Assembly: GCF_002005205.3 (NCBI RefSeq)
Contig: NZ_CP019702.2
Location: 1,554,001 to 1,618,000 of the forward strand
Length of the DNA stretch: 64,000 bases
From: Rhizobium rhizogenes
GTDB lineage: Bacteria > Pseudomonadota > Alphaproteobacteria > Rhizobiales > Rhizobiaceae
Direction of reading: 5' to 3'
Shown here: in pieces, positions 1 to 64,000 of the stretch
Position numbering within the stretch: the first letter of the stretch is position 1
How the letters are laid out: every line of letters starts with the position of its first letter
Made by a program: the position numbers and the translations under genes
The notes under the pieces: generated by a model
The model's input: only the letters and a program-made list of their open reading frames with translations
Database searches by the model: none
What the model was told of the DNA's origin: nothing

Positions 1-816
1 GATACGGATACGAAGCTATTCGATGTTGCCCTGATGACACCGGAACACGTGCTGCGTATCCGCCAGCTCGGCGACAATTATATGCTGCCGCTCAACATTG
101 AGGTTGCGAACAAGGACGATTTTACGCCGCATACATTCGAGACGGATTTCGTTGGCGTCGCCATTTTTGCGCTGGCCATGGGCTATCGCAAGGATACGGT
201 AAAAACCGTTCCGACCAGCTGGGCCGATTTCTGGAACACAGAAGCCTTCCAGGGTCGCCGTGGTTTGTGGCGCAGCCCGGTCACGACGCTTGAAATGGCG
301 CTGCTTGCGGACGGAGTACCGCTCGACAAGCTTTACCCGCTCGACGTCGACCGTGCTTTCAAGAGCCTCGACAAGATCAAGTCGCACATCAACATCTGGT
401 GGACGTCGGGGGCGCACGCGACCCAGCTCCTGAAGGATGGCGAGCTTGATCTCATGTCCACCTGGTCGACCCGCGCCCAGGCTGCGATCAATGCAGGCGC
501 CCCGGCGGGTATCGTCTGGAACGGCGGTCTGTTCAACATCGACGGCTGGACGATTGCCGGTAATACCGAGAAGGCTGACCTCTCCCGCAAGTTCATCGAA
601 TGGTGCCTTGATGCCAAGCGTCAGGCCGCCTACACGGACATTCTGGCTTGCGGCCCGACCAACATGAAGGCTTATGAGCATCTGAGTGCGGAAAAGTCTG
701 CGCTCCTGCCGACAGCGCCGGAAAACATCAAGGGGCTGACAGTCCTCAACGCTGCCTACTGGGCAGAGAACCAGGACGAGTTGACCCAGCGCTTCGAGCA
801 GTGGATCCTGGGTTAA
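1..816 (+). CDS. ABC transporter substrate-binding protein (PotD-like), 5' end missing
   Basis: The frame is open from base 1 to a TAA at 814, giving 271 residues that lack the signal peptide and first lobe. The text resembles periplasmic binding proteins of the spermidine/putrescine type (SBP_bac_8 clan), for example the stretch around PTSWADFWNTEAFQGRRG and the WNGGLFNIDGW region. It would capture a solute in the periplasm and hand it to the permease encoded 120 bases downstream. The substrate cannot be read from sequence. Polyamine is the family default, but the nucleoside hydrolase at the end of the same run argues that a nucleoside-like ligand is possible. Functional class is fairly sure, ligand unknown. 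Confidence 0.85.
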   Translation, partial: DTDTKLFDVALMTPEHVLRIRQLGDNYMLPLNIEVANKDDFTPHTFETDFVGVAIFALAMGYRKDTVKTVPTSWADFWNTEAFQGRRGLWRSPVTTLEMALLADGVPLDKLYPLDVDRAFKSLDKIKSHINIWWTSGAHATQLLKDGELDLMSTWSTRAQAAINAGAPAGIVWNGGLFNIDGWTIAGNTEKADLSRKFIEWCLDAKRQAAYTDILACGPTNMKAYEHLSAEKSALLPTAPENIKGLTVLNAAYWAENQDELTQRFEQWILG

Positions 817-936
817 TTTTTCGCGGACAAGACCATCCGAGCCTCGGGTTTCGCCTTTTGGCGAGATCCCAATCTGACTATGAGTGGCCCGGTTCTGTGA
901 TATGCGGAACGGGCCATTTCAACGAACGGGACCACC

Positions 937-2670
937 ATGGCTGACCTTTCCGCCAACACATTTTCTCGGCAGCGCCTCAGGCTCGACAGCCTCTGGCTTT
1001 CCACGCCGGGGCTTGCTTACATGGCGCTGTTGCTGATCCTGCCTGCCGGCGCGCTCATCTGGCAATCTTTCGTCAATCCGAAGACAGGTGCCTTCGATCT
1101 GACGGTCTACGAACAGATGTTTTCGGCGGGCGTTTACGTAAAAGTTCTCGCCAACACATTTGCGATTTCTGCGCAGGTGACCATTGTCTGCCTTCTGGTT
1201 GGCTACCCGATTGCCGTGTGGCTTGCAGATATGCCGGAATATCGGCGGCGCATGGCCATGTGGCTCGTTCTTTTGCCGTTCTGGGTAAGCCCGCTTCTCA
1301 AAAACTTCGCCTGGATCGTGCTTCTTGCCCGAAAGGGTATCGTCGCACAGATGTTGACCGGCATGGGTTTTGATACCGAACTCAACCTGCTTTACGGTCG
1401 TGGCGCTGTTGTTTTCGGCATGGCGCATGCGATGTTGCCAATTGCCATTCTCACCATGTTGCCGACGATGCTGTCGATAGACGGACGGCTTATGCCGGCG
1501 GCGATGACGATGGGCGCAAGCCGGAGCCAGTCGTTCTGGCGCATTTTCCTGCCTCTCTCCATGCCGGGTGTTGCGGCAGCGGGCTTGTTGATCTTCGTCA
1601 TGGGTCTGGGTTTCTTCATTACGCCAGCTCTGCTCGGCTCACCGAATGAAACGGTGATCGGCCAGATGATGATCACTCAGGTCCAGAAGCTTTTCAACAT
1701 GCGGCTCGCCGGCGCACTGGCGGCACTGCTTCTCGCGGTTACCCTCATCACGATTGCCGTTTATGATCGCTTTTTCGGGATGTCTGCCGTATCGGGTAAC
1801 GGTGCAGCAGCCAGGCGTGGCGGTGTGATCGGAACAATCGGCGGTGCGATCATCGAGGTCGGGGCTAACGTCAGCGATTTCGTTGCACGCCTTCTGCCTA
1901 CCCGTCTTGGTCGCGGCGCATTTACGATCTTTGTCTGGTTGGTCATTGCAGTGATGATTGTGCCCGTGCTTGCATTCCCACCGATGGCATTTTCCGGTTC
2001 GACTTTCCTGGAGTTCCCACCAAAAAGCTTCTCCCTTCGCTGGTTCCAGGCCTATATGAGTTCCGATCAGTGGATGGGGGCTACCACGCGCTCGGCGGTT
2101 ATTGCGATCGTTACCGGTATTCTTGCAACGATCATATCGGGCATGGCGGCTTACGGTCTTGCCCGCACGCAGCGCAAGGCTGGCGGCTTGATTTTCCTCT
2201 CTTTCATGTTGCCGATGGTCGTTCCAAATATCGTCATTGGCGTTTCGCTGTTCTACGTTCTGGCCAAGGTCGGGCTTATTGCGACAGACACGGGGATCAT
2301 CCTTGGCCATACGCTTTCGGCGATGCCGGTGGTGTTCGTCATCTTGCTGACGACTTTTCGCAGTGTTGACTGGCGTCTTTTGCAGGCCGCAGCAACGCTT
2401 GGAGCCAGCCGGTTTCAGCAGATCCGTCTGGTGCTTCTTCCTATCGTCAAAGGTGGTGCAGTTGCCGCTTTCCTTTTCGGCCTTCTGCATTCCTTCGAGG
2501 AACTCACCATCGCCCTGTTCGTTGGCGCGGGCGTCAAGCAGACGCTGCCCAAACAGATGTGGGACGATATCATTCTCAGCATTTCCCCGACCCTGGCAGC
2601 AGCCTCGGTCTTCATCGTGGCGGTGGTGACCGTACTTTTCGTCATCGCCGAAAAGGCAAGGCCGCGCTGA
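937..2670 (+). CDS. ABC transporter permease, two permease domains fused in one chain
   Basis: This inner-membrane protein of 577 residues contains two complete binding-protein-dependent permease domains in tandem. The first EAA-type cytoplasmic loop is near residue 190 (AAMTMGASRSQSFWRIFLP) and the second near residue 485 (AAATLGASRFQQIRLVLLP). PotB and PotC, the usual partners, are separate proteins of about 280 residues each, so this looks like a PotB-PotC fusion, an arrangement also known for FbpB- and ThiP-type permeases. Many hydrophobic segments are visible in both halves. The gene lies between the binding protein and an ATPase that begins one base after its stop, so the set is very probably one operon. 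Confidence 0.9.
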   Translation: MADLSANTFSRQRLRLDSLWLSTPGLAYMALLLILPAGALIWQSFVNPKTGAFDLTVYEQMFSAGVYVKVLANTFAISAQVTIVCLLVGYPIAVWLADMPEYRRRMAMWLVLLPFWVSPLLKNFAWIVLLARKGIVAQMLTGMGFDTELNLLYGRGAVVFGMAHAMLPIAILTMLPTMLSIDGRLMPAAMTMGASRSQSFWRIFLPLSMPGVAAAGLLIFVMGLGFFITPALLGSPNETVIGQMMITQVQKLFNMRLAGALAALLLAVTLITIAVYDRFFGMSAVSGNGAAARRGGVIGTIGGAIIEVGANVSDFVARLLPTRLGRGAFTIFVWLVIAVMIVPVLAFPPMAFSGSTFLEFPPKSFSLRWFQAYMSSDQWMGATTRSAVIAIVTGILATIISGMAAYGLARTQRKAGGLIFLSFMLPMVVPNIVIGVSLFYVLAKVGLIATDTGIILGHTLSAMPVVFVILLTTFRSVDWRLLQAAATLGASRFQQIRLVLLPIVKGGAVAAFLFGLLHSFEELTIALFVGAGVKQTLPKQMWDDIILSISPTLAAASVFIVAVVTVLFVIAEKARPR

Positions 2671-2671
2671 C

Positions 2672-3778
2672 ATGCGCGACGCTGCCTCTCCCATCATGAC
2701 CATAGGAAACACATTCGACATGTCAGCCGCCTCTGCCAACACGCCCGAAATCAAGCTTCAGGTCCAGGGCCTTGCAAAACTTTACGGCCGGACCATCGCA
2801 CTCGATCACGTCGATCTCGAGGTGCGCAAGGGTGAGCTCCTCACACTGCTGGGGCCTTCGGGATCCGGCAAGACCACGCTGCTGCAGCTCATCTGCGGCC
2901 TGCAGGATCCGACCTACGGCAACGTCATCATTGACGGCAAGGATCAGACCCATGCGCCGGTCAACAAACGCGACATTGGAGTCGTTTTCCAGAACTACGC
3001 CCTGTTTCCGCATATGTCGGTTGCTGAAAATGTTGGCTTTGCGCTGAAGATGCGAAGCCTTCCAAAGGCCGAAATCGATGCAAAGGTTGGCAGGGCACTG
3101 GAAACCGTGGGGCTTGCCCACGCGGCCGATCGCTCCCCCTCGCAGCTTTCCGGCGGTCAGCAGCAACGTGTCGCACTTGCCCGCTGCCTCGTCTACGATC
3201 CCGCGATCATTCTCATGGATGAACCGCTTGGCGCCCTTGATGCGAAACTCCGCGAAGTGATGCAGATCGAAATCAAGCGTATTCACCGTGAAACGGGCGC
3301 GACAATCATTTTCGTCACTCATGACCAGCAGGAAGCTCTGGCGCTTTCCGATCGCATCTGCCTGATGAATAACGGCAAGATCGCCCAGCTCGGTACGCCG
3401 CGGCAAATGTATGATGAGCCCGAAAACCTGTTTGTTGCAGACTTTATCGGCGTTTCGTCGATCATTCGCGGTACGGTGAAGGCAGACGCCCTTGAAACCG
3501 CGATCGGGACTTTACCAATTGCGGGCGAGGCACCTGCGGATGGAACAAAGGCTGCCTTGGTTGTCCGGCCAGAGGCTATTACGCTTGGCGAAGGTTTCTG
3601 TGAAGGCCGTGTGCGCGAAACTGTTTATGGCGGGTCGGAGTTGCGCGTCATTATCGATGCCGGAAAGCAGGAAATCATCGCTCGCGCCCCGGCTCAGGCC
3701 GGAGACGTCGCAGTTGGTTCGACCGTCCGTTTCGGGTGGGCACCGCAATCCGCCCGGCTTCTCGTTGACAGGGACTAA
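2672..3778 (+). CDS. ABC transporter ATP-binding protein (PotA/FbpC-like)
   Basis: Cytoplasmic ATPase that powers the transporter. All motifs are present: Walker A GPSGSGKT, Q-loop in VVFQNYALFPHMSV, signature LSGGQQQRVALARC, Walker B IILMDEPLGALD and the switch histidine in FVTHDQQEAL. A C-terminal TOBE-like region follows (about residues 290-368), typical of polyamine, iron and sugar importers. The first ATG is one base after the permease stop; internal ATGs at 2699 and 2720 keep the whole ATPase domain, and 2720 has AGGAAA about 11 bases upstream, so the true start may be later. A nucleoside hydrolase begins eight bases after the stop. Confidence 0.92.
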   Translation: MRDAASPIMTIGNTFDMSAASANTPEIKLQVQGLAKLYGRTIALDHVDLEVRKGELLTLLGPSGSGKTTLLQLICGLQDPTYGNVIIDGKDQTHAPVNKRDIGVVFQNYALFPHMSVAENVGFALKMRSLPKAEIDAKVGRALETVGLAHAADRSPSQLSGGQQQRVALARCLVYDPAIILMDEPLGALDAKLREVMQIEIKRIHRETGATIIFVTHDQQEALALSDRICLMNNGKIAQLGTPRQMYDEPENLFVADFIGVSSIIRGTVKADALETAIGTLPIAGEAPADGTKAALVVRPEAITLGEGFCEGRVRETVYGGSELRVIIDAGKQEIIARAPAQAGDVAVGSTVRFGWAPQSARLLVDRD

Positions 3779-3786
3779 TTCTCATC

Positions 3787-4704
3787 ATGACAGCTTTGCG
3801 TTTCCTCTATGATTGCGATCCGGGTGCAGATGATGCACTGGCCATGCTTCTGGCACTCGGGCGACCTGATGCACTGGAGATGGTTGCCGTGACATGTGTC
3901 GCGGGCAATGTTGGGCTTGAGCCGGTTGTCTCAAACGCACGGCGTATTCTTGAGCTTTGTGGCCGGCAGGATATCCCGGTTTATTCGGGCGCGGCTCGTC
4001 CCATCATGGCATCGCGTGGTCGTGTCTCGATCATGCACGGCTCCGACGGGCTCGCCGGCAGCACACTACCGGCGCCGGTGACACCTGTTGCTACGGGCCA
4101 TGCCGCCAATGAGATCTCGCGGATCGCCAGGGCTGAGGGCAAGCTGCACATCTGTGCTACCGGGCCGCTGACCAATCTGGCGCTTGCACTTCTTCTCGAC
4201 CCGGAACTTCCCGATTTTGTCAGTGCCATCACCATCATGGGTGGTGCCGCATTTTGTCCCGGCAACACCACGCCGCTGGCCGAGTTCAATTTTACGGTCG
4301 ATCCCCATGCGGCAGCGATCGTCTTCGACAGCGGGATCCCGATTACCATGCTTGGTCTGGATGTCACGCGTCAGGCAACCGTTACCACCGACATGATTGA
4401 GCAGGTGAAGGCCATCGATACGCCCGTTGCCAACGAAGCGGCGCATCTACTGATCAATTACGGTTCGAAGGATCCGTGCCTGCATGATCCAGCCGCAATC
4501 GCCTGGCTGCTGAAGCCGGACATGTTCGATACCGTGCAGTCGCACATCTCCATTTATACCGATAGCGGGCCTGCTGCGGGCCAGGTGATCGCTGCCGTAA
4601 GTGAGCGACATCTTGCGGGCCGCCTACCCAATTGCACATTGGTTACTGGTGTCGATGCGGAAGAGTTTAGAAAACTATTCGTCGATGCTGTTCAAGAAGG
4701 TTAG
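3787..4704 (+). CDS. Nucleoside hydrolase (IunH/RihA family)
   Basis: Predicted ribonucleoside N-ribohydrolase that splits nucleosides to base and ribose. The N-terminal calcium-binding signature DCDPGADDALAML (residues 9-21) fits the family DxDPGxDD motif, and the central segments around ICATGPLTNLALALL and MGGAAFCPGNTTPLAEFNF are characteristic. At 305 residues it has the normal family length. It is the last clear gene of the ABC transporter run, so it may process an imported nucleoside in the cytoplasm. Base preference (purine or pyrimidine) cannot be assigned from the sequence. Confidence 0.9.
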   Translation: MTALRFLYDCDPGADDALAMLLALGRPDALEMVAVTCVAGNVGLEPVVSNARRILELCGRQDIPVYSGAARPIMASRGRVSIMHGSDGLAGSTLPAPVTPVATGHAANEISRIARAEGKLHICATGPLTNLALALLLDPELPDFVSAITIMGGAAFCPGNTTPLAEFNFTVDPHAAAIVFDSGIPITMLGLDVTRQATVTTDMIEQVKAIDTPVANEAAHLLINYGSKDPCLHDPAAIAWLLKPDMFDTVQSHISIYTDSGPAAGQVIAAVSERHLAGRLPNCTLVTGVDAEEFRKLFVDAVQEG

Positions 4705-5007
4705 ATGGAGAGCGTTGGAAGCTACGTGTGCCGTGCCCGACATCAGCTCTGGCAAAGCTCACAAGATATTGACCGGTCGGCAGTCGTCTACGGGTCTTGG
4801 GACATCAAGCTGCCGAGACTGCCGATCGAGTCCGTACGGATTTCCGTCCCGGCGAGAGACTTGTGCGACAAACGGCAGAGAGTCCTCGATGTGAAGGGAT
4901 CACAGTCATTCCTTTCAGGACTCTCTTTAGAGATGGATATTCTGTCCAAATCCTCGGCGCTTCATCTGGCGGGATTCACGGGCCGATGGTTCGAATCTTT
5001 TCAATAG
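4705..5007 (+). CDS. Doubtful 100-residue open frame after the nucleoside hydrolase
   Basis: An ATG follows directly on the TAG stop of the nucleoside hydrolase, and AAGAAGG at 4694-4700 could serve as a tight ribosome site, so coupled translation is conceivable. The protein has no recognisable motif, membrane segment or family resemblance, and neighbouring frames are also open, so this may be non-coding DNA left between the transporter operon and the decayed MFS gene. Kept only because of its position. Confidence 0.2.
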   Translation: MESVGSYVCRARHQLWQSSQDIDRSAVVYGSWDIKLPRLPIESVRISVPARDLCDKRQRVLDVKGSQSFLSGLSLEMDILSKSSALHLAGFTGRWFESFQ

Positions 5008-5083
5008 CAGGACTTGTTCCGCTTCGAGGAACGTAGCAGTTCGAGGGCGGCCGAAGCCGCCCCCGCCGGAACTTGACCTGTGC

Positions 5084-5373
5084 CTAGCCGCTATCGACAA
5101 CCGGAACGCAGAGGGCCAGATGGATCAACTTGCGATCTAGGCGGGGGATGACGAGTGCTATTGTCAGCGCTGGATATAGGGAAGTAGAGCTGTAAGGGTC
5201 ACCGCCTGACCGACCGCGCCTTCCGAGACGCCGAGATAGGCGGTCATTGGCGTGAGCATTGCCATGGGCAGCAATTCGCTGCTGATCAGGGCAAAGCTGC
5301 CGAAGATCAGCGAGACGACCGACAGCCATGTCGACATCGACCAAGGGCTTTTCCTTGAACCTGTTTCGGACAT
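5084..5373 (-). pseudogene. MFS transporter N-terminal remnant
   Basis: The frame starting at 5373 reads like the beginning of a drug/sugar efflux MFS protein: a short cytoplasmic tail, a first helix (LSVVSLIFGSFALISSELLP) and MLTPMTAYLGVSEGAVGQAV, a typical helix 1-2 region. It stops after 69 residues at 5164. The next part of the fold continues in another frame (roughly 5084-5180, containing IPRLDRKLIHLALCV, which resembles the conserved R-x-DR-K loop after helix 2-3). Intact members have about 400 residues, so this is a frameshifted and truncated relic. Confidence 0.6.
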
Positions 5374-5427
5374 TATATCCTCGCCAATGACCGCTCACGG
5401 CAATTGCATAGGTAAACGTAGGGACTG

Positions 5428-6120
5428 CTATTCGTACCGATCGTGTCGGCGCACCCAGTCCATTCCTTCAGCTTCATTGCGCCCCTTCGGAGCGAGATCG
5501 AGCAGTTGATAGGTACCCATCATCGCCTCGACGCCGCGCCCATAGGTGGAGTAGGTGCGGAAGACCTGGCCGGTGTCGTCCTTGTAGAAGGCGCTGATGC
5601 CCGGCCATTCCTCGCCGAGCTCCGGCCACTCTCCGAAATTGTAGTCGATCTTGCCGGACGCGACTTCGTCAGGTGTGAAGCTGACACGGAAATCGTGATT
5701 GAAGTCATTTCCGAAGGACGACACCCATTTGAACTGCCAGCCCATCCGCTTACGATAACGCTCGAGGTCGGCGAGCGGTGCGCGCGATATGGCGATCATG
5801 GTAACGTCGTGATGCGAAAGATGATTGTTCATGCCATCGGTATGATCGGCCATGAAAGAGCAGCTCGGGCAACCCTCCTTCCATCCCGGCGCGAACATGA
5901 AATGCTGCACCAGAAGCTGTGATCGGCCATCGAAAAGATCGGCAAGCGTTCGTGGGCCATCTAGCGTATCGAACACATATTCCTTCTCGATCCGTACCCA
6001 TGGCAGCGCCAGCCGCTTTTGGGCGATCTCGTCCCTGTGTCGACTAAGCTCTTTCTCCGCTTTCAGAAAATCCCGCCGGGCGGCGAGCCAGTCTTTGGCT
6101 GAAACGATTTTGTGGTTCAT
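5428..6120 (-). CDS. DUF899 family thioredoxin-like protein
   Basis: A 230-residue protein with the hallmarks of the DUF899 family: an N-terminal helix rich in ELSRHRDEIAQKRLALPWV, the segment VQHFMFAPGWKEGCPSCSFMAD containing the CxxC-like CPSC pair, and the C-terminal YSTYGRG and GMDWVRRHD motifs. These proteins have a thioredoxin-like fold; their biochemical role is not established. A small membrane protein gene ends two bases before its ATG, so the two are probably coupled, and a divergent regulator lies beyond that. Confidence 0.9.
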   Translation of the reverse strand: MNHKIVSAKDWLAARRDFLKAEKELSRHRDEIAQKRLALPWVRIEKEYVFDTLDGPRTLADLFDGRSQLLVQHFMFAPGWKEGCPSCSFMADHTDGMNNHLSHHDVTMIAISRAPLADLERYRKRMGWQFKWVSSFGNDFNHDFRVSFTPDEVASGKIDYNFGEWPELGEEWPGISAFYKDDTGQVFRTYSTYGRGVEAMMGTYQLLDLAPKGRNEAEGMDWVRRHDRYE

Positions 6121-6122
6121 TG

Positions 6123-6407
6123 TCAGTCTCCTCGGGTTTTAGGGGATGGATATTGCCGCCAGTAAGCGGAAGCGAGCTTCAGCCAGGGCGACAGGTGAAA
6201 GAGGCTCATCAACAGGTACATGAAGGCCATGCCGCTGATGGGCAGCATTTCGGGTGGGGACGCGCAGATGCTCGCCTGCATGTCGTTCGCCGAAATCCAG
6301 GCCATCGACGCGAAGGTTGGCGAAGCTGCAAGAACGAGCCAGCCTATCACATCGCTTGATCGCAGGGTGTCCGAAGAGCGTTTTCTTGTCGGTTTGGACA
6401 TTGTCAT
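6123..6407 (-). CDS. Small membrane protein coupled to the DUF899 gene
   Basis: A 94-residue protein read from the ATG at 6407, with AGGGAA a suitable distance upstream; a second ATG two codons later (6401) is also possible. It has two hydrophobic segments, about residues 20-38 (VIGWLVLAASPTFASMAWIS) and 54-72 (around MLPISGMAFMYLLMSLFHLS), so it should sit in the inner membrane. Its TGA lies two bases ahead of the DUF899 start, indicating a two-gene unit. I do not recognise the family. A longer frame on this strand runs back to 6809 but overlaps the divergent regulator and is not needed. Confidence 0.65.
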   Translation of the reverse strand: MTMSKPTRKRSSDTLRSSDVIGWLVLAASPTFASMAWISANDMQASICASPPEMLPISGMAFMYLLMSLFHLSPWLKLASAYWRQYPSPKTRGD

Positions 6408-6516
6408 TTCTGGGTTCCCTTTTGAGGTTCGACATTCCGTCCCGCGACGCTTAACCTGACAAAAATCTATGTCCGAACGGCGGGAGAATGTGAGTAACAA
6501 GTGTGACGGGATTTGA

Positions 6517-7737
6517 ATGGACTCTCTGATGACCTTCGCGGCGCGGGCACTTGCGGCGGGTGATCCGCTTGCAGCGCTCAAGCGCATCGCCTTACGTGAC
6601 GATGCTCCTGCACTCGCCCTGCGCGGCATTGCCATGTCGCAACTCGGCGATCTTGTGCGCGCGAAGGAACTGCTGGGAAGCGCGGCGCGCGCTTTCGGCA
6701 ACCGGGAGCCTATGGCCCGTGCGCGATGCAACGTCGCGGAGGCAGAGATCGCGTTGGTCTTGCGCGACCTTGGCCGTCCCATGGAGGGGCTCGCCGCCGC
6801 CCGGTCCACGCTGGAGGCATTGGGAGACTTTGCGAACGCCGCGCATGCCGGCTATCTCGAAGCAAGGCGCTTGCTGTTGATCGGCCGTCTCGACGAGGCG
6901 GAGCGGGTTCTGGACGGCTTCGATGCTGGTGCGTTGCCGATGACATCGCGGGTAGGCTACGAGTTGGTGGTTGCGGGCATCGCGATGCGCCGCATACGCG
7001 CGAAGCCGGCTCATGATGCGCTCGATCGCGCAGAAATCGCCGCAGCCGCCGTCGGCAATGCTGCATTGAAAGCCGAGGTCGATAGAGCCGTGCGAGCCTT
7101 CGAAGTGCCTGCCGTGCGGCTGGTCGTGCGCAATGGACAACGGCTTCTTCGGCTCGATGAGGTCGAGGCGCTCATTGCATCGGGGGCGCTCATCATCGAT
7201 GTGTGCCGGAACGTCGTGCAAGTCAATAAAACCATGGTCTTTCTCGCCAGTCGTCCGGTCCTGTTCGCGCTCATGCGCGTGCTCGGTGAGGCCTGGCCGG
7301 AAGATGTCACGCGAAAGGAGCTTCTCGTCCGCGCCTTTCGTGCACGGGAGGCAGATGAATCGCATCGCGCTCGGCTGCGGGTTGAGATCGGGCGTCTGCG
7401 CGAGGCAATCAGGCCCTTGGCGGAGATACGCGCCACCGAGCAGGGGTTCGTATTGGAGCCACATGGCACCGGCGCGGTCGGGGTGCTTGTGCCCCCGGTC
7501 GAAGACGCGCATGGCGACGTGCTGGCGCTTCTCGCCGATGGCGAAGCCTGGTCCAGCTCCGCGCTTGCGCTTGCGCTCGACGTCAGCCCGCGCACGGTGC
7601 AGCGGGCGCTCGATACTCTTGCGAAAAATGACAAGGTGGAATGGTTCGGTCACGGACGCGCCCGTCGCTGGATTGCGACGAGCGTTCCGGGTTTCCCGAC
7701 AAGCTTGTTACTCCCAGCCGTTGGCGTTTTAGGCTAG
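6517..7737 (+). CDS. TPR-containing winged-helix transcriptional regulator
   Basis: 406 residues without signal or membrane segments. The first ~200 residues are alanine- and leucine-rich helical repeats resembling TPRs (for example around residues 60-150). Residues ~210-320 look like an OmpR/SARP-type winged helix, with a basic VEIGRLREAIRPL segment. A C-terminal HTH is suggested by SSSALALALDVSPRTVQRAL. It is transcribed away from the DUF899/membrane-protein pair with about 110 bases between starts, and nine bases ahead of a beta-propeller gene. Control of this small cluster is a reasonable inference; the inducer is unknown. GGGA lies upstream of the chosen ATG. Confidence 0.7.
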   Translation: MDSLMTFAARALAAGDPLAALKRIALRDDAPALALRGIAMSQLGDLVRAKELLGSAARAFGNREPMARARCNVAEAEIALVLRDLGRPMEGLAAARSTLEALGDFANAAHAGYLEARRLLLIGRLDEAERVLDGFDAGALPMTSRVGYELVVAGIAMRRIRAKPAHDALDRAEIAAAAVGNAALKAEVDRAVRAFEVPAVRLVVRNGQRLLRLDEVEALIASGALIIDVCRNVVQVNKTMVFLASRPVLFALMRVLGEAWPEDVTRKELLVRAFRAREADESHRARLRVEIGRLREAIRPLAEIRATEQGFVLEPHGTGAVGVLVPPVEDAHGDVLALLADGEAWSSSALALALDVSPRTVQRALDTLAKNDKVEWFGHGRARRWIATSVPGFPTSLLLPAVGVLG

Positions 7738-7746
7738 GATGAGGGT

Positions 7747-8397
7747 ATGAAACACACAGCCGCCGAAATTATCCGTGAATATGGCCCTTTTCCCGGAGTG
7801 GATCACGTTCATGGGGTCAGCTTTGACGGCCGCCGGGTCTGGATGGCGACAGGCGCAAAACTGCACGCGTTTGATCCGGAGAGTGGGGACGTGCTGACCT
7901 CGCTCAATATTGCCGCCGATGCCGGCACGGCATTCGACGGCGAGTACCTGTTCCAGATTGCAGAAGCGGTGATTCGGAAGATCGATCCAAAGACCGGCGA
8001 GGTGCTCGCCACGATTCCCGCCCCGGGCAATGGAGGCGATTCCGGCCTTGCCTGGGCTGAAGGTTCGCTCTGGGTTGGGCAACATCGCGGCCGCAAAATC
8101 CATCAAATCGATCCTGAGACGGGGAAGGTGCTACGCACGATCGAAACCGATCGCTTCGTTACTGGGGTCACGTGGGTCGACGGCGAGCTCTGGCACGGTA
8201 CGTGGGAGAACGACCAAAGCGATGTCCGCCGCATCGATCCTTCGACCGGTGAAGTGCTGGAGCGGTTGGATATGCCGGCGGAAATGGCAGTTTCGGGGCT
8301 TGAGTCCGACGGACGCGACCGGTTTTTCTGCGGGGCTGGCGATAGCCCCAAAGTTCGCGCAATACGCAGACCAAAGCGATCTGAAACCTCAATGTGA
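7747..8397 (+). CDS. Beta-propeller protein (Vgb/glutaminyl cyclotransferase-like repeats)
   Basis: 216 residues composed of repeated blades of the form I-D-P-x-T-G-E/K-V-L, seen at FDPESGDVL, IDPKTGEVLATI, IDPETGKVLRTI and IDPSTGEVLERL. This spacing is typical of NHL/PQQ-type propellers such as virginiamycin lyase-like and glutamine-cyclotransferase-like proteins. There is no signal peptide, so a cytoplasmic location is likely. Five or so blades fit the length. It follows the regulator by nine bases and is probably co-transcribed with it. An enzymatic role cannot be assigned. Confidence 0.7.
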   Translation: MKHTAAEIIREYGPFPGVDHVHGVSFDGRRVWMATGAKLHAFDPESGDVLTSLNIAADAGTAFDGEYLFQIAEAVIRKIDPKTGEVLATIPAPGNGGDSGLAWAEGSLWVGQHRGRKIHQIDPETGKVLRTIETDRFVTGVTWVDGELWHGTWENDQSDVRRIDPSTGEVLERLDMPAEMAVSGLESDGRDRFFCGAGDSPKVRAIRRPKRSETSM

Positions 8398-8707
8398 AAC
8401 AAGAAGCAATTCGCCGATTTGTGCGATCTTTATTCGATGGCGCCTCGGCGGTAACCGCCGGCCTGCGTGAAAGTGGTTGTCGCTTTGCAGCGTCAGCCCG
8501 AACGAGGCTGCCAGTTCAGGGTAATTACATGTACTGCCTTCCGGGTCGCCGACAGTCCGCACCCGTCGCGGCTCTGCCGTTTCGTGGTGCCGATCAAATG
8601 GCAGGTTTCGGGTGGCGGCAGTGCATTGAATAGCTGACATCCCGTCGGGAGCCGTAAGAATGCTCAGCGCCAGAAGCGGTCATGGCAATGATCGTCATTC
8701 TGCATAG
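8398..8707. other. Intergenic stretch without a supported gene
   Basis: About 310 bases between the beta-propeller gene and the toxin-antitoxin locus. Short open frames exist on both strands (for example 8394-8633 plus and 8389-8640 minus), but neither shows a ribosome site, a motif or protein-like composition. It is probably spacer DNA plus the upstream part of the antitoxin promoter. Confidence 0.4.
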
Positions 8708-8746
8708 TTTGATATCAAAGCCATCATTTCTGTGGAGGTGATATCA
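8708..8746 (+). promoter_or_regulatory. Candidate autoregulatory operator of the FitAB-like locus
   Basis: The palindrome TTTGATATCAAA (8708-8719) and a second TGATATCA (8739-8746) share the same 8-base palindromic core, with centres 29 bases apart. The second copy lies between the GGAGG ribosome site (8734-8738) and the antitoxin ATG. Ribbon-helix-helix antitoxins of the FitA type bind inverted repeats upstream of their own operon, so binding here would block transcription or translation initiation. The operator role is inferred. Confidence 0.5.
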
Positions 8747-9001
8747 ATGCCGGCAGTCACTATTCGAAACCTTTCTGATGAAACACATCGTGCTCTGCGG
8801 GTGCGAGCGGCTCATCATGGGCGGAGCACCGAGGCTGAAATCCGTGACATTATTGAAGTGGCTTTTCGTTCTCCTGAACGTGTCAAGCTTGGCTCCTTGC
8901 TGATGGCCATTGGTCGCGCCGCCGAGCTTTCCGACAGCGACGTTGATGCCCTGCAGAAAAGTCGCGACAAGACACCTGCTGAACCGATGACCTTCAAATG
9001 A
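8747..9001 (+). CDS. FitA-type ribbon-helix-helix antitoxin
   Basis: 84 residues from the ATG at 8747, chosen over an upstream GTG (8732) because GGAGG sits eight bases before it. The N-terminal beta strand and helices (PAVTIRNLSDETHRALRVRA, then GRSTEAEIRDII) fit the Arc/MetJ-like RHH domain of FitA/VapB antitoxins, which dimerises on DNA and neutralises a PIN-domain nuclease with its C-terminal tail. It looks intact. It overlaps the toxin frame by four bases, the normal coupling. Because the toxin copy is mutated, this antitoxin may persist as a solitary DNA-binding protein. Confidence 0.85.
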   Translation: MPAVTIRNLSDETHRALRVRAAHHGRSTEAEIRDIIEVAFRSPERVKLGSLLMAIGRAAELSDSDVDALQKSRDKTPAEPMTFK

Positions 9002-9405
9002 TCTTGCTGGGCACCAACGTTATATCCGAACCTTGGAAACCGGTTCCTGATGAGGCGGTAATCGCCTGCTTGGACGCCCAAGCTATAGAAACGCTTTTCC
9101 TCTCTACAAAACGATTACTGAACTTCGTTTCGGGATTGCTGCCCTGCCTTCAGGGAAACGGCAAACTATCCTCCGCGGCCGCCTTGAAGGCGAAGTGCCG
9201 CCCCACTTTTCCGAGCGCATATTTGGCTGCTTCTCAGTTTTATTCCGAACTGATGGCACGCGCTCGAGTATCTGGGAAAGCGATTGGCACGGCTGATGGT
9301 TACATTGCGGCCACAGCGGCGGCAAACGCCCTAGTGGTCGCAACGCGCGACATTAGTCCTTTCGAGGCTGCAGGGCTGAAGGGGATCAATCCCTGGTCCA
9401 GATAA
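8998..9405 (+). pseudogene. FitB-type PIN-domain toxin, inactivated by several lesions
   Basis: The open frame keeps the ends of a FitB/VapC PIN protein (MILLGTNVISEPWKPVPDEAV at the start, ASQFYSELMARARVSGKAIG and TADGYIAATA near the end). Three lesions are visible. The first catalytic Asp of the LLDTN motif is Gly (GGC). About base 9108 one base seems lost, because the expected TITELRFGIAALPSGKRQTI, with the second acidic residue, reads in another frame from about 9110 to 9225. Near 9222 roughly 11 further bases appear missing, which restores the frame. The resulting product lacks two of the PIN acidic residues and should be inactive. Confidence 0.75.
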
Positions 9406-9502
9406 CGATGGTGTGCATATAGGTGTCGTGAGTTCGGATCCCTTCAGCTGCAATTATATGTAACCTCCTGAAAGCCTGTGCTGAAGCATTCGGCCTTCAT
9501 CT

Positions 9503-9886
9503 CTATCCAGAATCTCGAAAAGATAGAGAAACCCATGTATGGCGGGTCGCTTCATACACGCTCTGAGTTGGTTCCATTGCATCTGGGTCTTCAAAACAGC
9601 CCAAGGCGATGGCGACGAGGTTAGGCCGAAATTCTGGTATCCAGTAGACAGTTGATCCACAAGCGGGGCAAAAACGGAACTCTAGGCTCTTCCCGCTATC
9701 GCCGGGTCGTATATAGGTTTGGTGCTTCCCCGACGCCTTGATTTGATCGGCAGCATAAAACACTGCGACACCGAATGCTGAACCGGTACGATGCTGGCAT
9801 GCGCGACAGTGACAAACGGATATCTTATGGGGTTCGCCGTTTGTCACCACTGTTAGCTGATGACATGAGCAATGGGCCAGGCGCAC
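9503..9886 (-). CDS. GFA family (glutathione-dependent formaldehyde-activating-like) zinc protein
   Basis: From a GTG at 9886 the product has about 127 residues with the zinc-binding cysteine pattern of the GFA/CENP-V fold: HCSCHQL, then CHCRACQHRTGSAFGVAVFY, then FRFCPACGSTVYW. The family includes glutathione adduct-handling proteins; most members have no proven substrate. The frame continues upstream to 10000 but that part does not resemble the family. The last residues (HTWVSLSFRDSG) diverge from the usual ending, so a late frameshift is possible. It stands alone between the toxin relic and the sensor kinase. Confidence 0.75.
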   Translation of the reverse strand: MRLAHCSCHQLTVVTNGEPHKISVCHCRACQHRTGSAFGVAVFYAADQIKASGKHQTYIRPGDSGKSLEFRFCPACGSTVYWIPEFRPNLVAIALGCFEDPDAMEPTQSVYEATRHTWVSLSFRDSG

Positions 9887-10459
9887 AATGTTGCTCCCAA
9901 TTTCCAAATTTTTCGATTCTGAATATGCGCGATGACGACGACGATATCGGAGCGGCAAGCTTTGATCAATTTGACGTTTGGGATAAATATGGAACTTCAC
10001 TGATGATTTTAGCCATTGCTTATTCCATGGAATCCTGGGGTAGCCACTTCGCTATCGACATTCGCAAGGTCGTACCGATCATGATCATCCTCGTGGTATC
10101 CTATACGCCTCCGTTGCCAGTGTAGTTACCGGCTTTATCGCTGGAGCGAGCCGCCCACCGCGGGCGCGGTACGGCGATACCGTATAAGCGACCACACAGG
10201 GTGCGTAGCACGGACGAGGGTGGGAGCCTTTCGGTCAACTACCCCGGCGGGAGAGAATTGTTCTATCTCAGCGCGGTTGAGCCTAAGAGGCGGGTTAAGT
10301 GCCGTGACACTATTCAGAGGGCGTCATACCGTTCCTTGCTGCACAGATTTACCCGCCCCCTTTCATCTCGCCTTAGGATCATGTTCCGACACGCTCGACT
10401 TGCCGTATGAAGTATTGTTAGCTGACGGTAAGTGAGAGCGAATGTGTCGGAGGGGCCGC
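9887..10459. other. Intergenic region upstream of the sensor kinase
   Basis: About 570 bases with no supported gene. A 116-residue plus-strand frame (9775-10125) overlaps the GFA gene antisense and has no motif. The last 20 bases carry the GGAGGGG ribosome site of the kinase. Promoters for the kinase and for the divergent GFA gene should lie here, but no sigma-factor site is convincing by eye. Confidence 0.4.
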
Positions 10460-11857
10460 ATGAGACTCAGGAACCAGATTCTTGCATTGGCCATAGGGCC
10501 CCTTGTTCTTGCCATTATCGTCATCACTGCACTCATCACCTCGCAGTCAATGACGCTGGCGCGCACGAGCATCGACGCCTTCGAACGCAACATGCTTGCC
10601 GCAAAGGAAGCTGAACTCCTCAACCTCACCAATTTGGCCCTTTCGGCGATCCGTTCGGTCTATGACAGGGCGGGACCTGATGACGAGGCTGCGAAGGAGG
10701 AGGTCAAGCGCATTCTGACTGACCTCGATTATGGCACGGACGGCTATTTCTTTGTCTATGACTATGACGGCATGAACGTGGTTCATCCGCGACAAAGCTT
10801 TCGTCCAGGGAATAATTGGCTGGATCTTTACGATCCCGACGGTAACCGCGTCATCTATGACCTGATAGTCAAGGCGAAAGGAGGAGGAGGTCTCGTCCAG
10901 TATAAGTGGGAGAAGCCCTCGACCGGGAAGATGGCTGATAAGCTTTCTTTTGCAGCTGGCCTCAACAAATGGCGCTGGATGATCGGTACAGGGGTTTATC
11001 TGGATGATGTTTTTGCCGCGACAGCGGCGGCGAAGGAGGAAATGCGCCGTTCCATTACATGGAATTTCCTGATTGTTGCACTGTTTGCGGTCCCTGCCGT
11101 GTTGCTGGTGTTCGCCACCTGCATGCTGCTCAATCTGCGTCAGCAGAGGCTGGCAGACGGACGGCTCAAGGAACTGATGCAGAGGGTTATCGATACCCAG
11201 GAAGAGGAGCGCCTGCGCATTGCCAGAGAATTGCATGACGGCATTTCTCAAAATCTCGTCGGGGTGCGCTTTGCGATTGATCTCGCGCGGCGCAAGGTGG
11301 CGCCGGAGAATGTCGGGGCCGCCGAGGCCATCGGCAAGGGCGCCGTCGCATTAAATGAGGCGATCAAGGAGGTACGTCGTATTTCCCACGATCTGCGCCC
11401 CCGTGTCCTCGATGATTTAGGACTGACTGCAGCTCTTGAATCCCTGATTTCAAGTTTTTCAGAGCGCACGGGGATCGCGGCGACGCTTGAATCCGTGGGT
11501 TTCAAGAATATACTTGTTCCGGAGGCGCGTGTTGCCCTTTACCGCGTCGCACAGGAGGCCTTGACCAATATCGAGCGTCACGCCGGTGCGACCCGGGTTG
11601 CTATCAGATTCTCCAGTCGTGATGAGCGGATACTGATGGATGTCAGTGACAATGGCCGTGGTTTTCCGGTTGCGCGAACGGAGAATGGCAAGCCGGCCAA
11701 CAAGGGGCTTGGCTTGAGAAACATGCAGGAACGCATGACGCATTTCGGAGGCCGGCTGGATGTCGAAAGCTCCGCCAGGGGAACTGTCCTGCGGGCGGTG
11801 CTGCCCATTACCGCCATGAAGGATCGCGATAGCCGGTTACAGGAGGCCGCCGAGTGA
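10460..11857 (+). CDS. Cache-domain sensor histidine kinase (NarX/DesK-type, HisKA_3)
   Basis: Inner-membrane kinase of 465 residues. A first membrane helix (about 6-28) is followed by a periplasmic single Cache domain (about 40-190, with TDGYFFVYDYDGMNVVHP and NKWRWMIGTGVYLDD), a second helix (about 202-226), a HisKA_3 dimerisation domain with phospho-accepting His259 in RELHDGISQNLVGVRFAIDL, and a HATPase_c domain (ALYRVAQEALTNIERHA, VSDNGRGF, GLGLRNMQERM). The ATG at 10460 is preferred because GGAGGGG lies just upstream; an in-frame ATG 18 bases earlier has none. The response regulator overlaps its stop. The convergent TRAP operon suggests the Cache domain senses a carboxylate. Confidence 0.92.
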   Translation: MRLRNQILALAIGPLVLAIIVITALITSQSMTLARTSIDAFERNMLAAKEAELLNLTNLALSAIRSVYDRAGPDDEAAKEEVKRILTDLDYGTDGYFFVYDYDGMNVVHPRQSFRPGNNWLDLYDPDGNRVIYDLIVKAKGGGGLVQYKWEKPSTGKMADKLSFAAGLNKWRWMIGTGVYLDDVFAATAAAKEEMRRSITWNFLIVALFAVPAVLLVFATCMLLNLRQQRLADGRLKELMQRVIDTQEEERLRIARELHDGISQNLVGVRFAIDLARRKVAPENVGAAEAIGKGAVALNEAIKEVRRISHDLRPRVLDDLGLTAALESLISSFSERTGIAATLESVGFKNILVPEARVALYRVAQEALTNIERHAGATRVAIRFSSRDERILMDVSDNGRGFPVARTENGKPANKGLGLRNMQERMTHFGGRLDVESSARGTVLRAVLPITAMKDRDSRLQEAAE

Positions 11858-12486
11858 CCGTTCATCCGATCCGTGTGCTGCTGATAGACAACCATCCTCT
11901 GGTTCTGGACGGATTGAAGGCCGTGCTTGAGACTTACGATCATATCGCTGTCGTTGGGACTGCTGTGTCCGCCATGGCCGGTATCGACGCCGCCGTCGCC
12001 ACACGACCCCATGTGGTGCTGATGGACATCAACATGCCCCAGATCAACGGCATCGATGCCTTGGAGCTGTTTAAGGAAAAGCGGCTCCCCACCCGGGTGT
12101 TGATGCTGTCGATGCATGACAGTCGCGAATATATCTCGATGTCGGTCATGTATGGTGCTGCCGGCTATATTCTGAAAGACGTCGCGACTGAAGAAATAGT
12201 GGCCGCAATCGACGCCGTCGCAGCCGGTGGCACTTATTTTTCCTCCGGCGTTCGAGATGTGCTGATGGAAGGCTCGTCCGGCAGGCTGAAGGCGCTGACG
12301 ACACGTGAACAGGACGTTTTGCTGCTGATCGCTCGGGGAAAAAGCAACCGTGACGCAGCACTGGCGCTCGACATCGCCGAGCGTACGATGGAAACGCATC
12401 GCAAGAATATCAAGCGGAAACTGGATATTGCCACGACGGCTGGTCTCATTCGCTATGCGATAGACAACGGGCTTATCAAGGAGTAG
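11854..12486 (+). CDS. NarL/FixJ-family response regulator
   Basis: 210 residues: receiver domain (about 5-125) with phospho-acceptor Asp58 in HVVLMDINMPQ and the switch region RVLMLSMHDS, then a LuxR-type HTH (about 145-205: LTTREQDVLLLIARGKSNRDAALALDIAERTMETHRKNIKRKL). The GTG start overlaps the kinase stop in GTGA, so the pair is translationally coupled. It should bind DNA when phosphorylated by the adjacent kinase. The likely target is the TRAP operon that ends 65 bases away on the other strand; this is inferred from position only. Confidence 0.92.
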   Translation: MTVHPIRVLLIDNHPLVLDGLKAVLETYDHIAVVGTAVSAMAGIDAAVATRPHVVLMDINMPQINGIDALELFKEKRLPTRVLMLSMHDSREYISMSVMYGAAGYILKDVATEEIVAAIDAVAAGGTYFSSGVRDVLMEGSSGRLKALTTREQDVLLLIARGKSNRDAALALDIAERTMETHRKNIKRKLDIATTAGLIRYAIDNGLIKE

Positions 12487-12498
12487 CGGCAAGAGAGC

Positions 12499-12532
12499 GA
12501 GGCCCCGCGAATGTATTGCCATCCGGGGCCTC
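12499..12532. terminator. Convergent hairpin between the two-component system and the TRAP operon
   Basis: A perfect 9-bp inverted repeat, GAGGCCCCG at 12499-12507 and CGGGGCCTC at 12524-12532, with a 16-base loop, lies midway between two convergent stop codons. It could end transcripts from both sides. There is no long T run on either strand, so intrinsic strength is uncertain. Confidence 0.55.
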
Positions 12533-12550
12533 GATATAAGTCATATCGGC

Positions 12551-13663
12551 TTACTTGCCTGCGGTCTGCATCGCATAGCCATAGCTGTCATAGGTATATT
12601 CGGCGACGCGGAACCATTCATAGCTCTCGTCGCGGAATTTCTTCCAGCCCGGATAGATTTTGGCCCATGCGGGATGCTTTTGCGTGTACTCGTCATAAAG
12701 CTCGAAGGTTGCCTTGTAGGCGGCGTCGAGCACATCGCGGGGCAGCGGGCGAAGCTGTGTGCCCTTGGAAACCAGCGAGCGGATCGCATCCTTGTTCTTG
12801 ACGTCGTAAAGCGCCTGCATGTTGATGTTGGCGGCCTTGCAGGCGGTGTCGAGCGCTGCCTTGTATTCATCAGGCAATGCCGCATATTGGTCCTTGTTGA
12901 CGAAGAAGTGGATCGTCAGCCCACCCTCCCAGAACGCGGGATAATAGTAGTATGGCGCGATCTGGTAGAAGCCGAGCTTTTCGTCATCATAGGGACCGAC
13001 CCACTCTGCAGCGTCAATGGTACCACGTTCCAGCGCCGGATAAATGTCACCGCCGGGAAGCTGCTGCGGCACCGCGCCAAGCCTGGCGAGCACCTGTCCG
13101 GCGACGCCGGCAATACGCATCTTCAGGCCCTTGATATCCTCGACGCTCTTGATTTCCTTGCGATACCAGCCGCCCATCTGGGCGCCCGTCGCTCCACCGG
13201 GAATGCCGATGACGCCGTAGTCGGAAAGGAATTCGTTATAAGCCTCGTTGCCGCCGCCATGGTAGAGCCATGCGTTCTGCTGGCGGGCGTTCAGACCGAA
13301 GGGGATGGTCGAGCCGATGGCGAATGTCGGATCTTTCCCGGTGAAATAGTAACCGCAGGTATGGGAAATCTCGACGGTATTGGCTTTTACGGCGTCGATC
13401 GCCTGGGCGCCGGGAACGATCTCGCCGGCCTGAAAAACCTGGATATCGAACTTGCCGCCTGTAATGGCTCTCAGAGCGTTGGCCATGACGACGGCGCCGC
13501 CATAGATCGTGTCCAGATTGTTGGGGAAACCCGACGTCAAACGCCAGCGAACGCTCGGCGATGACTGGGCTATGGCCGGTGTTGCAAGCGTCGAAGCGGC
13601 TGCTGCCGCTCCTGCAAGTACGCCGCCTGACAAGAGTTGTCTGCGACCTGGATTGACCTTCAT
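12551..13663 (-). CDS. TRAP transporter substrate-binding protein, TakP-like (alpha-keto acid type)
   Basis: 370 residues with an N-terminal export signal (GRRQLLSGGVLAGAAAAAST, ending near ATPAIA); the twin arginine suggests Tat export. The mature protein follows Rhodobacter TakP closely as I recall it: WRLTSGFPNNLDTIYGGA, GYYFTGKDPTFA, LPGGDIYPALERGTIDAAEW and GPYDDEKLGFYQIAPYYYYP. TakP binds 2-oxo acids such as pyruvate with a sodium ion. Here it would supply the DctM/DctQ permease encoded upstream in the same operon. AGGAGG-type sequence precedes the ATG. Ligand assignment rests on family resemblance. Confidence 0.9.
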   Translation of the reverse strand: MKVNPGRRQLLSGGVLAGAAAAASTLATPAIAQSSPSVRWRLTSGFPNNLDTIYGGAVVMANALRAITGGKFDIQVFQAGEIVPGAQAIDAVKANTVEISHTCGYYFTGKDPTFAIGSTIPFGLNARQQNAWLYHGGGNEAYNEFLSDYGVIGIPGGATGAQMGGWYRKEIKSVEDIKGLKMRIAGVAGQVLARLGAVPQQLPGGDIYPALERGTIDAAEWVGPYDDEKLGFYQIAPYYYYPAFWEGGLTIHFFVNKDQYAALPDEYKAALDTACKAANINMQALYDVKNKDAIRSLVSKGTQLRPLPRDVLDAAYKATFELYDEYTQKHPAWAKIYPGWKKFRDESYEWFRVAEYTYDSYGYAMQTAGK

Positions 13664-13731
13664 AGATTACCTCCTCCTATTGAACGTCAGCGATTTTTGT
13701 TGCGGCGGGCGCTTTTGCGCCCGGCCGAGTG

Positions 13732-15237
13732 TCAGGGGGTGGCCGGCTTTCCGAAGCTCGGTGCGCTGTTGCCGGGCGCCAGGAAAGGATTGGCGAAGGG
13801 ATCGGCGTCCGTGCCGATGCTCGGCATCGGTACATTGATATGGACGGCGGAAGGATCGACCTGCTTGGCGCCTGACTTGTAGTGCATCACGATGCCGGGG
13901 AAGGCGATGATGATGACGACCATGGTCAGCTGGATGAACAGATAGGGGATGGCGCCGAGATAGATCTGGGACGAGGTGACCGGCTGGATGGTCTGTCCCG
14001 TGATCCGGTCCTTGTAGGCACGCGTCGGAGCGACGGACCGCAGGAAGAACAGCGAAAAACCGAAGGGCGGGTGCATGAACGACGTCTGCATGTTGACCGC
14101 CAGCATCACACCAAACCAGATCAGGTCGATGCCAAGCGCATCGGCGACCGGCGCCAGCAGCGGGATGATGATGAAGGCCAGCTCGAAATAATCGAGGAAG
14201 AAGGCCAGGAAAAAGACCAGCAGGTTGGCGACGATCAGGAAGCCGATCTCGCCGCCCGGGATCGATGTCATCAGATGCTCGACCCAGACGTGGCCGTTCA
14301 CGCCATAGAAGGTCAGGGAAAAGACGCGCGCGCCGAGCAGGATGAGCAGCACGAAGGACGACAGTTTTGCCGTGGCGTGCAGCGACTGCTGGATCAGGCC
14401 GAAATTGAGCTTGCGGTTGGCGAGCGCAAGGGCGAGCGCGCCGACAGCACCCATGGCTCCGCCTTCCGTGGGGGTGGCGATCCCGAGGAAGATTGTGCCG
14501 AGCACGAGGAATATCAAGACGAGCGGTGGCACCAGCGAGGTGATGACCTTGAGCAGCAGCTTGGTGCCGCGCAGGGTCCGCGCCTCCAGCGGCAGGGCCG
14601 GGACTTTCGTGGGGCTGATGATCGAGGTCACGATGATATAAAGCGCATAGGCTGCCACGAGCATGAGACCCGGAACGAGTGCGCCCTTGTACATGTCGCC
14701 CACCGAACGGCCGAGCTGGTCGGCCAGCACGATCAATACGAGGCTGGGCGGGATGATCTGCGCCAGCGTGCCGGACGCCGCGATCGTGCCGGCGGCGACC
14801 TTGCGGTCATAACCATAGCGCAACATGATGGGAAGCGAGATGAGGCCCATCGAGATAACCGAGGCGGCGACGACGCCGGTGGTGGCGGCCAGAATTGCTC
14901 CGACGAAGATGACGGCAAACGCAATGCCGCCGCGGACCGGTCCAAACAGCTGGCCGATCGTGTCCAGCAAATCCTCCGCCATGCCGCTCTTTTCAAGAAT
15001 GAGCCCCATGAAGGTGAAGAACGGTATCGCCAGCAGCGTTTCGTTCGACATCTGGCCGAATATGCGATCGGGAATGGCCTGGAACAGCGTGGCTGGCAGC
15101 AGTCCGAGTTCTATTCCGATAAAGCCGAAGAAAAAGCCGACAAAGGCCAGGGCGAAGGCCACGGGATAACCGAGCAGCAGCACGATGATGAGCGCCGCAA
15201 ACATGATGGGCGCGAGATTTTCCGCAATGAATGCCAT
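13732..15237 (-). CDS. TRAP transporter large permease subunit (DctM)
   Basis: 501 residues with about a dozen hydrophobic helices and DctM-family blocks such as SNETLLAIPFFTFMGLILEKSG, AASGTLAQIIPPSLVLIVLADQ and PTEGGAMGAVGALALAL. It forms the sodium-coupled transport channel in the inner membrane. At about 500 residues it belongs with the longer DctM proteins, whose C-terminal extension (here rich in PSAVHINVPMPSIGTD) follows the last helix. It lies 18 bases after the DctQ gene and 68 bases before the binding protein. Confidence 0.93.
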   Translation of the reverse strand: MAFIAENLAPIMFAALIIVLLLGYPVAFALAFVGFFFGFIGIELGLLPATLFQAIPDRIFGQMSNETLLAIPFFTFMGLILEKSGMAEDLLDTIGQLFGPVRGGIAFAVIFVGAILAATTGVVAASVISMGLISLPIMLRYGYDRKVAAGTIAASGTLAQIIPPSLVLIVLADQLGRSVGDMYKGALVPGLMLVAAYALYIIVTSIISPTKVPALPLEARTLRGTKLLLKVITSLVPPLVLIFLVLGTIFLGIATPTEGGAMGAVGALALALANRKLNFGLIQQSLHATAKLSSFVLLILLGARVFSLTFYGVNGHVWVEHLMTSIPGGEIGFLIVANLLVFFLAFFLDYFELAFIIIPLLAPVADALGIDLIWFGVMLAVNMQTSFMHPPFGFSLFFLRSVAPTRAYKDRITGQTIQPVTSSQIYLGAIPYLFIQLTMVVIIIAFPGIVMHYKSGAKQVDPSAVHINVPMPSIGTDADPFANPFLAPGNSAPSFGKPATP

Positions 15238-15255
15238 TATTGTTTTTTCCTTCGA

Positions 15256-15804
15256 TCAGAGCAGTGCCGCTGCGGCATCGGCCGCTGCAACCGGATCGGG
15301 GATATCGCCGCGCAGGATCGCGATACGCTTGATGAGTTCCGAAACACCCTGAATGGCGAGAAGGCTGAAGCCAATCGGTATCAGCGCCCAGACGGGCCAT
15401 TGAATGAGGCCGCCCGTGTTGTTTGAAACCTCACCGGAAGCAAGTTTCTGCAGAAACACCGGCCAGGAGAGATAGACCGTGATGAGGCAGAAGGGCATGA
15501 GAAAGAAGATGGTCCCGAGAATGTCGACCCAGAGCTGCCCTTTGCGCGGAAGATTTCCGTAGACCAGATCGACCTTCACGTGCTCGTTGTTAAGAAGCGT
15601 GTAGGCGGCGGCGATCAGAAACACGGCGGAAAACAAATACCACTGCGATTCGAGCCAGGCGTTGGAGCTCATCGAAAACGCCTTGCGCATGGCGGCATTG
15701 ATGGCGCTGATAAAAATGGCCGCGAGAAGCAGCCAGGAAATACCTTTGCCAATGGCTGAATTGGCAGCATCAATGGCGCGCGAAACGGCCAATAAAAATT
15801 TCAT
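15256..15804 (-). CDS. TRAP transporter small permease subunit (DctQ)
   Basis: 182 residues from the ATG at 15804, which is preceded by GGGGAGGATATC; the frame is open further upstream to 16005 but that extension has no ribosome site. Four membrane helices are visible (about 20-40, 60-80, 95-115 and 140-160), with the DctQ-type segments WLESQWYLFSAVFLIAAAY and NNEHVKVDLVY. It associates with DctM and is the first gene of the TRAP operon. Confidence 0.9.
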   Translation of the reverse strand: MKFLLAVSRAIDAANSAIGKGISWLLLAAIFISAINAAMRKAFSMSSNAWLESQWYLFSAVFLIAAAYTLLNNEHVKVDLVYGNLPRKGQLWVDILGTIFFLMPFCLITVYLSWPVFLQKLASGEVSNNTGGLIQWPVWALIPIGFSLLAIQGVSELIKRIAILRGDIPDPVAAADAAAALL

Positions 15805-16160
15805 GATATCCTCCCCGGAAGCGGCCACGTACTCCTCAATACGTGTGCTGCCGCTATAGTGCGGGCACGATATCAATGGCGGCTTCATGCTCAAGGGCCG
15901 CTGCCGGCGAATTTCTTCAGACGTACCGAGAACTGGGTATGTAAGGGGCAACTTCAGTCGGACGGCAAAGGGCAATGAAATGAAAGAGCGTGTTTGGCAC
16001 CTCATACTCCGTCGCGCTGGACATCAACCCGGAGGGCAAGCGGGATACTCCTGGTCAACTGGTCCGGTTTGAAGGATTCAGATCGATCCTCGGTGTCGGA
16101 GCGAGCTTCCTTTTGATTCCGGCATGGTCATGGAAAGAGATTTGACAGTTCACCCTGCCG
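15805..16160. other. Upstream region of the TRAP operon
   Basis: About 355 bases between the dctQ start and the 3' end of the DUF6892-like gene. Short frames in it (such as 15887-16072) are not convincing. It must contain the TRAP promoter and perhaps the response-regulator site, but no clear repeat or sigma-54 GG-N10-GC element stands out by eye. Confidence 0.4.
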
Positions 16161-17240
16161 TCAGTTCACCTTCACGCCCCGTTCTTCCAGCTTATCGAGA
16201 ATCTCACTCGTCGCGTGGCTCGCTTTAAAGCGGCCCGCTTTCTTGAGTGATGGCATATCCAGCAATGCACTGAGGTTTTCCGAGGGAACGTTGATGCTTA
16301 CCCACTCAAGTTTTGGCAGCGGCACCAGCGTACGAAGATCGAAACGATCAATCATCGAAATCACCGAAATACCTCTAAGATTGACGCACAGATGAATATC
16401 CGATGTATCGCGGATGTCGAAAACGCCTTCTTCGCCACTCCAGAAGTACCATGCATATGGATAGATTTCCTCGCCGCCATCGAACTGAACCCAGTCAACG
16501 GCTGCAAGCTGCTCGTCAGTCAGTGGGTAGCGGACCAGATAATCCAGTGCTTGCGGGATCAAATCATAGCCATCCTGTTCCAGATCAACGGGTCGCCCCA
16601 GAACGTGGGTGGCAAGTTGTTCGGGAGTACCGAGATCAAGCATCTTGAACCGTAAAAGCGCCGACATGACAGCCAGCTTCAGGTTCGGGTCTGAGAATGG
16701 TGCGCCGGGAGCACCGCTTGCAGCGGGATAAGGCGGCGCCGTTGGCTCAGCATATTCGGCATCGGGATTCGAGATGGTGATCTCGGAAACCGAGTCATAG
16801 CTGATGCGGGCGGTCAACATACCCTCTGCCAAGCGCATCGTGCCGAAGCGGGTGTTCCTTCGAAGCTTGCTTTCCTCGCCAATCTGCATATCGGGCAAGC
16901 TATTGCGGAGATCGGCGAGCTCCATCTCCATCGGAACGCCGGCGATGGTGTGCTTGAAGCGGGAGTTGAAGTCGATGCGTCCGACAAGCCCGTTACGGTC
17001 AATTCGAACAACGACACCATAGGTGTTTTGCAAAATATCGATCACACCACCTTTATGTGGGGCGGGAGCACGCCAACTCGATCCCATGGCTTTCTCGACT
17101 GCTGCGACCGGCATTCCTGGCCGTAAGGCTGCCAGAGCCGCAGCATCAACCGGTTGACTTGATGCTGCCATGCATTTTCCTCCCATCCCTGGAGATATCG
17201 CCAGCGAAGCCACTCCCACCAAGAACTCTCGCTTACGCAT
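16161..17240 (-). CDS. Secreted DUF6892-like protein
   Basis: 359 residues with an N-terminal hydrophobic signal (about 5-25, ending KCMAAS). Residues 35-160 contain LRPGMPVAAVEKAMG, a BamE-like G-M-x-x-x-V turn, and beta-rich text. The C-terminal half (about 185-310: DPNLKLAVMSALLR, LIPQALDYL, VQFDGGEEIYPYAWYFWSGEEGVFDI, VNLRGISVISMI) matches what I know of DUF6892, a domain found in predicted immunity-type and other proteins of unknown function. A signal peptide implies a periplasmic or exported location. No operon partner is present. Confidence 0.6.
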   Translation of the reverse strand: MRKREFLVGVASLAISPGMGGKCMAASSQPVDAAALAALRPGMPVAAVEKAMGSSWRAPAPHKGGVIDILQNTYGVVVRIDRNGLVGRIDFNSRFKHTIAGVPMEMELADLRNSLPDMQIGEESKLRRNTRFGTMRLAEGMLTARISYDSVSEITISNPDAEYAEPTAPPYPAASGAPGAPFSDPNLKLAVMSALLRFKMLDLGTPEQLATHVLGRPVDLEQDGYDLIPQALDYLVRYPLTDEQLAAVDWVQFDGGEEIYPYAWYFWSGEEGVFDIRDTSDIHLCVNLRGISVISMIDRFDLRTLVPLPKLEWVSINVPSENLSALLDMPSLKKAGRFKASHATSEILDKLEERGVKVN

Positions 17241-17810
17241 AAGCTATTCCTCACATCAACGCAGGCTTTCGCCACTTGGAGCTGAAGAACTTTATATGAG
17301 ACAGGACATCGAAACTGCAATCATGGACCGGTCCCTAATCTGCCTAAAAAAGGTTCAGCGAAAAGTCGCGTCTTGGCTGTTCATCTCTAAAACGGCCGGT
17401 TCGCCACGTTCGCCATGCCACTGCTACGCAAAATTGTTATGGTGGTCGAGGAAGGGCAGGGGAGCTTATCGCTTCTGCAATGTCTAAAACGCATTCCTGA
17501 GCGTCCTGACCACAATCTCGATCTCCGTGGCATTGTCGTTCGCCGATGTGACCCGTGGTTCGACCCATTCGGGACGATGCTTTGGGCAAGTACAGGCGAA
17601 AGTCGAGCTGTTCGGCGTGGATGCGGCGTATAGTGCGGGCGTCTGCGTCAAGGGATGTCGGGCAGATACGGTTCTTTTACTGCCTGTTGGAAAAGCGTAA
17701 TGAATTCCACATAAGAGTGTGTTTGGTGGCTCCCTCACTTCAAAAGCTATTGGAACGGGAGGGCGGGGAAGCGCAGCATGCGGTGTGGGCATGGGAGTGG
17801 CTGCCGTGCA
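17241..17810. other. Gene-poor stretch before the dihydroxyacetone kinase
   Basis: About 570 bases. On the minus strand a frame ending at 17484 has a protein-like tail (WVEPRVTSANDNATEIEIV) and could be the end of a lost gene, but it merges upstream into the antisense of the kinase gene and has no clear start. Plus-strand frames lack motifs. The DhaK ribosome site lies just beyond the right edge. Confidence 0.35.
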
Positions 17811-17825
17811 ATGGAGGATGAGCAA

Positions 17826-19472
17826 TTGAAACATTTCATCGGAGATAGGGATCGGATCGTCCAACAGGCCATTTCGGGTATCCTTGCATCGTCCCATGGC
17901 AGGCTTACCCGTCTCGACGGCTATCCGGAAATCAAGGTACTGCTTCGTGCTGGCTGGGATGGATCGAAGGTTTCCGTAATCTCGGGTGGCGGTTCTGGGC
18001 ACGAGCCGGCACATGCCGGATTTGTCGGCGAGGGCATGCTCACTGCGGCTGTGTGTGGGGATATTTTTGCTTCCCCAAGCGTGGACGCCGTGCTCTCCGC
18101 AATCATTGCAACGACTGGTCCCTCGGGTTGCCTGTTGATCGTCAAGAATTACACCGGGGATCGCCTTAACTTCGGACTTGCCGCCACTCAGGCAAGAGCA
18201 CTCGGCTATAAAGTAGAGGTTGTGGTCGTGGGCGACGATGTTGCAACGTCGGCAACAAAACAGCCTCGCGGTGTGGCCGGAACTCTGTTCGTGCACAAGA
18301 TTGCCGGATATCTGGCGAGTCAAGGCGAGACATTAACGACCGTTGCAAGCGTGGCGGGGGACGTGGCGGCCTCCATCATGACTATCGGCATGGCAATTGA
18401 GACTTGCTCTGTTCCTGGCCGGGGAAAAGAACAGCGCCTTGCCGCAGATGAGGCGGAACTGGGTCTTGGTATTCACGGTGAGCCTGGTGTCCAGCGATTG
18501 AAATTTGCTTCAGTGGAGGCGTTGGTTGATACAGCGGCTGTACAGTTAAGTAATAAGTTATCGACAAGCTCCGCCCGGCACGCCCTGCTTGTGAACAATC
18601 TTGGCGGGGCCACACCGCTTGAAATGTCCATCGTGATGGATGCGCTCACGAAAACACCTCTGTTCCAAAAAATCGATTATGTGGTCGGTCCGGCCCCACT
18701 GATGACCGCGCTCGACATGAAGGGCTTTTCCCTCTCCCTCCTGCCGTTGGACGATCAGGTTCTACCCGCGCTTCTTGCCCCGTGCGAGGGTGCTTGGCCC
18801 GCTCCGTCTCGGGCCGGAAGCCCCGTGTTGACACCAATGCCCAAGCTTCCTGCGGCGAACTGGACGCACTCGTCAAATCCCGCCGCAGAGGCTTTGGTGA
18901 GGCAGGCTTGTGCGGTTTTCATCGAGAACGAAGATTATCTGAACGCTCTCGATGCAAAGGTCGGTGACGGCGATACGGGTTCGACCTTTGCAACTGCGGC
19001 GCGTGGGGTGCTTGGCCGTTTCGACGGTCTTCCATTCGGTGACGTGGCCGCGTTGCTGGCGGCCATCAGCCAGATCCTTTCAAGAATGATGGGCGGTTCC
19101 AGTGGCATACTCTTGGCCATCCTTCTGAGTGCGGCGTCGAAAAGTTCGTCCGATGGACACGGTCCAGTGCGGGCGCTGCGGGACGGCTTGCTTGAAATGC
19201 AGCGTTTCGGAGGGGCACAGAAGGGTGATCGCACCATGATCGATGCCCTTTCGCCTGCGCTGGACATCTTTGTGGCAGGCGGAAATCTCGAAGACGCCGC
19301 AAAGGCGGCGCGAAAGGGAGCGGACTCGACCAGAGAGATGGGCTACGCTACGGCGGGACGATCATCCTACCTCGCGGAAGGGGATCTGCTCGGAAATGTC
19401 GACCCCGGAGCAGAAGCTGCAGCGCGGCTGTTTGAGCGTTTGGTGGAACGATCAACCCCGGAGCGTGGGTGA
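17826..19472 (+). CDS. Dihydroxyacetone kinase, ATP-dependent DhaK-DhaL fusion
   Basis: 548 residues. The DhaK part (about 1-330) has ISGGGSGHEPAHAGFVGEGM with the histidine that binds dihydroxyacetone covalently, and VKNYTGDRLNFGLA. The DhaL part (about 355-545) has DAKVGDGDTGSTFATAARG, whose aspartates bind Mg-ATP, and MMGGSSGILLAILLSA. It phosphorylates dihydroxyacetone or related short ketoses in the cytoplasm. I chose the TTG at 17826 because GGAGG (17813-17817) is eight bases upstream and family members begin with KxFI-type sequence; an ATG at 17811 overlaps that GGAGG. No glycerol or DHA transport genes adjoin it. Confidence 0.88.
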   Translation: MKHFIGDRDRIVQQAISGILASSHGRLTRLDGYPEIKVLLRAGWDGSKVSVISGGGSGHEPAHAGFVGEGMLTAAVCGDIFASPSVDAVLSAIIATTGPSGCLLIVKNYTGDRLNFGLAATQARALGYKVEVVVVGDDVATSATKQPRGVAGTLFVHKIAGYLASQGETLTTVASVAGDVAASIMTIGMAIETCSVPGRGKEQRLAADEAELGLGIHGEPGVQRLKFASVEALVDTAAVQLSNKLSTSSARHALLVNNLGGATPLEMSIVMDALTKTPLFQKIDYVVGPAPLMTALDMKGFSLSLLPLDDQVLPALLAPCEGAWPAPSRAGSPVLTPMPKLPAANWTHSSNPAAEALVRQACAVFIENEDYLNALDAKVGDGDTGSTFATAARGVLGRFDGLPFGDVAALLAAISQILSRMMGGSSGILLAILLSAASKSSSDGHGPVRALRDGLLEMQRFGGAQKGDRTMIDALSPALDIFVAGGNLEDAAKAARKGADSTREMGYATAGRSSYLAEGDLLGNVDPGAEAAARLFERLVERSTPERG

Positions 19473-19583
19473 TCTGCACTCCCAGTCACGGCCAAGATAT
19501 CACCCGGCGTCTATTTCGCGCACTTTCCACGGCTTGCTGGGGTGTTGATTGCCACTGAGAGCTTCCTTCATGGATGCTCTCTC

Positions 19584-19610
19584 TGAATAGCCCCGAGTTT
19601 GGTAGACACC
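19584..19610. repeat. IS3 terminal inverted repeat, OrfB side
   Basis: Begins TGAATAGCCCCGAG and continues to AGACACC. It mirrors the repeat at 22062-22088 with three mismatches and marks the right end of the IS relative to its transcription. Confidence 0.8.
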
Positions 19611-19617
19611 CCTCGGG

Positions 19618-19806
19618 TTAAATTTTCTGCTGCTTCTCGAACTCGACGGGCGACAGCATCCCGTTTCTGACGTGCTTGCGTTTCGGGTTGTAGAACATTT
19701 CGATGTAGTCGAACACATCCTGGCGTGCTTCATCGCGTGAACGGTAAACCCTGCGACGTATCCGTTCACGCTTTAGAAGATTGAAGAAGGTCTCGGCCAC
19801 CGCATT
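19618..19806 (-). pseudogene. IS3 OrfB transposase, 3' fragment
   Basis: The last ~62 residues of the DDE transposase: the stretch NAVAETFFNLLKRERI carries the third catalytic residue (Glu in VAE), followed by the usual IS3 tail with YNPKRKHVRNGMLSPVEFE. It joins directly to the fragment ending at 21065 if the IS110 element is removed. As it stands it has no proper start. Confidence 0.85.
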
Positions 19807-19822
19807 GATGCTCCTATATCTG

Positions 19823-20869
19823 TCAAGGCCCAGAGAACTGGGAAACAGATGGCGTGCAGAGATGGCGATATATCTCCCTGATGATATATCGTTTTAGGCA
19901 TCGAACGATTTCCCGCCTGGTTTTGCCTTCCGCAGTTCGGCGCGCCGCGTATGTTTTCGTTCTGTCGTCATCACGCATTCGAACGACCGCAACACGATAA
20001 ATGGCGGCATTAGCCTGTCGATTGCCGCCTCGATTGAGGCGCATTCGGTTGGTCTTGCCGCTGGAGGCCGGAATTGGGCATACACCGCACATTTTTGCCA
20101 AGGCAGATTCCGATTTGATGCGTTCGGGATTGTCACCGATCAGGATCAACATCTCGGCGACGGTTATCGTTGATATGCCGAACGACTTCATCAATGCAGG
20201 AGCTTTGCTGATCACCATGCGTTCGAGCTCACACTCGTGTTCCGCAATTTCCTCGTGCAGCATCAACCAACGACGGGCGATGGCCCGCATGGCAACTTTT
20301 GCCGACGAACTCGGCGATAAAATCTCGCCTGGTCGAAACGCGGCGATGTGACGGATCAAGGCGATTGGCCCTTTGATCTGGTCGAGCGCATCACGCAGAT
20401 CGGACGGTGCGTTTATTATCAACGTTCGCAAAGTGATCATTGCCTGCGACTTGGCCTTTACAGCGCTGTCGCGGGCGACTTTGATATGCCTGATCATTTC
20501 CGATGACCCTGTTTGAGCTTTCGCCAAAGCTGTGGCTTGACCATTCAGAACCGAACGCGCTGCGCTTTCGGCATCGAGACTGTCGGATTTGCCGTGAAGG
20601 TAGCGGATTTGTCGGTTGGGGCGCATCACATCGAGAACCGTATGTCCTTGAGCCAACAGTTCCCGGGACAAACCTGCTCCATAGGAGCCGGTCCCCTCTA
20701 TGCCGAATGCCTTGATATGGCCGAGCCTGGATGCCCAGGTCTCCAAGCTCGAGTATCCTTTTCGTGTCGCTGGTATAGTGATGGTGCCTAAACGAGCGCC
20801 GTGTGCATTGATGGCAACGGCAACATGGTTGGCCTTGTGGGTATCGACGCCGACGATGATATGATCCAT
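19823..20869 (-). CDS. IS110-family transposase (DEDD recombinase)
   Basis: 348 residues and apparently intact. The N-terminal RuvC-like DEDD domain shows Asp9 (IIVGVDTHKANH), Glu58 (AFGIEGTGSYGAGL) and Asp96/Asp99 (HGKSDSLDAESAA). The C-terminal Transposase_20 domain holds the conserved region PASSGKTNRMRLNRGGNRQAN with the nucleophilic serine. Enzymes of this family recombine the element with its target through a circular intermediate and are guided by an RNA transcribed from the element's non-coding end. It stops 16 bases inside the element's downstream edge. Confidence 0.93.
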   Translation of the reverse strand: MDHIIVGVDTHKANHVAVAINAHGARLGTITIPATRKGYSSLETWASRLGHIKAFGIEGTGSYGAGLSRELLAQGHTVLDVMRPNRQIRYLHGKSDSLDAESAARSVLNGQATALAKAQTGSSEMIRHIKVARDSAVKAKSQAMITLRTLIINAPSDLRDALDQIKGPIALIRHIAAFRPGEILSPSSSAKVAMRAIARRWLMLHEEIAEHECELERMVISKAPALMKSFGISTITVAEMLILIGDNPERIKSESALAKMCGVCPIPASSGKTNRMRLNRGGNRQANAAIYRVAVVRMRDDDRTKTYAARRTAEGKTRREIVRCLKRYIIREIYRHLCTPSVSQFSGP

Positions 20870-21064
20870 TGGGTGCCCTTCGGTTAAAATAGCCCGGGCA
20901 CCGATCGAAGAGGACAGGACTGTGATGGTACGCTGACCGTCAAGCTCCTATGAAGTCACGTCTCGCCCGCTGCCGGGGCAACCTGATGGACGACACGTCA
21001 ACGCAATGACACGCGATCAATCATAGCATGGGTCAGGCCATCAGGCTGCTATAGCACATTCACA
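20870..21064 (-). ncRNA. Candidate IS110 bridge RNA (non-coding left end)
   Basis: The 195-base non-coding end upstream of the transposase. Read in the transposase sense, an 8-bp stem (CCTGATGG at 21045-21038, CCATCAGG at 20989-20982) closes a loop containing TGCTATGA (21028-21021), which matches 7 of 8 bases of the left target TGCCATGA, and CATTG (21008-21004), complementary to CAATG across the right junction. Farther 3', ATAGGAGC (20951-20944) repeats the sequence just inside the element's right end (19817-19810), and TCACAG (20925-20920) is complementary to CTGTGA at the left junction. These fit target- and donor-binding guides of a bridge RNA; the RNA itself is inferred. Confidence 0.6.
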
Positions 21065-21764
21065 GTCATGGCAGTTGCCGCGTCGGCTCATCGAGTGAAC
21101 CAGATTGTGGTGCCTGAGGAACGAGGCCCAGTCCATGCTGGTGAACTGGGAGCCCTGATCCGAGTGGATCAGCACCTTGTTCTTCGGCTTGCGCCGCCAC
21201 ACCGCCATGAGCAGAGCCTGCAACACGACGTCGGTGGTTTGGCGGCTCTGCATTGCCCAGCCGATCACACGACGCGAATAGAGATCAATGACATCAGCGC
21301 AAATGCGAAGCATTTGTCGCGTGGGCCAGATAGGCGAAGCCCTCACAGGTCCGGATATAGGTGATGTCCGTGACCCAGACCTTGTCCGGAGCCGCTACAT
21401 CAAACTGCCGGTCGAGCGAGTTATCGACGACGACGGAAGGCTTGCCGCCGTAGATGCCGGGGCGGCGTTTGTAGCCAATCTGCGCCTTGATCCCGGCTAG
21501 CCGGGTCAGACGCGCGACCCGGTTCGGGCAGCACACCTCTCCCTGATCGAGAAGGTCGTCGTACAGCTTGCGATAACCGTAAACCTTGCCGCTCTCTTCC
21601 CATGCCTTCAGGAGCAGATCGGTCTGTCGCTTGTCCTCGCTGGCTCGCCTGCTCAGCGGGTTATTCAGCCATGTGTAAAATCCACTCGGATGAACCCGCA
21701 AAAGGCGGCACATCGTCCGCACAGAGAACTACAAGCGATGCAGGGCAATGAATGCGTATTTCAC
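21065..21764 (-). pseudogene. IS3 OrfB transposase, 5' part, with stop and frameshift
   Basis: Starts at a GTG overlapping the OrfA stop (GTGA). After KYAFIALHRL a TAG replaces an expected Gln codon. The rve integrase domain follows (VWVTDITYIRTCEGFAYLA, first Asp), is broken by a net 28-base insertion near 21293-21323, and continues in another frame (DVIDLYSRRVIGWAMQSRQT; LIHSDQGSQFTS with the second Asp) until the IS110 junction after RRGNCHD. Three separate defects make it non-functional. Confidence 0.88.
21297..21320. repeat. Short hairpin-forming insertion within OrfB
   Basis: GCGCAAATGC (21297-21306), a GAA loop and GCATTTGTCGC (21310-21320) form a near-perfect stem with one bulged T. 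It lies in the extra ~28 bases that interrupt the transposase between YLA and VIDLYSRR, so it appears to be a tiny palindromic insertion. Whether it is a mobile repeat or a local duplication cannot be told here. Confidence 0.5.
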
Positions 21765-22029
21765 TTTGCATCCCTGGCGAAATACGCGGCCGCTTTTTTT
21801 AGGATGTCTCGCTCCTCGATAACGTGAGCCAATTCCCTCTTCAGCCGCCTGATCTCTTCGGCTTCGTCGTTGCCCTTGGCGTTCGAGGCCGAAAACTTCT
21901 TTTTCCACTCGTACAAAGAATGCTGCCTCACCCCACCCGCTGCGAAACCTCCGCAACCGGATAGCCTCGCTCCGTGATCTGACGCACCGCGTCACGCTTA
22001 AACTCGTCGCTGAAATTCGATTTGCTCAT
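21761..22029 (-). pseudogene. IS3 OrfA (HTH_Tnp_1), frameshifted
   Basis: Begins with the typical IS3 OrfA start (MSKSNFSDEFKRDAVRQITE and a segment ending VAEVSQRVG), the helix-turn-helix that binds the IS ends. A single base seems missing after the codons for QRVG, giving an immediate TGA near 21940; the remainder (SLYEWKKKFSASNAKGNDE, then the leucine-zipper-like EIRRLKRELAHVIEERDIL) reads in the shifted frame to 21761. Without OrfA the programmed OrfAB fusion cannot be made. Confidence 0.85.
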
Positions 22030-22061
22030 GAGGCGCTTCTTGCCTCAAAATTAGGAAAGAA

Positions 22062-22088
22062 GGCGTCTACAAATCTCGGGGCTATTCA
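22062..22088. repeat. IS3 terminal inverted repeat, OrfA side
   Basis: Reverse complement begins TGAATAGCCCCGAG and ends GTAGACGCC, the partner of the repeat at 19584-19610. It stands 33 bases upstream of the OrfA start. Confidence 0.8.
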
Positions 22089-22163
22089 ACTTGACCTTGC
22101 TATATGCTACGTGTGGTGCAAGGGATTTGTTCATGACCGAGGCTCTCATTTCAAATTAGATCA

Positions 22164-22619
22164 TTACTGTTCGCCAAAAATATCGAGCATCGCTTTATTG
22201 TTTTTTGTGCGCGCCATATCGAGAGAAGATCGCCCCGCCAAATTTTTTCTAGTTGGATTAGCACCGAGCTCGACAAGGGCCTTTATCAATTTTATGTTGG
22301 GGCGAGGATTCAAAACCGATGTCCAAAGAGCGTCATTTCCATACTTGTCAATTAAACTAATTGAGGCTCCTTTTTTAAGAAGATCCTCGGCAAATTCAAA
22401 CATGGATCTGGAAATCATATATTGCAAAGCAGTCTGACCATTATCATCTTGATGGTCTATATTCTTGCTTTTTGACATGAAGTACGGAACAAACTCCGGT
22501 CTATATGCTATAGATTCTTGCAAATAGCTATGATTTTCTTCGCCTATTAATTCTAGGTCTTCGATGTCATTCGGATCGAAATTTTGGTCATTTCTGAGCT
22601 CTGCGAAGTAATTTGGCAT
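22164..22619 (-). CDS. Ankyrin-repeat protein, probable immunity partner
   Basis: 151 residues with about three ankyrin repeats: DDNGQTALQYMISRSMFEFAEDLLKKGA, DKYGNDALWTSVL...IKLIKALVELGA and NLAGRSSLDMARTKNNKAMLD. There is no signal peptide, so it is cytoplasmic. It follows a nuclease-like toxin domain by 14 bases on the same strand. Ankyrin proteins are frequent immunity partners in polymorphic toxin loci, which makes protection against that nuclease the best guess. The gene is clearly more AT-rich than the surrounding chromosome, suggesting transfer. Confidence 0.7.
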   Translation of the reverse strand: MPNYFAELRNDQNFDPNDIEDLELIGEENHSYLQESIAYRPEFVPYFMSKSKNIDHQDDNGQTALQYMISRSMFEFAEDLLKKGASISLIDKYGNDALWTSVLNPRPNIKLIKALVELGANPTRKNLAGRSSLDMARTKNNKAMLDIFGEQ

Positions 22620-22633
22620 ATTATTCGTCCTGC

Positions 22634-23260
22634 TTACTGTTGCTCGTATCTATGGCTGCGGTTGCCATTGATTGATTCAGGCTGATAATTATTGGGGCCT
22701 CTATATTTCTGCAAGAATTCATCTTTTGAAATTCGACCGTCCATATAGTCACGATGGAGAGTCCTATACTCATGGCCCGGCTTGTGCGCCATATCCCATT
22801 GGCCGGCTCTTGACTTAGATTGGTCCCAAGTCAACTTTTCACCCGTATTGGGATCGTAAACATCACCATTTTCATCTTTTGCTCTTTCCCATACAGCACC
22901 GACTTGTCCATCAGCATATTTAGGGCGGCTTTTAGGATCGGAGTAAGGCTTTTCTTCTTGCTTACTTCTTGTGCCACCGTCTCCGTTATTGGTCGTTTTG
23001 GTGGCCTCTTCCTTGGCCTTTTTTGCCTCCTTAGCTTTTCTTGCTGCCTCCTCAGCCTCTTTCAGTCGATGCTCTGCCTTGGCAACATCTTCAAGCGCTT
23101 CTGCAACTTCCCCAGCAGCCTTCGCTTTTTTGAAAGGATTTACGACACCGACAGCGACAGCTGCTAAATGTCCTCCAGCTTGCGCGACGCCTCCTTCATC
23201 ATAAGCGTTTGTCACACCCGTCCAAAGACCTTTAAGCGCATCGCCGGTCCAAGTCGCCAC
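22634..23260 (-). CDS. Orphan GH-E-type HNH/EndoVII nuclease toxin domain, N-terminus missing
   Basis: The last ~100 residues fit the GH-E nuclease family of polymorphic toxins: YADGQVGAVWERAKDENG, DPNTGEKLTWDQ, QWDMAHKPGHEYRTLHRDY, SKDEFLQKYRGPNNYQPE and NRSHRYE. Ala replaces the usual Gly before the catalytic His. The region before it (about 1-90) has a glycine/alanine-rich pretoxin-like stretch and a charged coiled coil (EALEDVAKAEHRLKEAEEAA). The frame is open only to 23335, where a TAA stands, and the GTG at 23260 has no good ribosome site. No trafficking domain (Rhs, PAAR, filamentous) is present, so this looks like the cut-off C-terminus of a larger effector. Confidence 0.65.
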   Translation of the reverse strand: MATWTGDALKGLWTGVTNAYDEGGVAQAGGHLAAVAVGVVNPFKKAKAAGEVAEALEDVAKAEHRLKEAEEAARKAKEAKKAKEEATKTTNNGDGGTRSKQEEKPYSDPKSRPKYADGQVGAVWERAKDENGDVYDPNTGEKLTWDQSKSRAGQWDMAHKPGHEYRTLHRDYMDGRISKDEFLQKYRGPNNYQPESINGNRSHRYEQQ

Positions 23261-23448
23261 GTTTTCCGCAGACTGCCCCGGATTGTTCCAGACATAGTCA
23301 GCAGTATTGGCAGGTGTTCGATGAAGACGCCATTTTTAGGAAAAGGGCAAACCTATCGGCGCATTTCGACCCGACCAAGTGAAATAGCGACAAACCTACG
23401 GAGCGCAATCATCAGGGCCTGCGTCTTCACGGCGGATAAACAGGAAAA

Positions 23449-23762
23449 TGGTGTCCACGAGAGGATTCGAACCTCCGACCCCAGGATTCATACCACTTCG
23501 GCTTTAACCGCCGTCCGGTCGCCAATGGACAGGACGTTCGTGGTCTGGACTGTCCCTTCACCATGGGCCTTGCGGCCTTTAGGTGCTGCCCATCCAGTCT
23601 CTACACCTTCACCGGATTTCTCCGGAGCTTGGCTCGGGATTGGCATGCTGGAAGACCAGCGAAGCTTTCCCCGACTTTGAGCAGATCGATTGCGTCGTTT
23701 CCGGGCGCAACCCCCAATTTGTCTTAGGAATCCTGTGCTCTATCCTGCTGAGCTACGTGGAC
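23449..23762 (-). tRNA. tRNA-Arg(CCU), interrupted by a group I intron
   Basis: The 5' exon is 23762-23726 and the 3' exon 23488-23449, including an encoded CCA. Joined they give 77 bases with a 7-bp acceptor stem (GTCCACG with CGTGGAC), a D arm (GCTC/GAGC), an anticodon arm CAGGA-TTCCTAA-TCCTG with anticodon CCT, a GGGTC variable loop and a T arm around GGTTCGAAT. The intron lies between the last anticodon base and the AA that follows it. The 3' end of the tRNA points toward the accessory DNA on the left, a classic integration site. Confidence 0.95.
23489..23725 (-). ncRNA. Group I intron in the tRNA-Arg anticodon loop
   Basis: 237 bases starting AAGACAAATTGGGGG and ending in G (23489). The 5' exon ends in U, and its UUCCU can pair with the GGGGG guide near 23711-23715, giving the U-G pair at the splice site. 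Core elements are visible in order: P (AGTCGGGGAAA, 23676-23666), Q (AATCCCGAGCCAAG, 23641-23628), R (GTAGAGACTGG, 23604-23594) and S (AAGGGACAGTCC, within 23558-23542); P4 pairs TCGGG with CCCGA and P7 pairs AGACT with AGTC. It encodes no protein. Self-splicing introns of this type in tRNA-Arg(CCU) are known from Agrobacterium tumefaciens; subgroup IC3 is expected for tRNA introns. Confidence 0.92.
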
Positions 23763-23857
23763 ACTGAACTGCTCTTTAACCCGGCGATGCCTGCGGATCA
23801 ACCGCGTTCTTCATCGCGGTCGATCTCTTCCTCGGCTTTCTTCGCTTTGGCCGGCAA

Positions 23858-25021
23858 TCAGCTCGTCAGGCGCTGTTCGGCCAGTTTCACCCAGTAGGAA
23901 ATGCCGTAGGCGATGGCCTCGTCGTTGAAATCGTAACCGGGATTGTGGAGGCCTGCCGAATCGCCGTTGCCGATGAAGATGAAACAGCCCGGCCTTTCCT
24001 TCAGCATGAAGGAGAAATCTTCTCCCGCCATGGAAGGATCGACATCGGGGTCGACATTCGGTTCCCCTGCCACATCGCGGGCCACGCGGATGGCATGGTC
24101 GGTTTCGGCGGCGTGGTTGAAGGTTACGGGGCAATAACGCTCGTAGATAACTTCCGCTTCCGCTCCGTTGGCAACAGCAATACCTTCCGCCATCTGCTTG
24201 ATGCGGTCCTGCGCGAGATCACGCACGGTTTCGTCGAGGCTGCGGACCGTACCGGCAATCAGCGCCTCATTGGGGATGATGTTGTGGCTGGAGCCGGCCT
24301 GAAAACGGGTGACGGAGACGACGACGGAACGGATCGGATCGGCATTGCGCGAGGCGATCATCTGCAGGTTGCCGACAATCTGCGCGCCGATGGTGATCGG
24401 GTCGATAGTGCGGTGCGGTTGTGCCGCGTGGCCGCCACGGCCCTTGACGGCGATCGAGAATTTGTCCGGTGCCGCCATGATGCCGCCCTTGCGGATGGCG
24501 AAGGCGCCGAGCGGAATTCCCGGCATGTTGTGCATGCCATAGACCTCGTCAATGCCGAAACGCTCCATCAGCCCATCCTCCACCATGGCGAGCGCGCCAG
24601 CACCACCTTCTTCGGCAGGCTGGAAGATGACAGCGATCGAGCCGGCGAAATTGCGGGTCTCGGTGAGATATTTGGCCGCGCCAAGCAGCATGGCTGTGTG
24701 GCCGTCATGGCCGCAGGCATGCATCGCGCCTGCCGTTTTTGATGCCCAGGGCTTGCCGGTTTCTTCCAGAATGGGCAGCGCGTCCATATCCGCGCGAAAG
24801 CCGATGGTGCGATTGCCCGGAAGATTGCCCTTGATAATGCCCACCACCCCGGTGCGACCGAGCCCGGTCACGATTTCGTCAACGCCAAAGGATTTCAGCT
24901 TGTCGGCAACGAAGGCCGCAGTGTTGTCGACATCATACAAAATCTCGGGATTTTCATGCAGGTGATGCCGCCATTCGCTGACTTCCTGTTGAAGTTCGGC
25001 GGCTCTGTTCAAAATCGGCAT
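23858..25021 (-). CDS. M20-family amidohydrolase (hippurate hydrolase/N-acyl amino acid type)
   Basis: 387 residues. The metal-binding segments MHACGHDGHTAMLLGAAKYL and FQPAEEGGAGALAM, the catalytic region GIDEVYGMHNMPGIPLG and the dimerisation-domain start GRGGHAAQPHRTIDPI are those of the HipO/AbgB-like M20D peptidases. It removes acyl groups from N-acyl amino acids or small conjugates in the cytoplasm; the physiological substrate is not evident. It stands alone between the tRNA gene and a divergent carboxypeptidase gene. Confidence 0.92.
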   Translation of the reverse strand: MPILNRAAELQQEVSEWRHHLHENPEILYDVDNTAAFVADKLKSFGVDEIVTGLGRTGVVGIIKGNLPGNRTIGFRADMDALPILEETGKPWASKTAGAMHACGHDGHTAMLLGAAKYLTETRNFAGSIAVIFQPAEEGGAGALAMVEDGLMERFGIDEVYGMHNMPGIPLGAFAIRKGGIMAAPDKFSIAVKGRGGHAAQPHRTIDPITIGAQIVGNLQMIASRNADPIRSVVVSVTRFQAGSSHNIIPNEALIAGTVRSLDETVRDLAQDRIKQMAEGIAVANGAEAEVIYERYCPVTFNHAAETDHAIRVARDVAGEPNVDPDVDPSMAGEDFSFMLKERPGCFIFIGNGDSAGLHNPGYDFNDEAIAYGISYWVKLAEQRLTS

Positions 25022-25134
25022 TCGTTCATTCCTGGGTTCATCGGCACGGCGTGTCGTAAAATCCTATCCTCCGTGGTGGATAGTGCGCCGCATAATTGAC
25101 GTAATCAATGTACTTTGCCATTGCTAGGACATAT

Positions 25135-26304
25135 ATGGTGAATATTGCCATTCCCCGACCGAAGACGGGAATTCGAGGACAAGCCTTGCCACAGACTTTC
25201 AAATCGCCAAACGCCGCCCGGCGGCTCTCCGCAGCTATTGCCATCATGACCGCAGGCCTCGTTGCCGCGGCACCCGTGGCCAATGCCAATCCGAAAATGG
25301 TGGTGGATGTCAAAACCGGCAAGGTGATTGCCCATCAGGAAGCCTTCCGCAAGTGGTATCCCGCCTCGCTGACCAAGCTGATGACCGCCTACATCGCCTT
25401 TTCGCAGATGAAGGCCGGCAAGATCAGCCCGCAGACGGAAGTGGTGATGAGCAAGAAGGCGGCCGATCAGCCGGCCTCGAAAATGTATTTCAAGCCCGGC
25501 CAGAAGCTGACGATGGACAGCGCGCTGAAGCTGCTGCTTATCAAATCCGCCAATGATATTGCGGTGGCGATTGCCGAGACGATCGGCGGCACGTCCGATA
25601 ATTTCGTGGCGCAGATGAATGCGCAGGCGCAGCGGCTGGGCATGAGCTCCACCCGTTATGTGAACCCCAACGGCCTGCCCGGCAAGGGACAATACACGAC
25701 GGCCCGGGATCTGGCGCTGCTGGCGCTGATCATCAAGCGTGAGTTCCCGGAATATGCCGGCTATTTCTCGCTGGAAGGCGTCACCACCGGCAAGAAGAAC
25801 TACGCCAATTTCAACATGCTGGTCGGCCGTTTTGATGGTGCCGATGGCATGAAGACCGGCTTCATCTGTGCCTCCGGCTTCAACCAGGTCTCGTCCGCCG
25901 TGCGCAATGGCCGCTCCGTCATCACCGTGGTGCTGGGCGCGGACAGCCTTGCTGGACGAACCGACCAGTCGGCCGATCTGCTGCAGATGGGGCTGACGGC
26001 GCCTTCCGGTCAGGGCGTTTCGCTCGCTTCGCTGGCACCCTATGGCGATACCGGCGATGTGAACGATGTCAGCGCGGAAATCTGCAATCCGAAGGCTGCC
26101 AAGGTTCGCAGCGAAAGCCGCGATGAAGCCGGCCGTATGGTCATCCATTCGCCCTATGTGACGGAGATGACGCGACCTCCGGAATATTCCTTCGCCGGTC
26201 TTATCCCTGGCAGCGAGACCGTGGCTGTCAACACGACCAAGGGAGCTGCGGCCAAGGGTGAACTGGCCAACGTGCCGATCCCGATCCCACGCCCGACATT
26301 CTGA
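25135..26304 (+). CDS. D-alanyl-D-alanine carboxypeptidase (DacA/DacF family, S11)
   Basis: Periplasmic penicillin-binding protein that trims the terminal D-Ala of peptidoglycan stem peptides. From the ATG at 25135 the catalytic Ser78-x-x-Lys81 lies in PASLTKLMTAY, the SxN motif in IKSANDIAVAIAE and KTG in GMKTGFICASGF. A hydrophobic signal (about 32-50) ends ANANP. The start is uncertain: a TTG at 25186 with GAGGA six bases upstream would give a more normal signal peptide. The C-terminal part (about 320-389) is proline-rich and ends PIPIPRPTF. Confidence 0.92.
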   Translation: MVNIAIPRPKTGIRGQALPQTFKSPNAARRLSAAIAIMTAGLVAAAPVANANPKMVVDVKTGKVIAHQEAFRKWYPASLTKLMTAYIAFSQMKAGKISPQTEVVMSKKAADQPASKMYFKPGQKLTMDSALKLLLIKSANDIAVAIAETIGGTSDNFVAQMNAQAQRLGMSSTRYVNPNGLPGKGQYTTARDLALLALIIKREFPEYAGYFSLEGVTTGKKNYANFNMLVGRFDGADGMKTGFICASGFNQVSSAVRNGRSVITVVLGADSLAGRTDQSADLLQMGLTAPSGQGVSLASLAPYGDTGDVNDVSAEICNPKAAKVRSESRDEAGRMVIHSPYVTEMTRPPEYSFAGLIPGSETVAVNTTKGAAAKGELANVPIPIPRPTF

Positions 26305-26371
26305 TTTTTAAGGGATTATGCCTCCAGGGGCCGCCCCGTCGCCCATGAAGCGAGAGGGTGTGTCTTTCGCC

Positions 26372-26391
26372 TTCTCCCCGTCCGGGGAGAA
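26372..26391. repeat. Dispersed palindrome, copy 1
   Basis: TTCTCCCCG and CGGGGAGAA arms around TC, 68 bases after the carboxypeptidase stop. The same core recurs at 33662 and 41457. The hairpin followed by AAAAA on the plus strand could help end the upstream transcript. The rest of the 313-base gap (26305-26617) shows no gene. Confidence 0.7.
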
Positions 26392-26493
26392 AAAACGAGC
26401 TGCAACGCCGCCCCTATACGATTGCCTGTTGTGCTTGAGAGCGAGCGGCTTCTCCCGGAGAGCTTTGCGGATTGGCTATTCGCAGCTCTGATC

Positions 26494-26508
26494 TGTTATG
26501 ATATTACA
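26494..26508 (+). promoter_or_regulatory. Candidate Zur box upstream of the CobW GTPase
   Basis: TGTTATGATATTACA is a near-palindrome (TGTtAT / ATtACA arms around GAT) of the kind bound by the zinc repressor Zur in alphaproteobacteria, where TGT-N-AT and AT-N-ACA arms recur. It lies about 110 bases upstream of the GTPase start. The link to zinc starvation is inferred from this site and the His-rich protein. Confidence 0.5.
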
Positions 26509-26617
26509 GTCTCGCCCGTGGCTTCAGGCCTTGGGCGATTTCTGTTTTATCGCGCGGTTCCGGCTCGAACATCGTTCAACGATCTGCCGGAGCGGCCCTC
26601 AACCATACAGGCAAGGC

Positions 26618-27766
26618 ATGTCTCGCGAGCGTATACCGGTCTCCATCATCACCGGATTTCTCGGCGCCGGAAAATCGACGCTGCTCAACCGGCTTCTCAA
26701 AGACCCCGAGATGAGCGACGCCGCAATCATCATCAATGAATTTGGTGATGTCAGCATCGATCACATGCTGGTTGAAAGCGCCGGCGAAGGCATCATCGAA
26801 CTGGCGGAAGGCTGCCTGTGCTGCACCGTGCGCGGCGAACTGGTGGATACGCTGGCGGAGTTGATGGATGGTATCCAGACCGGCAAGCTGAAGCCGGTAA
26901 AGCGGGTGGTGATCGAGACCACGGGTCTTGCCGATCCTGCCCCGGTCATGCAATCGATCATGGGCAATCCGGTGATCGCGCAGAATTTCGTGCTCAACGG
27001 CATGATCACCGTGGTGGATGCCGTAAACGGTCTGTCCACGCTCGACAATCATCAGGAATCCATGAAGCAGGCGGCGGTGGCTGACCGTCTGGTCATGACC
27101 AAGCGCATGCTTGCCGACGCTTCCACGATTTCAGCGCTGACGGCACGCCTGCAGGCGCTCAATCCGCGGGCAACGATCGAGGATGGCGACAGCGCCGACT
27201 GGAGTGCTGCGGAACTTCTTGACAACGGCCTTTACGATGCCGGCAGCAAAAATGCCGATGTCGGCCGCTGGCTGGGCGAAGAGGCGGTACACGATCATGA
27301 CCACCACCATGATCATGACCACGACCATGCGCATGATCACCATCACGGTGATGATCACCATCACCATCATCACGATGTGAACCGGCACGATGCATCGATC
27401 CGTTCCTTCTCGATCATTCACGATCAGCCGATCCAGCCGATGGCGGTTGAAATGTTCGTGGATTTGCTGCGCTCGGCGCACGGGGAGCGACTGTTGCGCA
27501 TGAAGGCCATCGTCAAGCTGTCGGACAATCCGGACCGGCCTTTGGTGTTGCATGGGGTGCAGAGCATTTTCCACACGCCTGAACGTCTTTCGGCCTGGCC
27601 GGACCCGTCTGATCAGCGCACGCGCATGGTGCTGATCACGAAGGATTTGCCGGAGGCTTTCGTGCAGGACCTGTTCGCGGCCTTCACCGGCGTACCGGGT
27701 ATCGACCGGCCGGACAGGCAGGCGATGACGGATAATCCGCTGGCGGTTTCGGGGTTGCGGTTTTAG
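26618..27766 (+). CDS. CobW/ZNG1-type G3E GTPase with histidine-rich loop
   Basis: 382 residues from the ATG at 26618; longer frames upstream do not resemble the family. Walker A is GFLGAGKS (13-20), the metal-binding CxCC is Cys66-Leu-Cys68-Cys69, and a run of about 20 His mixed with Asp fills residues 225-258. The C-terminal CobW_C domain begins near 260 (IRSFSIIHDQPIQPMAVEMF). These proteins are GTP-driven metallochaperones; a CxCC plus His-rich loop points to zinc delivery under shortage rather than cobalamin synthesis. The genes for CobS/CobT are 7 kb away and unrelated to it. Confidence 0.9.
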   Translation: MSRERIPVSIITGFLGAGKSTLLNRLLKDPEMSDAAIIINEFGDVSIDHMLVESAGEGIIELAEGCLCCTVRGELVDTLAELMDGIQTGKLKPVKRVVIETTGLADPAPVMQSIMGNPVIAQNFVLNGMITVVDAVNGLSTLDNHQESMKQAAVADRLVMTKRMLADASTISALTARLQALNPRATIEDGDSADWSAAELLDNGLYDAGSKNADVGRWLGEEAVHDHDHHHDHDHDHAHDHHHGDDHHHHHHDVNRHDASIRSFSIIHDQPIQPMAVEMFVDLLRSAHGERLLRMKAIVKLSDNPDRPLVLHGVQSIFHTPERLSAWPDPSDQRTRMVLITKDLPEAFVQDLFAAFTGVPGIDRPDRQAMTDNPLAVSGLRF

Positions 27767-27787
27767 GGCGGCGCCGTTGAACGTCGG

Positions 27788-28024
27788 TTACCCGCCCTTC
27801 ACGATCCGGAACCGATGCCCCTTATCCACCGCAACCGTCTCGAGCAGGCTATGCCCATCCTCATTGCACATATGGGTAATATCGATCACCGCCAGCGGAT
27901 CGGTCGTCTCGACGGTCAGAATATCGCCTGCCCTCAGGGTTGCGAGTTTCTTGCGGCTTCTCAAAACCGGAAGGGGGCATTTAAGCCCCCTCAAATCGTA
28001 AATCGTCTCGGCCGCGTCGCTCAT
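27788..28024 (-). CDS. TusA/SirA-like sulfur carrier protein
   Basis: 78 residues with the family signature LRGLKCPLPVLRSRKKLATL, whose CPxP cysteine carries a persulfide in TusA-like proteins, and a C-terminal strand pair with HSLLETVAVDKGHRFRI. It acts in cytoplasmic sulfur relay, for example toward tRNA thiolation or cofactor synthesis. The ATG overlaps the TGA of the L,D-transpeptidase gene (ATGA), so the two are co-translated although no functional connection is obvious. Confidence 0.9.
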   Translation of the reverse strand: MSDAAETIYDLRGLKCPLPVLRSRKKLATLRAGDILTVETTDPLAVIDITHMCNEDGHSLLETVAVDKGHRFRIVKGG

Positions 28025-29322
28025 TCCTTGGCCCAGAACTTCCAGAATGGCTTCTTTTCCGGTGCTTCCGGTGCAGGTGCTGCCGAATAGGCGAGGGGGT
28101 TGAGGGCTGGAACGGGAATGCCCTGTGCCGTTGCGCCACCCTGGCCATTTGCCGCGGATGCGGGGGCAGCCGTGGCAACCATGGTCGGGGCCGCGGGTGC
28201 GGGGTTCGATTGTGGTGCAGTGGGCTGGACAGCCGAAGGACGCGGGCCGCGCAGGGCCGAGGCGGTTGCGGTCGTCGCCGGTGAGGACGAGGTCACCTGC
28301 TGCGCCTTTTTCTCCATCAGCGCGGCATATTCCGTTTCCTTCATCAGCTTGCCGGCCTTCAGCGCCGAGCCGGTCGGGGCATAGGCGGGCTCGCGGCCCT
28401 TGCGCTTTTCGGCAACCAGCGCCTTGCGCTCCGCCTCGCTCGGGTCATACCAGGCCATGCCGTCATATTTCTTCATCGCCTTTTCATAGGCAAGATCATA
28501 GGTCTTCTCGTAGCTCGAAAGCGCGCTGACGAGCGCCGGCGGCGTGCTCATGGCCGGGCATTGGGCAGAGGCGTTGAAGCTGCCGCCTTCCGTCTGCTGG
28601 TTGAAGACATATTTCTTCTCGCAGACATTCACTTCCGGCGGGCGCTTGGTCACTTCGAAATTGTCGTAACCCACCTTCAGCATCTTCCAGAATTCGAGAT
28701 GTTCGCTCTGGCGGTGGCGGGCCATGTTTTTCGCCGTCATGCGGAAAGGGAAGGCCTGCAGCTGCACGGTCTTCTGGCCGCCCTTGAAGGCGTCACGGGC
28801 GAAACCGTAGATTTCAAGAATCTGCGCATCCGTCATCGAATAGCAGCCGGAGGACGAGCAGGCGCCATGGATCATCAGATTGGTGCCGTTACGGCCATTG
28901 GCGGCATCGTAGCGGTTCGGAAAGCCGGTATTGATGGCGAGATAATATTTCGAGTTCGGATTGAGATGCGCGGGGGTCAGGTTGTAGAAACCTTCCGGCG
29001 CCTGCCGGTCGCCTTCCTTCACCTTCGGGCCGAGTTTGCCGGACCATGCGCAAATCTCGTAGCCGGCGATCTTCTCGAAACGGTTGTCGCGCCTGGCCTT
29101 CCAGATTTCCAGCGCACCTTCTTCCTTGAAGATGCGGATCATGATCGGCGAGGTGCGATCCATGCCCCTTTTGTCGATCTCGGCCAGAATGGACGGAGAC
29201 AGCGGATAATCGACCTTGTTCTTGACGTGGGAGACGTCGCGTTCGACGGTTTCGAGCGTATCGTTGCAGCCGGCGAGAACGAGCGCGGTGCAGGCAAGAA
29301 GGGCAAAATGTGTCAAACGCAT
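28021..29322 (-). CDS. L,D-transpeptidase (YkuD, YafK-like) lipoprotein
   Basis: 433 residues with a lipoprotein signal (LLACTALVLAGCNDT, lipobox Cys near 19). The YkuD catalytic domain (about 50-210) contains FNLTPAHLNPNSKYYLAINTGFPN, then the conserved His-Gly in LMIHGACSSSGCYSMTD with the nucleophilic cysteine. Such enzymes remodel or cleave 3-3 links in peptidoglycan or its lipoprotein anchors. The C-terminal ~120 residues are Ala/Pro-rich and disordered, ending PFWKFWAKE. It overlaps the TusA-like gene by four bases. Confidence 0.9.
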   Translation of the reverse strand: MRLTHFALLACTALVLAGCNDTLETVERDVSHVKNKVDYPLSPSILAEIDKRGMDRTSPIMIRIFKEEGALEIWKARRDNRFEKIAGYEICAWSGKLGPKVKEGDRQAPEGFYNLTPAHLNPNSKYYLAINTGFPNRYDAANGRNGTNLMIHGACSSSGCYSMTDAQILEIYGFARDAFKGGQKTVQLQAFPFRMTAKNMARHRQSEHLEFWKMLKVGYDNFEVTKRPPEVNVCEKKYVFNQQTEGGSFNASAQCPAMSTPPALVSALSSYEKTYDLAYEKAMKKYDGMAWYDPSEAERKALVAEKRKGREPAYAPTGSALKAGKLMKETEYAALMEKKAQQVTSSSPATTATASALRGPRPSAVQPTAPQSNPAPAAPTMVATAAPASAANGQGGATAQGIPVPALNPLAYSAAPAPEAPEKKPFWKFWAKE

Positions 29323-29512
29323 GATCTGATCCGAAAGACGATGGCACGAAGCGGCGGAGTTCTACACCGTCCCGCGTGTATTTTAAATACGGTATTAACC
29401 GTTTACATCTTCTTAACTCAAATCGGATCCGCCCCCGCGGCCGCCGATACATCTGTTGATGTGACCGGACTATGGCCGAGTTGGGGCGATATTCAAGGAA
29501 AATAAGGCCGGG

Positions 29513-30466
29513 TTAGAGGTTCCGGCCGATATCCAGGAATTTCTGGCGGCGTTCGGCGCGCAGCTGCGTGCCCGAACGCTGTGAAAGATCGGCCAGCGCC
29601 TTGGCGATCACGTCACCTGTCGCGTCGATCACGGTTGCCGGATCGCGATGAGCGCCGCCGATCGGTTCGGGAATGATTCCATCGATGACGCCGAGCGACT
29701 TCAGGTCTTCGGACGTGATCTTCATGTTGGTTGCGGCTTCCTTGGCGCGGGTCGAATCACGCCAGAGAATGGAGGCAGCACCTTCCGGCGAGATCACCGA
29801 ATAGATCGAATGTTCGAGCATATAAACGCGGTTGCCGGTGGCGATGGCGATCGCGCCGCCCGAACCGCCTTCGCCGATGACGACGGAAACGATCGGCACC
29901 TTGACGTTAAGGCACATTTCCGTCGAGCGGGCGATGGCTTCGGCCTGGCCGCGCTCTTCGGCGCCGACGCCGGGATAGGCGCCTGCGGTATCGATGAGGG
30001 TGACGACCGGCAGCGAGAAACGGTCGGCCAGTTCCAGAACGCGGATCGCCTTGCGGTAACCTTCCGGACGCGCACTGCCGAAATTATGCTTCAGGCGGCT
30101 CTTGGTGTCGTTGCCCTTTTCCTGGCCGATGATGGCGACGGGCTGACCGTTGAAACGCGCAAGGCCCGCCTGAATGGCGGCGTCTTCGGAAAATTTGCGG
30201 TCGCCGGCAAGCGGCGTGAAATCGGTGAACAGCGCCTTGGCGTAGTCGACGAAATGCGGGCGCTGCGGATGGCGCGCGACCTGCGTTTTCTGCCAGGCGT
30301 TCAGTTTCGAATAGATGTCCTGCATCGCATCGTTGACGCGAACTTCAAGACGGCTGATCTCCTCCGAGGTGTCTATGCTCTCGTCTTCGGTGGCAAGCTT
30401 CTTCAGCTCGATGATCTTGCCTTCAAGGTCCGAGATAGGTTTTTCGAAGTCGAGATAATTGTGCAT
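29513..30466 (-). CDS. accA: Acetyl-CoA carboxylase carboxyltransferase subunit alpha
   Basis: 317 residues, the usual AccA length. The N-terminal helix ([18 protein letters not shown]) and the crotonase-like core ([74 protein letters not shown]) are characteristic. With AccD it transfers the carboxyl group from biotin to acetyl-CoA, the first committed step of fatty acid synthesis. It is transcribed in the same direction as xerD, which ends 62 bases upstream. Confidence 0.97.
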
Positions 30467-30528
30467 GAGATCCGTTTCCGATCGTTTTGCGCAAGGTTTG
30501 ACCGGATTATCCGGCGGTTCCGGTCGCT

Positions 30529-31524
30529 CTAATCAAGGTTTTTGCCCTGTTTGGCAAGGGGGTGATGTGTTTGTACCAGTTCTTGCAAGCGTTCTTCCAG
30601 CACATGTGTATAGATTTGTGTCGTGGAAATGTCGGAATGACCGAGAAGCTCCTGCACCGCGCGCAGATCCGCGCCGTTCTGCAGGAGGTGGCTGGCAAAG
30701 GCATGGCGCAGGACGTGTGGCGACACCGCCGAGGCGGTCAGGCCCGTGCGAATGGCAATATCCTTCAGGTCACGGGCGAAGACCTGGCGGGGCAGGTGGC
30801 CTTCCTTGCTGTTCGAAGGAAACAGCCAGGGGCTCTCCGCCGTCTCCGTTTTTTTTGGGGAAATGGCTGCCTTGCTTTTCTCCGGCACAAGCGCCTTTCT
30901 GGCGGCGTCGTATTTTTCCATCGCCTCGATGGCTGCGCGTGACAGAAGCACCATACGGTCCTTGTTGCCCTTGCCCCGTATCATCAGGAAGCGCCCTTCC
31001 TGACGTAGTACCTTGACCGGCAGGGAGACGAGTTCGCTGACGCGCATACCGGTGGCATAAAGCAGCTCGAGCAGCAGATGCATGCGGATGCGGCCAAGCT
31101 GGCCGGGGCCTGGGGCCGCGGCCTCTTCCGCTGCGATGCGGAGAAGTTTCGTCACGTCGGCAACGCTCATCGTTTTCGGCAGGCTGAGCCCCTTCTTCGG
31201 CGCGTCGATGATGCCGGTCGGGTCGTCACCGCGCAGCCCTTCCGAATAAAGGAAGCGATAAAATTGCCGCATGGAGGAGAGGCGCCGCGCCTGTGAGGTG
31301 GCGGCGAAGCCCTGCGTGGAAAGATCGGTCAGATAGGCGGACAGGTCGGGTGTCTGCGCCGCCGTCAGGGACTGGCCCCGCCCGGCGAGGAATTCGCGCA
31401 GGTCCGTCAGGTCGCGCTCATAGGAGGACAGCGTATTGGCCGCTGCACCCCGCTCGGCGCTCATCATCTCCAGAAAACTTTCGAGCCGGGCACCATCGCG
31501 CCCTCCTGCCTGTTGTCCGCTCAT
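30529..31524 (-). CDS. xerD: Tyrosine recombinase XerD
   Basis: 331 residues: an N-terminal SAM-like core-binding domain (about 10-100, [18 protein letters not shown]) and a catalytic domain with Arg ([14 protein letters not shown]), Lys, [30 protein letters not shown] and the tyrosine in TTQIYTHV. It resolves chromosome dimers at dif together with XerC and FtsK. A ~25-residue insertion rich in Lys/Ala (around [20 protein letters not shown]) makes it longer than the 298-residue E. coli protein. Its ATG overlaps the stop of a 57-residue gene. XerD rather than XerC is chosen from the accA neighbourhood. Confidence 0.9.
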
Positions 31525-31694
31525 GGCGCGCGCCTTGCCGGTTCCGCCACCGGCGGGTTCAGCCGCTCGGAGGGGATGCGCACCGTCACCTCGCGGTCGC
31601 GCGGTTTGACGACCATGACGAGCAGCACCATGCCGCCATAGATCAACCCCGCGATGGTCGCCAGTATCATCGTGAAGCGGAAGAGGGTGGGCAT
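31521..31694 (-). CDS. 57-residue single-pass membrane peptide upstream of xerD
   Basis: Small gene starting ATG at 31694 with TGGAGCCGCC upstream. The product has one strong membrane helix (about 5-29, [20 protein letters not shown]) followed by a basic, proline-rich tail ([19 protein letters not shown]). Its TGA overlaps the xerD ATG (ATGA), a sign of coupled translation. It stands opposite aroK with a 189-base divergent promoter region between them. No family is recognised, but the coding pattern and overlap support a real gene. Confidence 0.7.
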
Positions 31695-31883
31695 GGCGGC
31701 TCCATGAAGGTGGCGGTCGAAATGTATATGCGGTGCGGCGAAAGCGGCGGCAAGATCAAAAAGCCGGCTTCCGCCCCGTGCCGCATGCGGCGATGATTGT
31801 GATTCAACGCAATTCAGTCAGCAATTTGGCTTGACGCTTCGTAAACATTTGCAGATATCCATGCCAAACGGGCTTTCAAATTT

Positions 31884-32474
31884 ATGAATGAAACGAATTT
31901 ATCCGTCCCGGCCACACTCGGGGAGCAAGCACGGGCAAAGCTCGGACGGCGCAACGTCGTCTTTGTCGGGCTGATGGGGGCTGGAAAGTCCGCAATAGGC
32001 CGGATGGTCGCCCAGCAGCTCAAAGTCTCGTTCATCGATACGGATGTCGAAATCGAGCGTGTATCGCGCATGACGATATCGGAACTCTTCGCCACCTATG
32101 GTGAGGAGGAATTCCGGGCGCTGGAAACGCGGGTCATCAAGCGGCTTTTGCGCGGTGGACCCAAGGTCATTTCCACCGGTGGCGGCGCGTTCATCAACGA
32201 CAATACCCGCCGGCACATCACGCGCGGCGGCATTTCGCTGTGGCTGAAGGCCGACCTCGAGGTGTTGTGGGAGAGGGTCAACAAGCGCGACCACCGCCCG
32301 CTTCTGAAGACCGAAAACCCAAAGGCCACGCTGGCGGCCCTGATGGAGAAGCGCTATCCGATCTATGCGGAAGCGGATTTGACCATCGAATCCCGCGATG
32401 TCCGCAAGGAAATCATCGTGACAGAGGTGCTGGCCGCCATAGCCGGCATTGAACAGAAAGACAGATCCCCATGA
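31884..32474 (+). CDS. aroK: Shikimate kinase
   Basis: 196 residues. Walker A GLMGAGKS (29-36), the shikimate-binding DTDVEIER and a [17 protein letters not shown] segment, and the STGGGAF motif identify the enzyme that phosphorylates shikimate with ATP in aromatic amino acid synthesis. The last bases overlap the aroB start by four, forming the aroKB operon usual in bacteria. An N-terminal extension of about 20 residues precedes the kinase fold. Confidence 0.96.
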
Positions 32475-33604
32475 CGCCTTCCGAAATCCACGCCGATGAA
32501 CGTCTCGTCCATGTGCCGCTCGGCGAGCGCGCCTATGACATTCTGATCGGGCCGGGACTGATCGGCAGGGCGGGCGGCGAGATTTCGGCGCGGCTGAAGG
32601 GCCGGCGCGCGGCGATCATTACCGATGAGCATGTGGCACCGCTTTACCTCGAAGGCCTGATGGATGGTCTGCAGACGGATGGCATCGAGGCGGTTTCGCT
32701 GACCCTGCCGGCCGGCGAAAAGACCAAGAGCTTCGAACATCTGGTCACTGTCTGCGATGCGGTTCTGGCCGCAAGGGTGGAACGCAACGATGCGGTGATC
32801 GCGCTCGGCGGCGGCGTGATCGGCGATCTCGCCGGTTTTGCGGCGGGCATCGTGCGCCGGGGCGTGCGCTTTGTGCAGATACCGACCTCTCTTCTGGCGC
32901 AGGTCGATTCCTCCGTCGGCGGCAAGACCGGCATCAACAGCCGCCACGGCAAGAACCTCGTCGGCGTTTTCCACCAGCCCGATCTGGTGCTGGCGGATAC
33001 AGCGGTGCTCGATACGCTGAGCCCGCGTGAATTCCGCGCCGGTTATGCCGAAGTGGTGAAGTACGGGCTGATCGACAAGCCGGATTTCTTCTTCTGGCTG
33101 GAAAAGAACTGGGATGACATCCGCACCGGCGGCCCCGCGCGCATTCAGGCGATTGCGACCAGCTGCCAGGCCAAGGCCGATGTGGTGGTGGCCGACGAGA
33201 AGGAAAACGGCGTGCGCGCCCTCCTCAATCTCGGCCATACATTCGGCCACGCGCTGGAGGCGGCGACCAACTACGACAGCAAGCGGCTGGTGCATGGCGA
33301 AGGCGTCGCCATCGGCATGGTGCTGGCGCACCAGTTCTCCGCCCGTCTTAACCTCGCCAGCCCGGATGATGCCGCGCGCGTCGAAGCGCATCTGAAGGCG
33401 GTTGGCCTGCCGACGACGATGAAGGATATTCCCGGTGAGTTGCCACCGGTCGAGACGCTGATGACGGCAATTGCGCAGGACAAGAAGGTCAAGGGCGGCA
33501 AGCTCACCTTCATCCTCACCCACGGCATCGGCCAGTCCTTCGTGGCCGATGATGTTGCGGCGTCCGAGGTGCAGTCCTTCCTGTCGGAAAAGCATCCGGG
33601 GTGA
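32471..33604 (+). CDS. aroB: 3-Dehydroquinate synthase
   Basis: 377 residues. NAD-binding region [20 protein letters not shown], the [19 protein letters not shown] segment with active-site Lys, and metal-ligand histidines in [12 protein letters not shown] and [12 protein letters not shown] are all present. It converts DAHP to 3-dehydroquinate, the second step of the shikimate pathway, and is coupled to aroK by a 4-base overlap. Confidence 0.97.
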
Positions 33605-33629
33605 AATGTTGAGCGATATGGTGAGGGTG

Positions 33630-33707
33630 GCCCCCTCATCGCCTCGCTTCGCTCCGGCACGTCTCCCCGCCGGGGAGAAGGTGGCCCGAAGGGCTGGATG
33701 AGGGGGC
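33630..33707. repeat. Nested palindromic element, copy 2
   Basis: Outer arms GCCCCCTCATC (33630-33640) and GATGAGGGGGC (33697-33707) are perfectly complementary, and an inner TCTCCCCG-C-CGGGGAGA palindrome lies at 33662-33678. It fills the gap between the convergent aroB and bolA genes, so it can form a hairpin in either transcript and may serve as a terminator or REP-like repeat. Confidence 0.75.
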
Positions 33708-33735
33708 TTGCTCTCGGTTTTGATGACAGCCTTAA

Positions 33736-34017
33736 TCAGAACCGCACTGGTTCCCCCGGTGCAGCCGCCTCTATGGCCAGCGCATGCAGCCCGGCATCGA
33801 GTTCCGGCTTCAAAAGCGCATTGATCGCCCGGTGGCGCTCGACGCGAGACTTGCCGGAAAAGCTTTCCGACACTATCTGAACACGCATATGCGTCTCGCC
33901 CGTGCCGGTCATATCCGGCTGGTGGCCCGCATGCATCCGGCTTTCATCGACGACCTTCAGTCGCTCCGGTGAAAAGCTTTCCCGAAGCTTCGTTTCTATG
34001 CGTTCTCGCAGGGACAT
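33736..34017 (-). CDS. BolA family protein
   Basis: 93 residues from the ATG at 34017 (MSLRERIETKLRESFSPERL); an upstream in-frame start to 34077 adds residues that do not fit the family. The BolA core (HMRVQIVSESFSGKSRVERHRAINALL) is clear, with the RHR-x-I motif of the helix-turn-helix-like region. BolA proteins work with monothiol glutaredoxins in iron-sulfur and iron homeostasis. It is convergent with aroB and divergent from the J-domain gene. Confidence 0.93.
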   Translation of the reverse strand: MSLRERIETKLRESFSPERLKVVDESRMHAGHQPDMTGTGETHMRVQIVSESFSGKSRVERHRAINALLKPELDAGLHALAIEAAAPGEPVRF

Positions 34018-34131
34018 GCGAAGGGCTCCATTCCTGTTGGCTGGTCTTGAAGGGGGCTCCCTAAAAGCCTGTAACATTCCACTTTGTCAATTCTTGTTGT
34101 GCGGCTTTTCGCACCCCATAATCAGGGCATC

Positions 34132-34767
34132 ATGAAACTGGATTCGAAATATTTCGATCGCATCCGCACGCGCCGGAAAAGGGAGCGGGAACCTGAGGTT
34201 CAGGCCCCCACCTGCCAGTGGGACGGATGCGACAAACCGGGTATTCACCGGGCACCCGTCGGCCGCAATGCCGAGGGGCAATTCTTCCTGTTCTGCTTCG
34301 AGCACGTGAAGGAATACAACAAGGGCTATAATTATTTTTCCGGCCTGTCCGACAGCGAGATTGCCCGTTACCAGAAGGAAGCGATCACCGGCCATCGCCC
34401 CACCTGGACGGTGGGCGTCAACAAGACGGCGCGCGACAGCCCGCTGCATTCCACGCTGCGTTCCGGCACGGCCAGCGGCAATGCCCGCATCCGCGATCCT
34501 TTCGGCTTTGCCGGCGGTTTTGCAGGTGGCTCAAGGGCAGGCGGCACGCGCATGCAGCAGGACCGCAAATTGAAGACGCTGGAGGCAAAAGCCTTCGATA
34601 CGCTCGGTCTTTCTGCCAGTGCGAAGCAGGAAGACATAAAAAGGCGCTATAAGGAGCTTGTCAAAAAGCACCATCCTGATGCTAATGGTGGCGATCGTGG
34701 TTCGGAAGAGCGTTTTCGGGCTGTTGTTCAAGCATATCAATTGTTAAAGCAGTCAGGTTTCTGCTAA
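34132..34767 (+). CDS. J-domain protein with N-terminal cysteine-rich segment
   Basis: 211 residues from the ATG at 34132. The C-terminal J domain (about 153-205, KAFDTLGLSASAKQEDIKRR and the HPD at 181-183) should stimulate a DnaK-type chaperone. The N-terminal part carries C28-x4-C33 and a FCFEH segment with Cys55, possibly metal binding, and a glycine-rich linker (FGFAGGFAGGSRAGG) joins the two. This layout, J domain at the end, is common in a rhizobial family located next to cobS. Client and partner are unknown. Confidence 0.85.
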   Translation: MKLDSKYFDRIRTRRKREREPEVQAPTCQWDGCDKPGIHRAPVGRNAEGQFFLFCFEHVKEYNKGYNYFSGLSDSEIARYQKEAITGHRPTWTVGVNKTARDSPLHSTLRSGTASGNARIRDPFGFAGGFAGGSRAGGTRMQQDRKLKTLEAKAFDTLGLSASAKQEDIKRRYKELVKKHHPDANGGDRGSEERFRAVVQAYQLLKQSGFC

Positions 34768-34835
34768 GCCAACTTATGTGTTTACCGCCTGATTGATGAT
34801 GTGGCCGGGTGGCTGCCGCCCGCCTTGGAGACGTG

Positions 34836-35825
34836 ATGAGCAAAATCGACCTTGATATTTCCAACCTGCCTGACACAACGGTGTCCGTGCGGGAGGTTTT
34901 CGGCATTGATACGGATCTGCGGGTTCCCGCCTATTCCCAGGGCGACGCCTATGTGCCGGACCTCGATCCCGACTATCTTTTCGACCGCGATACGACGCTT
35001 GCGATCCTAGCCGGTTTTGCTCACAACCGACGTGTCATGGTTTCCGGTTTCCACGGTACGGGTAAATCCACTCATATCGAGCAGGTCGCTGCCCGCCTCA
35101 ACTGGCCCTGCGTGCGCGTCAACCTCGACAGCCATGTCAGCCGTATCGACCTCGTCGGCAAGGACGCCATCGTCCTGAAGGACGGCAAGCAGGTCACCGA
35201 ATTCAAGGATGGCATTCTGCCCTGGGCTTACCAGCACAATGTCGCGCTCGTCTTCGACGAATATGACGCCGGCCGTCCGGACGTGATGTTCGTCATCCAG
35301 CGCGTGCTGGAATCCTCCGGCCGCCTGACCCTGCTCGACCAGAGCCGCGTCATCCGTCCCCACCCCGCCTTCCGTATTTTCGCGACCGCCAACACGGTCG
35401 GGCTTGGCGATACGACCGGCCTTTACCATGGCACGCAGCAGATCAACCAGGCGCAGATGGACCGCTGGTCCATCGTTACCACGCTGAACTACCTGCCGCA
35501 TGAGCAGGAAGTGAACATCATCGCCGCCAAGGTGAAGAGCCTCGACAATCCGAAGGGTCGCGAAACCGTTTCCAAGATGGTGCGCGTGGCCGACCTGACC
35601 CGTTCGGCCTTCGTCAACGGCGACCTTTCCACGGTCATGAGCCCGCGTACCGTCATCACCTGGGCGGAAAATGCGGAAATCTTCGGCGATCTCGCCTTTG
35701 CCTTCCGCGTGACCTTCCTCAACAAGTGCGACGAGCTTGAGCGTACCCTGGTGGCCGAGCAGTATCAGCGTGCTTTTGGCGTTGAGCTGAAAGAAAGCGC
35801 CGCGAACATCGTTCTCAGCGCCTGA
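34836..35825 (+). CDS. cobS: Aerobic cobaltochelatase subunit CobS
   Basis: 329 residues from the ATG at 34836. It is an AAA+ ATPase with Walker [16 protein letters not shown] and Walker [17 protein letters not shown], and the typical [19 protein letters not shown] start. With CobT and CobN it inserts cobalt into hydrogenobyrinic acid a,c-diamide in aerobic cobalamin synthesis. cobT follows 105 bases later on the same strand; cobN is not in the window. Confidence 0.95.
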
Positions 35826-35930
35826 TCATCCCCGGTTTTCCGGAGAAGATCACCGATGACTTGAAGACGCCGGTGGCCGCGCATCCTCTGATGGGCGCGC
35901 CGCAGGCGTCGGCAACTGACAGGAAAGACA

Positions 35931-37835
35931 ATGGCAGGGCGCGGCGACAATTCCAGAGCGAAACCGGGTACGGCGGTCGATACGGAGCCGTTGCGTCAGG
36001 CGATTGCCGGATGCGTGCGATCCGTTGCCGGCGATGCCGAGGTGGAGGTCGTCTTCGCCAATGAACGACCGGGTCTTGCCGGCGAGCGCATGCGCCTGCC
36101 GGAAATTTCCAAGAAACCGACCGCTCAGGAAATCGCCATCACCCGTGGTCTCGGCGATTCCATGGCGTTGCGCCTCGCCTGCCATGATGCCGACACCCAT
36201 GCGGTTATGTCGCCCCAGGGTGCCGAGGCGCGGCTGATCTTCGATGCGGTGGAACAGGCGCGCGTGGAATCCATCGGCGCGCTGCGTATGCCGGGCATGG
36301 CCTCCAACATCCATGCCATGAACACGGAAAAATATGCCAAGGCCAACTTCGCCGGCATCAACAACAAGGACGATGCGCCGCTTGCGGAAGCCGTTGCGCT
36401 TCTGGTGCGCGAGAAGCTGACCGGTGAGAAGCCACCGGAAAGCGCCGGCAAGGTTGTCGACCTGTGGCGCGATTTCATCGAGGACAAGGCGGCCGGCGAC
36501 CTCAAGGATCTCTCCAGCGTCATCACCGACCAGAAGGCGTTTTCGCGGCTGGTGCGCAAGATGCTGACCTCCATGCAGATGGCGGAGGATTTCGGCGACG
36601 AGGATAACGAGCCTGAGAGCCAGGAGGCGGAATCCAACGAGGACCAGCCGCGCACCAACGAGACCGAAGAAGAGCAGGTCGAGGAGGAGGCCGGTTCGGA
36701 CGCGACGCCCGCCGATGAAAACGAGGCCTCGCAGGAGGAAATGGAAGAAGGCGAGATGGACGGCGCCGAGATGTCGGACGAGGAAATGTCCGACGATCTC
36801 GACGAGGATTCCGAAACGCCCGGCGAAACCCGCCGTCCCAACAGCCCCTTCGACGATTTTAACGAGAAGGTCGATTACCGTATCTTCACGCAGGAATTCG
36901 ACGAGGAAATCCACGCCGAGGAACTGTGCGACGAGGCCGAGCTCGACCGTCTGCGCGCTTTCCTCGACAAGCAGCTTGCGCATCTTCAGGGTGCCGTCGG
37001 GCGGCTGGCGAACCGGCTGCAGCGCCGCCTGATGGCGCAGCAGAACCGTTCCTGGGATTTCGATCTGGAAGAGGGTTATCTCGATCCGGCCCGCCTGGTC
37101 AGGCTCATCATCGATCCCATGCAGCCGCTTTCCTTCAAGAAGGAACGCGACACCAAGTTCCGCGATACCGTGGTTTCGCTCGTCATCGACAATTCCGGTT
37201 CGATGCGCGGCCGCCCCATTACCGTGGCCGCCACCTGCGCCGACATTCTGGCGCGCACGCTGGAGCGCTCGGGCGTGAAAGTTGAGATTCTCGGCTTCAC
37301 CACCAAGGCGTGGAAGGGCGGGCAATCGCGTGAGCAGTGGCTCGCCAATGGCAAGCCCGCTTCGCCGGGACGCCTCAATGATCTGCGCCACATCATCTAC
37401 AAGTCGGCGGATGCCCCGTGGCGGCGCGCCCGGCGCAATCTCGGCCTGATGATGCGCGAGGGCCTGCTGAAGGAAAATATCGACGGTGAAGCGCTGATGT
37501 GGGCGCATAACCGCCTGATCGGCCGTCCCGAGCAGCGCAAGATCATGATGATGATCTCGGACGGCGCGCCGGTGGACGATTCGACTCTGTCGGTCAATCC
37601 GGGCAACTATCTGGAGCGGCACCTGCGCGCCGTCATCGAGCAGATCGAAACACGGTCGCCGGTGGAACTTCTGGCAATCGGTATCGGTCATGACGTGACG
37701 CGTTATTACCGCCGCGCCGTAACCATCGTCGATGCGGATGAACTGGCCGGTGCGATGACCGAGCAGCTCGCGGCTCTCTTTGAGGATACGAGCAGTGCCT
37801 CCGGTTCGTCCCGCAGGGTCCGCCGTGCCGGATAA
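35931..37835 (+). CDS. cobT: Aerobic cobaltochelatase subunit CobT
   Basis: 634 residues. The middle (about 215-300) is extremely acidic (runs such as [14 protein letters not shown]), which is normal for CobT, and a C-terminal von Willebrand A domain starts near 415 with the MIDAS motif [14 protein letters not shown]. It forms the ring complex with CobS that drives cobalt insertion by CobN. The next gene starts within its last codons. Confidence 0.95.
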
Positions 37836-38850
37836 GCGGGGCCGGGCTTCCTTTTCCTGCAAGTCTCTCGCTTTGGCGGCCATTCTTGCGGCGGGTTCGC
37901 TTTTTCCGGCTTCCATCGGCGCGTCGACCATCGATGTGCCGGTAAGCGTTCGATTGCTGTCCGGCTTTGAGGTCGGCACCAGCGAAAAACGTTTCGGCAA
38001 GCTGGAATTTGTCGGCGGCATGGTGATGAGCGCGCCGGAAAAGCTGTTCGGGGCGATGTCCTCCATCCGTTTCCGCCCGGACGGGCAGGAATTCGTGGCC
38101 GTTCTGGATACCGGTCACTGGCTGACGGGCCGCATCACCCGTGGTCAATCCGGGGCGCTTGCCGGGCTGGATGAAGTTCGTATTACGCCCATGCTGGATG
38201 CCAGCGGCCGTGAACCGACCCGCAAGATGGAAATGGATGCGGAAGGGCTGGCGTTGCGCGACGGCAAGGTTTTCGTCAGTTACGAGCAACGGCACAGGAT
38301 CGATATCTATCCCGATCCGGGCTTTGCCACCTCCAAGCCGCTCGGGCGCCTGCCGCATCTCATCCCCAACAATGAATTGCGCCACAATGGCGGCATGGAG
38401 GCCCTGGCGGTATCGCCGGCCGATTCGCCGCTTGCCGGTGCGCTGGTCGTGGTGGCCGAAAAAAGCATCGACACGGACGGTAATCTTCTGGCCGCTATAC
38501 TGGAAGGCCCGCTGAAAGGCGCATTCGCCGTCACCCATCATCCGTCATTCGATGTGACGGACGGTGCCTTTCTTCCCAATGGCGATCTGCTGCTTCTGGA
38601 GCGGCGTTTCAATTTCGCCGAAGGTGTGGGCATGCGTATTCGCCGCATCCACGGGGGCGATATCCAGCCGGGGGCGGTCGTGGATGGCGAAATCCTCATG
38701 GAAGCCGGCATGGCCTACCAGATCGATAATATGGAAGGCATGGATGTGGTGAAGGGGCCGGATGGCTCCACGCGCCTCATCATCGTTTCCGATGACAATC
38801 ACTCGTTCCTCCAGCGCAACCTGATGCTGGAATTCAAGCTGGTGGAATGA
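37795..38850 (+). CDS. Secreted esterase-like phytase family protein
   Basis: From the GTG at 37795 (GAGG nine bases upstream) the product has 351 residues with an export signal (about 22-45, [20 protein letters not shown]). The body is a beta-propeller of the phytase-like esterase type (PF13449): [66 protein letters not shown] and [10 protein letters not shown]. The substrate is unknown. Its start lies inside cobT in another frame, an overlap of 41 bases; alternative starts are TTG 37780 and GTG 37825. Confidence 0.8.
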
Positions 38851-38854
38851 AATA

Positions 38855-39190
38855 TCAGGCCTGCTCCTGTGCCGCCTTGTAGGCAGCCATCAGATCCTCG
38901 ACGGGAATGCCGTCGATCTTCATGCCGGTCATTCTGCATCCTGTTATCTGCGCGCCCGACAGGTTGGAGTTGCTCAGTTTCAGACCGGAAAAATTGACGT
39001 CATCGATCGACCAGCCGGACATGTTGCTGTCCGTGAACGACGCGCCGGAAAAGTTGATGTCGTTGAAGCGTGTGCCGGCCAGATTGACATTGTTGAAGAC
39101 CGTTCCCGACAGATTGACGTCATCGAAGCTGGAGCCCGAAAGCGTGGCGCTGGTGGCATCCACAATGTCGATGACGTCCTTGATCTGCAT
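38855..39190 (-). CDS. Pentapeptide-repeat protein
   Basis: 111 residues with at least ten tandem A/N-[L/F]-x-x-[S/D]-type pentapeptides from about residue 12 to 95 (LSGSSFDDVNLSGTVFNNVN, then LAGTRFNDINFSGASF). Such repeats fold into a right-handed quadrilateral beta-helix. Known examples include DNA-gyrase mimics, but short ones like this mostly have no assigned role. No signal peptide. It converges with the esterase-like gene with four bases between stops. Confidence 0.85.
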   Translation of the reverse strand: MQIKDVIDIVDATSATLSGSSFDDVNLSGTVFNNVNLAGTRFNDINFSGASFTDSNMSGWSIDDVNFSGLKLSNSNLSGAQITGCRMTGMKIDGIPVEDLMAAYKAAQEQA

Positions 39191-39300
39191 GTCGTCCTGC
39201 CCCGCGCTGTGCCACGGACGGCAGACTGCAACGCCGCCGGCTGGTTGGCAAGCGTGATTTGATCCACGTTTGCCCGCCGCAAATATGACTGGCGATATTC

Positions 39301-39939
39301 TCAGCCCGATTTGACGGCGCCCGGCATCGGCTTCAGCGTGCTCATCAGCGCGCCGTAAGGCAGCAGCATGACGAGGCCGACGAGAACCTTCACCGAGAGA
39401 TCACCCAGCGCCCAGGAAATCCACCGGGGTGCTTCCAGGGCAAAGACACCGAGAATGGGAGCGTTTTCGATGGCGAAGGCATCGTTGGGGCCGACAAAGG
39501 AGAAGCTTGCGGCAAAGGCGATGGAGAAGAACAGTGCGGTATCCAGCACCGAACCCAGCATCGAGCCGGCAAGCGGCGCATGCCACCAGCGCTGGCGGCG
39601 CAGGCGGTTGAAAACGGAAATATCGAGCAGCTGGCCGATCAGGTAGGCGGTGCCGGAGGCGACCGCGATGCGCGGGATCGATGTCCAGAAGGACAGAGTG
39701 ACCCCGACGACGAAGCCGGCAAGCACGACGCGGCGCGCGATGGAGGGGCCGAACTGGCGGTTGGTCAGGTCGGTGACGAGGAAGGCGATCGGATAGGTGA
39801 AGGCGCCCCAGGTCAGAAGGTCGCCGAGATTGACGCCGAGCAACGATCCGGAAAGCGGATATTGCACCAGAATATTGGAGGCGACGACCACCAGAGTCAT
39901 CAGGAGAACGTAGATCAGCGTAAAGCGCAGATAGGGCAT
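39301..39939 (-). CDS. Queuosine precursor transporter (YhhQ/VUT family)
   Basis: 212 residues from the ATG at 39939, with AGGA upstream; the frame extends to 40056 but that part overlaps a terminator. Six or so membrane helices are visible, and family segments include WGAFTYPIAFLVTDLTNRQFG, TAYLIGQLLDISVFNRLRR and LDTALFFSIAFAA. YhhQ imports preQ0/preQ1, precursors of the modified tRNA base queuosine. I looked for a preQ1 riboswitch in the ~95 bases upstream and found none convincing. Confidence 0.9.
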   Translation of the reverse strand: MPYLRFTLIYVLLMTLVVVASNILVQYPLSGSLLGVNLGDLLTWGAFTYPIAFLVTDLTNRQFGPSIARRVVLAGFVVGVTLSFWTSIPRIAVASGTAYLIGQLLDISVFNRLRRQRWWHAPLAGSMLGSVLDTALFFSIAFAASFSFVGPNDAFAIENAPILGVFALEAPRWISWALGDLSVKVLVGLVMLLPYGALMSTLKPMPGAVKSG

Positions 39940-40032
39940 TTTTTTATCCTGGGTGATGCCACCAGTTGGAGCCAAACATCGGGCCGAAACATTTTCGGAA
40001 ACTCCGACGCAATTAAAATCTGAAACAAACAA

Positions 40033-40065
40033 AAGGCTTGAGCGGCAAAAAGCCATTCAAGCCTT
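40033..40065 (-). terminator. rpmB terminator
   Basis: Perfect 9-bp arms AAGGCTTGA (40033-40041) and TCAAGCCTT (40057-40065) with an inner GGC/GCC pair; on the minus strand the hairpin is followed by TTGTTTGTTT. It begins 30 bases after the rpmB stop, the expected place for an intrinsic terminator. Confidence 0.8.
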
Positions 40066-40094
40066 CTGAATATCAGATGATGTCGAAACCGCTA

Positions 40095-40385
40095 TTAAGC
40101 AGCTTCGGCCGTCTTCTTGGCGATCTGGCGGCGCAGGAGACGAGCGCGCATGCTCAGTTCATTTTCGCCGGACTTCAGAAGGAAGGCATCGAGGCCGCCA
40201 CGGTGTTCAACGGAGCGCAGAGCAGCTGCGGAAACACGCAGGCGGAAACGCTGGCCGAGAGCATCGGAGATCAACGTGACCTGGCAGAGGTTCGGAAGGA
40301 ACCGGCGCTTGGTCTTGTTGTTGGCGTGGCTGACGTTGTTGCCCGTCTGGACGCCCTTGCCGGTCAATTCGCATACACGGGACAT
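40095..40385 (-). CDS. rpmB: 50S ribosomal protein L28
   Basis: 96 residues beginning [20 protein letters not shown], then [15 protein letters not shown], the conserved L28 start. The alphaproteobacterial C-terminal extension ([19 protein letters not shown]) is present. It is a single gene with its own terminator and a 252-base region upstream shared with the divergent DUF3108 gene. Confidence 0.97.
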
Positions 40386-40637
40386 GGGTACACCTATTTC
40401 GTTTCGTCTGTTTCACCACTGGCTCGCCACCGGCAAAACCGGGGTGGCAATCCAACTGGCCATGATTGGAAAGTTGCGGTTCTATAGTCAGACGAGACTT
40501 AACAGTCAAGCCGCTCGCGATCAAATGAAAGGAAATTCCGGCGTTTTCAACCGTCGTCCGCTTTTTTATTGCCACAAGTCAGCGTATATGATCGCCCGAT
40601 AAGGCCGCTTCCGCGCCTCTTTTAAGGTGATATCGAA

Positions 40638-41411
40638 ATGATTGCCAGAGGAAAAAGCATTTTCGTGGCCGCGACAATGGCGTTAGCGGGCGTCTCCCCC
40701 TCGCTCGCCGCCGAAGCGCGCCACACAAGCGAATACAGCATCAATCTCGGCATTTTGCCGATTGCCAGGGCCAGTTTTTCGACTCGCATGGATGGGCCGA
40801 ATTATTCGATCTCCGGTTCCTTCAGCGCCGCCGGCCTTGCCAGCATCCTCAAGGATATTTCCGGAAAGACGACCGTTTCCGGCGCCAAGCGCGGCCACCG
40901 GCTGCAGGCCAACGAATATTCGCTGGTCTACAAGGATGGCAAGCGGGTGCGCACCTATGACGTTGTCTATCGCAACGGCAATGTCACATCGACGACGGTG
41001 AAGCCTGAGCCGAAAGCCCGGCCGGATAACTGGGTGGATGTGAAGGACCGCGATCTGCGCTCGGTTCTCGATCCGATTTCCGGCCTCATCATTCCCTCGG
41101 GCGGCCGCATCTGCCCGACTCGCCTGCCGATCTATGACGGCGAATCGCGACTCGATCTGGTTTTGAGCTCCAGCGGCACCAAGCCGTTCAAGACCAACGG
41201 TTTCAGCGGCGATGCCGTGGTCTGCAAGGCGCGGTATGTGCCGAAGTCGGGTTACCGGCAGGGGCGCAAGGATATCGAATATCTGAAATCCATCTCGATG
41301 GAGATCTGGTTCGCCAAATCCAACAATATGGATGTCTATGCGCCTGTTTATGCGATCATTCCGACGCGGGTAGGGCAGGTCTATATCACCGCCACGAAAT
41401 ACGGCGGCTGA
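40638..41411 (+). CDS. DUF3108 domain secreted protein
   Basis: 257 residues with a signal peptide (about 1-25, ending PSLAAEA). The remainder is beta-rich with the DUF3108 pattern: YSINLGILPIARASFSTRMD, the LASILKDISGKT segment, RSVLDPISGLII and SMEIWFAKSNNMDVYAPVYA. DUF3108 proteins are periplasmic and resemble lipid- or lipoprotein-handling beta-barrels in form; function is unknown. Confidence 0.88.
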   Translation: MIARGKSIFVAATMALAGVSPSLAAEARHTSEYSINLGILPIARASFSTRMDGPNYSISGSFSAAGLASILKDISGKTTVSGAKRGHRLQANEYSLVYKDGKRVRTYDVVYRNGNVTSTTVKPEPKARPDNWVDVKDRDLRSVLDPISGLIIPSGGRICPTRLPIYDGESRLDLVLSSSGTKPFKTNGFSGDAVVCKARYVPKSGYRQGRKDIEYLKSISMEIWFAKSNNMDVYAPVYAIIPTRVGQVYITATKYGG

Positions 41412-41456
41412 CCGAGATCGATAGCAGGGCAAGTGACGTTCGGCGATGCTGCTGGG

Positions 41457-41483
41457 TTTCTTCTCCCCGCCGGGGAGAAGAAA
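41457..41483. repeat. Dispersed palindrome, copy 3
   Basis: Perfect 13-bp arms (TTTCTTCTCCCCG and its complement) separated by one C, between the convergent DUF3108 and cupin genes. AAA follows on one strand and TTT on the other, so it may act as a bidirectional terminator. Confidence 0.75.
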
Positions 41484-41523
41484 CAAGTGGTATCCGCTCA
41501 CTCCACCGATATAACTCAGGCAA

Positions 41524-41964
41524 TTACGGCGCATCACCCGGCGACCAGCCGGGCTCTGCCATAACGAAGCTCGAAAAGGCAAAGCCCGGCGAGACGGTGC
41601 AGCCGACAAGGGTGAAATCGCCAAGGCTTTCGGCCGATTGCCAGCAATTGGCGGGAACGATGACCTGTGGGCGCTCGCCCTCAAGAATGGCGGGGCCGAG
41701 CGTGAAGGTCTGCACCTCCCGGCCGTCCTGCGAAAGATGCAGCGCGATGGGCGCGCCGGCATAATAGTGCCAGACCTCCACCGCGTCGGTGACCCGGTGC
41801 CAGTGCGAGCGGTCGCCCTTTTCCAGAAGATAATAGATCGCCGTTGAATGACCGCGCTCGCCGCCTGCCCTGTCGCGGAACGTCTGGTGGTAAAAACCGC
41901 CCTCGGGATGCGGCTCCAGCCCCAGTTCGCGAATGATCGCCTGCGCCGATATATCCGCTCCCAT
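41524..41964 (-). CDS. Cupin protein, DUF985 family
   Basis: 146 residues with the DUF985 cupin pattern: LGLEPHPEGGFYHQTFRD, STAIYYLLEKGDRSHWHRV, EVWHYYAGAPIALHL and VIVPANCWQSAESLGDFTLVGCTVSPGFAF. The HWH and Glu-x-His residues are positioned to bind a metal. Its role is unknown. The ATG shares one base with the gloB stop, so the two are translated together. Confidence 0.88.
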   Translation of the reverse strand: MGADISAQAIIRELGLEPHPEGGFYHQTFRDRAGGERGHSTAIYYLLEKGDRSHWHRVTDAVEVWHYYAGAPIALHLSQDGREVQTFTLGPAILEGERPQVIVPANCWQSAESLGDFTLVGCTVSPGFAFSSFVMAEPGWSPGDAP

Positions 41965-42734
41965 CAGAAATTGTCCTTGCGTGTGCGGATTTCCGCGAAG
42001 ACATCAGCATCGGTGGCACTTTCAAGGCCAAGATATTTGCGAATACCGGCATCGGCCACCCGCATATAGGGATTGGTCTGTTTTTCGAGCCCGATGGTGG
42101 TGGGAATGGTGAATTCATTCGCCTGCCGCGCTTTCTCTATGTGGGCCGCGCGCTCGCTCAGCACAGCGTTCTCCGGGTCGACGGTCAGCGCAAAACGGGC
42201 ATTCGTCAGTGTATATTCATGGCCGAAATAAACCTTGGTCTCATCCGGCAGGGCCATGAGTTTCTGGAAGGAATGCCACATATCCGCCGCCGGGCGTTCG
42301 AAAAGACGGCCGCAGCCCATGGCAAACAGCGTATCGGCGGCAAACAGCAGGCCGTCATCGGGCAGATAATAACAGATATGCCCCGCCGTATGGCCGGGTG
42401 TGGCAATGATCTGAACGCGGCGCCCGGCGAATTCGAACTCGTCGCCATCGGCCTGCGAACGGTCAAGGCCCGGTATGGCAACCGCCTCGTCATAGGGGCC
42501 GTGCACCTCGCAGCGGAACTTGTCCTTCAGCGCCAGATTGGCTTCCACATGGTCCTGATGGTGGTGGGTGGTGAAGATATGGGTGAGCTTCCAGCCGTGG
42601 CCGTCGAGAGCGTGCAGGATCGGCCCTTCTTCCGGCGCGTCGATGGCGGCTGTCGCCCCGCTTTCGGGATCGTGCAGGAGCACCCCGAAATTGTCGCTAC
42701 GGCAAAGAAAGACGTCTATTTCCAAAGGTTTCAT
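41964..42734 (-). CDS. gloB: Hydroxyacylglutathione hydrolase (glyoxalase II)
   Basis: 256 residues from the ATG at 42734. The metallo-beta-lactamase fold shows [16 protein letters not shown] (THxHxDH with an extra His), [26 protein letters not shown] and the C-terminal [14 protein letters not shown]. It hydrolyses S-lactoylglutathione to lactate and glutathione, completing methylglyoxal detoxification. The upstream gene for an SAM-dependent methyltransferase is divergent. Confidence 0.95.
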
Positions 42735-42853
42735 CGTATCCTCTCCGTTTGCCGGCCAAAACCGGCGCATTCACCCGCCTGACTTTCCCAACTGATTTCC
42801 AATGTAGGGGCAGACGCCTTGAAGTCCAACCGCCTGATGCTACATTCTCGACC

Positions 42854-43615
42854 ATGAATACCGATATCGTCGATCTGCGCGAATTCTATCATTCCCCGCT
42901 TGGCCGCTCCGCCGAGCAGGCGATTACCATGGCGCTGTCGACGCTGTGGCCGCCCTTGCCGGAAGAGCGGCTGGTTGGTCTCGGTTATGCCGTGCCGTTT
43001 CTGGAGCGGTTCCGCCGCGATACGGAGCGAACCTTCGCCTTCATGCCGGCGGGGCAGGGGGCGGTGAACTGGCCGGCGGGCGAATTTTCCTCCACCGCGC
43101 TGGTGTTCGATGAGGAATTGCCGCTGCCCGATTCGTCGATAGACCGGGTCCTCATGGTGCATGCGCTGGAATTTGCCGAAAATCCGCGTGAGAGTTTAAA
43201 GGAACTGTGGCGGGTGCTGGCGCCGGGCGGGCGTCTGGTCATCGTGGTGCCGAACCGGCGCGGCGTGTGGGCGCGCATGGAACACACGCCCTTCGGCTCC
43301 GGCCGCCCCTATTCACGCGGGCAGCTGACGGCGCTTTTGCGCGAAACCAATTTCACGCCGGGCGCCACCGCCGAGGCGCTGTTTTTCCCGCCCACCACAA
43401 GCCGGCCGGTGCTGAAGTTCCGCCGTTATCTCGAACATACCGGCCGTCGCCTCTGGCCGCTGTTTTCCGGCGTCATCGTGGTGGAAGCCCAGAAACGTCT
43501 CTATCAGGGATTGCCCGTCACACAGCGCGCCTCGCGCCGGGTGTTCGTGCCCGTGCTTGCGCCACAGGGGGTGCCCACCACCCGCGCTGCCGCAAGGCAG
43601 GGAAAGCCGCGCTGA
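42854..43615 (+). CDS. Class I SAM-dependent methyltransferase
   Basis: 253 residues from the ATG at 42854; upstream extension lacks homologous text. Methyltransf_11-type features are a D-R-V-L-M-V motif followed by HALEFAENPRESLKELWRVL and APGGRLVIVVPNR. The glycine-rich motif I is weak (LVGLGYAVPFLERFR), as often in this rhizobial family beside gloB. The C-terminal ~90 residues are basic. Substrate unknown. It lies 84 bases upstream of hisC. Confidence 0.85.
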   Translation: MNTDIVDLREFYHSPLGRSAEQAITMALSTLWPPLPEERLVGLGYAVPFLERFRRDTERTFAFMPAGQGAVNWPAGEFSSTALVFDEELPLPDSSIDRVLMVHALEFAENPRESLKELWRVLAPGGRLVIVVPNRRGVWARMEHTPFGSGRPYSRGQLTALLRETNFTPGATAEALFFPPTTSRPVLKFRRYLEHTGRRLWPLFSGVIVVEAQKRLYQGLPVTQRASRRVFVPVLAPQGVPTTRAAARQGKPR

Positions 43616-43699
43616 CCCTCGACAAAGCGCCCATTCCGGTCTAATGCCTCCGGCATTGCTTTTGCCGGGTTCTCCGGCGCTTTTCCAAAGGTCGATCAA

Positions 43700-44806
43700 A
43701 TGAGTGCAGAGCTTAGCCAACCTGTTCCGCGTCCGGGTATTCTGGATATCGCCGCTTATGTTCCGGGCAAGGAACATGTGGACGGCGTTGCGAAGGTTTA
43801 TAAGCTCTCCTCCAACGAGACGCCGCTTGGGCCGAGCCCGAAGGCGATAGAGGCTTTCAGCACGGTTGCCAGCCATCTGGAAATCTATCCGGACGGTCAG
43901 GCCATTGCGCTGCGTCAGGCGATTGCCGACGTGCACGGTCTCAACATCGCGAATATCCTGTGCGGCAACGGTTCGGACGAGCTTCTCGGTCTGCTTTGCC
44001 ACGTCTATCTGGGCGCCGGCGATGAGGCGATCATCACCGAACACGGTTTCCTCGTCTACAAGATCCAGATCATGGGCGCGGGCGCGACCCCGGTGACGGT
44101 GAAGGAAAAGGATTGCGCGGTGGATGTGGATGCGATCCTCGCCGCCGTGACACCGAAGACCAAGATGGTTTTTGTCGCCAATCCCGGCAATCCCACCGGC
44201 ACCTATGTTCCGGTCGCGGAAATCCGCCGCCTGCAGGCCGGGCTGCCGAAACATGTCGTGCTGGTGCTGGATGCGGCCTATGCCGAATATGTGCGCAAGA
44301 ACGACTATGAGGCCGGTCTCGAGCTGGTCTCCGGCAACCGCAACGTGGTGATGACCCGCACCTTCTCCAAGGTTTATGGTCTGGCGGCCCTGCGCGTCGG
44401 CTGGATGTATGGTCCTGCCGCTGTCATCGATGCACTGAACCGCGTGCGCGGCCCGTTCAACATGAGCGCGCCGGCTATCGCGGCGGGTGCTGCGGCAATC
44501 CGCGATCAGGCCTTCGTAGAGAAGGCCGTGGCGCATAACACGCTGTGGATGGAAAAGCTGGTCACGAGCTTTACCGGCCTCGGCCTCACCGTCACGCCTT
44601 CGGTCACCAACTTCATCCTCATCCATTTCCCGGATCAGGACGGCAAGCGTGCGGCGGATGCGGATGAGTTCCTGAGCCGCCGTGGCTACATCCTGCGTGC
44701 GGTGCGCGGTTACGGCTTCCCGAATGCGCTGAGAATGACCGTTGGCTCCGAAGAGGCCAATCTCGGCGTCATCGCGGCCCTTACCGAGTTCATGGGGCAG
44801 GCGTGA
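43700..44806 (+). CDS. hisC: Histidinol-phosphate aminotransferase
   Basis: 368 residues. Class II-like fold-type I PLP enzyme: [19 protein letters not shown], the [10 protein letters not shown] segment, [11 protein letters not shown], the PLP lysine in [18 protein letters not shown] and the carboxylate-binding [11 protein letters not shown]. It transaminates imidazole-acetol phosphate and, in many alphaproteobacteria, also aromatic keto acids. The following tyrC gene shares one base with its stop, which suggests this copy may act in tyrosine/phenylalanine synthesis. Confidence 0.93.
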
Positions 44807-45735
44807 TGGCTGAGATCATGTTTGAACGCATCGCGCTGATCGGCATCGGCCTGATCGGCTCGTCGATTGCCCGTGATGTCAAAGAGCTTGGGCTTGCCCG
44901 CCACGTGACGATTTCCACCCGCAGCGAAGACACGCTGAAACGGGCGGAAGAACTGGAACTTGGCACGGATTACACGGTTTCGGCGGCGGAGGCGGTAAAG
45001 GATGCCGATCTCGTTATCGTCTCGGTGCCGGTGGGGGCTTCGGAAAGCGTGGCGCAGCAGATCGCGCCGCATCTGAAACCTGGCGCCATCGTTACCGATG
45101 TCGGCTCCACCAAGGCTTCGGTCATCGCGCAGATGGCGCCGCATATGCCCGACAATGTGCATTTCATTCCCGGCCACCCGCTGGCGGGCACGGAAAAATC
45201 CGGCCCGGATGCCGGTTTTGCCGGCCTCTTCCGCGACCGTTGGTGCATTTTCACGCCTTTGCCGGGGACCGATGCCGAAGCTCTGGAAAAGCTCAAGGAT
45301 TTCTGGCGGGCGCTCGGTTCGCGCGTGGACGAGATGGATGCCGAGCACCACGACAAGGTTCTGGCGATCGTTTCGCATCTGCCGCACATCATCGCCTATA
45401 ATATCGTCGGCACGGCGGATGATCTGGAGACGGTGACCGAATCGGAGGTCATCAAATATTCCGCCTCCGGTTTCCGTGACTTCACCCGTCTGGCGGCTTC
45501 AGATCCTACCATGTGGCGCGATGTCTGCCTGCATAACAAGGATGCCATCCTTGAGATGCTGGCACGGTTTTCCGAAGACCTCGCCTCCCTGCAAAGGGCG
45601 ATACGCTGGGGAGAGGGCGACAAGCTGTTCGAGCTGTTTTCCCGCACCCGCGCTATCCGCCGCTCCATCGTTGAGGCCGGTCAGGATGTCGACGCACCGG
45701 ACTTCGGCCGTCACGCGCTGGATCAGAAGAAGTAG
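44806..45735 (+). CDS. tyrC: Prephenate/arogenate dehydrogenase family protein
   Basis: 309 residues. The N-terminal Rossmann motif IALIGIGLIGSSIARDVKEL binds NAD(P), followed by DADLVIVSVPVGASESV and VTDVGSTKASVI, and FIPGHPLAGTEKSGPDAG, the PDH active-site region with His. It oxidatively decarboxylates prephenate or arogenate toward tyrosine. The ATG at 44806 overlaps the hisC TGA, and an ATG 12 bases later is also possible. The pairing with hisC supports a role in tyrosine formation. Confidence 0.92.
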   Translation: MAEIMFERIALIGIGLIGSSIARDVKELGLARHVTISTRSEDTLKRAEELELGTDYTVSAAEAVKDADLVIVSVPVGASESVAQQIAPHLKPGAIVTDVGSTKASVIAQMAPHMPDNVHFIPGHPLAGTEKSGPDAGFAGLFRDRWCIFTPLPGTDAEALEKLKDFWRALGSRVDEMDAEHHDKVLAIVSHLPHIIAYNIVGTADDLETVTESEVIKYSASGFRDFTRLAASDPTMWRDVCLHNKDAILEMLARFSEDLASLQRAIRWGEGDKLFELFSRTRAIRRSIVEAGQDVDAPDFGRHALDQKK

Positions 45736-45766
45736 GGCAGGGGACAAAGCCTGCAAATATCTCTCC

Positions 45767-45880
45767 CGTCATGCCGGATTGGATTCGGTATCCAGCCACG
45801 GCGCGTCTGCGCCGTGGGGAGAGTTTTTTGCGATCAATGACTTGATCGTGCTGGGCCAGGATCAAGCCCGGCGGTGACGG
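45767..45880. repeat. Mosaic intergenic repeat, copy A
   Basis: Starts CGTCATGCCGGATT, contains the palindrome CCACGGCGCG-TCTG-CGCCGTGG, and ends with GATCAAGCCCGGCGGTGACGG, an inverted image of its start. It lies between tyrC and the DUF2125 gene, which converge. Related copies are at 52964 and 57606. Confidence 0.75.
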
Positions 45881-45895
45881 AGCAGATTCGGGCGC

Positions 45896-46897
45896 TCAGA
45901 TCGGCGGAATCTTGCCCAGCGGGATGAAGCCGCTGACGGTGGCGCGGCCGCGATCCACCACGAGATCGACGGATGCCCTGTCGCCACCGCCGGCAAGCGC
46001 GCCGAGCAGTTTGCGGGCCGTGTCGATGGTGGATTGCAGCTGCGGAAACGCCTGCTTGGCATTGTCCGACCATGCGCCGAGCTTTTCGATCTCCAGCTTG
46101 AACTGGCCGGAGAGATACCCCTCATTGTCGAAGGAGAAGGGACCGCTGATGCGCATGGTGCGGCCTTCGCCAATATCGGCCACCAGCCGGCGAAGTTCGC
46201 CGCTTGTGCCATAAAGGCCTGACGTGTCGCTGCCGTCCACCATGCCCGCCTTGCCCGCGAGCGTGACATCAACGATGGCGTCGAGGCGCGGAAGAACCTG
46301 CGGCCAGTCCTTGATGACGGTGGCCGAGTCGGTGAGCGTGATTGCACCGTCGAGATCGGCACCGTTCTGGCGAAGATGCATTTCCGTCTTGACGGCATCA
46401 AAATCGATCGTCTGGCCGGTAACGGAGGAGACCGCCTGCGCCTTCAGCCCGTCAATGACGAGCGAACTGCGATCGATGCCCTTCAGCTTGGTGACGATGC
46501 TCGACTGCATGTTCTGCCAGGTGGCCGAGACTGTCAGGCCATGGGCGGAGCGGATTTCCGCGGGGGAATCCAGTTCCCAGACGATATGGCCCGGATTATA
46601 GACCTGCGCCGCCGAGCGTAATTGCCCGAAAGAAGCGGAAACGCCGTTGCCGCTATCATCCACCGTCACTTTGGAGCAGAAGAGGCCGATGCGGAAGGGG
46701 TAACCCTTGAAGGCGATATCGCCGCATTCGCCGCTGACGCTGCGGGCCTGCGAGGGGGCAATGACGTTCAGAACCGTCTGCTTCAGCCTGTCGGCGGCAT
46801 AAAACCATCCGGCGGTATAAAGTCCGATGACCACGAGGATGGCGATGGCGAGCCAGAGGAATTTCCTGGCCGTGCCGGATTGGCTTGACGCTGCCAT
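45896..46897 (-). CDS. DUF2125 domain protein
   Basis: 333 residues with a single N-terminal membrane anchor (about 12-33, FLWLAIAILVVIGLYTAGWF) and a large periplasmic portion. The segments AADRLKQTVLNVIA, GYPFRIGLFCSKVTVDD and IVWELDSPAEIR are typical of DUF2125, an alphaproteobacterial family distantly related to AsmA-like or lipid-carrier proteins. Function unknown. It is divergent from the ChaC-like gene with about 50 bases between starts. Confidence 0.9.
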   Translation of the reverse strand: MAASSQSGTARKFLWLAIAILVVIGLYTAGWFYAADRLKQTVLNVIAPSQARSVSGECGDIAFKGYPFRIGLFCSKVTVDDSGNGVSASFGQLRSAAQVYNPGHIVWELDSPAEIRSAHGLTVSATWQNMQSSIVTKLKGIDRSSLVIDGLKAQAVSSVTGQTIDFDAVKTEMHLRQNGADLDGAITLTDSATVIKDWPQVLPRLDAIVDVTLAGKAGMVDGSDTSGLYGTSGELRRLVADIGEGRTMRISGPFSFDNEGYLSGQFKLEIEKLGAWSDNAKQAFPQLQSTIDTARKLLGALAGGGDRASVDLVVDRGRATVSGFIPLGKIPPI

Positions 46898-46946
46898 ATT
46901 GATCTCCGATGAACAGACTTCAGATAATTTCGATTTGGCTTGGGAT

Positions 46947-47498
46947 ATGGACGATTTTTGGGTCTTTGGCTACGGTTCGTTGATGTGGAACCCCGGCTTC
47001 GCTTTCGAGGAAAGGCAGCAGGCGCGGCTGCACGGCTATCGGCGCTCGCTCTGCATCAGTTCCAACTTTTATAGAGGCACCGAAGAAAAGCCCGGTCTCG
47101 TTCTCGGTCTGGAGCGCGGCGGCTCCTGCCTTGGCGTTGCCTTCCGCGTGCGGGCGCAGGACCACGATCCCGTCATGGCCTATCTGCGGGAGCGCGAACT
47201 GGTGACGAATGTCTACAAGGAGCGCGTGGTTTCCATCGCGCTCGCCAATGGCCGGCGCAGCAGCGCCGTGACCTATGTGGCCGATCCCGCGCATGAGCAA
47301 TATATCGGCGGCCTCGGCGTTGCCGAATCGGCGACCATCATCGCGGCTGCATCGGGTCGCTCCGGGCCGAATACGGATTATGTCTTCAACACCGTGCAGC
47401 ATCTGCAGGAAATGGGCATTCGCGACTCCCTGCTGGAGAGCATCGCGAAAAATGTCGGTACGCTCGCCGCTCAGCCGGCCGTGGTTTCCTTGCCCTGA
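46947..47498 (+). CDS. ChaC-like gamma-glutamylcyclotransferase
   Basis: 183 residues from the ATG at 46947. VFGYGSLMWNPGF (the YGSL motif), LHGYRRSLCISSNFYRGT and LGLERGGSCLGVAFRV are characteristic, and the catalytic Glu is in RERELVTNVYKERVV. ChaC enzymes cleave the gamma-glutamyl group from glutathione to give 5-oxoproline. The frame continues upstream to 46827 across the divergent gene's start, which is not coding. Its 3' end overlaps the convergent plsC-like gene by 28 bases. Confidence 0.9.
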   Translation: MDDFWVFGYGSLMWNPGFAFEERQQARLHGYRRSLCISSNFYRGTEEKPGLVLGLERGGSCLGVAFRVRAQDHDPVMAYLRERELVTNVYKERVVSIALANGRRSSAVTYVADPAHEQYIGGLGVAESATIIAAASGRSGPNTDYVFNTVQHLQEMGIRDSLLESIAKNVGTLAAQPAVVSLP

Positions 47499-48271
47499 AG
47501 TTCGGCGATCCGCTTCACTGCCGTCGGCGGCAGCGGCAGGTGCGGGTTGTTGCGCACGGTTTCCAGCAGCAATTCATCGCTCGCCTTTTCCGTAACGTCG
47601 ATCAGGCGCTTGAAGAATACGTCGGGGTCCAGCCCCGGCTCGATGGCCGGCAGGATGCGCACCTTGAAATGGCCGGGATAACGCATGGTGGAACGGCGCG
47701 GCCAGAAGAGGCCGGGATGCATGGCGACGGGAATGACCGGCACCTGCAGATCACGATAAAGCCGGGCGATACCGTAACGATATTCGGGTTCGGCGCCGGG
47801 CGGGCGGCGCGTGCCTTCGGGATAGATGATGAGTTCGCGGCCGGCGGCCATTTCCTCGCGCGCCCGCTCCATCACCTTCAGCATCACCTTGCCGCGCGCG
47901 GCGCGGTTGACCGGGATCATGCGCTGTTTCATGGCGTACCAGCCGAATAGCGGAATCCACAAAAGCTCGCGTTTCAGAATATAGACCGGATCGGGAAGAT
48001 TGGGCAGCAGCGCATAGGTATCCCAGAAGGACTGGTGCTTGGGCGCAAAGATGCAGCCGGTTTCGGGAATGTTTTCCAGCCCTTCGATCTCGAAGGTGGT
48101 GCCGACGATGGTCTTCATCAGCCAATGGTTGGACCGCGCCCAGTTCTTGGGGATTTCATAGGCGATCTTGCGGGGCAGGATGAAATAGATCGGCGTCAGC
48201 ACGATCATGCGGACAATCAGGTTGAGATAAAACAGCGTATTGAAAAGAAAAGAGCGCAGCTTGAGCATCAA
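47471..48271 (-). CDS. 1-Acyl-sn-glycerol-3-phosphate acyltransferase (PlsC-like)
   Basis: 266 residues with an N-terminal membrane region (about 8-32, FNTLFYLNLIVRMIVLTPIY). Acyltransferase motifs are FAPKHQSFWDTYAL (HX4D), the PVNRAARGK loop and IYPEGTRRPPGAEP. It transfers an acyl chain to lysophosphatidic acid in phospholipid synthesis, at the inner membrane. It is the last gene of a minus-strand run from ftsE through ftsX and ydcF. Confidence 0.92.
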   Translation of the reverse strand: MMLKLRSFLFNTLFYLNLIVRMIVLTPIYFILPRKIAYEIPKNWARSNHWLMKTIVGTTFEIEGLENIPETGCIFAPKHQSFWDTYALLPNLPDPVYILKRELLWIPLFGWYAMKQRMIPVNRAARGKVMLKVMERAREEMAAGRELIIYPEGTRRPPGAEPEYRYGIARLYRDLQVPVIPVAMHPGLFWPRRSTMRYPGHFKVRILPAIEPGLDPDVFFKRLIDVTEKASDELLLETVRNNPHLPLPPTAVKRIAELQGKETTAG

Positions 48272-48383
48272 CAGCCTTCCCGGAGCGCAGCCGTTCCGAA
48301 GCGATGATACGCCTCGATGCCGGATGCCGATGCCAGACGCCTACACGAAAACAAGGCCTCGCATCAAGCGCGTTTCTCGCCGG

Positions 48384-49115
48384 TCATGGAGAAGCGGTCG
48401 CCACCTTGGGTGCGGAATGATCGGCGGCCGCCTTGCGCAGGCCGTCGCCCTTGCCGAAGCCGGTGAGGTCGCGTCCCGCCGCCGCCACGAACTTCAGATA
48501 TTCGTAGAGCATGGTTCGGACCACATCCGGCTCCACGAACCAGTTCGTGCGGGCGAGATCCGCGCTGATGACGGGATAGGCGATGAATTCCGTCTGCGGG
48601 CTGGCGCTGCGCAACTCATGCAGGCTGCGATGCATGTGATAATTGTTGGTGACGACGACAATGGAGGAATAATTGTGGTCGCGTATCCAGCTGGCCGCCT
48701 CATTGGCGTTACCGATCGTATCGATCGCCTTGTAGCCCATATCCACGCAGCAGGTGAACATGTCGGACGACCCTTGCGTCATCTTGCGGATCTGCGAGCG
48801 GGTGGTGGCGGGGTTGACGCCTGATATCAACAGCCGCTTGCCCACACCATCCCGGAGCAGGCCCACCGCCTGTTCGATGCGCTGATAACCGCCGGTGAGA
48901 ACGATGATGGCATCGCCTCTTGCCCCCTCCGGCGGGCGCATGGAGGCGACCGAATCGGCAAACCACAGGAAACCGCCGGAAAAAGCGCCGAGTGCGATGA
49001 CACAAAGCAGGATGAGGCCGCGAATAAAACGGCGCAGAGGACCACGTCGCGACAACAGGCCCTTTCTGGCCGGCCGCGTCGTCGTCTGATCCTGGTCCAT
49101 CCGACTCACAAACAT
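48384..49115 (-). CDS. YdcF/SanA-like DUF218 membrane protein
   Basis: 243 residues with a basic N-terminus and one membrane helix (about 30-52, FIRGLILLCVIALGAFSGGF). The DUF218 domain has AIIVLTGGYQRIEQAVGLL, RLLISGVNPATT, IGNANEAASWIRDH and SSIVVVTNNYHMHRSLHEL. These proteins face the periplasm and are linked to envelope-barrier functions, but no reaction is known. ftsX ends 113 bases upstream on the same strand, so it may belong to the ftsEX transcript. Confidence 0.9.
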   Translation of the reverse strand: MFVSRMDQDQTTTRPARKGLLSRRGPLRRFIRGLILLCVIALGAFSGGFLWFADSVASMRPPEGARGDAIIVLTGGYQRIEQAVGLLRDGVGKRLLISGVNPATTRSQIRKMTQGSSDMFTCCVDMGYKAIDTIGNANEAASWIRDHNYSSIVVVTNNYHMHRSLHELRSASPQTEFIAYPVISADLARTNWFVEPDVVRTMLYEYLKFVAAAGRDLTGFGKGDGLRKAAADHSAPKVATASP

Positions 49116-49228
49116 TCCTCCTGAATACTCGCCGATTAAGGCAAGGAACAGGCATTTTTGTCCACCGTCCGCAGGTTACATCCGGCTTGTGACGGTTTCA
49201 GTTTTCCCGCGGAATTTCGGGGATGATC

Positions 49229-50236
49229 TCACGATGCAAGGCCGTCGCTTTTTGACGGATCGGACCGGACGCGGTCAATATCGTCAATGGTGCGGATGAC
49301 CGTCATGCGCGCCGTGATGGTGGTGAGAAGCGCGATGATGATCATCGTCATGGCGATACCGAAATAGCCGCCGAGACCGACCGAAAACGAGCCAAAAAGC
49401 GCGCTTGCCTGGTCGCTCTGTGGTGTCGCGACCGTGCTCGACTGCCAGAAACCGGCGACGAGGAACACGGCGGCGGCAAGCGCGCTGCCCGCCGCTGCCC
49501 CCTTGAGGCTGATCTTCAGGAAGTGCTTCTGGAATTCGCGCGCCACAAAACTGCTTTCGGCGCCGACGAAATGCAGCACCTCGACAATGTGCCGGTTGCC
49601 GGAAAGCGCGCCGCGCGTGGCAAACACCACCGTCAGCACCATGGCGGTAAAGACGAGGATGAGGACACCGACGCCGATCATGACGGTGGTTCTGGCCATG
49701 GAGACCAGCCTGTCGACCCAGGTGCGGTGATCGTCAAGGAACGCCTGCGGGATTTCCGTCTTCAGCATGTCCCGCATCGCCTGAAAATCGGGCGGATTGT
49801 TTTCATCGATGGTGATGACGACGAGGCGCGGTACAGGGAGTTCGGAAAGATCGAGACCGCTGCCGAGCCATGGCTCCAGCAAACGGGAGGTTGCCGCATC
49901 GTCAAGGATCGTACCGTCGCGCGTGCCGACGAAGGTGAGCGCCAGATTGCGCGCCTTGGAAAGCGCCGCATCCATGTCCAGCCCGTCCTCGGGCTTGATC
50001 TGGATGGTGATCTCGCGGGAAATCTGGCTCTGCCAGGTGGCGGCGGTGGCGCGCACCATGGAGACGGCGCCAAGGGTGAGGCAGGCGAGAAAGGCCATGA
50101 TGGCGATCACCACCATCAGCGCATTACCCTGAATATTGGAGGGCGGCAGGATGGGCGCCATCGGGCGGATGCGCATGGGCGGGCGCTTCGGCTGCGCCGC
50201 TTCCGGTTTCAATGGTTTGCGGTTGATCTCATTCAT
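49229..50236 (-). CDS. ftsX: Cell division protein FtsX
   Basis: 335 residues: one membrane helix near 40-65 (NALMVVIAIMAFLACLTLGA), an extracytoplasmic domain, then three more helices (about 195-220, 245-270 and 295-320), the FtsX topology. It forms the FtsEX complex, which in other bacteria regulates peptidoglycan hydrolases at the septum. It overlaps ftsE by eight bases. The region LHFVGAESSFVAREFQKHF is the conserved cytoplasmic loop. Confidence 0.92.
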   Translation of the reverse strand: MNEINRKPLKPEAAQPKRPPMRIRPMAPILPPSNIQGNALMVVIAIMAFLACLTLGAVSMVRATAATWQSQISREITIQIKPEDGLDMDAALSKARNLALTFVGTRDGTILDDAATSRLLEPWLGSGLDLSELPVPRLVVITIDENNPPDFQAMRDMLKTEIPQAFLDDHRTWVDRLVSMARTTVMIGVGVLILVFTAMVLTVVFATRGALSGNRHIVEVLHFVGAESSFVAREFQKHFLKISLKGAAAGSALAAAVFLVAGFWQSSTVATPQSDQASALFGSFSVGLGGYFGIAMTMIIIALLTTITARMTVIRTIDDIDRVRSDPSKSDGLAS

Positions 50237-50888
50237 AGATGTCGAGCCGCCCTTCGGTCAGGATCATCCGGCGCGCATCGATCTGGTCCATCAGGCCAAA
50301 ATCATGGGTGGCGATGACGACGGCCGTGCCTAGCCGGTTGAGTTCCAGGAAAAGGTTGAGAAGGCGCTTGGCCATCGGCGGATCGACGTTGCCGGTCGGC
50401 TCGTCGGCCAGCAATATTTCCGGCTGGTCCATCAGCGCGCGGGCGATGGCGGCGCGCTGCTTTTCCCCGCCGGAGAGAATGGCCGGCAGCACGTTGATAC
50501 GCTCGCCGAGCCCGACCCATTTCAGAAGCTCGATCACGTCGTTGCGATAGGCGCTCTCTTCCTTGCCGCGCACGCGCAGCGGCAGGGCGACATTCTCATA
50601 GGTCGTCAGATGATCGAGCAGCCGGAAATCCTGAAACACGATGCCGACGCGGCGGCGCAGCATCGGCAACTCGCTGCGCGGAATACGCGACACATCCCGG
50701 TTGAACATGCGGATATTGCCACGGGTCGGCTGCAGCGACATCAAAAGCAGGCGGAGCAGCGTGGTCTTGCCCGCACCCGAAGGGCCGGTCAGAAACTGGA
50801 ACGAACCCTTGGGAATGTCGAAGGTCATGTCCCTCAGGATCTCGGGTCCCATGCCGTAACGCAACCCGACATTTTCGAAATGGATCAA
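50229..50888 (-). CDS. ftsE: Cell division ATP-binding protein FtsE
   Basis: 219 residues. Walker A GPSGAGKTTLLRLLL, Q-loop VGIVFQDFRLLDHLTTYENV, signature ILSGGEKQRAAIARALM, Walker B ILLADEPTGNVDP and the switch region VVIATHDFGLMDQ mark the FtsE ATPase. It partners with FtsX, whose gene overlaps its end. Just 195 bases separate it from the divergent exported-type protein gene. Confidence 0.95.
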   Translation of the reverse strand: MIHFENVGLRYGMGPEILRDMTFDIPKGSFQFLTGPSGAGKTTLLRLLLMSLQPTRGNIRMFNRDVSRIPRSELPMLRRRVGIVFQDFRLLDHLTTYENVALPLRVRGKEESAYRNDVIELLKWVGLGERINVLPAILSGGEKQRAAIARALMDQPEILLADEPTGNVDPPMAKRLLNLFLELNRLGTAVVIATHDFGLMDQIDARRMILTEGRLDIYE

Positions 50889-51083
50889 CGGACTTCCAGT
50901 CTCTTCGTTTCGTGGTGGTTCGCAAGCCGCTGGCGCGTGGGGTTCGGATGTCGGGGTTTAACCCGGATCCGGCGGCCTGCGCGAGCCGTTTTTGCGAAGC
51001 ATTAACCAATTAAATTTAAAACTTGGCAGGATTCGTTGCAATGCCCAGTTTTGCGGGCCGGAAAACCTCACCCAAGGAATTCT

Positions 51084-51761
51084 ATGGCTATGTTCCGTTC
51101 ATCTCGCCGGCAAGCGGCATTCGATTTCGACCTCCTGATGCCGGAAACGCCGGTGCGCCGCACGTCGCGGGCGGCAAATCCCGACCGCGACGTGGTAGAC
51201 GCGGAATTTGTCACCATCAAGGAAAACCGTGCGCGTCAGCCCGGAAACGACAATCGCGGCGCAGCGCGCCGGCAGGTGAAAAAACCGCCCGTTACCCTCG
51301 CCATTCTTTGCCTCGCTTTCATCGGCTGGGTGGATCGCAGATTGTCTCGCCTGTCGGCGGATGCCTATTCGGCGCTGGTGGCCGGCCTCGCCATTTTTGT
51401 CTTCGTATGTTCGGGCGGCCTCTCGGTCGTGGTGCCGGAAAAGACGGCTGTCGCGGCCTCGGTCAATCCTCTCGCCATTTCCCATGTCACCGTAACCCCG
51501 CAGGAAGCGGGCGGCATGGATATCCTGCTCATCAACGGCATCGTGGAAAACAATGGCGGCAATCTGGAAGAGGTGCCGGCCCTTCGCGCCGATCTCTTCG
51601 CCGCCAAGGGACAATTGGTGGCGAGCATGGTTATCGAGCCGCCGGTGAAAGAGATGCAGCCCGGTTTCAGCCACGGTTTCTCGGCAAAACTGCGCCATCC
51701 CGGTGGAAAAACGCCTGAGATCAAGCTTTCCTTCGTCGAGGCGGGTGCGTCCGAACGCTGA
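51084..51761 (+). CDS. Membrane-anchored protein of unknown function upstream of hpt
   Basis: 225 residues from the ATG at 51084 (AAGGAA upstream); an ATG two codons on is equally usable. After a polar N-terminus (about 1-75) comes one membrane helix (about 95-125, YSALVAGLAIFVFVCSGGLS) and an outward beta-rich domain (ISHVTVTPQEAGGMDILLIN, IVENNGGNLEEVPALRADLF) resembling the DUF3426/FxLYD-type fold used in periplasmic domains. It precedes hpt by 68 bases on the same strand. Confidence 0.65.
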   Translation: MAMFRSSRRQAAFDFDLLMPETPVRRTSRAANPDRDVVDAEFVTIKENRARQPGNDNRGAARRQVKKPPVTLAILCLAFIGWVDRRLSRLSADAYSALVAGLAIFVFVCSGGLSVVVPEKTAVAASVNPLAISHVTVTPQEAGGMDILLINGIVENNGGNLEEVPALRADLFAAKGQLVASMVIEPPVKEMQPGFSHGFSAKLRHPGGKTPEIKLSFVEAGASER

Positions 51762-51829
51762 CTGTGCTAACGCGTGTCTTCTATTTTTACTGAAAGGTAA
51801 AATCGGCAAGGCGCAGCACAGGAGTAAGA

Positions 51830-52372
51830 ATGCCCGTCGTCCGTGGAAAAAATATCGAGCCGCTTTATACCGCCGAGCAGATCGCCGAGCGCAATCGCGA
51901 TATGGCCAAGCACATTGCCGGTGGCCCGACCAAGGATTTGCTGGTCATTGCCGTGCTCAAGGGATCGTTCATTTTCGCGGCCGATCTTATCCGCGCACTG
52001 CATGACAGCGGCCTTGCTCCCGAAGTCGAGTTCATCACGTTGTCGAGCTATGGCAGCGGCACGGTTTCGCAAGGGGTCAGGATCGTCAAGGATATCGACA
52101 GCGACGTGAAAGACCGCGATGTCCTGCTGATCGACGATATTCTCGAATCCGGCCGCACGCTGCGTTTCGCCAAGGAACTGCTCTACGAGCGCGGCGCCCG
52201 CAACGTCACCATCGCCGTGCTGCTCGACAAGAAGGTGAAGCGCAAGGAAGATCTGGAGGCCGATTATGTCGGTTTCGAATGTCCTGACTATTTCGTCGTG
52301 GGTTATGGCATGGATGTCGCTTATGCCTTCCGCGAACTGCCCTTTGTCGGCGTCGTGACCGGCGACGCCTGA
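51830..52372 (+). CDS. hpt: Hypoxanthine phosphoribosyltransferase
   Basis: 180 residues. The PRPP-binding loop VLLIDDILESGRTLRFAKEL and the hood/aromatic region ADYVGFECPDYFVVGYGMD are typical for Hpt, as is VLKGSFIFAADLIRAL near the start. It salvages hypoxanthine (and guanine) to IMP/GMP using PRPP in the cytoplasm. Confidence 0.94.
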   Translation: MPVVRGKNIEPLYTAEQIAERNRDMAKHIAGGPTKDLLVIAVLKGSFIFAADLIRALHDSGLAPEVEFITLSSYGSGTVSQGVRIVKDIDSDVKDRDVLLIDDILESGRTLRFAKELLYERGARNVTIAVLLDKKVKRKEDLEADYVGFECPDYFVVGYGMDVAYAFRELPFVGVVTGDA

Positions 52373-52514
52373 GCCTATTTACCGTATCGGAACGGTACAG
52401 GGCGGAGACGCCTCATTAACCATTCACCCAGCCAAGGCCTGGGTGTTTACCTCTTGAAAAGAGGAGCCTGCGATGTTGCTCACGGCTGGAAATGATGCCC
52501 AGGAGCAATGAGTA

Positions 52515-52874
52515 ATGGCGAAGATTCTGATTACCGAAGACGAGGATGCGCTGCGTTCTTTCGTGGCGCGGGCGCTCCGTCTCGACGGTCACGAGACCTA
52601 TGAGGCGGCGGATGGCGAGCAGGGGCTGGAGAAGCTCCAGGAAACCAGTTTCGATCTTCTCCTTTCGGATATCCGCATGCCGGTCATGGATGGCATCGAG
52701 CTGGCGCATCGCGCCGCCGAAAGCTTCCCGGCCATGCGTATCCTGCTGATGACGGGTTATGCCGAGCAGCGCGAACGCGCCGACGATCTGGCGGAGAAGA
52801 TCGTTGATGTCGTCTCGAAGCCCTTCGCGCTTCCGGATATCCGCAAGGCCGTGGCGCGCGCGCTTGCCGCCTGA
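52515..52874 (+). CDS. cpdR: Stand-alone response regulator receiver, CpdR type
   Basis: 119 residues, one receiver domain without an output domain. Acidic pocket ITEDEDAL, phospho-acceptor Asp52 in DLLLSDIRMPVMDG, LLMTGYAEQ and the Lys in DVVSKPFALPD are all intact. CpdR in Caulobacter and rhizobia delivers proteins to ClpXP when unphosphorylated and so helps time the cell cycle; the CckA-ChpT relay usually controls it. A clear terminator follows 22 bases after its stop. Confidence 0.9.
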   Translation: MAKILITEDEDALRSFVARALRLDGHETYEAADGEQGLEKLQETSFDLLLSDIRMPVMDGIELAHRAAESFPAMRILLMTGYAEQRERADDLAEKIVDVVSKPFALPDIRKAVARALAA

Positions 52875-52896
52875 GCGACGGGATTGCAGAGATTAA

Positions 52897-52921
52897 AGGG
52901 CGGCCTTCGAGCCGCCTTTTT
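52897..52921 (+). terminator. cpdR terminator
   Basis: GGCGGC (52899-52904), a CTTCGA loop, GCCGCC (52911-52916) and a TTTTT run form a classical intrinsic terminator just after cpdR. Confidence 0.85.
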
Positions 52922-52963
52922 GTTGGTCTGCCCCATTCTCTGCTCTGCGCAATTCCCCACCTC

Positions 52964-53078
52964 CGTCATTCCGGCCCTGAGCCGGAATCCAGCCAGCCTA
53001 AGTCCTTGGGCTGAAAGAACTCTTCCTCGCCGCGCAGACGCGCTGTGGCTGGATGCCGGATCAAGTCCGGCATGACGG
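52964..53078. repeat. Mosaic intergenic repeat, copy B
   Basis: Starts CGTCATTCCGGCCCTGAGCC and ends GATCAAGTCCGGCATGACGG. Its middle differs from copies A and C, but the ends are related, as expected of mosaic elements. It lies between the cpdR terminator and the DUF4175 gene's 3' end. Confidence 0.7.
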
Positions 53079-53129
53079 AAAATTTTAGCTTTGAGGCTGT
53101 ATCGAAGCGCAGTACGACTGTGCGAACCC

Positions 53130-55850
53130 TCACCGAATATCCAGCAACCGCTCGAGATAACGCCGTTCCACTTCACCCGGAGGATTGTTGCCGAGCTTTT
53201 CACGGATCGCTTCGAGAATTTCGCGGGCGCGCTGCACGTCGATCTCGTCAGGCACCTTCACCTGATCGCCGAAATCCGGGCCGGTGGTGCTGCGCGGGCG
53301 GCCGAGCGGGTCGCGGCCGTTCTGTCCGCCCTGTCCCGCCATGCCTTCCTGCCCCTGCCCGGGCTGCTGGCCCTGCTGGCGCATGGCCTGCATGATCTGG
53401 CCCATCATGTCCTGTGCGCCCTGCCGCAGCGCATTCAGCGCATTGCCCTGACCTTCGACGGCCTGTTCGCCCTGGCCCTTGCCCAGCGCCTCGCCGGCTC
53501 CTTGCATTTCCTGCTGCGCCTTGCCGAAGTTTTCGCCCGGTTCCATGCCGAGATCACGAAGGCCCTGCTGCAATTCGCCAAGCTGCTTGCCGAGCGCATC
53601 CTGCTGAGCCCGCAGGTTTTTCAGCGCCTCGCGTAGCTGCTCGGCGGTCATCTGGTCGGTCTGCTGCTGTCCGCCCTGCTGACCGTTCTGGCCCTGTTGA
53701 CCTTGCTGGCCCTGCGGTTGCTGCTGCTCGCCGTTCTCACCCATCTGCTGGTCGTCGCCTTCGCCGCCCTGCTGCGGGTCGCCGCGCTGCATGCGGTCGC
53801 GCAGCGCCTGATCGAGCTTGAAGGTTTCGTCCATCAGCTTCTGCTGCTGCTGCAGGATTTCGCCCAGCTTGTCGATCTGCTGGCGCATCTTGCTGCTCTG
53901 CTGCTGCCCCTGCTGGCCCTGGCGCTGCGGCCTGCCAGCCTGCAGATTGTTCATCATGCGCTGCAACTGCGAGAGCATTTCCTGCGCCGCGTCGCGGTTG
54001 CCGGAGCGGGCAAGGTTCTCGATCTGGTTCATCATGTTTTCCAGATCGCGCTGGCGCAATACGTTCTGCGCCTGCTGGTTCATGTTGGCCTGCGGCGCAT
54101 TCTGCATGCGCTGCGCAAGCTCGCTCATGAACTGCTGCATGGCTTCCCGCAGTTCCTGCATCAGCTTGGCGATTTCCTCGTCGGAAGCGTTGCGCTGCAA
54201 CGCTTCCGAAAGCGCGGTCTGGGCATCGCGCAGGCGTTTTTCCGCCTGCGAGAGATCGCCGTCCTCGATACCGAGTGCAATCTCCCAGAGATAATCGGCC
54301 GTGTCCTTCAGCATCTCCTGATTATATGCAAGCCGCATGCGGGTCTGCGCCGATTGCAGCAGGAGATAATGCGTGGTGTTGGGAATGGTTTCTTCCGGAC
54401 GCAGACCGACGGCCTCGTTATAGGCAATGGCCTTCGGCATCTGGCGCGTATCCAGAGAGAAAATCTGCCGTTGCTCGGCAATGGAAGCTGCCAGCGGTTC
54501 CGAGAAGTTGCGGCCCGGCAGCACCATTTCATGCGCGGGGCTGCGGCCGGTCTGGCCGGCGCCGTCAGTCGCCACGAGCGTGATGCGCACGCGCTTTCCC
54601 GCCATCGGATGTTCGGTCAGGTTGCGGCTGGTCAGGCCCTTGATCTCGCGATTGTTCTGCCGCGGCAGGTCGAGCTTGAATTCCGGCGGCGGATAAAGTG
54701 CGGTTGCGCCTTCGGCCACGCCGAGCGGCTCGATGATGGCATGGGCTTCCTTCAGCCCGTAATCGTCCTTGGCGGTGAAGCCGATTTCCAGCGCACCATT
54801 GACGGCGCGGCGCGGCATGTTGTCGAAGGCGATGCTGGGCGGCTGGTCGGGGATGACGTTGAAGACCCATTGTTCGCCATTGGCGGTGATCATGCCGCTT
54901 TCGGTCACATCCATGGCAAAGGTGCGCGGCGCAACGGGCTGATCCGCAGAGCGTGTCGGTGTTTGAACCGCGATATCGCCACTTGCGCTGTCGGTGCGTG
55001 CAGCTTCCGGCGCAAGCTTCTGCAATGCGCCGGCCATTTCCGGCTCGAAGGTCACTTCCTCACCGCCATCGCCGCCGGTCATGCGGATCGTCAGCCTGGA
55101 GGATTGTGGCACGGAAACCGCGTCACGACCGCTGGCATCACGTCCGGTCAGGAAAATCGGCGCGCGGCCGGTATAGGCAGGCGGCGTGACCCAGGCATCG
55201 AGACGGATATCGGGATTGAGCGGACCGACGGCTGGCCGGCTGCGGAAGGCATCGGCAACCGTGCCCGCGCCGTTCGAATAGGAAAAACCGAAGGCAGTAA
55301 CCAGAAGCAGTGCCGGAACGGCGCGCAGCGCCAGACGGTCATAACGGGCGATGTCGGGTTTCGGCAGACCGGCATTGAGCGCGGCGATGCGCTCCGCCAT
55401 GCGGATCTGGTGTTCTTTCCAGAGTGTGCGGGAAAAAGGCGTGTCGAAGGCCGGTTCGTCCTCCTGCACGCCGACCGGCTGGTGCGCCAGGCCGTTGCGA
55501 TCTTCAAGAAGGCGGGACGCGTCGTGATCCGTCGGCCATTTCAACCGAAGGATCGGCAGAAGCGTGGCGATGAAACTGAAAACCAGCACGAAGACGATGC
55601 CGAGCCGCAGAAAATCCGGCATGTGCCGGTAAAGACCGAACCATGCAAGCGCCAGAAACACGGCGGCGATGGAGAGAGGCCACAGCGTTTTCGGCGCTAT
55701 TTTTTCCGAAAGCAGCACGATTTTCGCGAAGAAGCGCTTGGCGGCAACCCGGCGGGCAAGGTCCGGCCGTTGCGCGAATGCGCCGGTCGGGCGCTTTCTG
55801 CCTGTCCTGTCCTCTCCGCCAGCCTTGTCCTCTCCGGCAGTGGTCATCAA
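53130..55850 (-). CDS. DUF4175/TIGR02302 family membrane protein
   Basis: 906 residues. Two membrane helices near the N-terminus (about 55-75 and 78-100) and a third near 180 (ALLLVTAFGFSYSNGAG), then a large beta-rich extracytoplasmic region (TPPAYTGRAPIFLTG, FTAKDDYGLKEAHAII), then from about residue 520 a long helical, Gln-rich part with repeats of QQQ, GQQGQQ and QMQ-like text. This is the TIGR02302 layout, an alphaproteobacterial family of unknown function. The gene is flanked by two gaps of about 170-250 bases; lysA follows the same strand upstream. Confidence 0.88.
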   Translation of the reverse strand: MMTTAGEDKAGGEDRTGRKRPTGAFAQRPDLARRVAAKRFFAKIVLLSEKIAPKTLWPLSIAAVFLALAWFGLYRHMPDFLRLGIVFVLVFSFIATLLPILRLKWPTDHDASRLLEDRNGLAHQPVGVQEDEPAFDTPFSRTLWKEHQIRMAERIAALNAGLPKPDIARYDRLALRAVPALLLVTAFGFSYSNGAGTVADAFRSRPAVGPLNPDIRLDAWVTPPAYTGRAPIFLTGRDASGRDAVSVPQSSRLTIRMTGGDGGEEVTFEPEMAGALQKLAPEAARTDSASGDIAVQTPTRSADQPVAPRTFAMDVTESGMITANGEQWVFNVIPDQPPSIAFDNMPRRAVNGALEIGFTAKDDYGLKEAHAIIEPLGVAEGATALYPPPEFKLDLPRQNNREIKGLTSRNLTEHPMAGKRVRITLVATDGAGQTGRSPAHEMVLPGRNFSEPLAASIAEQRQIFSLDTRQMPKAIAYNEAVGLRPEETIPNTTHYLLLQSAQTRMRLAYNQEMLKDTADYLWEIALGIEDGDLSQAEKRLRDAQTALSEALQRNASDEEIAKLMQELREAMQQFMSELAQRMQNAPQANMNQQAQNVLRQRDLENMMNQIENLARSGNRDAAQEMLSQLQRMMNNLQAGRPQRQGQQGQQQSSKMRQQIDKLGEILQQQQKLMDETFKLDQALRDRMQRGDPQQGGEGDDQQMGENGEQQQPQGQQGQQGQNGQQGGQQQTDQMTAEQLREALKNLRAQQDALGKQLGELQQGLRDLGMEPGENFGKAQQEMQGAGEALGKGQGEQAVEGQGNALNALRQGAQDMMGQIMQAMRQQGQQPGQGQEGMAGQGGQNGRDPLGRPRSTTGPDFGDQVKVPDEIDVQRAREILEAIREKLGNNPPGEVERRYLERLLDIR

Positions 55851-56024
55851 TCCGTTCTCCCGGTTCTGGCCACGTCGAACGCCATTCCCGGAACGGCGCG
55901 CTGTTCATATCACGGAGGCAAGGATAACATTCTTTGTGGCGAAGACGAGGGCAGCCAGACCCTCACCCCCATTTTTTAGGCAGCTTCGCTCAATTGTGAT
56001 CGACCGACTGTGTGGCAGGTGAGA

Positions 56025-57293
56025 TCAATCGAGCCAGGCGGGAACCGAATCGAGGGCGATCAGCTCCTCATAGGTGCCACGCGGGCGGATGACGTGGAAT
56101 TTGTCACCCTTGACAAGCACTTCCGGCACCAGCAGGCGCGAATTATAGGTGCCGGCCTGCACCGCGCCATAAGCCCCGGCGGAACTGACGGCGATCAGAT
56201 CGCCGGGCTGCGGTGCCGCCATTTCGCGGTCGAGCGCCAGATAATCGCCGGTCTCGCAAACGGGACCGACAATATCGGCCTTGATGCGCGGTGTGTCCTC
56301 GACGGGCTGAACCACCGGGCGGATGCCGTGATAGGCCTCGTAAAGCGTCGGGCGGATGAGGTCGTTCATCGCGCCGTCGACGATCACGAAGGTCTTCTCG
56401 CCGCCATCCTTCACATAGATCACTTCCGTCACCAGAATGCCGGCATTGCCGACGATCAGGCGGCCGGGCTCGGTGACGATCTTGCAGTTGAGGCTCTTCA
56501 GTTCGTTCTTGACGATATGGGCATAGGCATCCGGCAGCGGCGGCGGATTATTGTCTTCGCGATAGGGAATGCCGAGACCGCCGCCAATATCGACGTGGCT
56601 GATCGTGTGGCCATCGGTGCGCAGCACTTCCACGAGTTCGCGCAACAGCCGGAAGGCATCCTCGAAAGGCTGCAATTCGGTGATCTGGCTGCCGATATGC
56701 ATGTCGATGCCAGTGACATCGATGCCGGGCAAAGTGGCGGCATGGGCATAGACCGCGCGGGCGCGTTCATAGGAAATGCCGAACTTGTTTTCCTTCTTGC
56801 CGGTCGAAATCTTGGCGTGAGTGCGCGCATCCACATCCGGGTTGATGCGGAAGGAGACATGCGCCCGCTTGCCCATTTTCACGGCGCGCAGGTTGAGGAC
56901 TTCCAGTTCCGGCTCGGATTCGATGTTGAAACAGTAGATGCCGGCTTCCAGCGCGTAATCCATTTCCGCCACCGTCTTGCCGACGCCGGAAAACATGATG
57001 CGGCTTGCCGGAACGCCGGCTGCGAGTGCGCGGCGCAATTCGCCGCCCGAGACGACGTCGATGCCCGCGCCGAGCTTTGCCAGCGTCTTCAAAACCGCCT
57101 GGTTGGAATTGGCCTTCATGGCATAACAGACCATGGCGTCCACATCGGCAAACGCGCCTGAGAACACCTTGTAATGGCGCTCCAGCGTCGCGGTCGAATA
57201 GACATAGAAAGGCGTGCCGACCGCCTTGGCGATCTCGGGCACGGGCACGTTTTCGGCGTGCAGCACGCCGTCGATATAGCCAAAATGGTTCAC
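56025..57293 (-). CDS. lysA: Diaminopimelate decarboxylase
   Basis: 422 residues from a GTG at 57293, which starts NHFGYIDGVLHAENVPVPEI; upstream frame runs on but has no family resemblance. PLP lysine in VCYAMKANSNQAVLKTL, HIGSQITELQPFEDAF, GGGLGIPYRED, the TEPGR motif and CETGDYLALDR are present. It decarboxylates meso-DAP to lysine, the last step of lysine synthesis. A small lipoprotein gene ends 13 bases upstream. Confidence 0.95.
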   Translation of the reverse strand: MNHFGYIDGVLHAENVPVPEIAKAVGTPFYVYSTATLERHYKVFSGAFADVDAMVCYAMKANSNQAVLKTLAKLGAGIDVVSGGELRRALAAGVPASRIMFSGVGKTVAEMDYALEAGIYCFNIESEPELEVLNLRAVKMGKRAHVSFRINPDVDARTHAKISTGKKENKFGISYERARAVYAHAATLPGIDVTGIDMHIGSQITELQPFEDAFRLLRELVEVLRTDGHTISHVDIGGGLGIPYREDNNPPPLPDAYAHIVKNELKSLNCKIVTEPGRLIVGNAGILVTEVIYVKDGGEKTFVIVDGAMNDLIRPTLYEAYHGIRPVVQPVEDTPRIKADIVGPVCETGDYLALDREMAAPQPGDLIAVSSAGAYGAVQAGTYNSRLLVPEVLVKGDKFHVIRPRGTYEELIALDSVPAWLD

Positions 57294-57306
57294 AGGCTTT
57301 TGTCCG

Positions 57307-57510
57307 TCAGAGAAGCTTGTCGAGAATGAACGGGCGCTCCGCCGTCGCCGGCTTCGTCTCCGTTCCGTCGGCATTGCGCTTGTTGCGCATTTCGACCGGC
57401 GTGCTCGGCGGATCGATGTCGCCCTTACGCCCGCAGGCGCTGAGAACAAGGCTGACAGCGAGTGTCATGCCGATGGGAACGATGAGTTTACGCGCGGTTT
57501 TTGAAAGCAT
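57307..57510 (-). CDS. lptM: LptM-like small lipoprotein
   Basis: 67 residues from the ATG at 57510. A lipoprotein signal with lipobox LVLSACGRKGDIDPP is followed by a short, disordered polar tail. This matches the LptM (formerly YifL) family (PF13627), whose E. coli member assists the LptD/LptE outer-membrane complex. Location directly before lysA is typical. Confidence 0.85.
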   Translation of the reverse strand: MLSKTARKLIVPIGMTLAVSLVLSACGRKGDIDPPSTPVEMRNKRNADGTETKPATAERPFILDKLL

Positions 57511-57605
57511 GAGCCTGTCCAAAGGAAATATGTGCCTCTCTGATAACGAAAAACAGGGCGCTTGTGCACCCTCAGACTGGGGCAAAGCGCGAAAATCTCT
57601 CCTCC

Positions 57606-57719
57606 GTCATGCCGGACTTGATCCGGCATCCAGCCACGGCGCGTCTGCGACGTGAAAAGACTCTTCTGCGATCAAAGACTTGATCGCGCTGGACCCCGGA
57701 TCAAGTCCGGGGTGACGAC
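57606..57719. repeat. Mosaic intergenic repeat, copy C
   Basis: Starts CGTCATGCCGGACTTGATCC, shares CCAGCCACGGCGCGTCTGCG with copy A (offset by one region) and ends GATCAAGTCCGGGGTGACGA. It lies between the lptM gene start and the argH 3' end. Confidence 0.75.
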
Positions 57720-57733
57720 GTCAAATCGGCTTA

Positions 57734-59134
57734 TCAGTTGCGTCCGCGCCACCAGGCGATCTGCTTCTTCACTTCGGAAGGCGCCGTGCCGCCGAAGCTG
57801 GTGCGGCTGGCGACCGATGCTTCCACCGAAAGAACGTCGAAAACACCCTTGGTGATAGCGGGGTGGATGGCCTGCAATTCCTCCAGCGAAAGATTGGCGA
57901 GGTCGCAGCCCTTCTTCTCCGCCAGCGCCACGGCATTGCCGGTCACGTGGTGGGCATCGCGGAAGGGCAGGCCCGCTTCGCGCACCAGCCAGTCGGCAAG
58001 GTCGGTGGCGGTGGAATAACCCGAACCGGCCGCCGCACGCATGCGGTCCTTGCGCACTTCAAGGTCGCGGATCATGCCAGTCATGGCGGCAATCGCCAGT
58101 TCCAGGCTCTCGGCGGCATCGAAAACCTGTTCCTTGTCTTCCTGCATGTCCTTGGAATAGGCAAGCGGCAGGCCCTTCATGACCGTCAGGAGGGCGATCA
58201 GCGAGCCGTTGATGCGGCCGGTCTTGGCGCGCACCAGTTCGGCGGCGTCGGGGTTCTTCTTCTGCGGCATGATCGAGGAGCCAGTCGAGAAGGCATCCGA
58301 CAGGCGGATGAAGCCGAATTGCGGCGTCGACCAGATGACGATTTCTTCGGCGAGACGCGACAGATGCGTGGCGCAGATGGAGGCGATCGACAGGAATTCC
58401 AGCGCGAAATCGCGGTCGGAGACGGTGTCGATGGAATTGCGGGTCGGCTCGCGGAAACCGAGCGCCTTCGCCGTCATGTGGCGGTCGATGGGATAGCCGG
58501 TGCCGGCAAGCGCTGCGGCGCCGATCGGGCTTTCGTCCAGATGTTCGATGGCGTGGCGCACGCGGGCGCGGTCACGGCCGAACATTTCCACATAGGCCAT
58601 GCAATGATGGCCGAAGGTGACCGGCTGCGCCGTTTGCAAATGGGTGAAGCCGGGCATGACCGTATCGGCATTTTCTTCGGCGCGGTCGAGGAAGGCGGCG
58701 ATGAGGGCGGTCAGCATACCCTCGGTCTTCTGCAGTTCTTCCTTCACCCACAGGCGGAAATCGAGCGCCACCTGATCGTTGCGCGAACGGGCGGTGTGCA
58801 GGCGGCCGGCTGCCGTGCCGATGAGGGTCGCAAGCCGCGCTTCGATGTTCATGTGGATGTCTTCGAGCTTGCGCGAGAATTCGAAGGTGCCGGCTTCGAT
58901 TTCTGACAGGATCGTGTTCAGACCCTCGATGATCTTGTCTTTATCATCAGGTGAAATAATGCCTTTAGATGCCAGCATGGTGGCATGCGCCATAGAGCCG
59001 CGGATGTCCTGGGCATAAAGCTTCTTGTCGAAGCCGATGGAGGCATTTATCTCTTCCATGATGGCAGATGGCCCGGAAGCGAAACGCCCGCCCCACATCT
59101 GGTTGGAGGATTTCTGATCTGTGCCGTCAGCCAT
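57734..59134 (-). CDS. argH: Argininosuccinate lyase
   Basis: 466 residues. The fumarase/aspartase superfamily signature [17 protein letters not shown], the start [20 protein letters not shown], the [17 protein letters not shown] segment and [17 protein letters not shown] are characteristic. It splits argininosuccinate to arginine and fumarate. The tlpA gene is divergent, 24 bases apart. Confidence 0.96.
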
Positions 59135-59158
59135 GTTCGCAGTGCCCTGGAGTATTCG

Positions 59159-59827
59159 ATGACAGAAAAAAGGCCGTTCAGGCTTCCTTCCGCCAAGTTG
59201 GTTGCAATTGCTGCCGTTGCCGGTGTCTTAAGCGGCGCGGGCGCGGTCTGGTTCAGGCATATTGGGTCTGAGAGCCCGGTTCAAGGGGCAGCGGTCGCTG
59301 ACGCCGGTTTATGTGAGGGGGCGGCAAACCGCATCGCCTCGCTGAAGCCGTTTCTGAAGGGGCAGGTGGCCGCCATGTCGGCGGCGGACAAGCCACGGGT
59401 CATCCCGCTGTCCTTCAAGGGGCCGCAGGCGCAGGACATGACACTTGCCGATCTCAAGGGCAAGACGGTTCTTCTCAACCTGTGGGCCACATGGTGTGTG
59501 CCCTGCCGGGAAGAGATGCCGGCCCTGAACGCGCTGGAGAAGGAAAAGGGCGGTGACGGCTTCGAGGTCGTTGCCGTCAATATCGATGTCGGTGCGGATG
59601 AAAAACCGAAAGCCTTCATGGATGAATACAAGATCGACGCGCTGAAGCCCTATCGCGACAGTTCCATGGGCGTTTTCAACGTGCTGAAAAAGGAAGGCCT
59701 CGCCTTCGGCCTGCCTGCAACCCTGCTGATGGATGAGAATGGTTGCCTGCTTGCGGCCATGAACGGCCCGGCGGCGTGGGACAGCGAGGATGCCAGGGCG
59801 CTGGTGACAGCCGCGACTGGAAAATGA
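59159..59827 (+). CDS. tlpA: TlpA-type thioredoxin-like protein
   Basis: 222 residues from the ATG at 59159, with an N-terminal membrane anchor (about 12-32, [18 protein letters not shown]). The thioredoxin fold carries the active pair Cys113 and Cys116 in [16 protein letters not shown]. It faces the periplasm and reduces disulfides, in rhizobia helping cytochrome oxidase copper-site assembly. The close divergent argH-tlpA pair is conserved in this group. Confidence 0.92.
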
Positions 59828-59951
59828 TGCCGGCGGCTGGATATTGAGGGCTGGGAGCCGCAACCGCCTTCAAAGTCGGCCTTTCCAGCGGACGCACCGG
59901 TACAGACAAGCCCGTGCCCGCCTCGTATAATGATCGTGACTTGCGCCATGA

Positions 59952-61211
59952 ATGGGTACCGACATGGAGTTGCTTATTCCCCGGCTTGGTCTTGCCCTCG
60001 CCATCGGCCTGCTCGTCGGCCTTGAGCGTGGCTGGCGGGAGCGCGATGCGCCGGCGGGCAGCCGCACCGCCGGGATCAGGACCTATGGCATTGCCGGCCT
60101 GCTGGGTGGCGTCTTCGGCATATTGGCCGATGAGCAGGGCAACGCCTTCGCCTTCGCGGCGGGTTTTCTGGGATTCGCATTCAGCTTTTCGTGGTTCAAG
60201 CTGCGCGAGGCGCGCCATGACGATGATTTCAGTGTCACCGGCGTGGTCGCGGCGCTCTGCGTCTTTGCCCTCGGCGGGCTTGCGGTAACGGCGCAATATC
60301 AAGCGGCGGCGGCTGGTGGTGCTGCCCTTGCCGCACTGCTTGCGGGCAGGGAGGTTCTCCACAGTCTGCTGAAACGGCTGACATGGATCGAGCTGCGCTC
60401 CGCGCTGGTTCTGGCCGTAATGACCGCCGTTGGCCTGTCGATCCTTCCAAACCGGGCGATCGATCCGTGGGGCGGCTTCAACCCTTGGGAAATATGGCTG
60501 TTCACCGTACTCAGCGCCACGATTTCCTATTGCGGTTATATTGCCGTGCGCCTCCTCGGCTCAACCCGCGGCCTGCTGGTGACCGGGCTGGCGGGCGCGC
60601 TCGTTTCATCGACCGCCGTAACCGCCAGCTTCGGGCAGAAGGCGAAAAGCGGTGAAAACGAGTGGCCTCTGGCCGGTGTGGCGGCGCTGGCCGCGGCTGT
60701 ATCGCTGCTCCGGGTTCTCGTTATCGTTCTCGCCCTCTCGCTGACGACCTTTTCCCTCATCGCACCGGCGGTGCTGGCCGCTGCGCTGGTTCTCGGATTG
60801 AGCGGCGCCGGCCTGATAGGGCTGCGGGACACGCAGTCCGGACAGGGAATCGACGCAAAAAACCCGTTCGACATGGCACCCCTTGCCATCTTCGCCACGC
60901 TCTTTGCCGTAACGAGGACGCTGAATGCCGTTCTTCTCGTCTGGGTCGGCACGGGTGGTTTCATTGCCCTCACGGCTCTATCGGCCATATTCGATGCCGA
61001 TGTCGCCGTCCTTAGCGCACTGCGAACCAATGCGCAGAACCTTTCGCCCGATATCGTGGCGAGCGCGATCCTCGCCGCTCTCGCCGCCAACGCGGCAGGG
61101 CGCGTATTCGTCGCCGCCGTTTCCGGAACGCTCGTTTATTGCGGGTTGCTCACGGCCGTATCCGTCCTCGCCGCCGGTGTCGGAGCGGTTGCTTACCTGC
61201 TGATTGCCTGA
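59952..61211 (+). CDS. MgtC/DUF4010 family membrane protein
   Basis: 419 residues with about ten membrane helices. The N-terminal part (residues 10-60, LGLALAIGLLVGLERGWRER and GSRTAGIRTYGIAGLLGG) fits MgtC/SapB, and the rest matches DUF4010, for example GLLVTGLAGALVSSTAVTAS and ARAVAGSG-like loops later. Role unknown; related proteins concern magnesium or ion homeostasis. The gene overlaps nothing and ends 37 bases before the convergent dehydrogenase. Confidence 0.85.
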   Translation: MGTDMELLIPRLGLALAIGLLVGLERGWRERDAPAGSRTAGIRTYGIAGLLGGVFGILADEQGNAFAFAAGFLGFAFSFSWFKLREARHDDDFSVTGVVAALCVFALGGLAVTAQYQAAAAGGAALAALLAGREVLHSLLKRLTWIELRSALVLAVMTAVGLSILPNRAIDPWGGFNPWEIWLFTVLSATISYCGYIAVRLLGSTRGLLVTGLAGALVSSTAVTASFGQKAKSGENEWPLAGVAALAAAVSLLRVLVIVLALSLTTFSLIAPAVLAAALVLGLSGAGLIGLRDTQSGQGIDAKNPFDMAPLAIFATLFAVTRTLNAVLLVWVGTGGFIALTALSAIFDADVAVLSALRTNAQNLSPDIVASAILAALAANAAGRVFVAAVSGTLVYCGLLTAVSVLAAGVGAVAYLLIA

Positions 61212-61248
61212 GAGTTCGGCTGAAGGCAGGGACGATATCGGTTCGGTG

Positions 61249-62130
61249 TCAGCGCGTCGGAACCGGCGTCTCGCCGCGATAGTCGTAAAAACCACGGCCG
61301 GACTTGCGGCCGAGCCAGCCGGCCTCGACATATTTCACCAGCAGCGGGCAGGGGCGATATTTGCTGTCGGCCAGACCGTCATGCAGCACCTGCATGATCG
61401 ACAAACAGGTGTCGAGACCGATGAAGTCGGCAAGCTGCAACGGTCCCATCGGGTGGTTGGCGCCGAGCCGCATGGCGGTGTCGATGGCTTCCACCGAGCC
61501 GACCCCTTCGTAAAGCGTATAGATCGCCTCGTTGATCATCGGCAGCAGGATGCGGTTGACGATGAAGGCCGGGAAATCCTCGGCGACGGTGATCGCCTTT
61601 TCCAGGGTGCGCACATAGTCCTTGGCCGCATCGAAGGTCTTTTCGTTGGTGGCGATGCCGCGCACCAGTTCCACCAGCTTCATCACGGGAACCGGGTTCA
61701 TGAAGTGGATGCCCATGAACTGCTCGGGACGGTCGGTGGCGGATGCAAGCCGGGTGATGGAGAGCGAAGAGGTGTTGGTGGCCAGAAGCGCTTCGGGCTT
61801 CAGGACCGGGCAGATCTGCGCATAGATCTTGCGTTTGATTTCCTCGTTTTCCGTCGCGGCCTCGATGACGAGATCCATGGGCGCCAGATCGTTGACGTCG
61901 GTCGAGCCGCTGATGAGCGCAAGCGCCTGCTTGCGGGCCTCGTCCGAGAGCTTGCCGTTGGTGACCTGACGGGCGAGATTGCCGTTGATTGTCGCAAGGC
62001 CGGCCTCGATGCCTTCCTTGGAAAGATCGTAGATATGGACCTTGTAGCCTGCGACAGCCGAGACATGCGCAATGCCGCAACCCATCTGACCGGCTCCGAT
62101 GACACCGATGTTTTTAAAGGGCGCGGTCAT
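61249..62130 (-). CDS. 3-Hydroxybutyryl-CoA dehydrogenase
   Basis: 293 residues from the ATG at 62130; an upstream frame to 62184 is not homologous. NAD-binding IGVIGAGQMGCGIAHVSAV, catalytic-region ATNTSSLSITRLASA, GIHFMNPVPVMKLVELV (with His) and the C-terminal domain are clear. It interconverts acetoacetyl-CoA and 3-hydroxybutyryl-CoA in fatty-acid or polyhydroxybutyrate metabolism. It lies downstream of etfBA on the same strand, with a strong hairpin between. Confidence 0.92.
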   Translation of the reverse strand: MTAPFKNIGVIGAGQMGCGIAHVSAVAGYKVHIYDLSKEGIEAGLATINGNLARQVTNGKLSDEARKQALALISGSTDVNDLAPMDLVIEAATENEEIKRKIYAQICPVLKPEALLATNTSSLSITRLASATDRPEQFMGIHFMNPVPVMKLVELVRGIATNEKTFDAAKDYVRTLEKAITVAEDFPAFIVNRILLPMINEAIYTLYEGVGSVEAIDTAMRLGANHPMGPLQLADFIGLDTCLSIMQVLHDGLADSKYRPCPLLVKYVEAGWLGRKSGRGFYDYRGETPVPTR

Positions 62131-62202
62131 AGGCTGGTCTCCTCTCAGGGATTTGTCTGCGTCATTGTCGGCGATGTTACGCATATCGCCGGAAAAGAGA
62201 AG

Positions 62203-62229
62203 GCGGCGCGTTCAAAAAACGCGCCGCCG
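62203..62229. terminator. Hairpin between etfA and the dehydrogenase gene
   Basis: GGCGGCGCG (62203-62211) and CGCGCCGCC (62221-62229) form a 9-bp perfect stem with a loop rich in A on the plus strand. In the minus-strand transcript it lies 17 bases after the etfA stop and 73 bases before the next ATG. It may attenuate or end the etfBA message. Confidence 0.6.
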
Positions 62230-62245
62230 CTGATATCGGCTTAAA

Positions 62246-63175
62246 TCACAGTGCCTTCTGCAGTTCGGGCAGAGCCTCGAACAGATCGGCGACGAGGCCG
62301 TAATCGGCAACCTGGAAGATCGGCGCTTCTTCATCCTTGTTGATCGCGACGATGACCTTCGAGTCCTTCATGCCGGCCAGATGCTGGATGGCGCCCGAAA
62401 TGCCGGCGGCGATGTAAAGCTGCGGCGCCACCACCTTGCCGGTCTGGCCCACCTGCCAGTCGTTCGGCGCATAACCGGCATCGACTGCGGCGCGGCTTGC
62501 ACCGACGGCTGCCCCCAGCTTGTCGGCAACGGGAAGGATGACTTCCTTGAACTTCTCCGAGGAACCGAGCGCGCGGCCACCCGAGATGATGATCTTCGCG
62601 GATGTCAGTTCCGGACGGTCGGACGACGCCAGCGCATCGGAAACGAAGCTGGAGAGGCCCGGGTTTTCGGCCGCGCCGATGGTTTCAACCGCTGCCGAAC
62701 CGCCTTCCGCTGCTGCCGCAAAAGCGGTCGGGCGCACGGTGATGACCTTCCTGGCGTCGGTTGCCTGCACGGTCTGGATGGCGTTGCCGGCATAGATCGG
62801 ACGCTTGAAGGTATCCGGGCTGACGACCTCGATGATTTCCGAAACCTGCGCGACGTCGAGAAGCGCTGCCACACGCGGCAGCACGTTCTTGGCAGATGCG
62901 GTGGCTGGCGCAATGATGACATCATAGGAAGGGGCGAGCGAGACGATCAGCGCCGCCAGCGGTTCTGCCAGCGAATTGGCATAGGATGCGTCGTCGGCGA
63001 GCAGCACCTTGGAGACGCCGGACAGTTTCGCAGCCGCATCGGCAGCGCTCTTTGCGCCGGAGCCGGCGACCAGTACGTGGACATCGCCGCCGATCTGGGT
63101 TGCCGCCGTCAGCGTCTTGCCCGTCAGGTCGGAAAGGGTTGCGTTGTCGTGTTCTGCCAGAAGAAGAATGGCCAT
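62246..63175 (-). CDS. etfA: Electron transfer flavoprotein subunit alpha
   Basis: 309 residues from the ATG at 63175. N-terminal [16 protein letters not shown] and the C-terminal FAD-binding region [57 protein letters not shown] and [16 protein letters not shown] define the family. With EtfB it shuttles electrons from acyl-CoA dehydrogenases to ETF-QO. etfB ends 25 bases upstream. Confidence 0.96.
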
Positions 63176-63200
63176 GAGAATATCTCCCTTTTCCGAAACC

Positions 63201-63947
63201 TTAGAGGACGCCGTCGGCTTTGAGCTTTTCGACCAGCTCGGCAACCGAGCCGACCTTGATGCCGGCCTTGCGGCCTGCCGGCTCCTCGGTCTTCAGCACC
63301 TTGAGGCGCGGCGAAACGTCGACGCCGAAATCGGCCGGAGCCTTTTTGTCGAGCGGCTTCTTCTTGGCTTTCATGATGTTCGGCAGCGAAGCATAACGCG
63401 GCTCGTTCAGGCGCAGATCGGTGGTGACGACGGCAGGAAGCTTCAGCTCCACCGTCTGCAGGCCGCCATCGACTTCACGCGTCACTGCAACCTTGCCATC
63501 GGAAGGCTCGACCTTCGAGGCGAAGGTGCCCTGGCCCCAGCCGAGAAGGGCTGCCAGCATCTGGCCGGTCTGGTTCGAATCGTCATCGATCGCCTGTTTG
63601 CCGACAATGACGAGACCGGGCTGTTCGGCTTCCGCCACGCCCTTCAGGAGCTTGGCGACGGCCAGCGGCTCGACCGTTTCGTCGGTCTCGATCAGGATGG
63701 CGCGATCCGCACCCATGGCGAGTGCCGTGCGCAGTGTTTCTTCCGCCTTGGCCGGGCCGATGGAGACGACCACAACCTCTTCGGCCTTGCCCGCCTCTTT
63801 CAGACGAAGCGCCTCTTCCACCGAGATTTCGTCGAACGGGTTCATCGACATCTTCACATTGGCAAGCTCGACACCCGAACCATCCGATTTCACACGGATT
63901 TTCACGTTGTAATCGACGACTCGCTTAACGGGGACAAGGATTTTCAT
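63201..63947 (-). CDS. etfB: Electron transfer flavoprotein subunit beta
   Basis: 248 residues. [20 protein letters not shown] at the start, the AMP-binding region [16 protein letters not shown] and the C-terminal [26 protein letters not shown] are diagnostic. It forms the heterodimer with EtfA, and its gene precedes etfA in the same operon. The last 53 bases of the window lie upstream of its start. Confidence 0.96.
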
Positions 63948-64000
63948 CGGCGGCTTTCCTCAAACTCCTGTCCGCTTGGTGAATAGACCGCGCGGACCTC

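Follow-up and report, generated by a model that had tools for sequence, protein, structure and literature searches.

An IS110-group element inserted in an IS3 transposase gene carries a candidate bridge RNA whose guides fit both its target and its own ends

The window (the whole stretch of DNA analyzed, 64,000 nucleotides) very probably contains an IS110-group element with an RNA-guided recombinase, in which a bridge RNA from the left end would pair both with a target in an IS3 transposase gene and with the element's own joined ends. The RNA guide appears to have addressed the element to its present site. The ends of the element, the empty site, a stem and the covariation of the guides with both target and donor are observed directly in the sequences compared. 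The original prediction was of an RNA-guided recombinase captured together with its guide and target, and the stem, the guide-target covariation and a pair of closely related elements (L033 and L035) all argue for it.

The element is inserted within an IS3 transposase gene, as had been proposed, and the interruption is confirmed by two uninterrupted IS3 relatives (L060 and L061) on Rhizobium leguminosarum and Shinella plasmids. Across the join both of these relatives read TGCCATGACAATGCGG, with the joined flanks matching at 76/79 and 75/79 positions, and the empty site CATGAC^AATGCGG is present in other plasmids. Because the uninterrupted relatives read GGCAACTGCCATGACAATGCGGT across the join, the element can be delimited as 1258 bp (19807..21064, minus strand, as are all parts of the element and of the interrupted IS3 given below), and comparison with them reveals no target duplication at its junctions. 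The insertion separates an Asp codon (GAC) of the IS3 transposase from the following Asn codon (AAT), the left break being placed after the Asp codon because the left targets of four relatives end in GAT. The target comprises a left part, CTGCCATGAC (21065..21074), and a right part, AATGCGGTG (19798..19806), both in the IS3 transposase. No exact empty site was found in the element's own genome, where eight places lie within two mismatches of the 16-base joined target, the best of them with one mismatch.

The recombinase gene (19823..20869) encodes 348 amino acids with DEDD and Transposase_20 domains (Pfam PF01548 [DEDD], 1.2e-14; PF02371 [Tnp], 7.9e-18) and matches the NCBIfam model NF033542, "IS110 family RNA-guided transposase," at 153 bits (cut-off, 140). 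Compared by sequence with solved structures, the protein gave no match at an E value of 0.001. Directly upstream of the gene lies a noncoding left end of 195 nt (20870..21064), compared to a right end of only 16 nt (19807..19822) containing ATAGGAGCATC. A sequence resembling a promoter −35 box, TTGACA, in the right end overlaps the end of the recombinase gene and may serve as a promoter; TTGAC..ATAGGAG is found again in many relatives.

By Pfam, the interrupted IS3 element retains a 5′ part with HTH_21 and rve domains (21065..22090) and a 3′ part with an rve_2 domain (19583..19806), the outer ends of both being approximate. Within the 5′ part, the region at 21290-21350 carries about 28 extra bases compared to other plasmid copies (an alignment of 333 query bases to 305), and the two open reading frames of the interrupted IS3 overlap out of frame, with the frame broken near 21294-21346. 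These two features indicate that the IS3 gene was also broken independently of IS110. Farther out, at 22164-23260, a short open reading frame with what look like ankyrin-like repeats adjoins another whose C-terminal part gives the impression of a polymorphic-toxin end.

Relatives of the element were drawn from several searches. A scan of genome contigs yielded 19 loci; a class-wide search at an E value of 1e-60 gave a match in 4 of 385 genomes and a family-wide search at 1e-90 in 2 of 199 (own genome included in both); a plasmid search matched 1039 records, 23 of which were compared; and a search of viral contigs found no relatives. The resulting set comprised 49 sequences (L001-L048 and the window), with guides and ends placed by script in 35 and missing in 14. 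Two sequences, L015 and L031, were entered by hand for their right side alone, the left target of L039 was set by hand (a poor fit) and a spurious right target was removed from L047. Left out of the counts were L001 and L002, which are copies of the window element, and the ISEc21-like L023-L025, whose ends were not placed; L067 was added later and enters no count. Further IS110-family genes are annotated near the studied elements (L032:1-559, L034:2754-3785, L046:1-505), which suggests that IS110 elements may cluster. The left flank of L039 (Halomonas, 1260-1290) contains CATAGGAGC, which resembles the right end of another IS110, as if there had once been tandem elements.

A stem-closed loop carrying TGCTATGA, predicted to match the left target, is present in the left end, with TGCTATGA at 21021-21028 (minus strand) enclosed by CCTGATGG and CCATCAGG; this stem extends to 12 bp with one G.U pair, its arms being GCAGCCTGATGG (5′, 21038..21049) and CCATCAGGTTGC (3′, 20978..20989). 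The original prediction of a stem shared across the family was borne out, since both arms fold together and show compensatory changes in relatives inserted elsewhere. Across 26 aligned sequences the left end follows a single plan: a stem arm, TGAC, the left guide, a small GAC/GTC hairpin, the right guide, TGTCG and the other stem arm, followed by GTGAC, ATAGGAGC, a spacer, the right donor guide and GTCCTGTCC. In the target loop, 91.1% of cells are paired, compared to 73.8% in shuffled and 31-50% in slid controls; two-sided changes occur in 83 cells, compared to 29.8 after shuffling; and the covariation score is 0.528, compared to 0.200 shuffled (0/500) and 0.07-0.15 slid. As the structure was derived from the same alignment, the slid control is biased in its favor.

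A covariance model built from 24 relatives, with the window element and L037 excluded, recovers the candidate bridge or seek RNA in the window at 20912..21055 (131 bits, E value of 9.1e-31), with the target loop followed by the donor loop. The model also matches L015 (95.9 bits), L020 (93.4), the ISEc21-annotated L041 (63.2) and L023 (53.1), and weakly L048 (13.1 bits, E value of 0.076), with no match in L036 or in L008, which has only 67 upstream bases. Among 289 genomes of the class it matched 3, own genome included, and an Rfam search of the window returned no family at its gathering score. The predicted RNA is conserved and structured, with both loops; the pairs of the donor loop vary little, which makes the test of that loop a weak one.

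The target loop contains two guides, placed by covariation and by an offset scan: a left target guide, ATGCTATGAT (21020..21029), and a right target guide, CATTGCGTTG (20999..21008). In the window element the left guide fits its target at 9/10 positions, and the 3′ six bases of the right guide, GCGTTG (20999-21004), pair 6/6 with CAATGC (one G.U) and covary with it; all ten right-guide bases pair with CAATGCGGTG if three G.U pairs are counted. It had been suggested that the guides would covary with the target of each copy, and across the relatives they do. Left guide and left target pair in 232/280 cells over 28 distinct pairs (183.4 ± 6.3 when shuffled), and the last six bases of the right guide pair with the right target in 144/150 cells over 25 distinct pairs (128.2 ± 2.35 when shuffled), neither value being reached in 50,000 shuffles (0/50,000 each). 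Examples include L004 (guide and target both TCTTATGA), L005 (TTCCCTGA with TTCCCTGA, and CCCTGTG with CATAGGG), L003 (TGTTTG with CAAACA) and the cyanobacterial L009 (TAAGTTGAC with TAAGTTGAC).

The offset scan, which covered 175 offsets per target, strand and anchor for 26 left and 23 right pairs (without L015, L031, L028 [right] and L039 [left]), placed the left-target peak at the left guide (z of 7.96; next best on the same strand and anchor, 3.19) and the right-target peak at the right guide (z of 7.08; next best, 2.71), both on the expected strands. Smaller antisense peaks for the left targets near the left guide (z of 3.96 and 3.54) may reflect the partial self-complementarity of guides such as CTACGAT. 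Anchoring on the left guide gives a weak right-target signal (z of 3.02 at the guide and 3.27 elsewhere), as spacer lengths differ.

One element of the original prediction required correction. CATTG, proposed as the right guide, is present at 21004-21008 (minus strand), but the guide role falls instead to GCGTTG, five bases away. As a guide, CATTG pairs with the right flanks in 82/115 cells, compared to 78.8 ± 1.55 expected, a value reached by 1986 of 50,000 shuffles; in the same 5-mer test against the right flank of relatives, GCGTTG scores 112 compared to 99.7 ± 1.79, with 0/50,000.

The second loop is predicted to read the element's own ends. As had been noted, ATAGGAGC (20944..20951) repeats the element's right end, being identical to 19810-19817, and forms the left donor guide; TCACAG (20920..20925), the right donor guide, complements CTGTGA at the left end, bearing out the claimed match to the left junction. 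The left donor guide is nearly invariant, with guide and right end both ATAGGAGC in 21 of 25 rows. The right donor guide varies with the left end in four classes (TCACAG/CTGTGA, TCGCAG/CTGCGA, TGACAG/CTGTCA and TGAGTG/CACTCA), the first base of the end being C or T, and pairs with it in 168/168 cells over 28 rows that were not dereplicated (136.7 ± 4.8 when shuffled; 0/50,000). The donor guides hence match the element's own ends. That four matches in this order are unlikely by chance also held up: the full ordered set appeared in 0 of 20,000 dinucleotide shuffles of the 195-nt left end, in which TGCTATGA alone was matched 970 times, CATTG 6647, ATAGGAGC 44 and TCACAG 992. On this showing the CATTG match appears uninformative by itself, TGCTATGA and TCACAG seem to add little and ATAGGAGC more, and we regard order and conservation as decisive.

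These patterns bear on the proposal that the stem is a mere regulatory leader of the recombinase gene, with the target chosen by the protein alone and the guide matches coincidental. Such a role would suit a left end that lies directly upstream of the gene and whose fold is of no unusual stability (the fold energy by itself is unremarkable, z = −1.01). A leader would not, however, be expected to covary with DNA outside the element on the expected strands, nor would its right donor guide be expected to covary with the left end, and the one-base guide change that matches the target between L033 and L035 is equally hard to place; we consider a mere leader barely credible. L033 and L035, both from Microvirga, show 23 differences over 1286 positions; the first 166 nt contain a single one, at position 42 within the left guide. 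The guide difference fits the left-target difference at that base, while the left targets differ at three more positions without a guide difference. L035 (1217-1277) sits in an open frame resembling L-aspartate oxidase on the left, with nadA annotated upstream, and its right flank seemingly belongs to another gene; that the guides nevertheless fit the two flanks suggests a rearrangement involving two insertions.

Not every relative fits well. Left fits are poor in L039 (5/9), L038 and L042 (6/9 each), L047 (4 strict and 1 wobble of 10) and L067, and the right fit is poor in L028 (4/6). Identical guides at unrelated targets, named in the original prediction as an observation that would tell against it, were seen in part. 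In Lichenicola, two plasmids carry the identical elements L028 and L029, which have the same left IS3 flank and different right flanks, one of them non-IS3. Elements with a common left guide (L006 and L007; L032, L034 and L042) occupy sites that are similar, though not identical, with mismatches.

The preferred target was assessed by joining the 60-bp flanks at the junction for 25 distinct two-ended sites. In eighteen of these the junction falls within the IS3-type motif G-(N/D/S)-x-x-D^N (L006 has D^T), after which come A or S and, three residues on, E; this Glu, a few codons on from the Asp-Asn junction, we take to be the catalytic E of the DDE triad. The other seven sites are L003, L005, L009-L011, L028 (in which the left half alone is IS3) and L035. 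Left flanks of ten of the 18 IS3-type loci matched rve in 10/10 cases at an E value of ≤1e-5, eight of them above the Pfam cut-off, rve being broader than IS3; in the records of L026, L028, L029 and L043 the neighbor of the element is named as an IS3 family transposase.

So common a junction, shared by 18 of 25 two-ended sites in IS3-type genes, could be taken to mean that an old insertion was inherited along with IS3 and that guide and target codiverged by descent. The interrupted IS3 genes nevertheless differ strongly near the junction, even between the near-identical L032 and L034, and L005, L009-L011 and L035 lie at other sites that are matched by their guides. When shuffling was confined to five clades, the observed fit was rarely reached (left, 233 compared to 213.6 ± 4.1, 0/50,000; right, 145 compared to 133.2 ± 3.1, 9/50,000); these shuffles allow only in part for kinship among the sequences, and clade membership was decided by eye on host and RNA (L022 was grouped with the actinobacterial clade, though its genome belongs to the window's class). 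Shared descent is a highly improbable source of the overall fit between guide and target, though it may account for single pairs.

The history of this particular copy is a separate question. The own genome holds two identical IS110 copies, both at the same IS3 site; their flanks agree fully over 195 bp to the left and over 224 bp to the right, as far as the end of the IS3, and two further IS3 matches in the genome are partial. The bridge RNA may accordingly be real and this copy may still have reached CATGACAATGC without RNA guidance, having been carried or copied with an IS3 that was already interrupted, as two identical copies within identical stretches of IS3 would suggest. Beyond the left 195 bp, however, the two IS3 copies differ, which implies either two insertions or one insertion followed by recombination. 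Passive carriage would also leave the first insertion to be explained, and the guide fits the site at 9/10 positions on the left and 6/6 on the right. We judge arrival without guidance to be unlikely, though it merits serious consideration, and favor guidance of the element to its site by its own RNA.

Under RNA guidance, transcription of the left end would yield a bridge RNA, the promoter probably arising when the element circularizes and its two ends meet. In the first loop, the 5′ strand (ATGCTATGAT) would pair with the bottom DNA strand on the left side of the cut in the IS3 target; the 3′ strand would pair with the top strand on the right side, through GCGTTG and perhaps through as many as 10 nt. 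Pairing with the joined element ends would fall to the second loop, in which ATAGGAGC would read the right end and TCACAG the left end, and the recombinase would then join target and donor. The target would be the Asp-Asn-coding stretch of IS3-type transposase genes, a few codons before Glu. Transcription, binding of the RNA by the protein, catalysis and activity of the present copy are steps that we infer.

At the cut, the target reads C/T and then A (A in 26 of 27 rows) and the donor C/T and then T (24 rows) or A (5 rows). A core dinucleotide common to target and donor, as in IS621, was not found in the window element, whose target and donor have one C in common, and in its subgroup they share only one base at the cut; CA is common to both in L039, L040 and L044. 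In IS621, as described by Hiraizumi et al. (PMC11208158), additional guide bases pair with the partner DNA once strands have been exchanged. In the present set, the right target guide is followed by A in 28/28 and the cut-side C of the donor is preceded by T in 25/25; the right donor guide is followed by TC in 27/28, and GA precedes the cut-side base of the target in 28/29. These bases are compatible with handshake pairing, but because they are invariant they do not prove it.

Codon position offers a further lead. At the 18 IS3-inserted loci, G.U pairs occupy 22/90 third-position cells compared to 3/180 first- and second-position cells; U is the last base of the left guide in 14/18 loci, and a G of the right guide faces the Asn third base in 14/18. 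A U or G reads both synonymous codons, so a single guide could give access to this catalytic site in many IS3 transposases of proteobacteria and actinobacteria. It is possible, though we hold the idea only tentatively, that this IS110 clade is an RNA-guided parasite of IS3 with guides in effect written against a protein motif through U or G at codon third positions. If the wobble pattern were selected, a guide RNA could recognize a protein motif despite synonymous codons. However, 11 of the 22 third-position G.U pairs fall on a single base, the last of the left guide (without it, 11/72 compared to 3/180), plain mismatches are also commoner at third positions (16/90 compared to 18/180), and synonymous target variation alone would yield much of the pattern. 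Given that the cells are related and that target variation is greatest at third positions, we treat the wobble pattern as a lead and not a result.

The significance of the element lies in its having a guide and target that could be read from one natural insertion and then confirmed by relatives. The natural guide-target pairs, including the single-change pair L033 and L035, provide material for studying mismatch and wobble tolerance in bridge recombinases. A literature search, with preprints and most subscription papers outside its scope, found no report of IS110 elements preferring other insertion sequences as such. Siddiquee et al. (2024, PMC11187229) do describe an IS110 element aimed at IS3 transposase codons, and we make no claim that the Asp^Asn site is unpublished.

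Three known systems invite comparison. In ISEc21, the target is the codons around the second D of IS3-family transposases; RNA copurified with the transposase, and the noncoding region or its RNA was required for movement (PMC11187229). The present element resembles the ISEc21 seekRNA system in having an upstream noncoding RNA, a match to the bottom strand that lies 5′ of the one to the top strand, insertion with no duplication and a target in catalytic codons of IS3-family transposases, with natural redirection described in a relative (ISMch6) (PMC11187229); the RNA model from the present family matches the ISEc21-annotated L041 at 63.2 bits. In contrast, recombinase identity is 42.9% in the ISEc21-annotated record H48/L041, and whereas ISEc21 is reported to insert at the codons around the second D (PMC11187229), the present elements lie further on, at Asp^Asn. 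Measured against the ISEc21 subgroup, then, the RNA is related and the target is IS3, but the codon site is another and protein identity is 42.9%.

Like IS621, the element has its RNA in the left end, target loop before donor loop, with 5′ loop strands that read the bottom DNA strand (8-9 nt) and 3′ strands that read the top strand (4-7 nt) (PMC11208160), and it has bases compatible with the handshake guides described in PMC11208158. Unlike IS621, its target is IS3 coding sequence and not REP, and there is no common CT core (PMC11208160). A common core marks IS621 and its close kin, and ISEc21 is reported to insert without duplication; assignment to the IS621 type is therefore barred, while the wider IS110 group is not. 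IS1111-type elements likewise pair a DEDD recombinase with a guide RNA, but their RNA lies mostly downstream of the gene (PMC11187229, PMC11208160), whereas here it is upstream. As bridge RNAs with covarying guides (Durrant et al. 2024, PMC11208160) and the IS3 target of ISEc21 are already published, neither the mechanism nor the IS3 target is new. What is added here is another codon site in IS3, at which relatives in several groups of bacteria insert and for which many guide variants occur naturally: the mechanism is ordinary, and the example is unusually clean.
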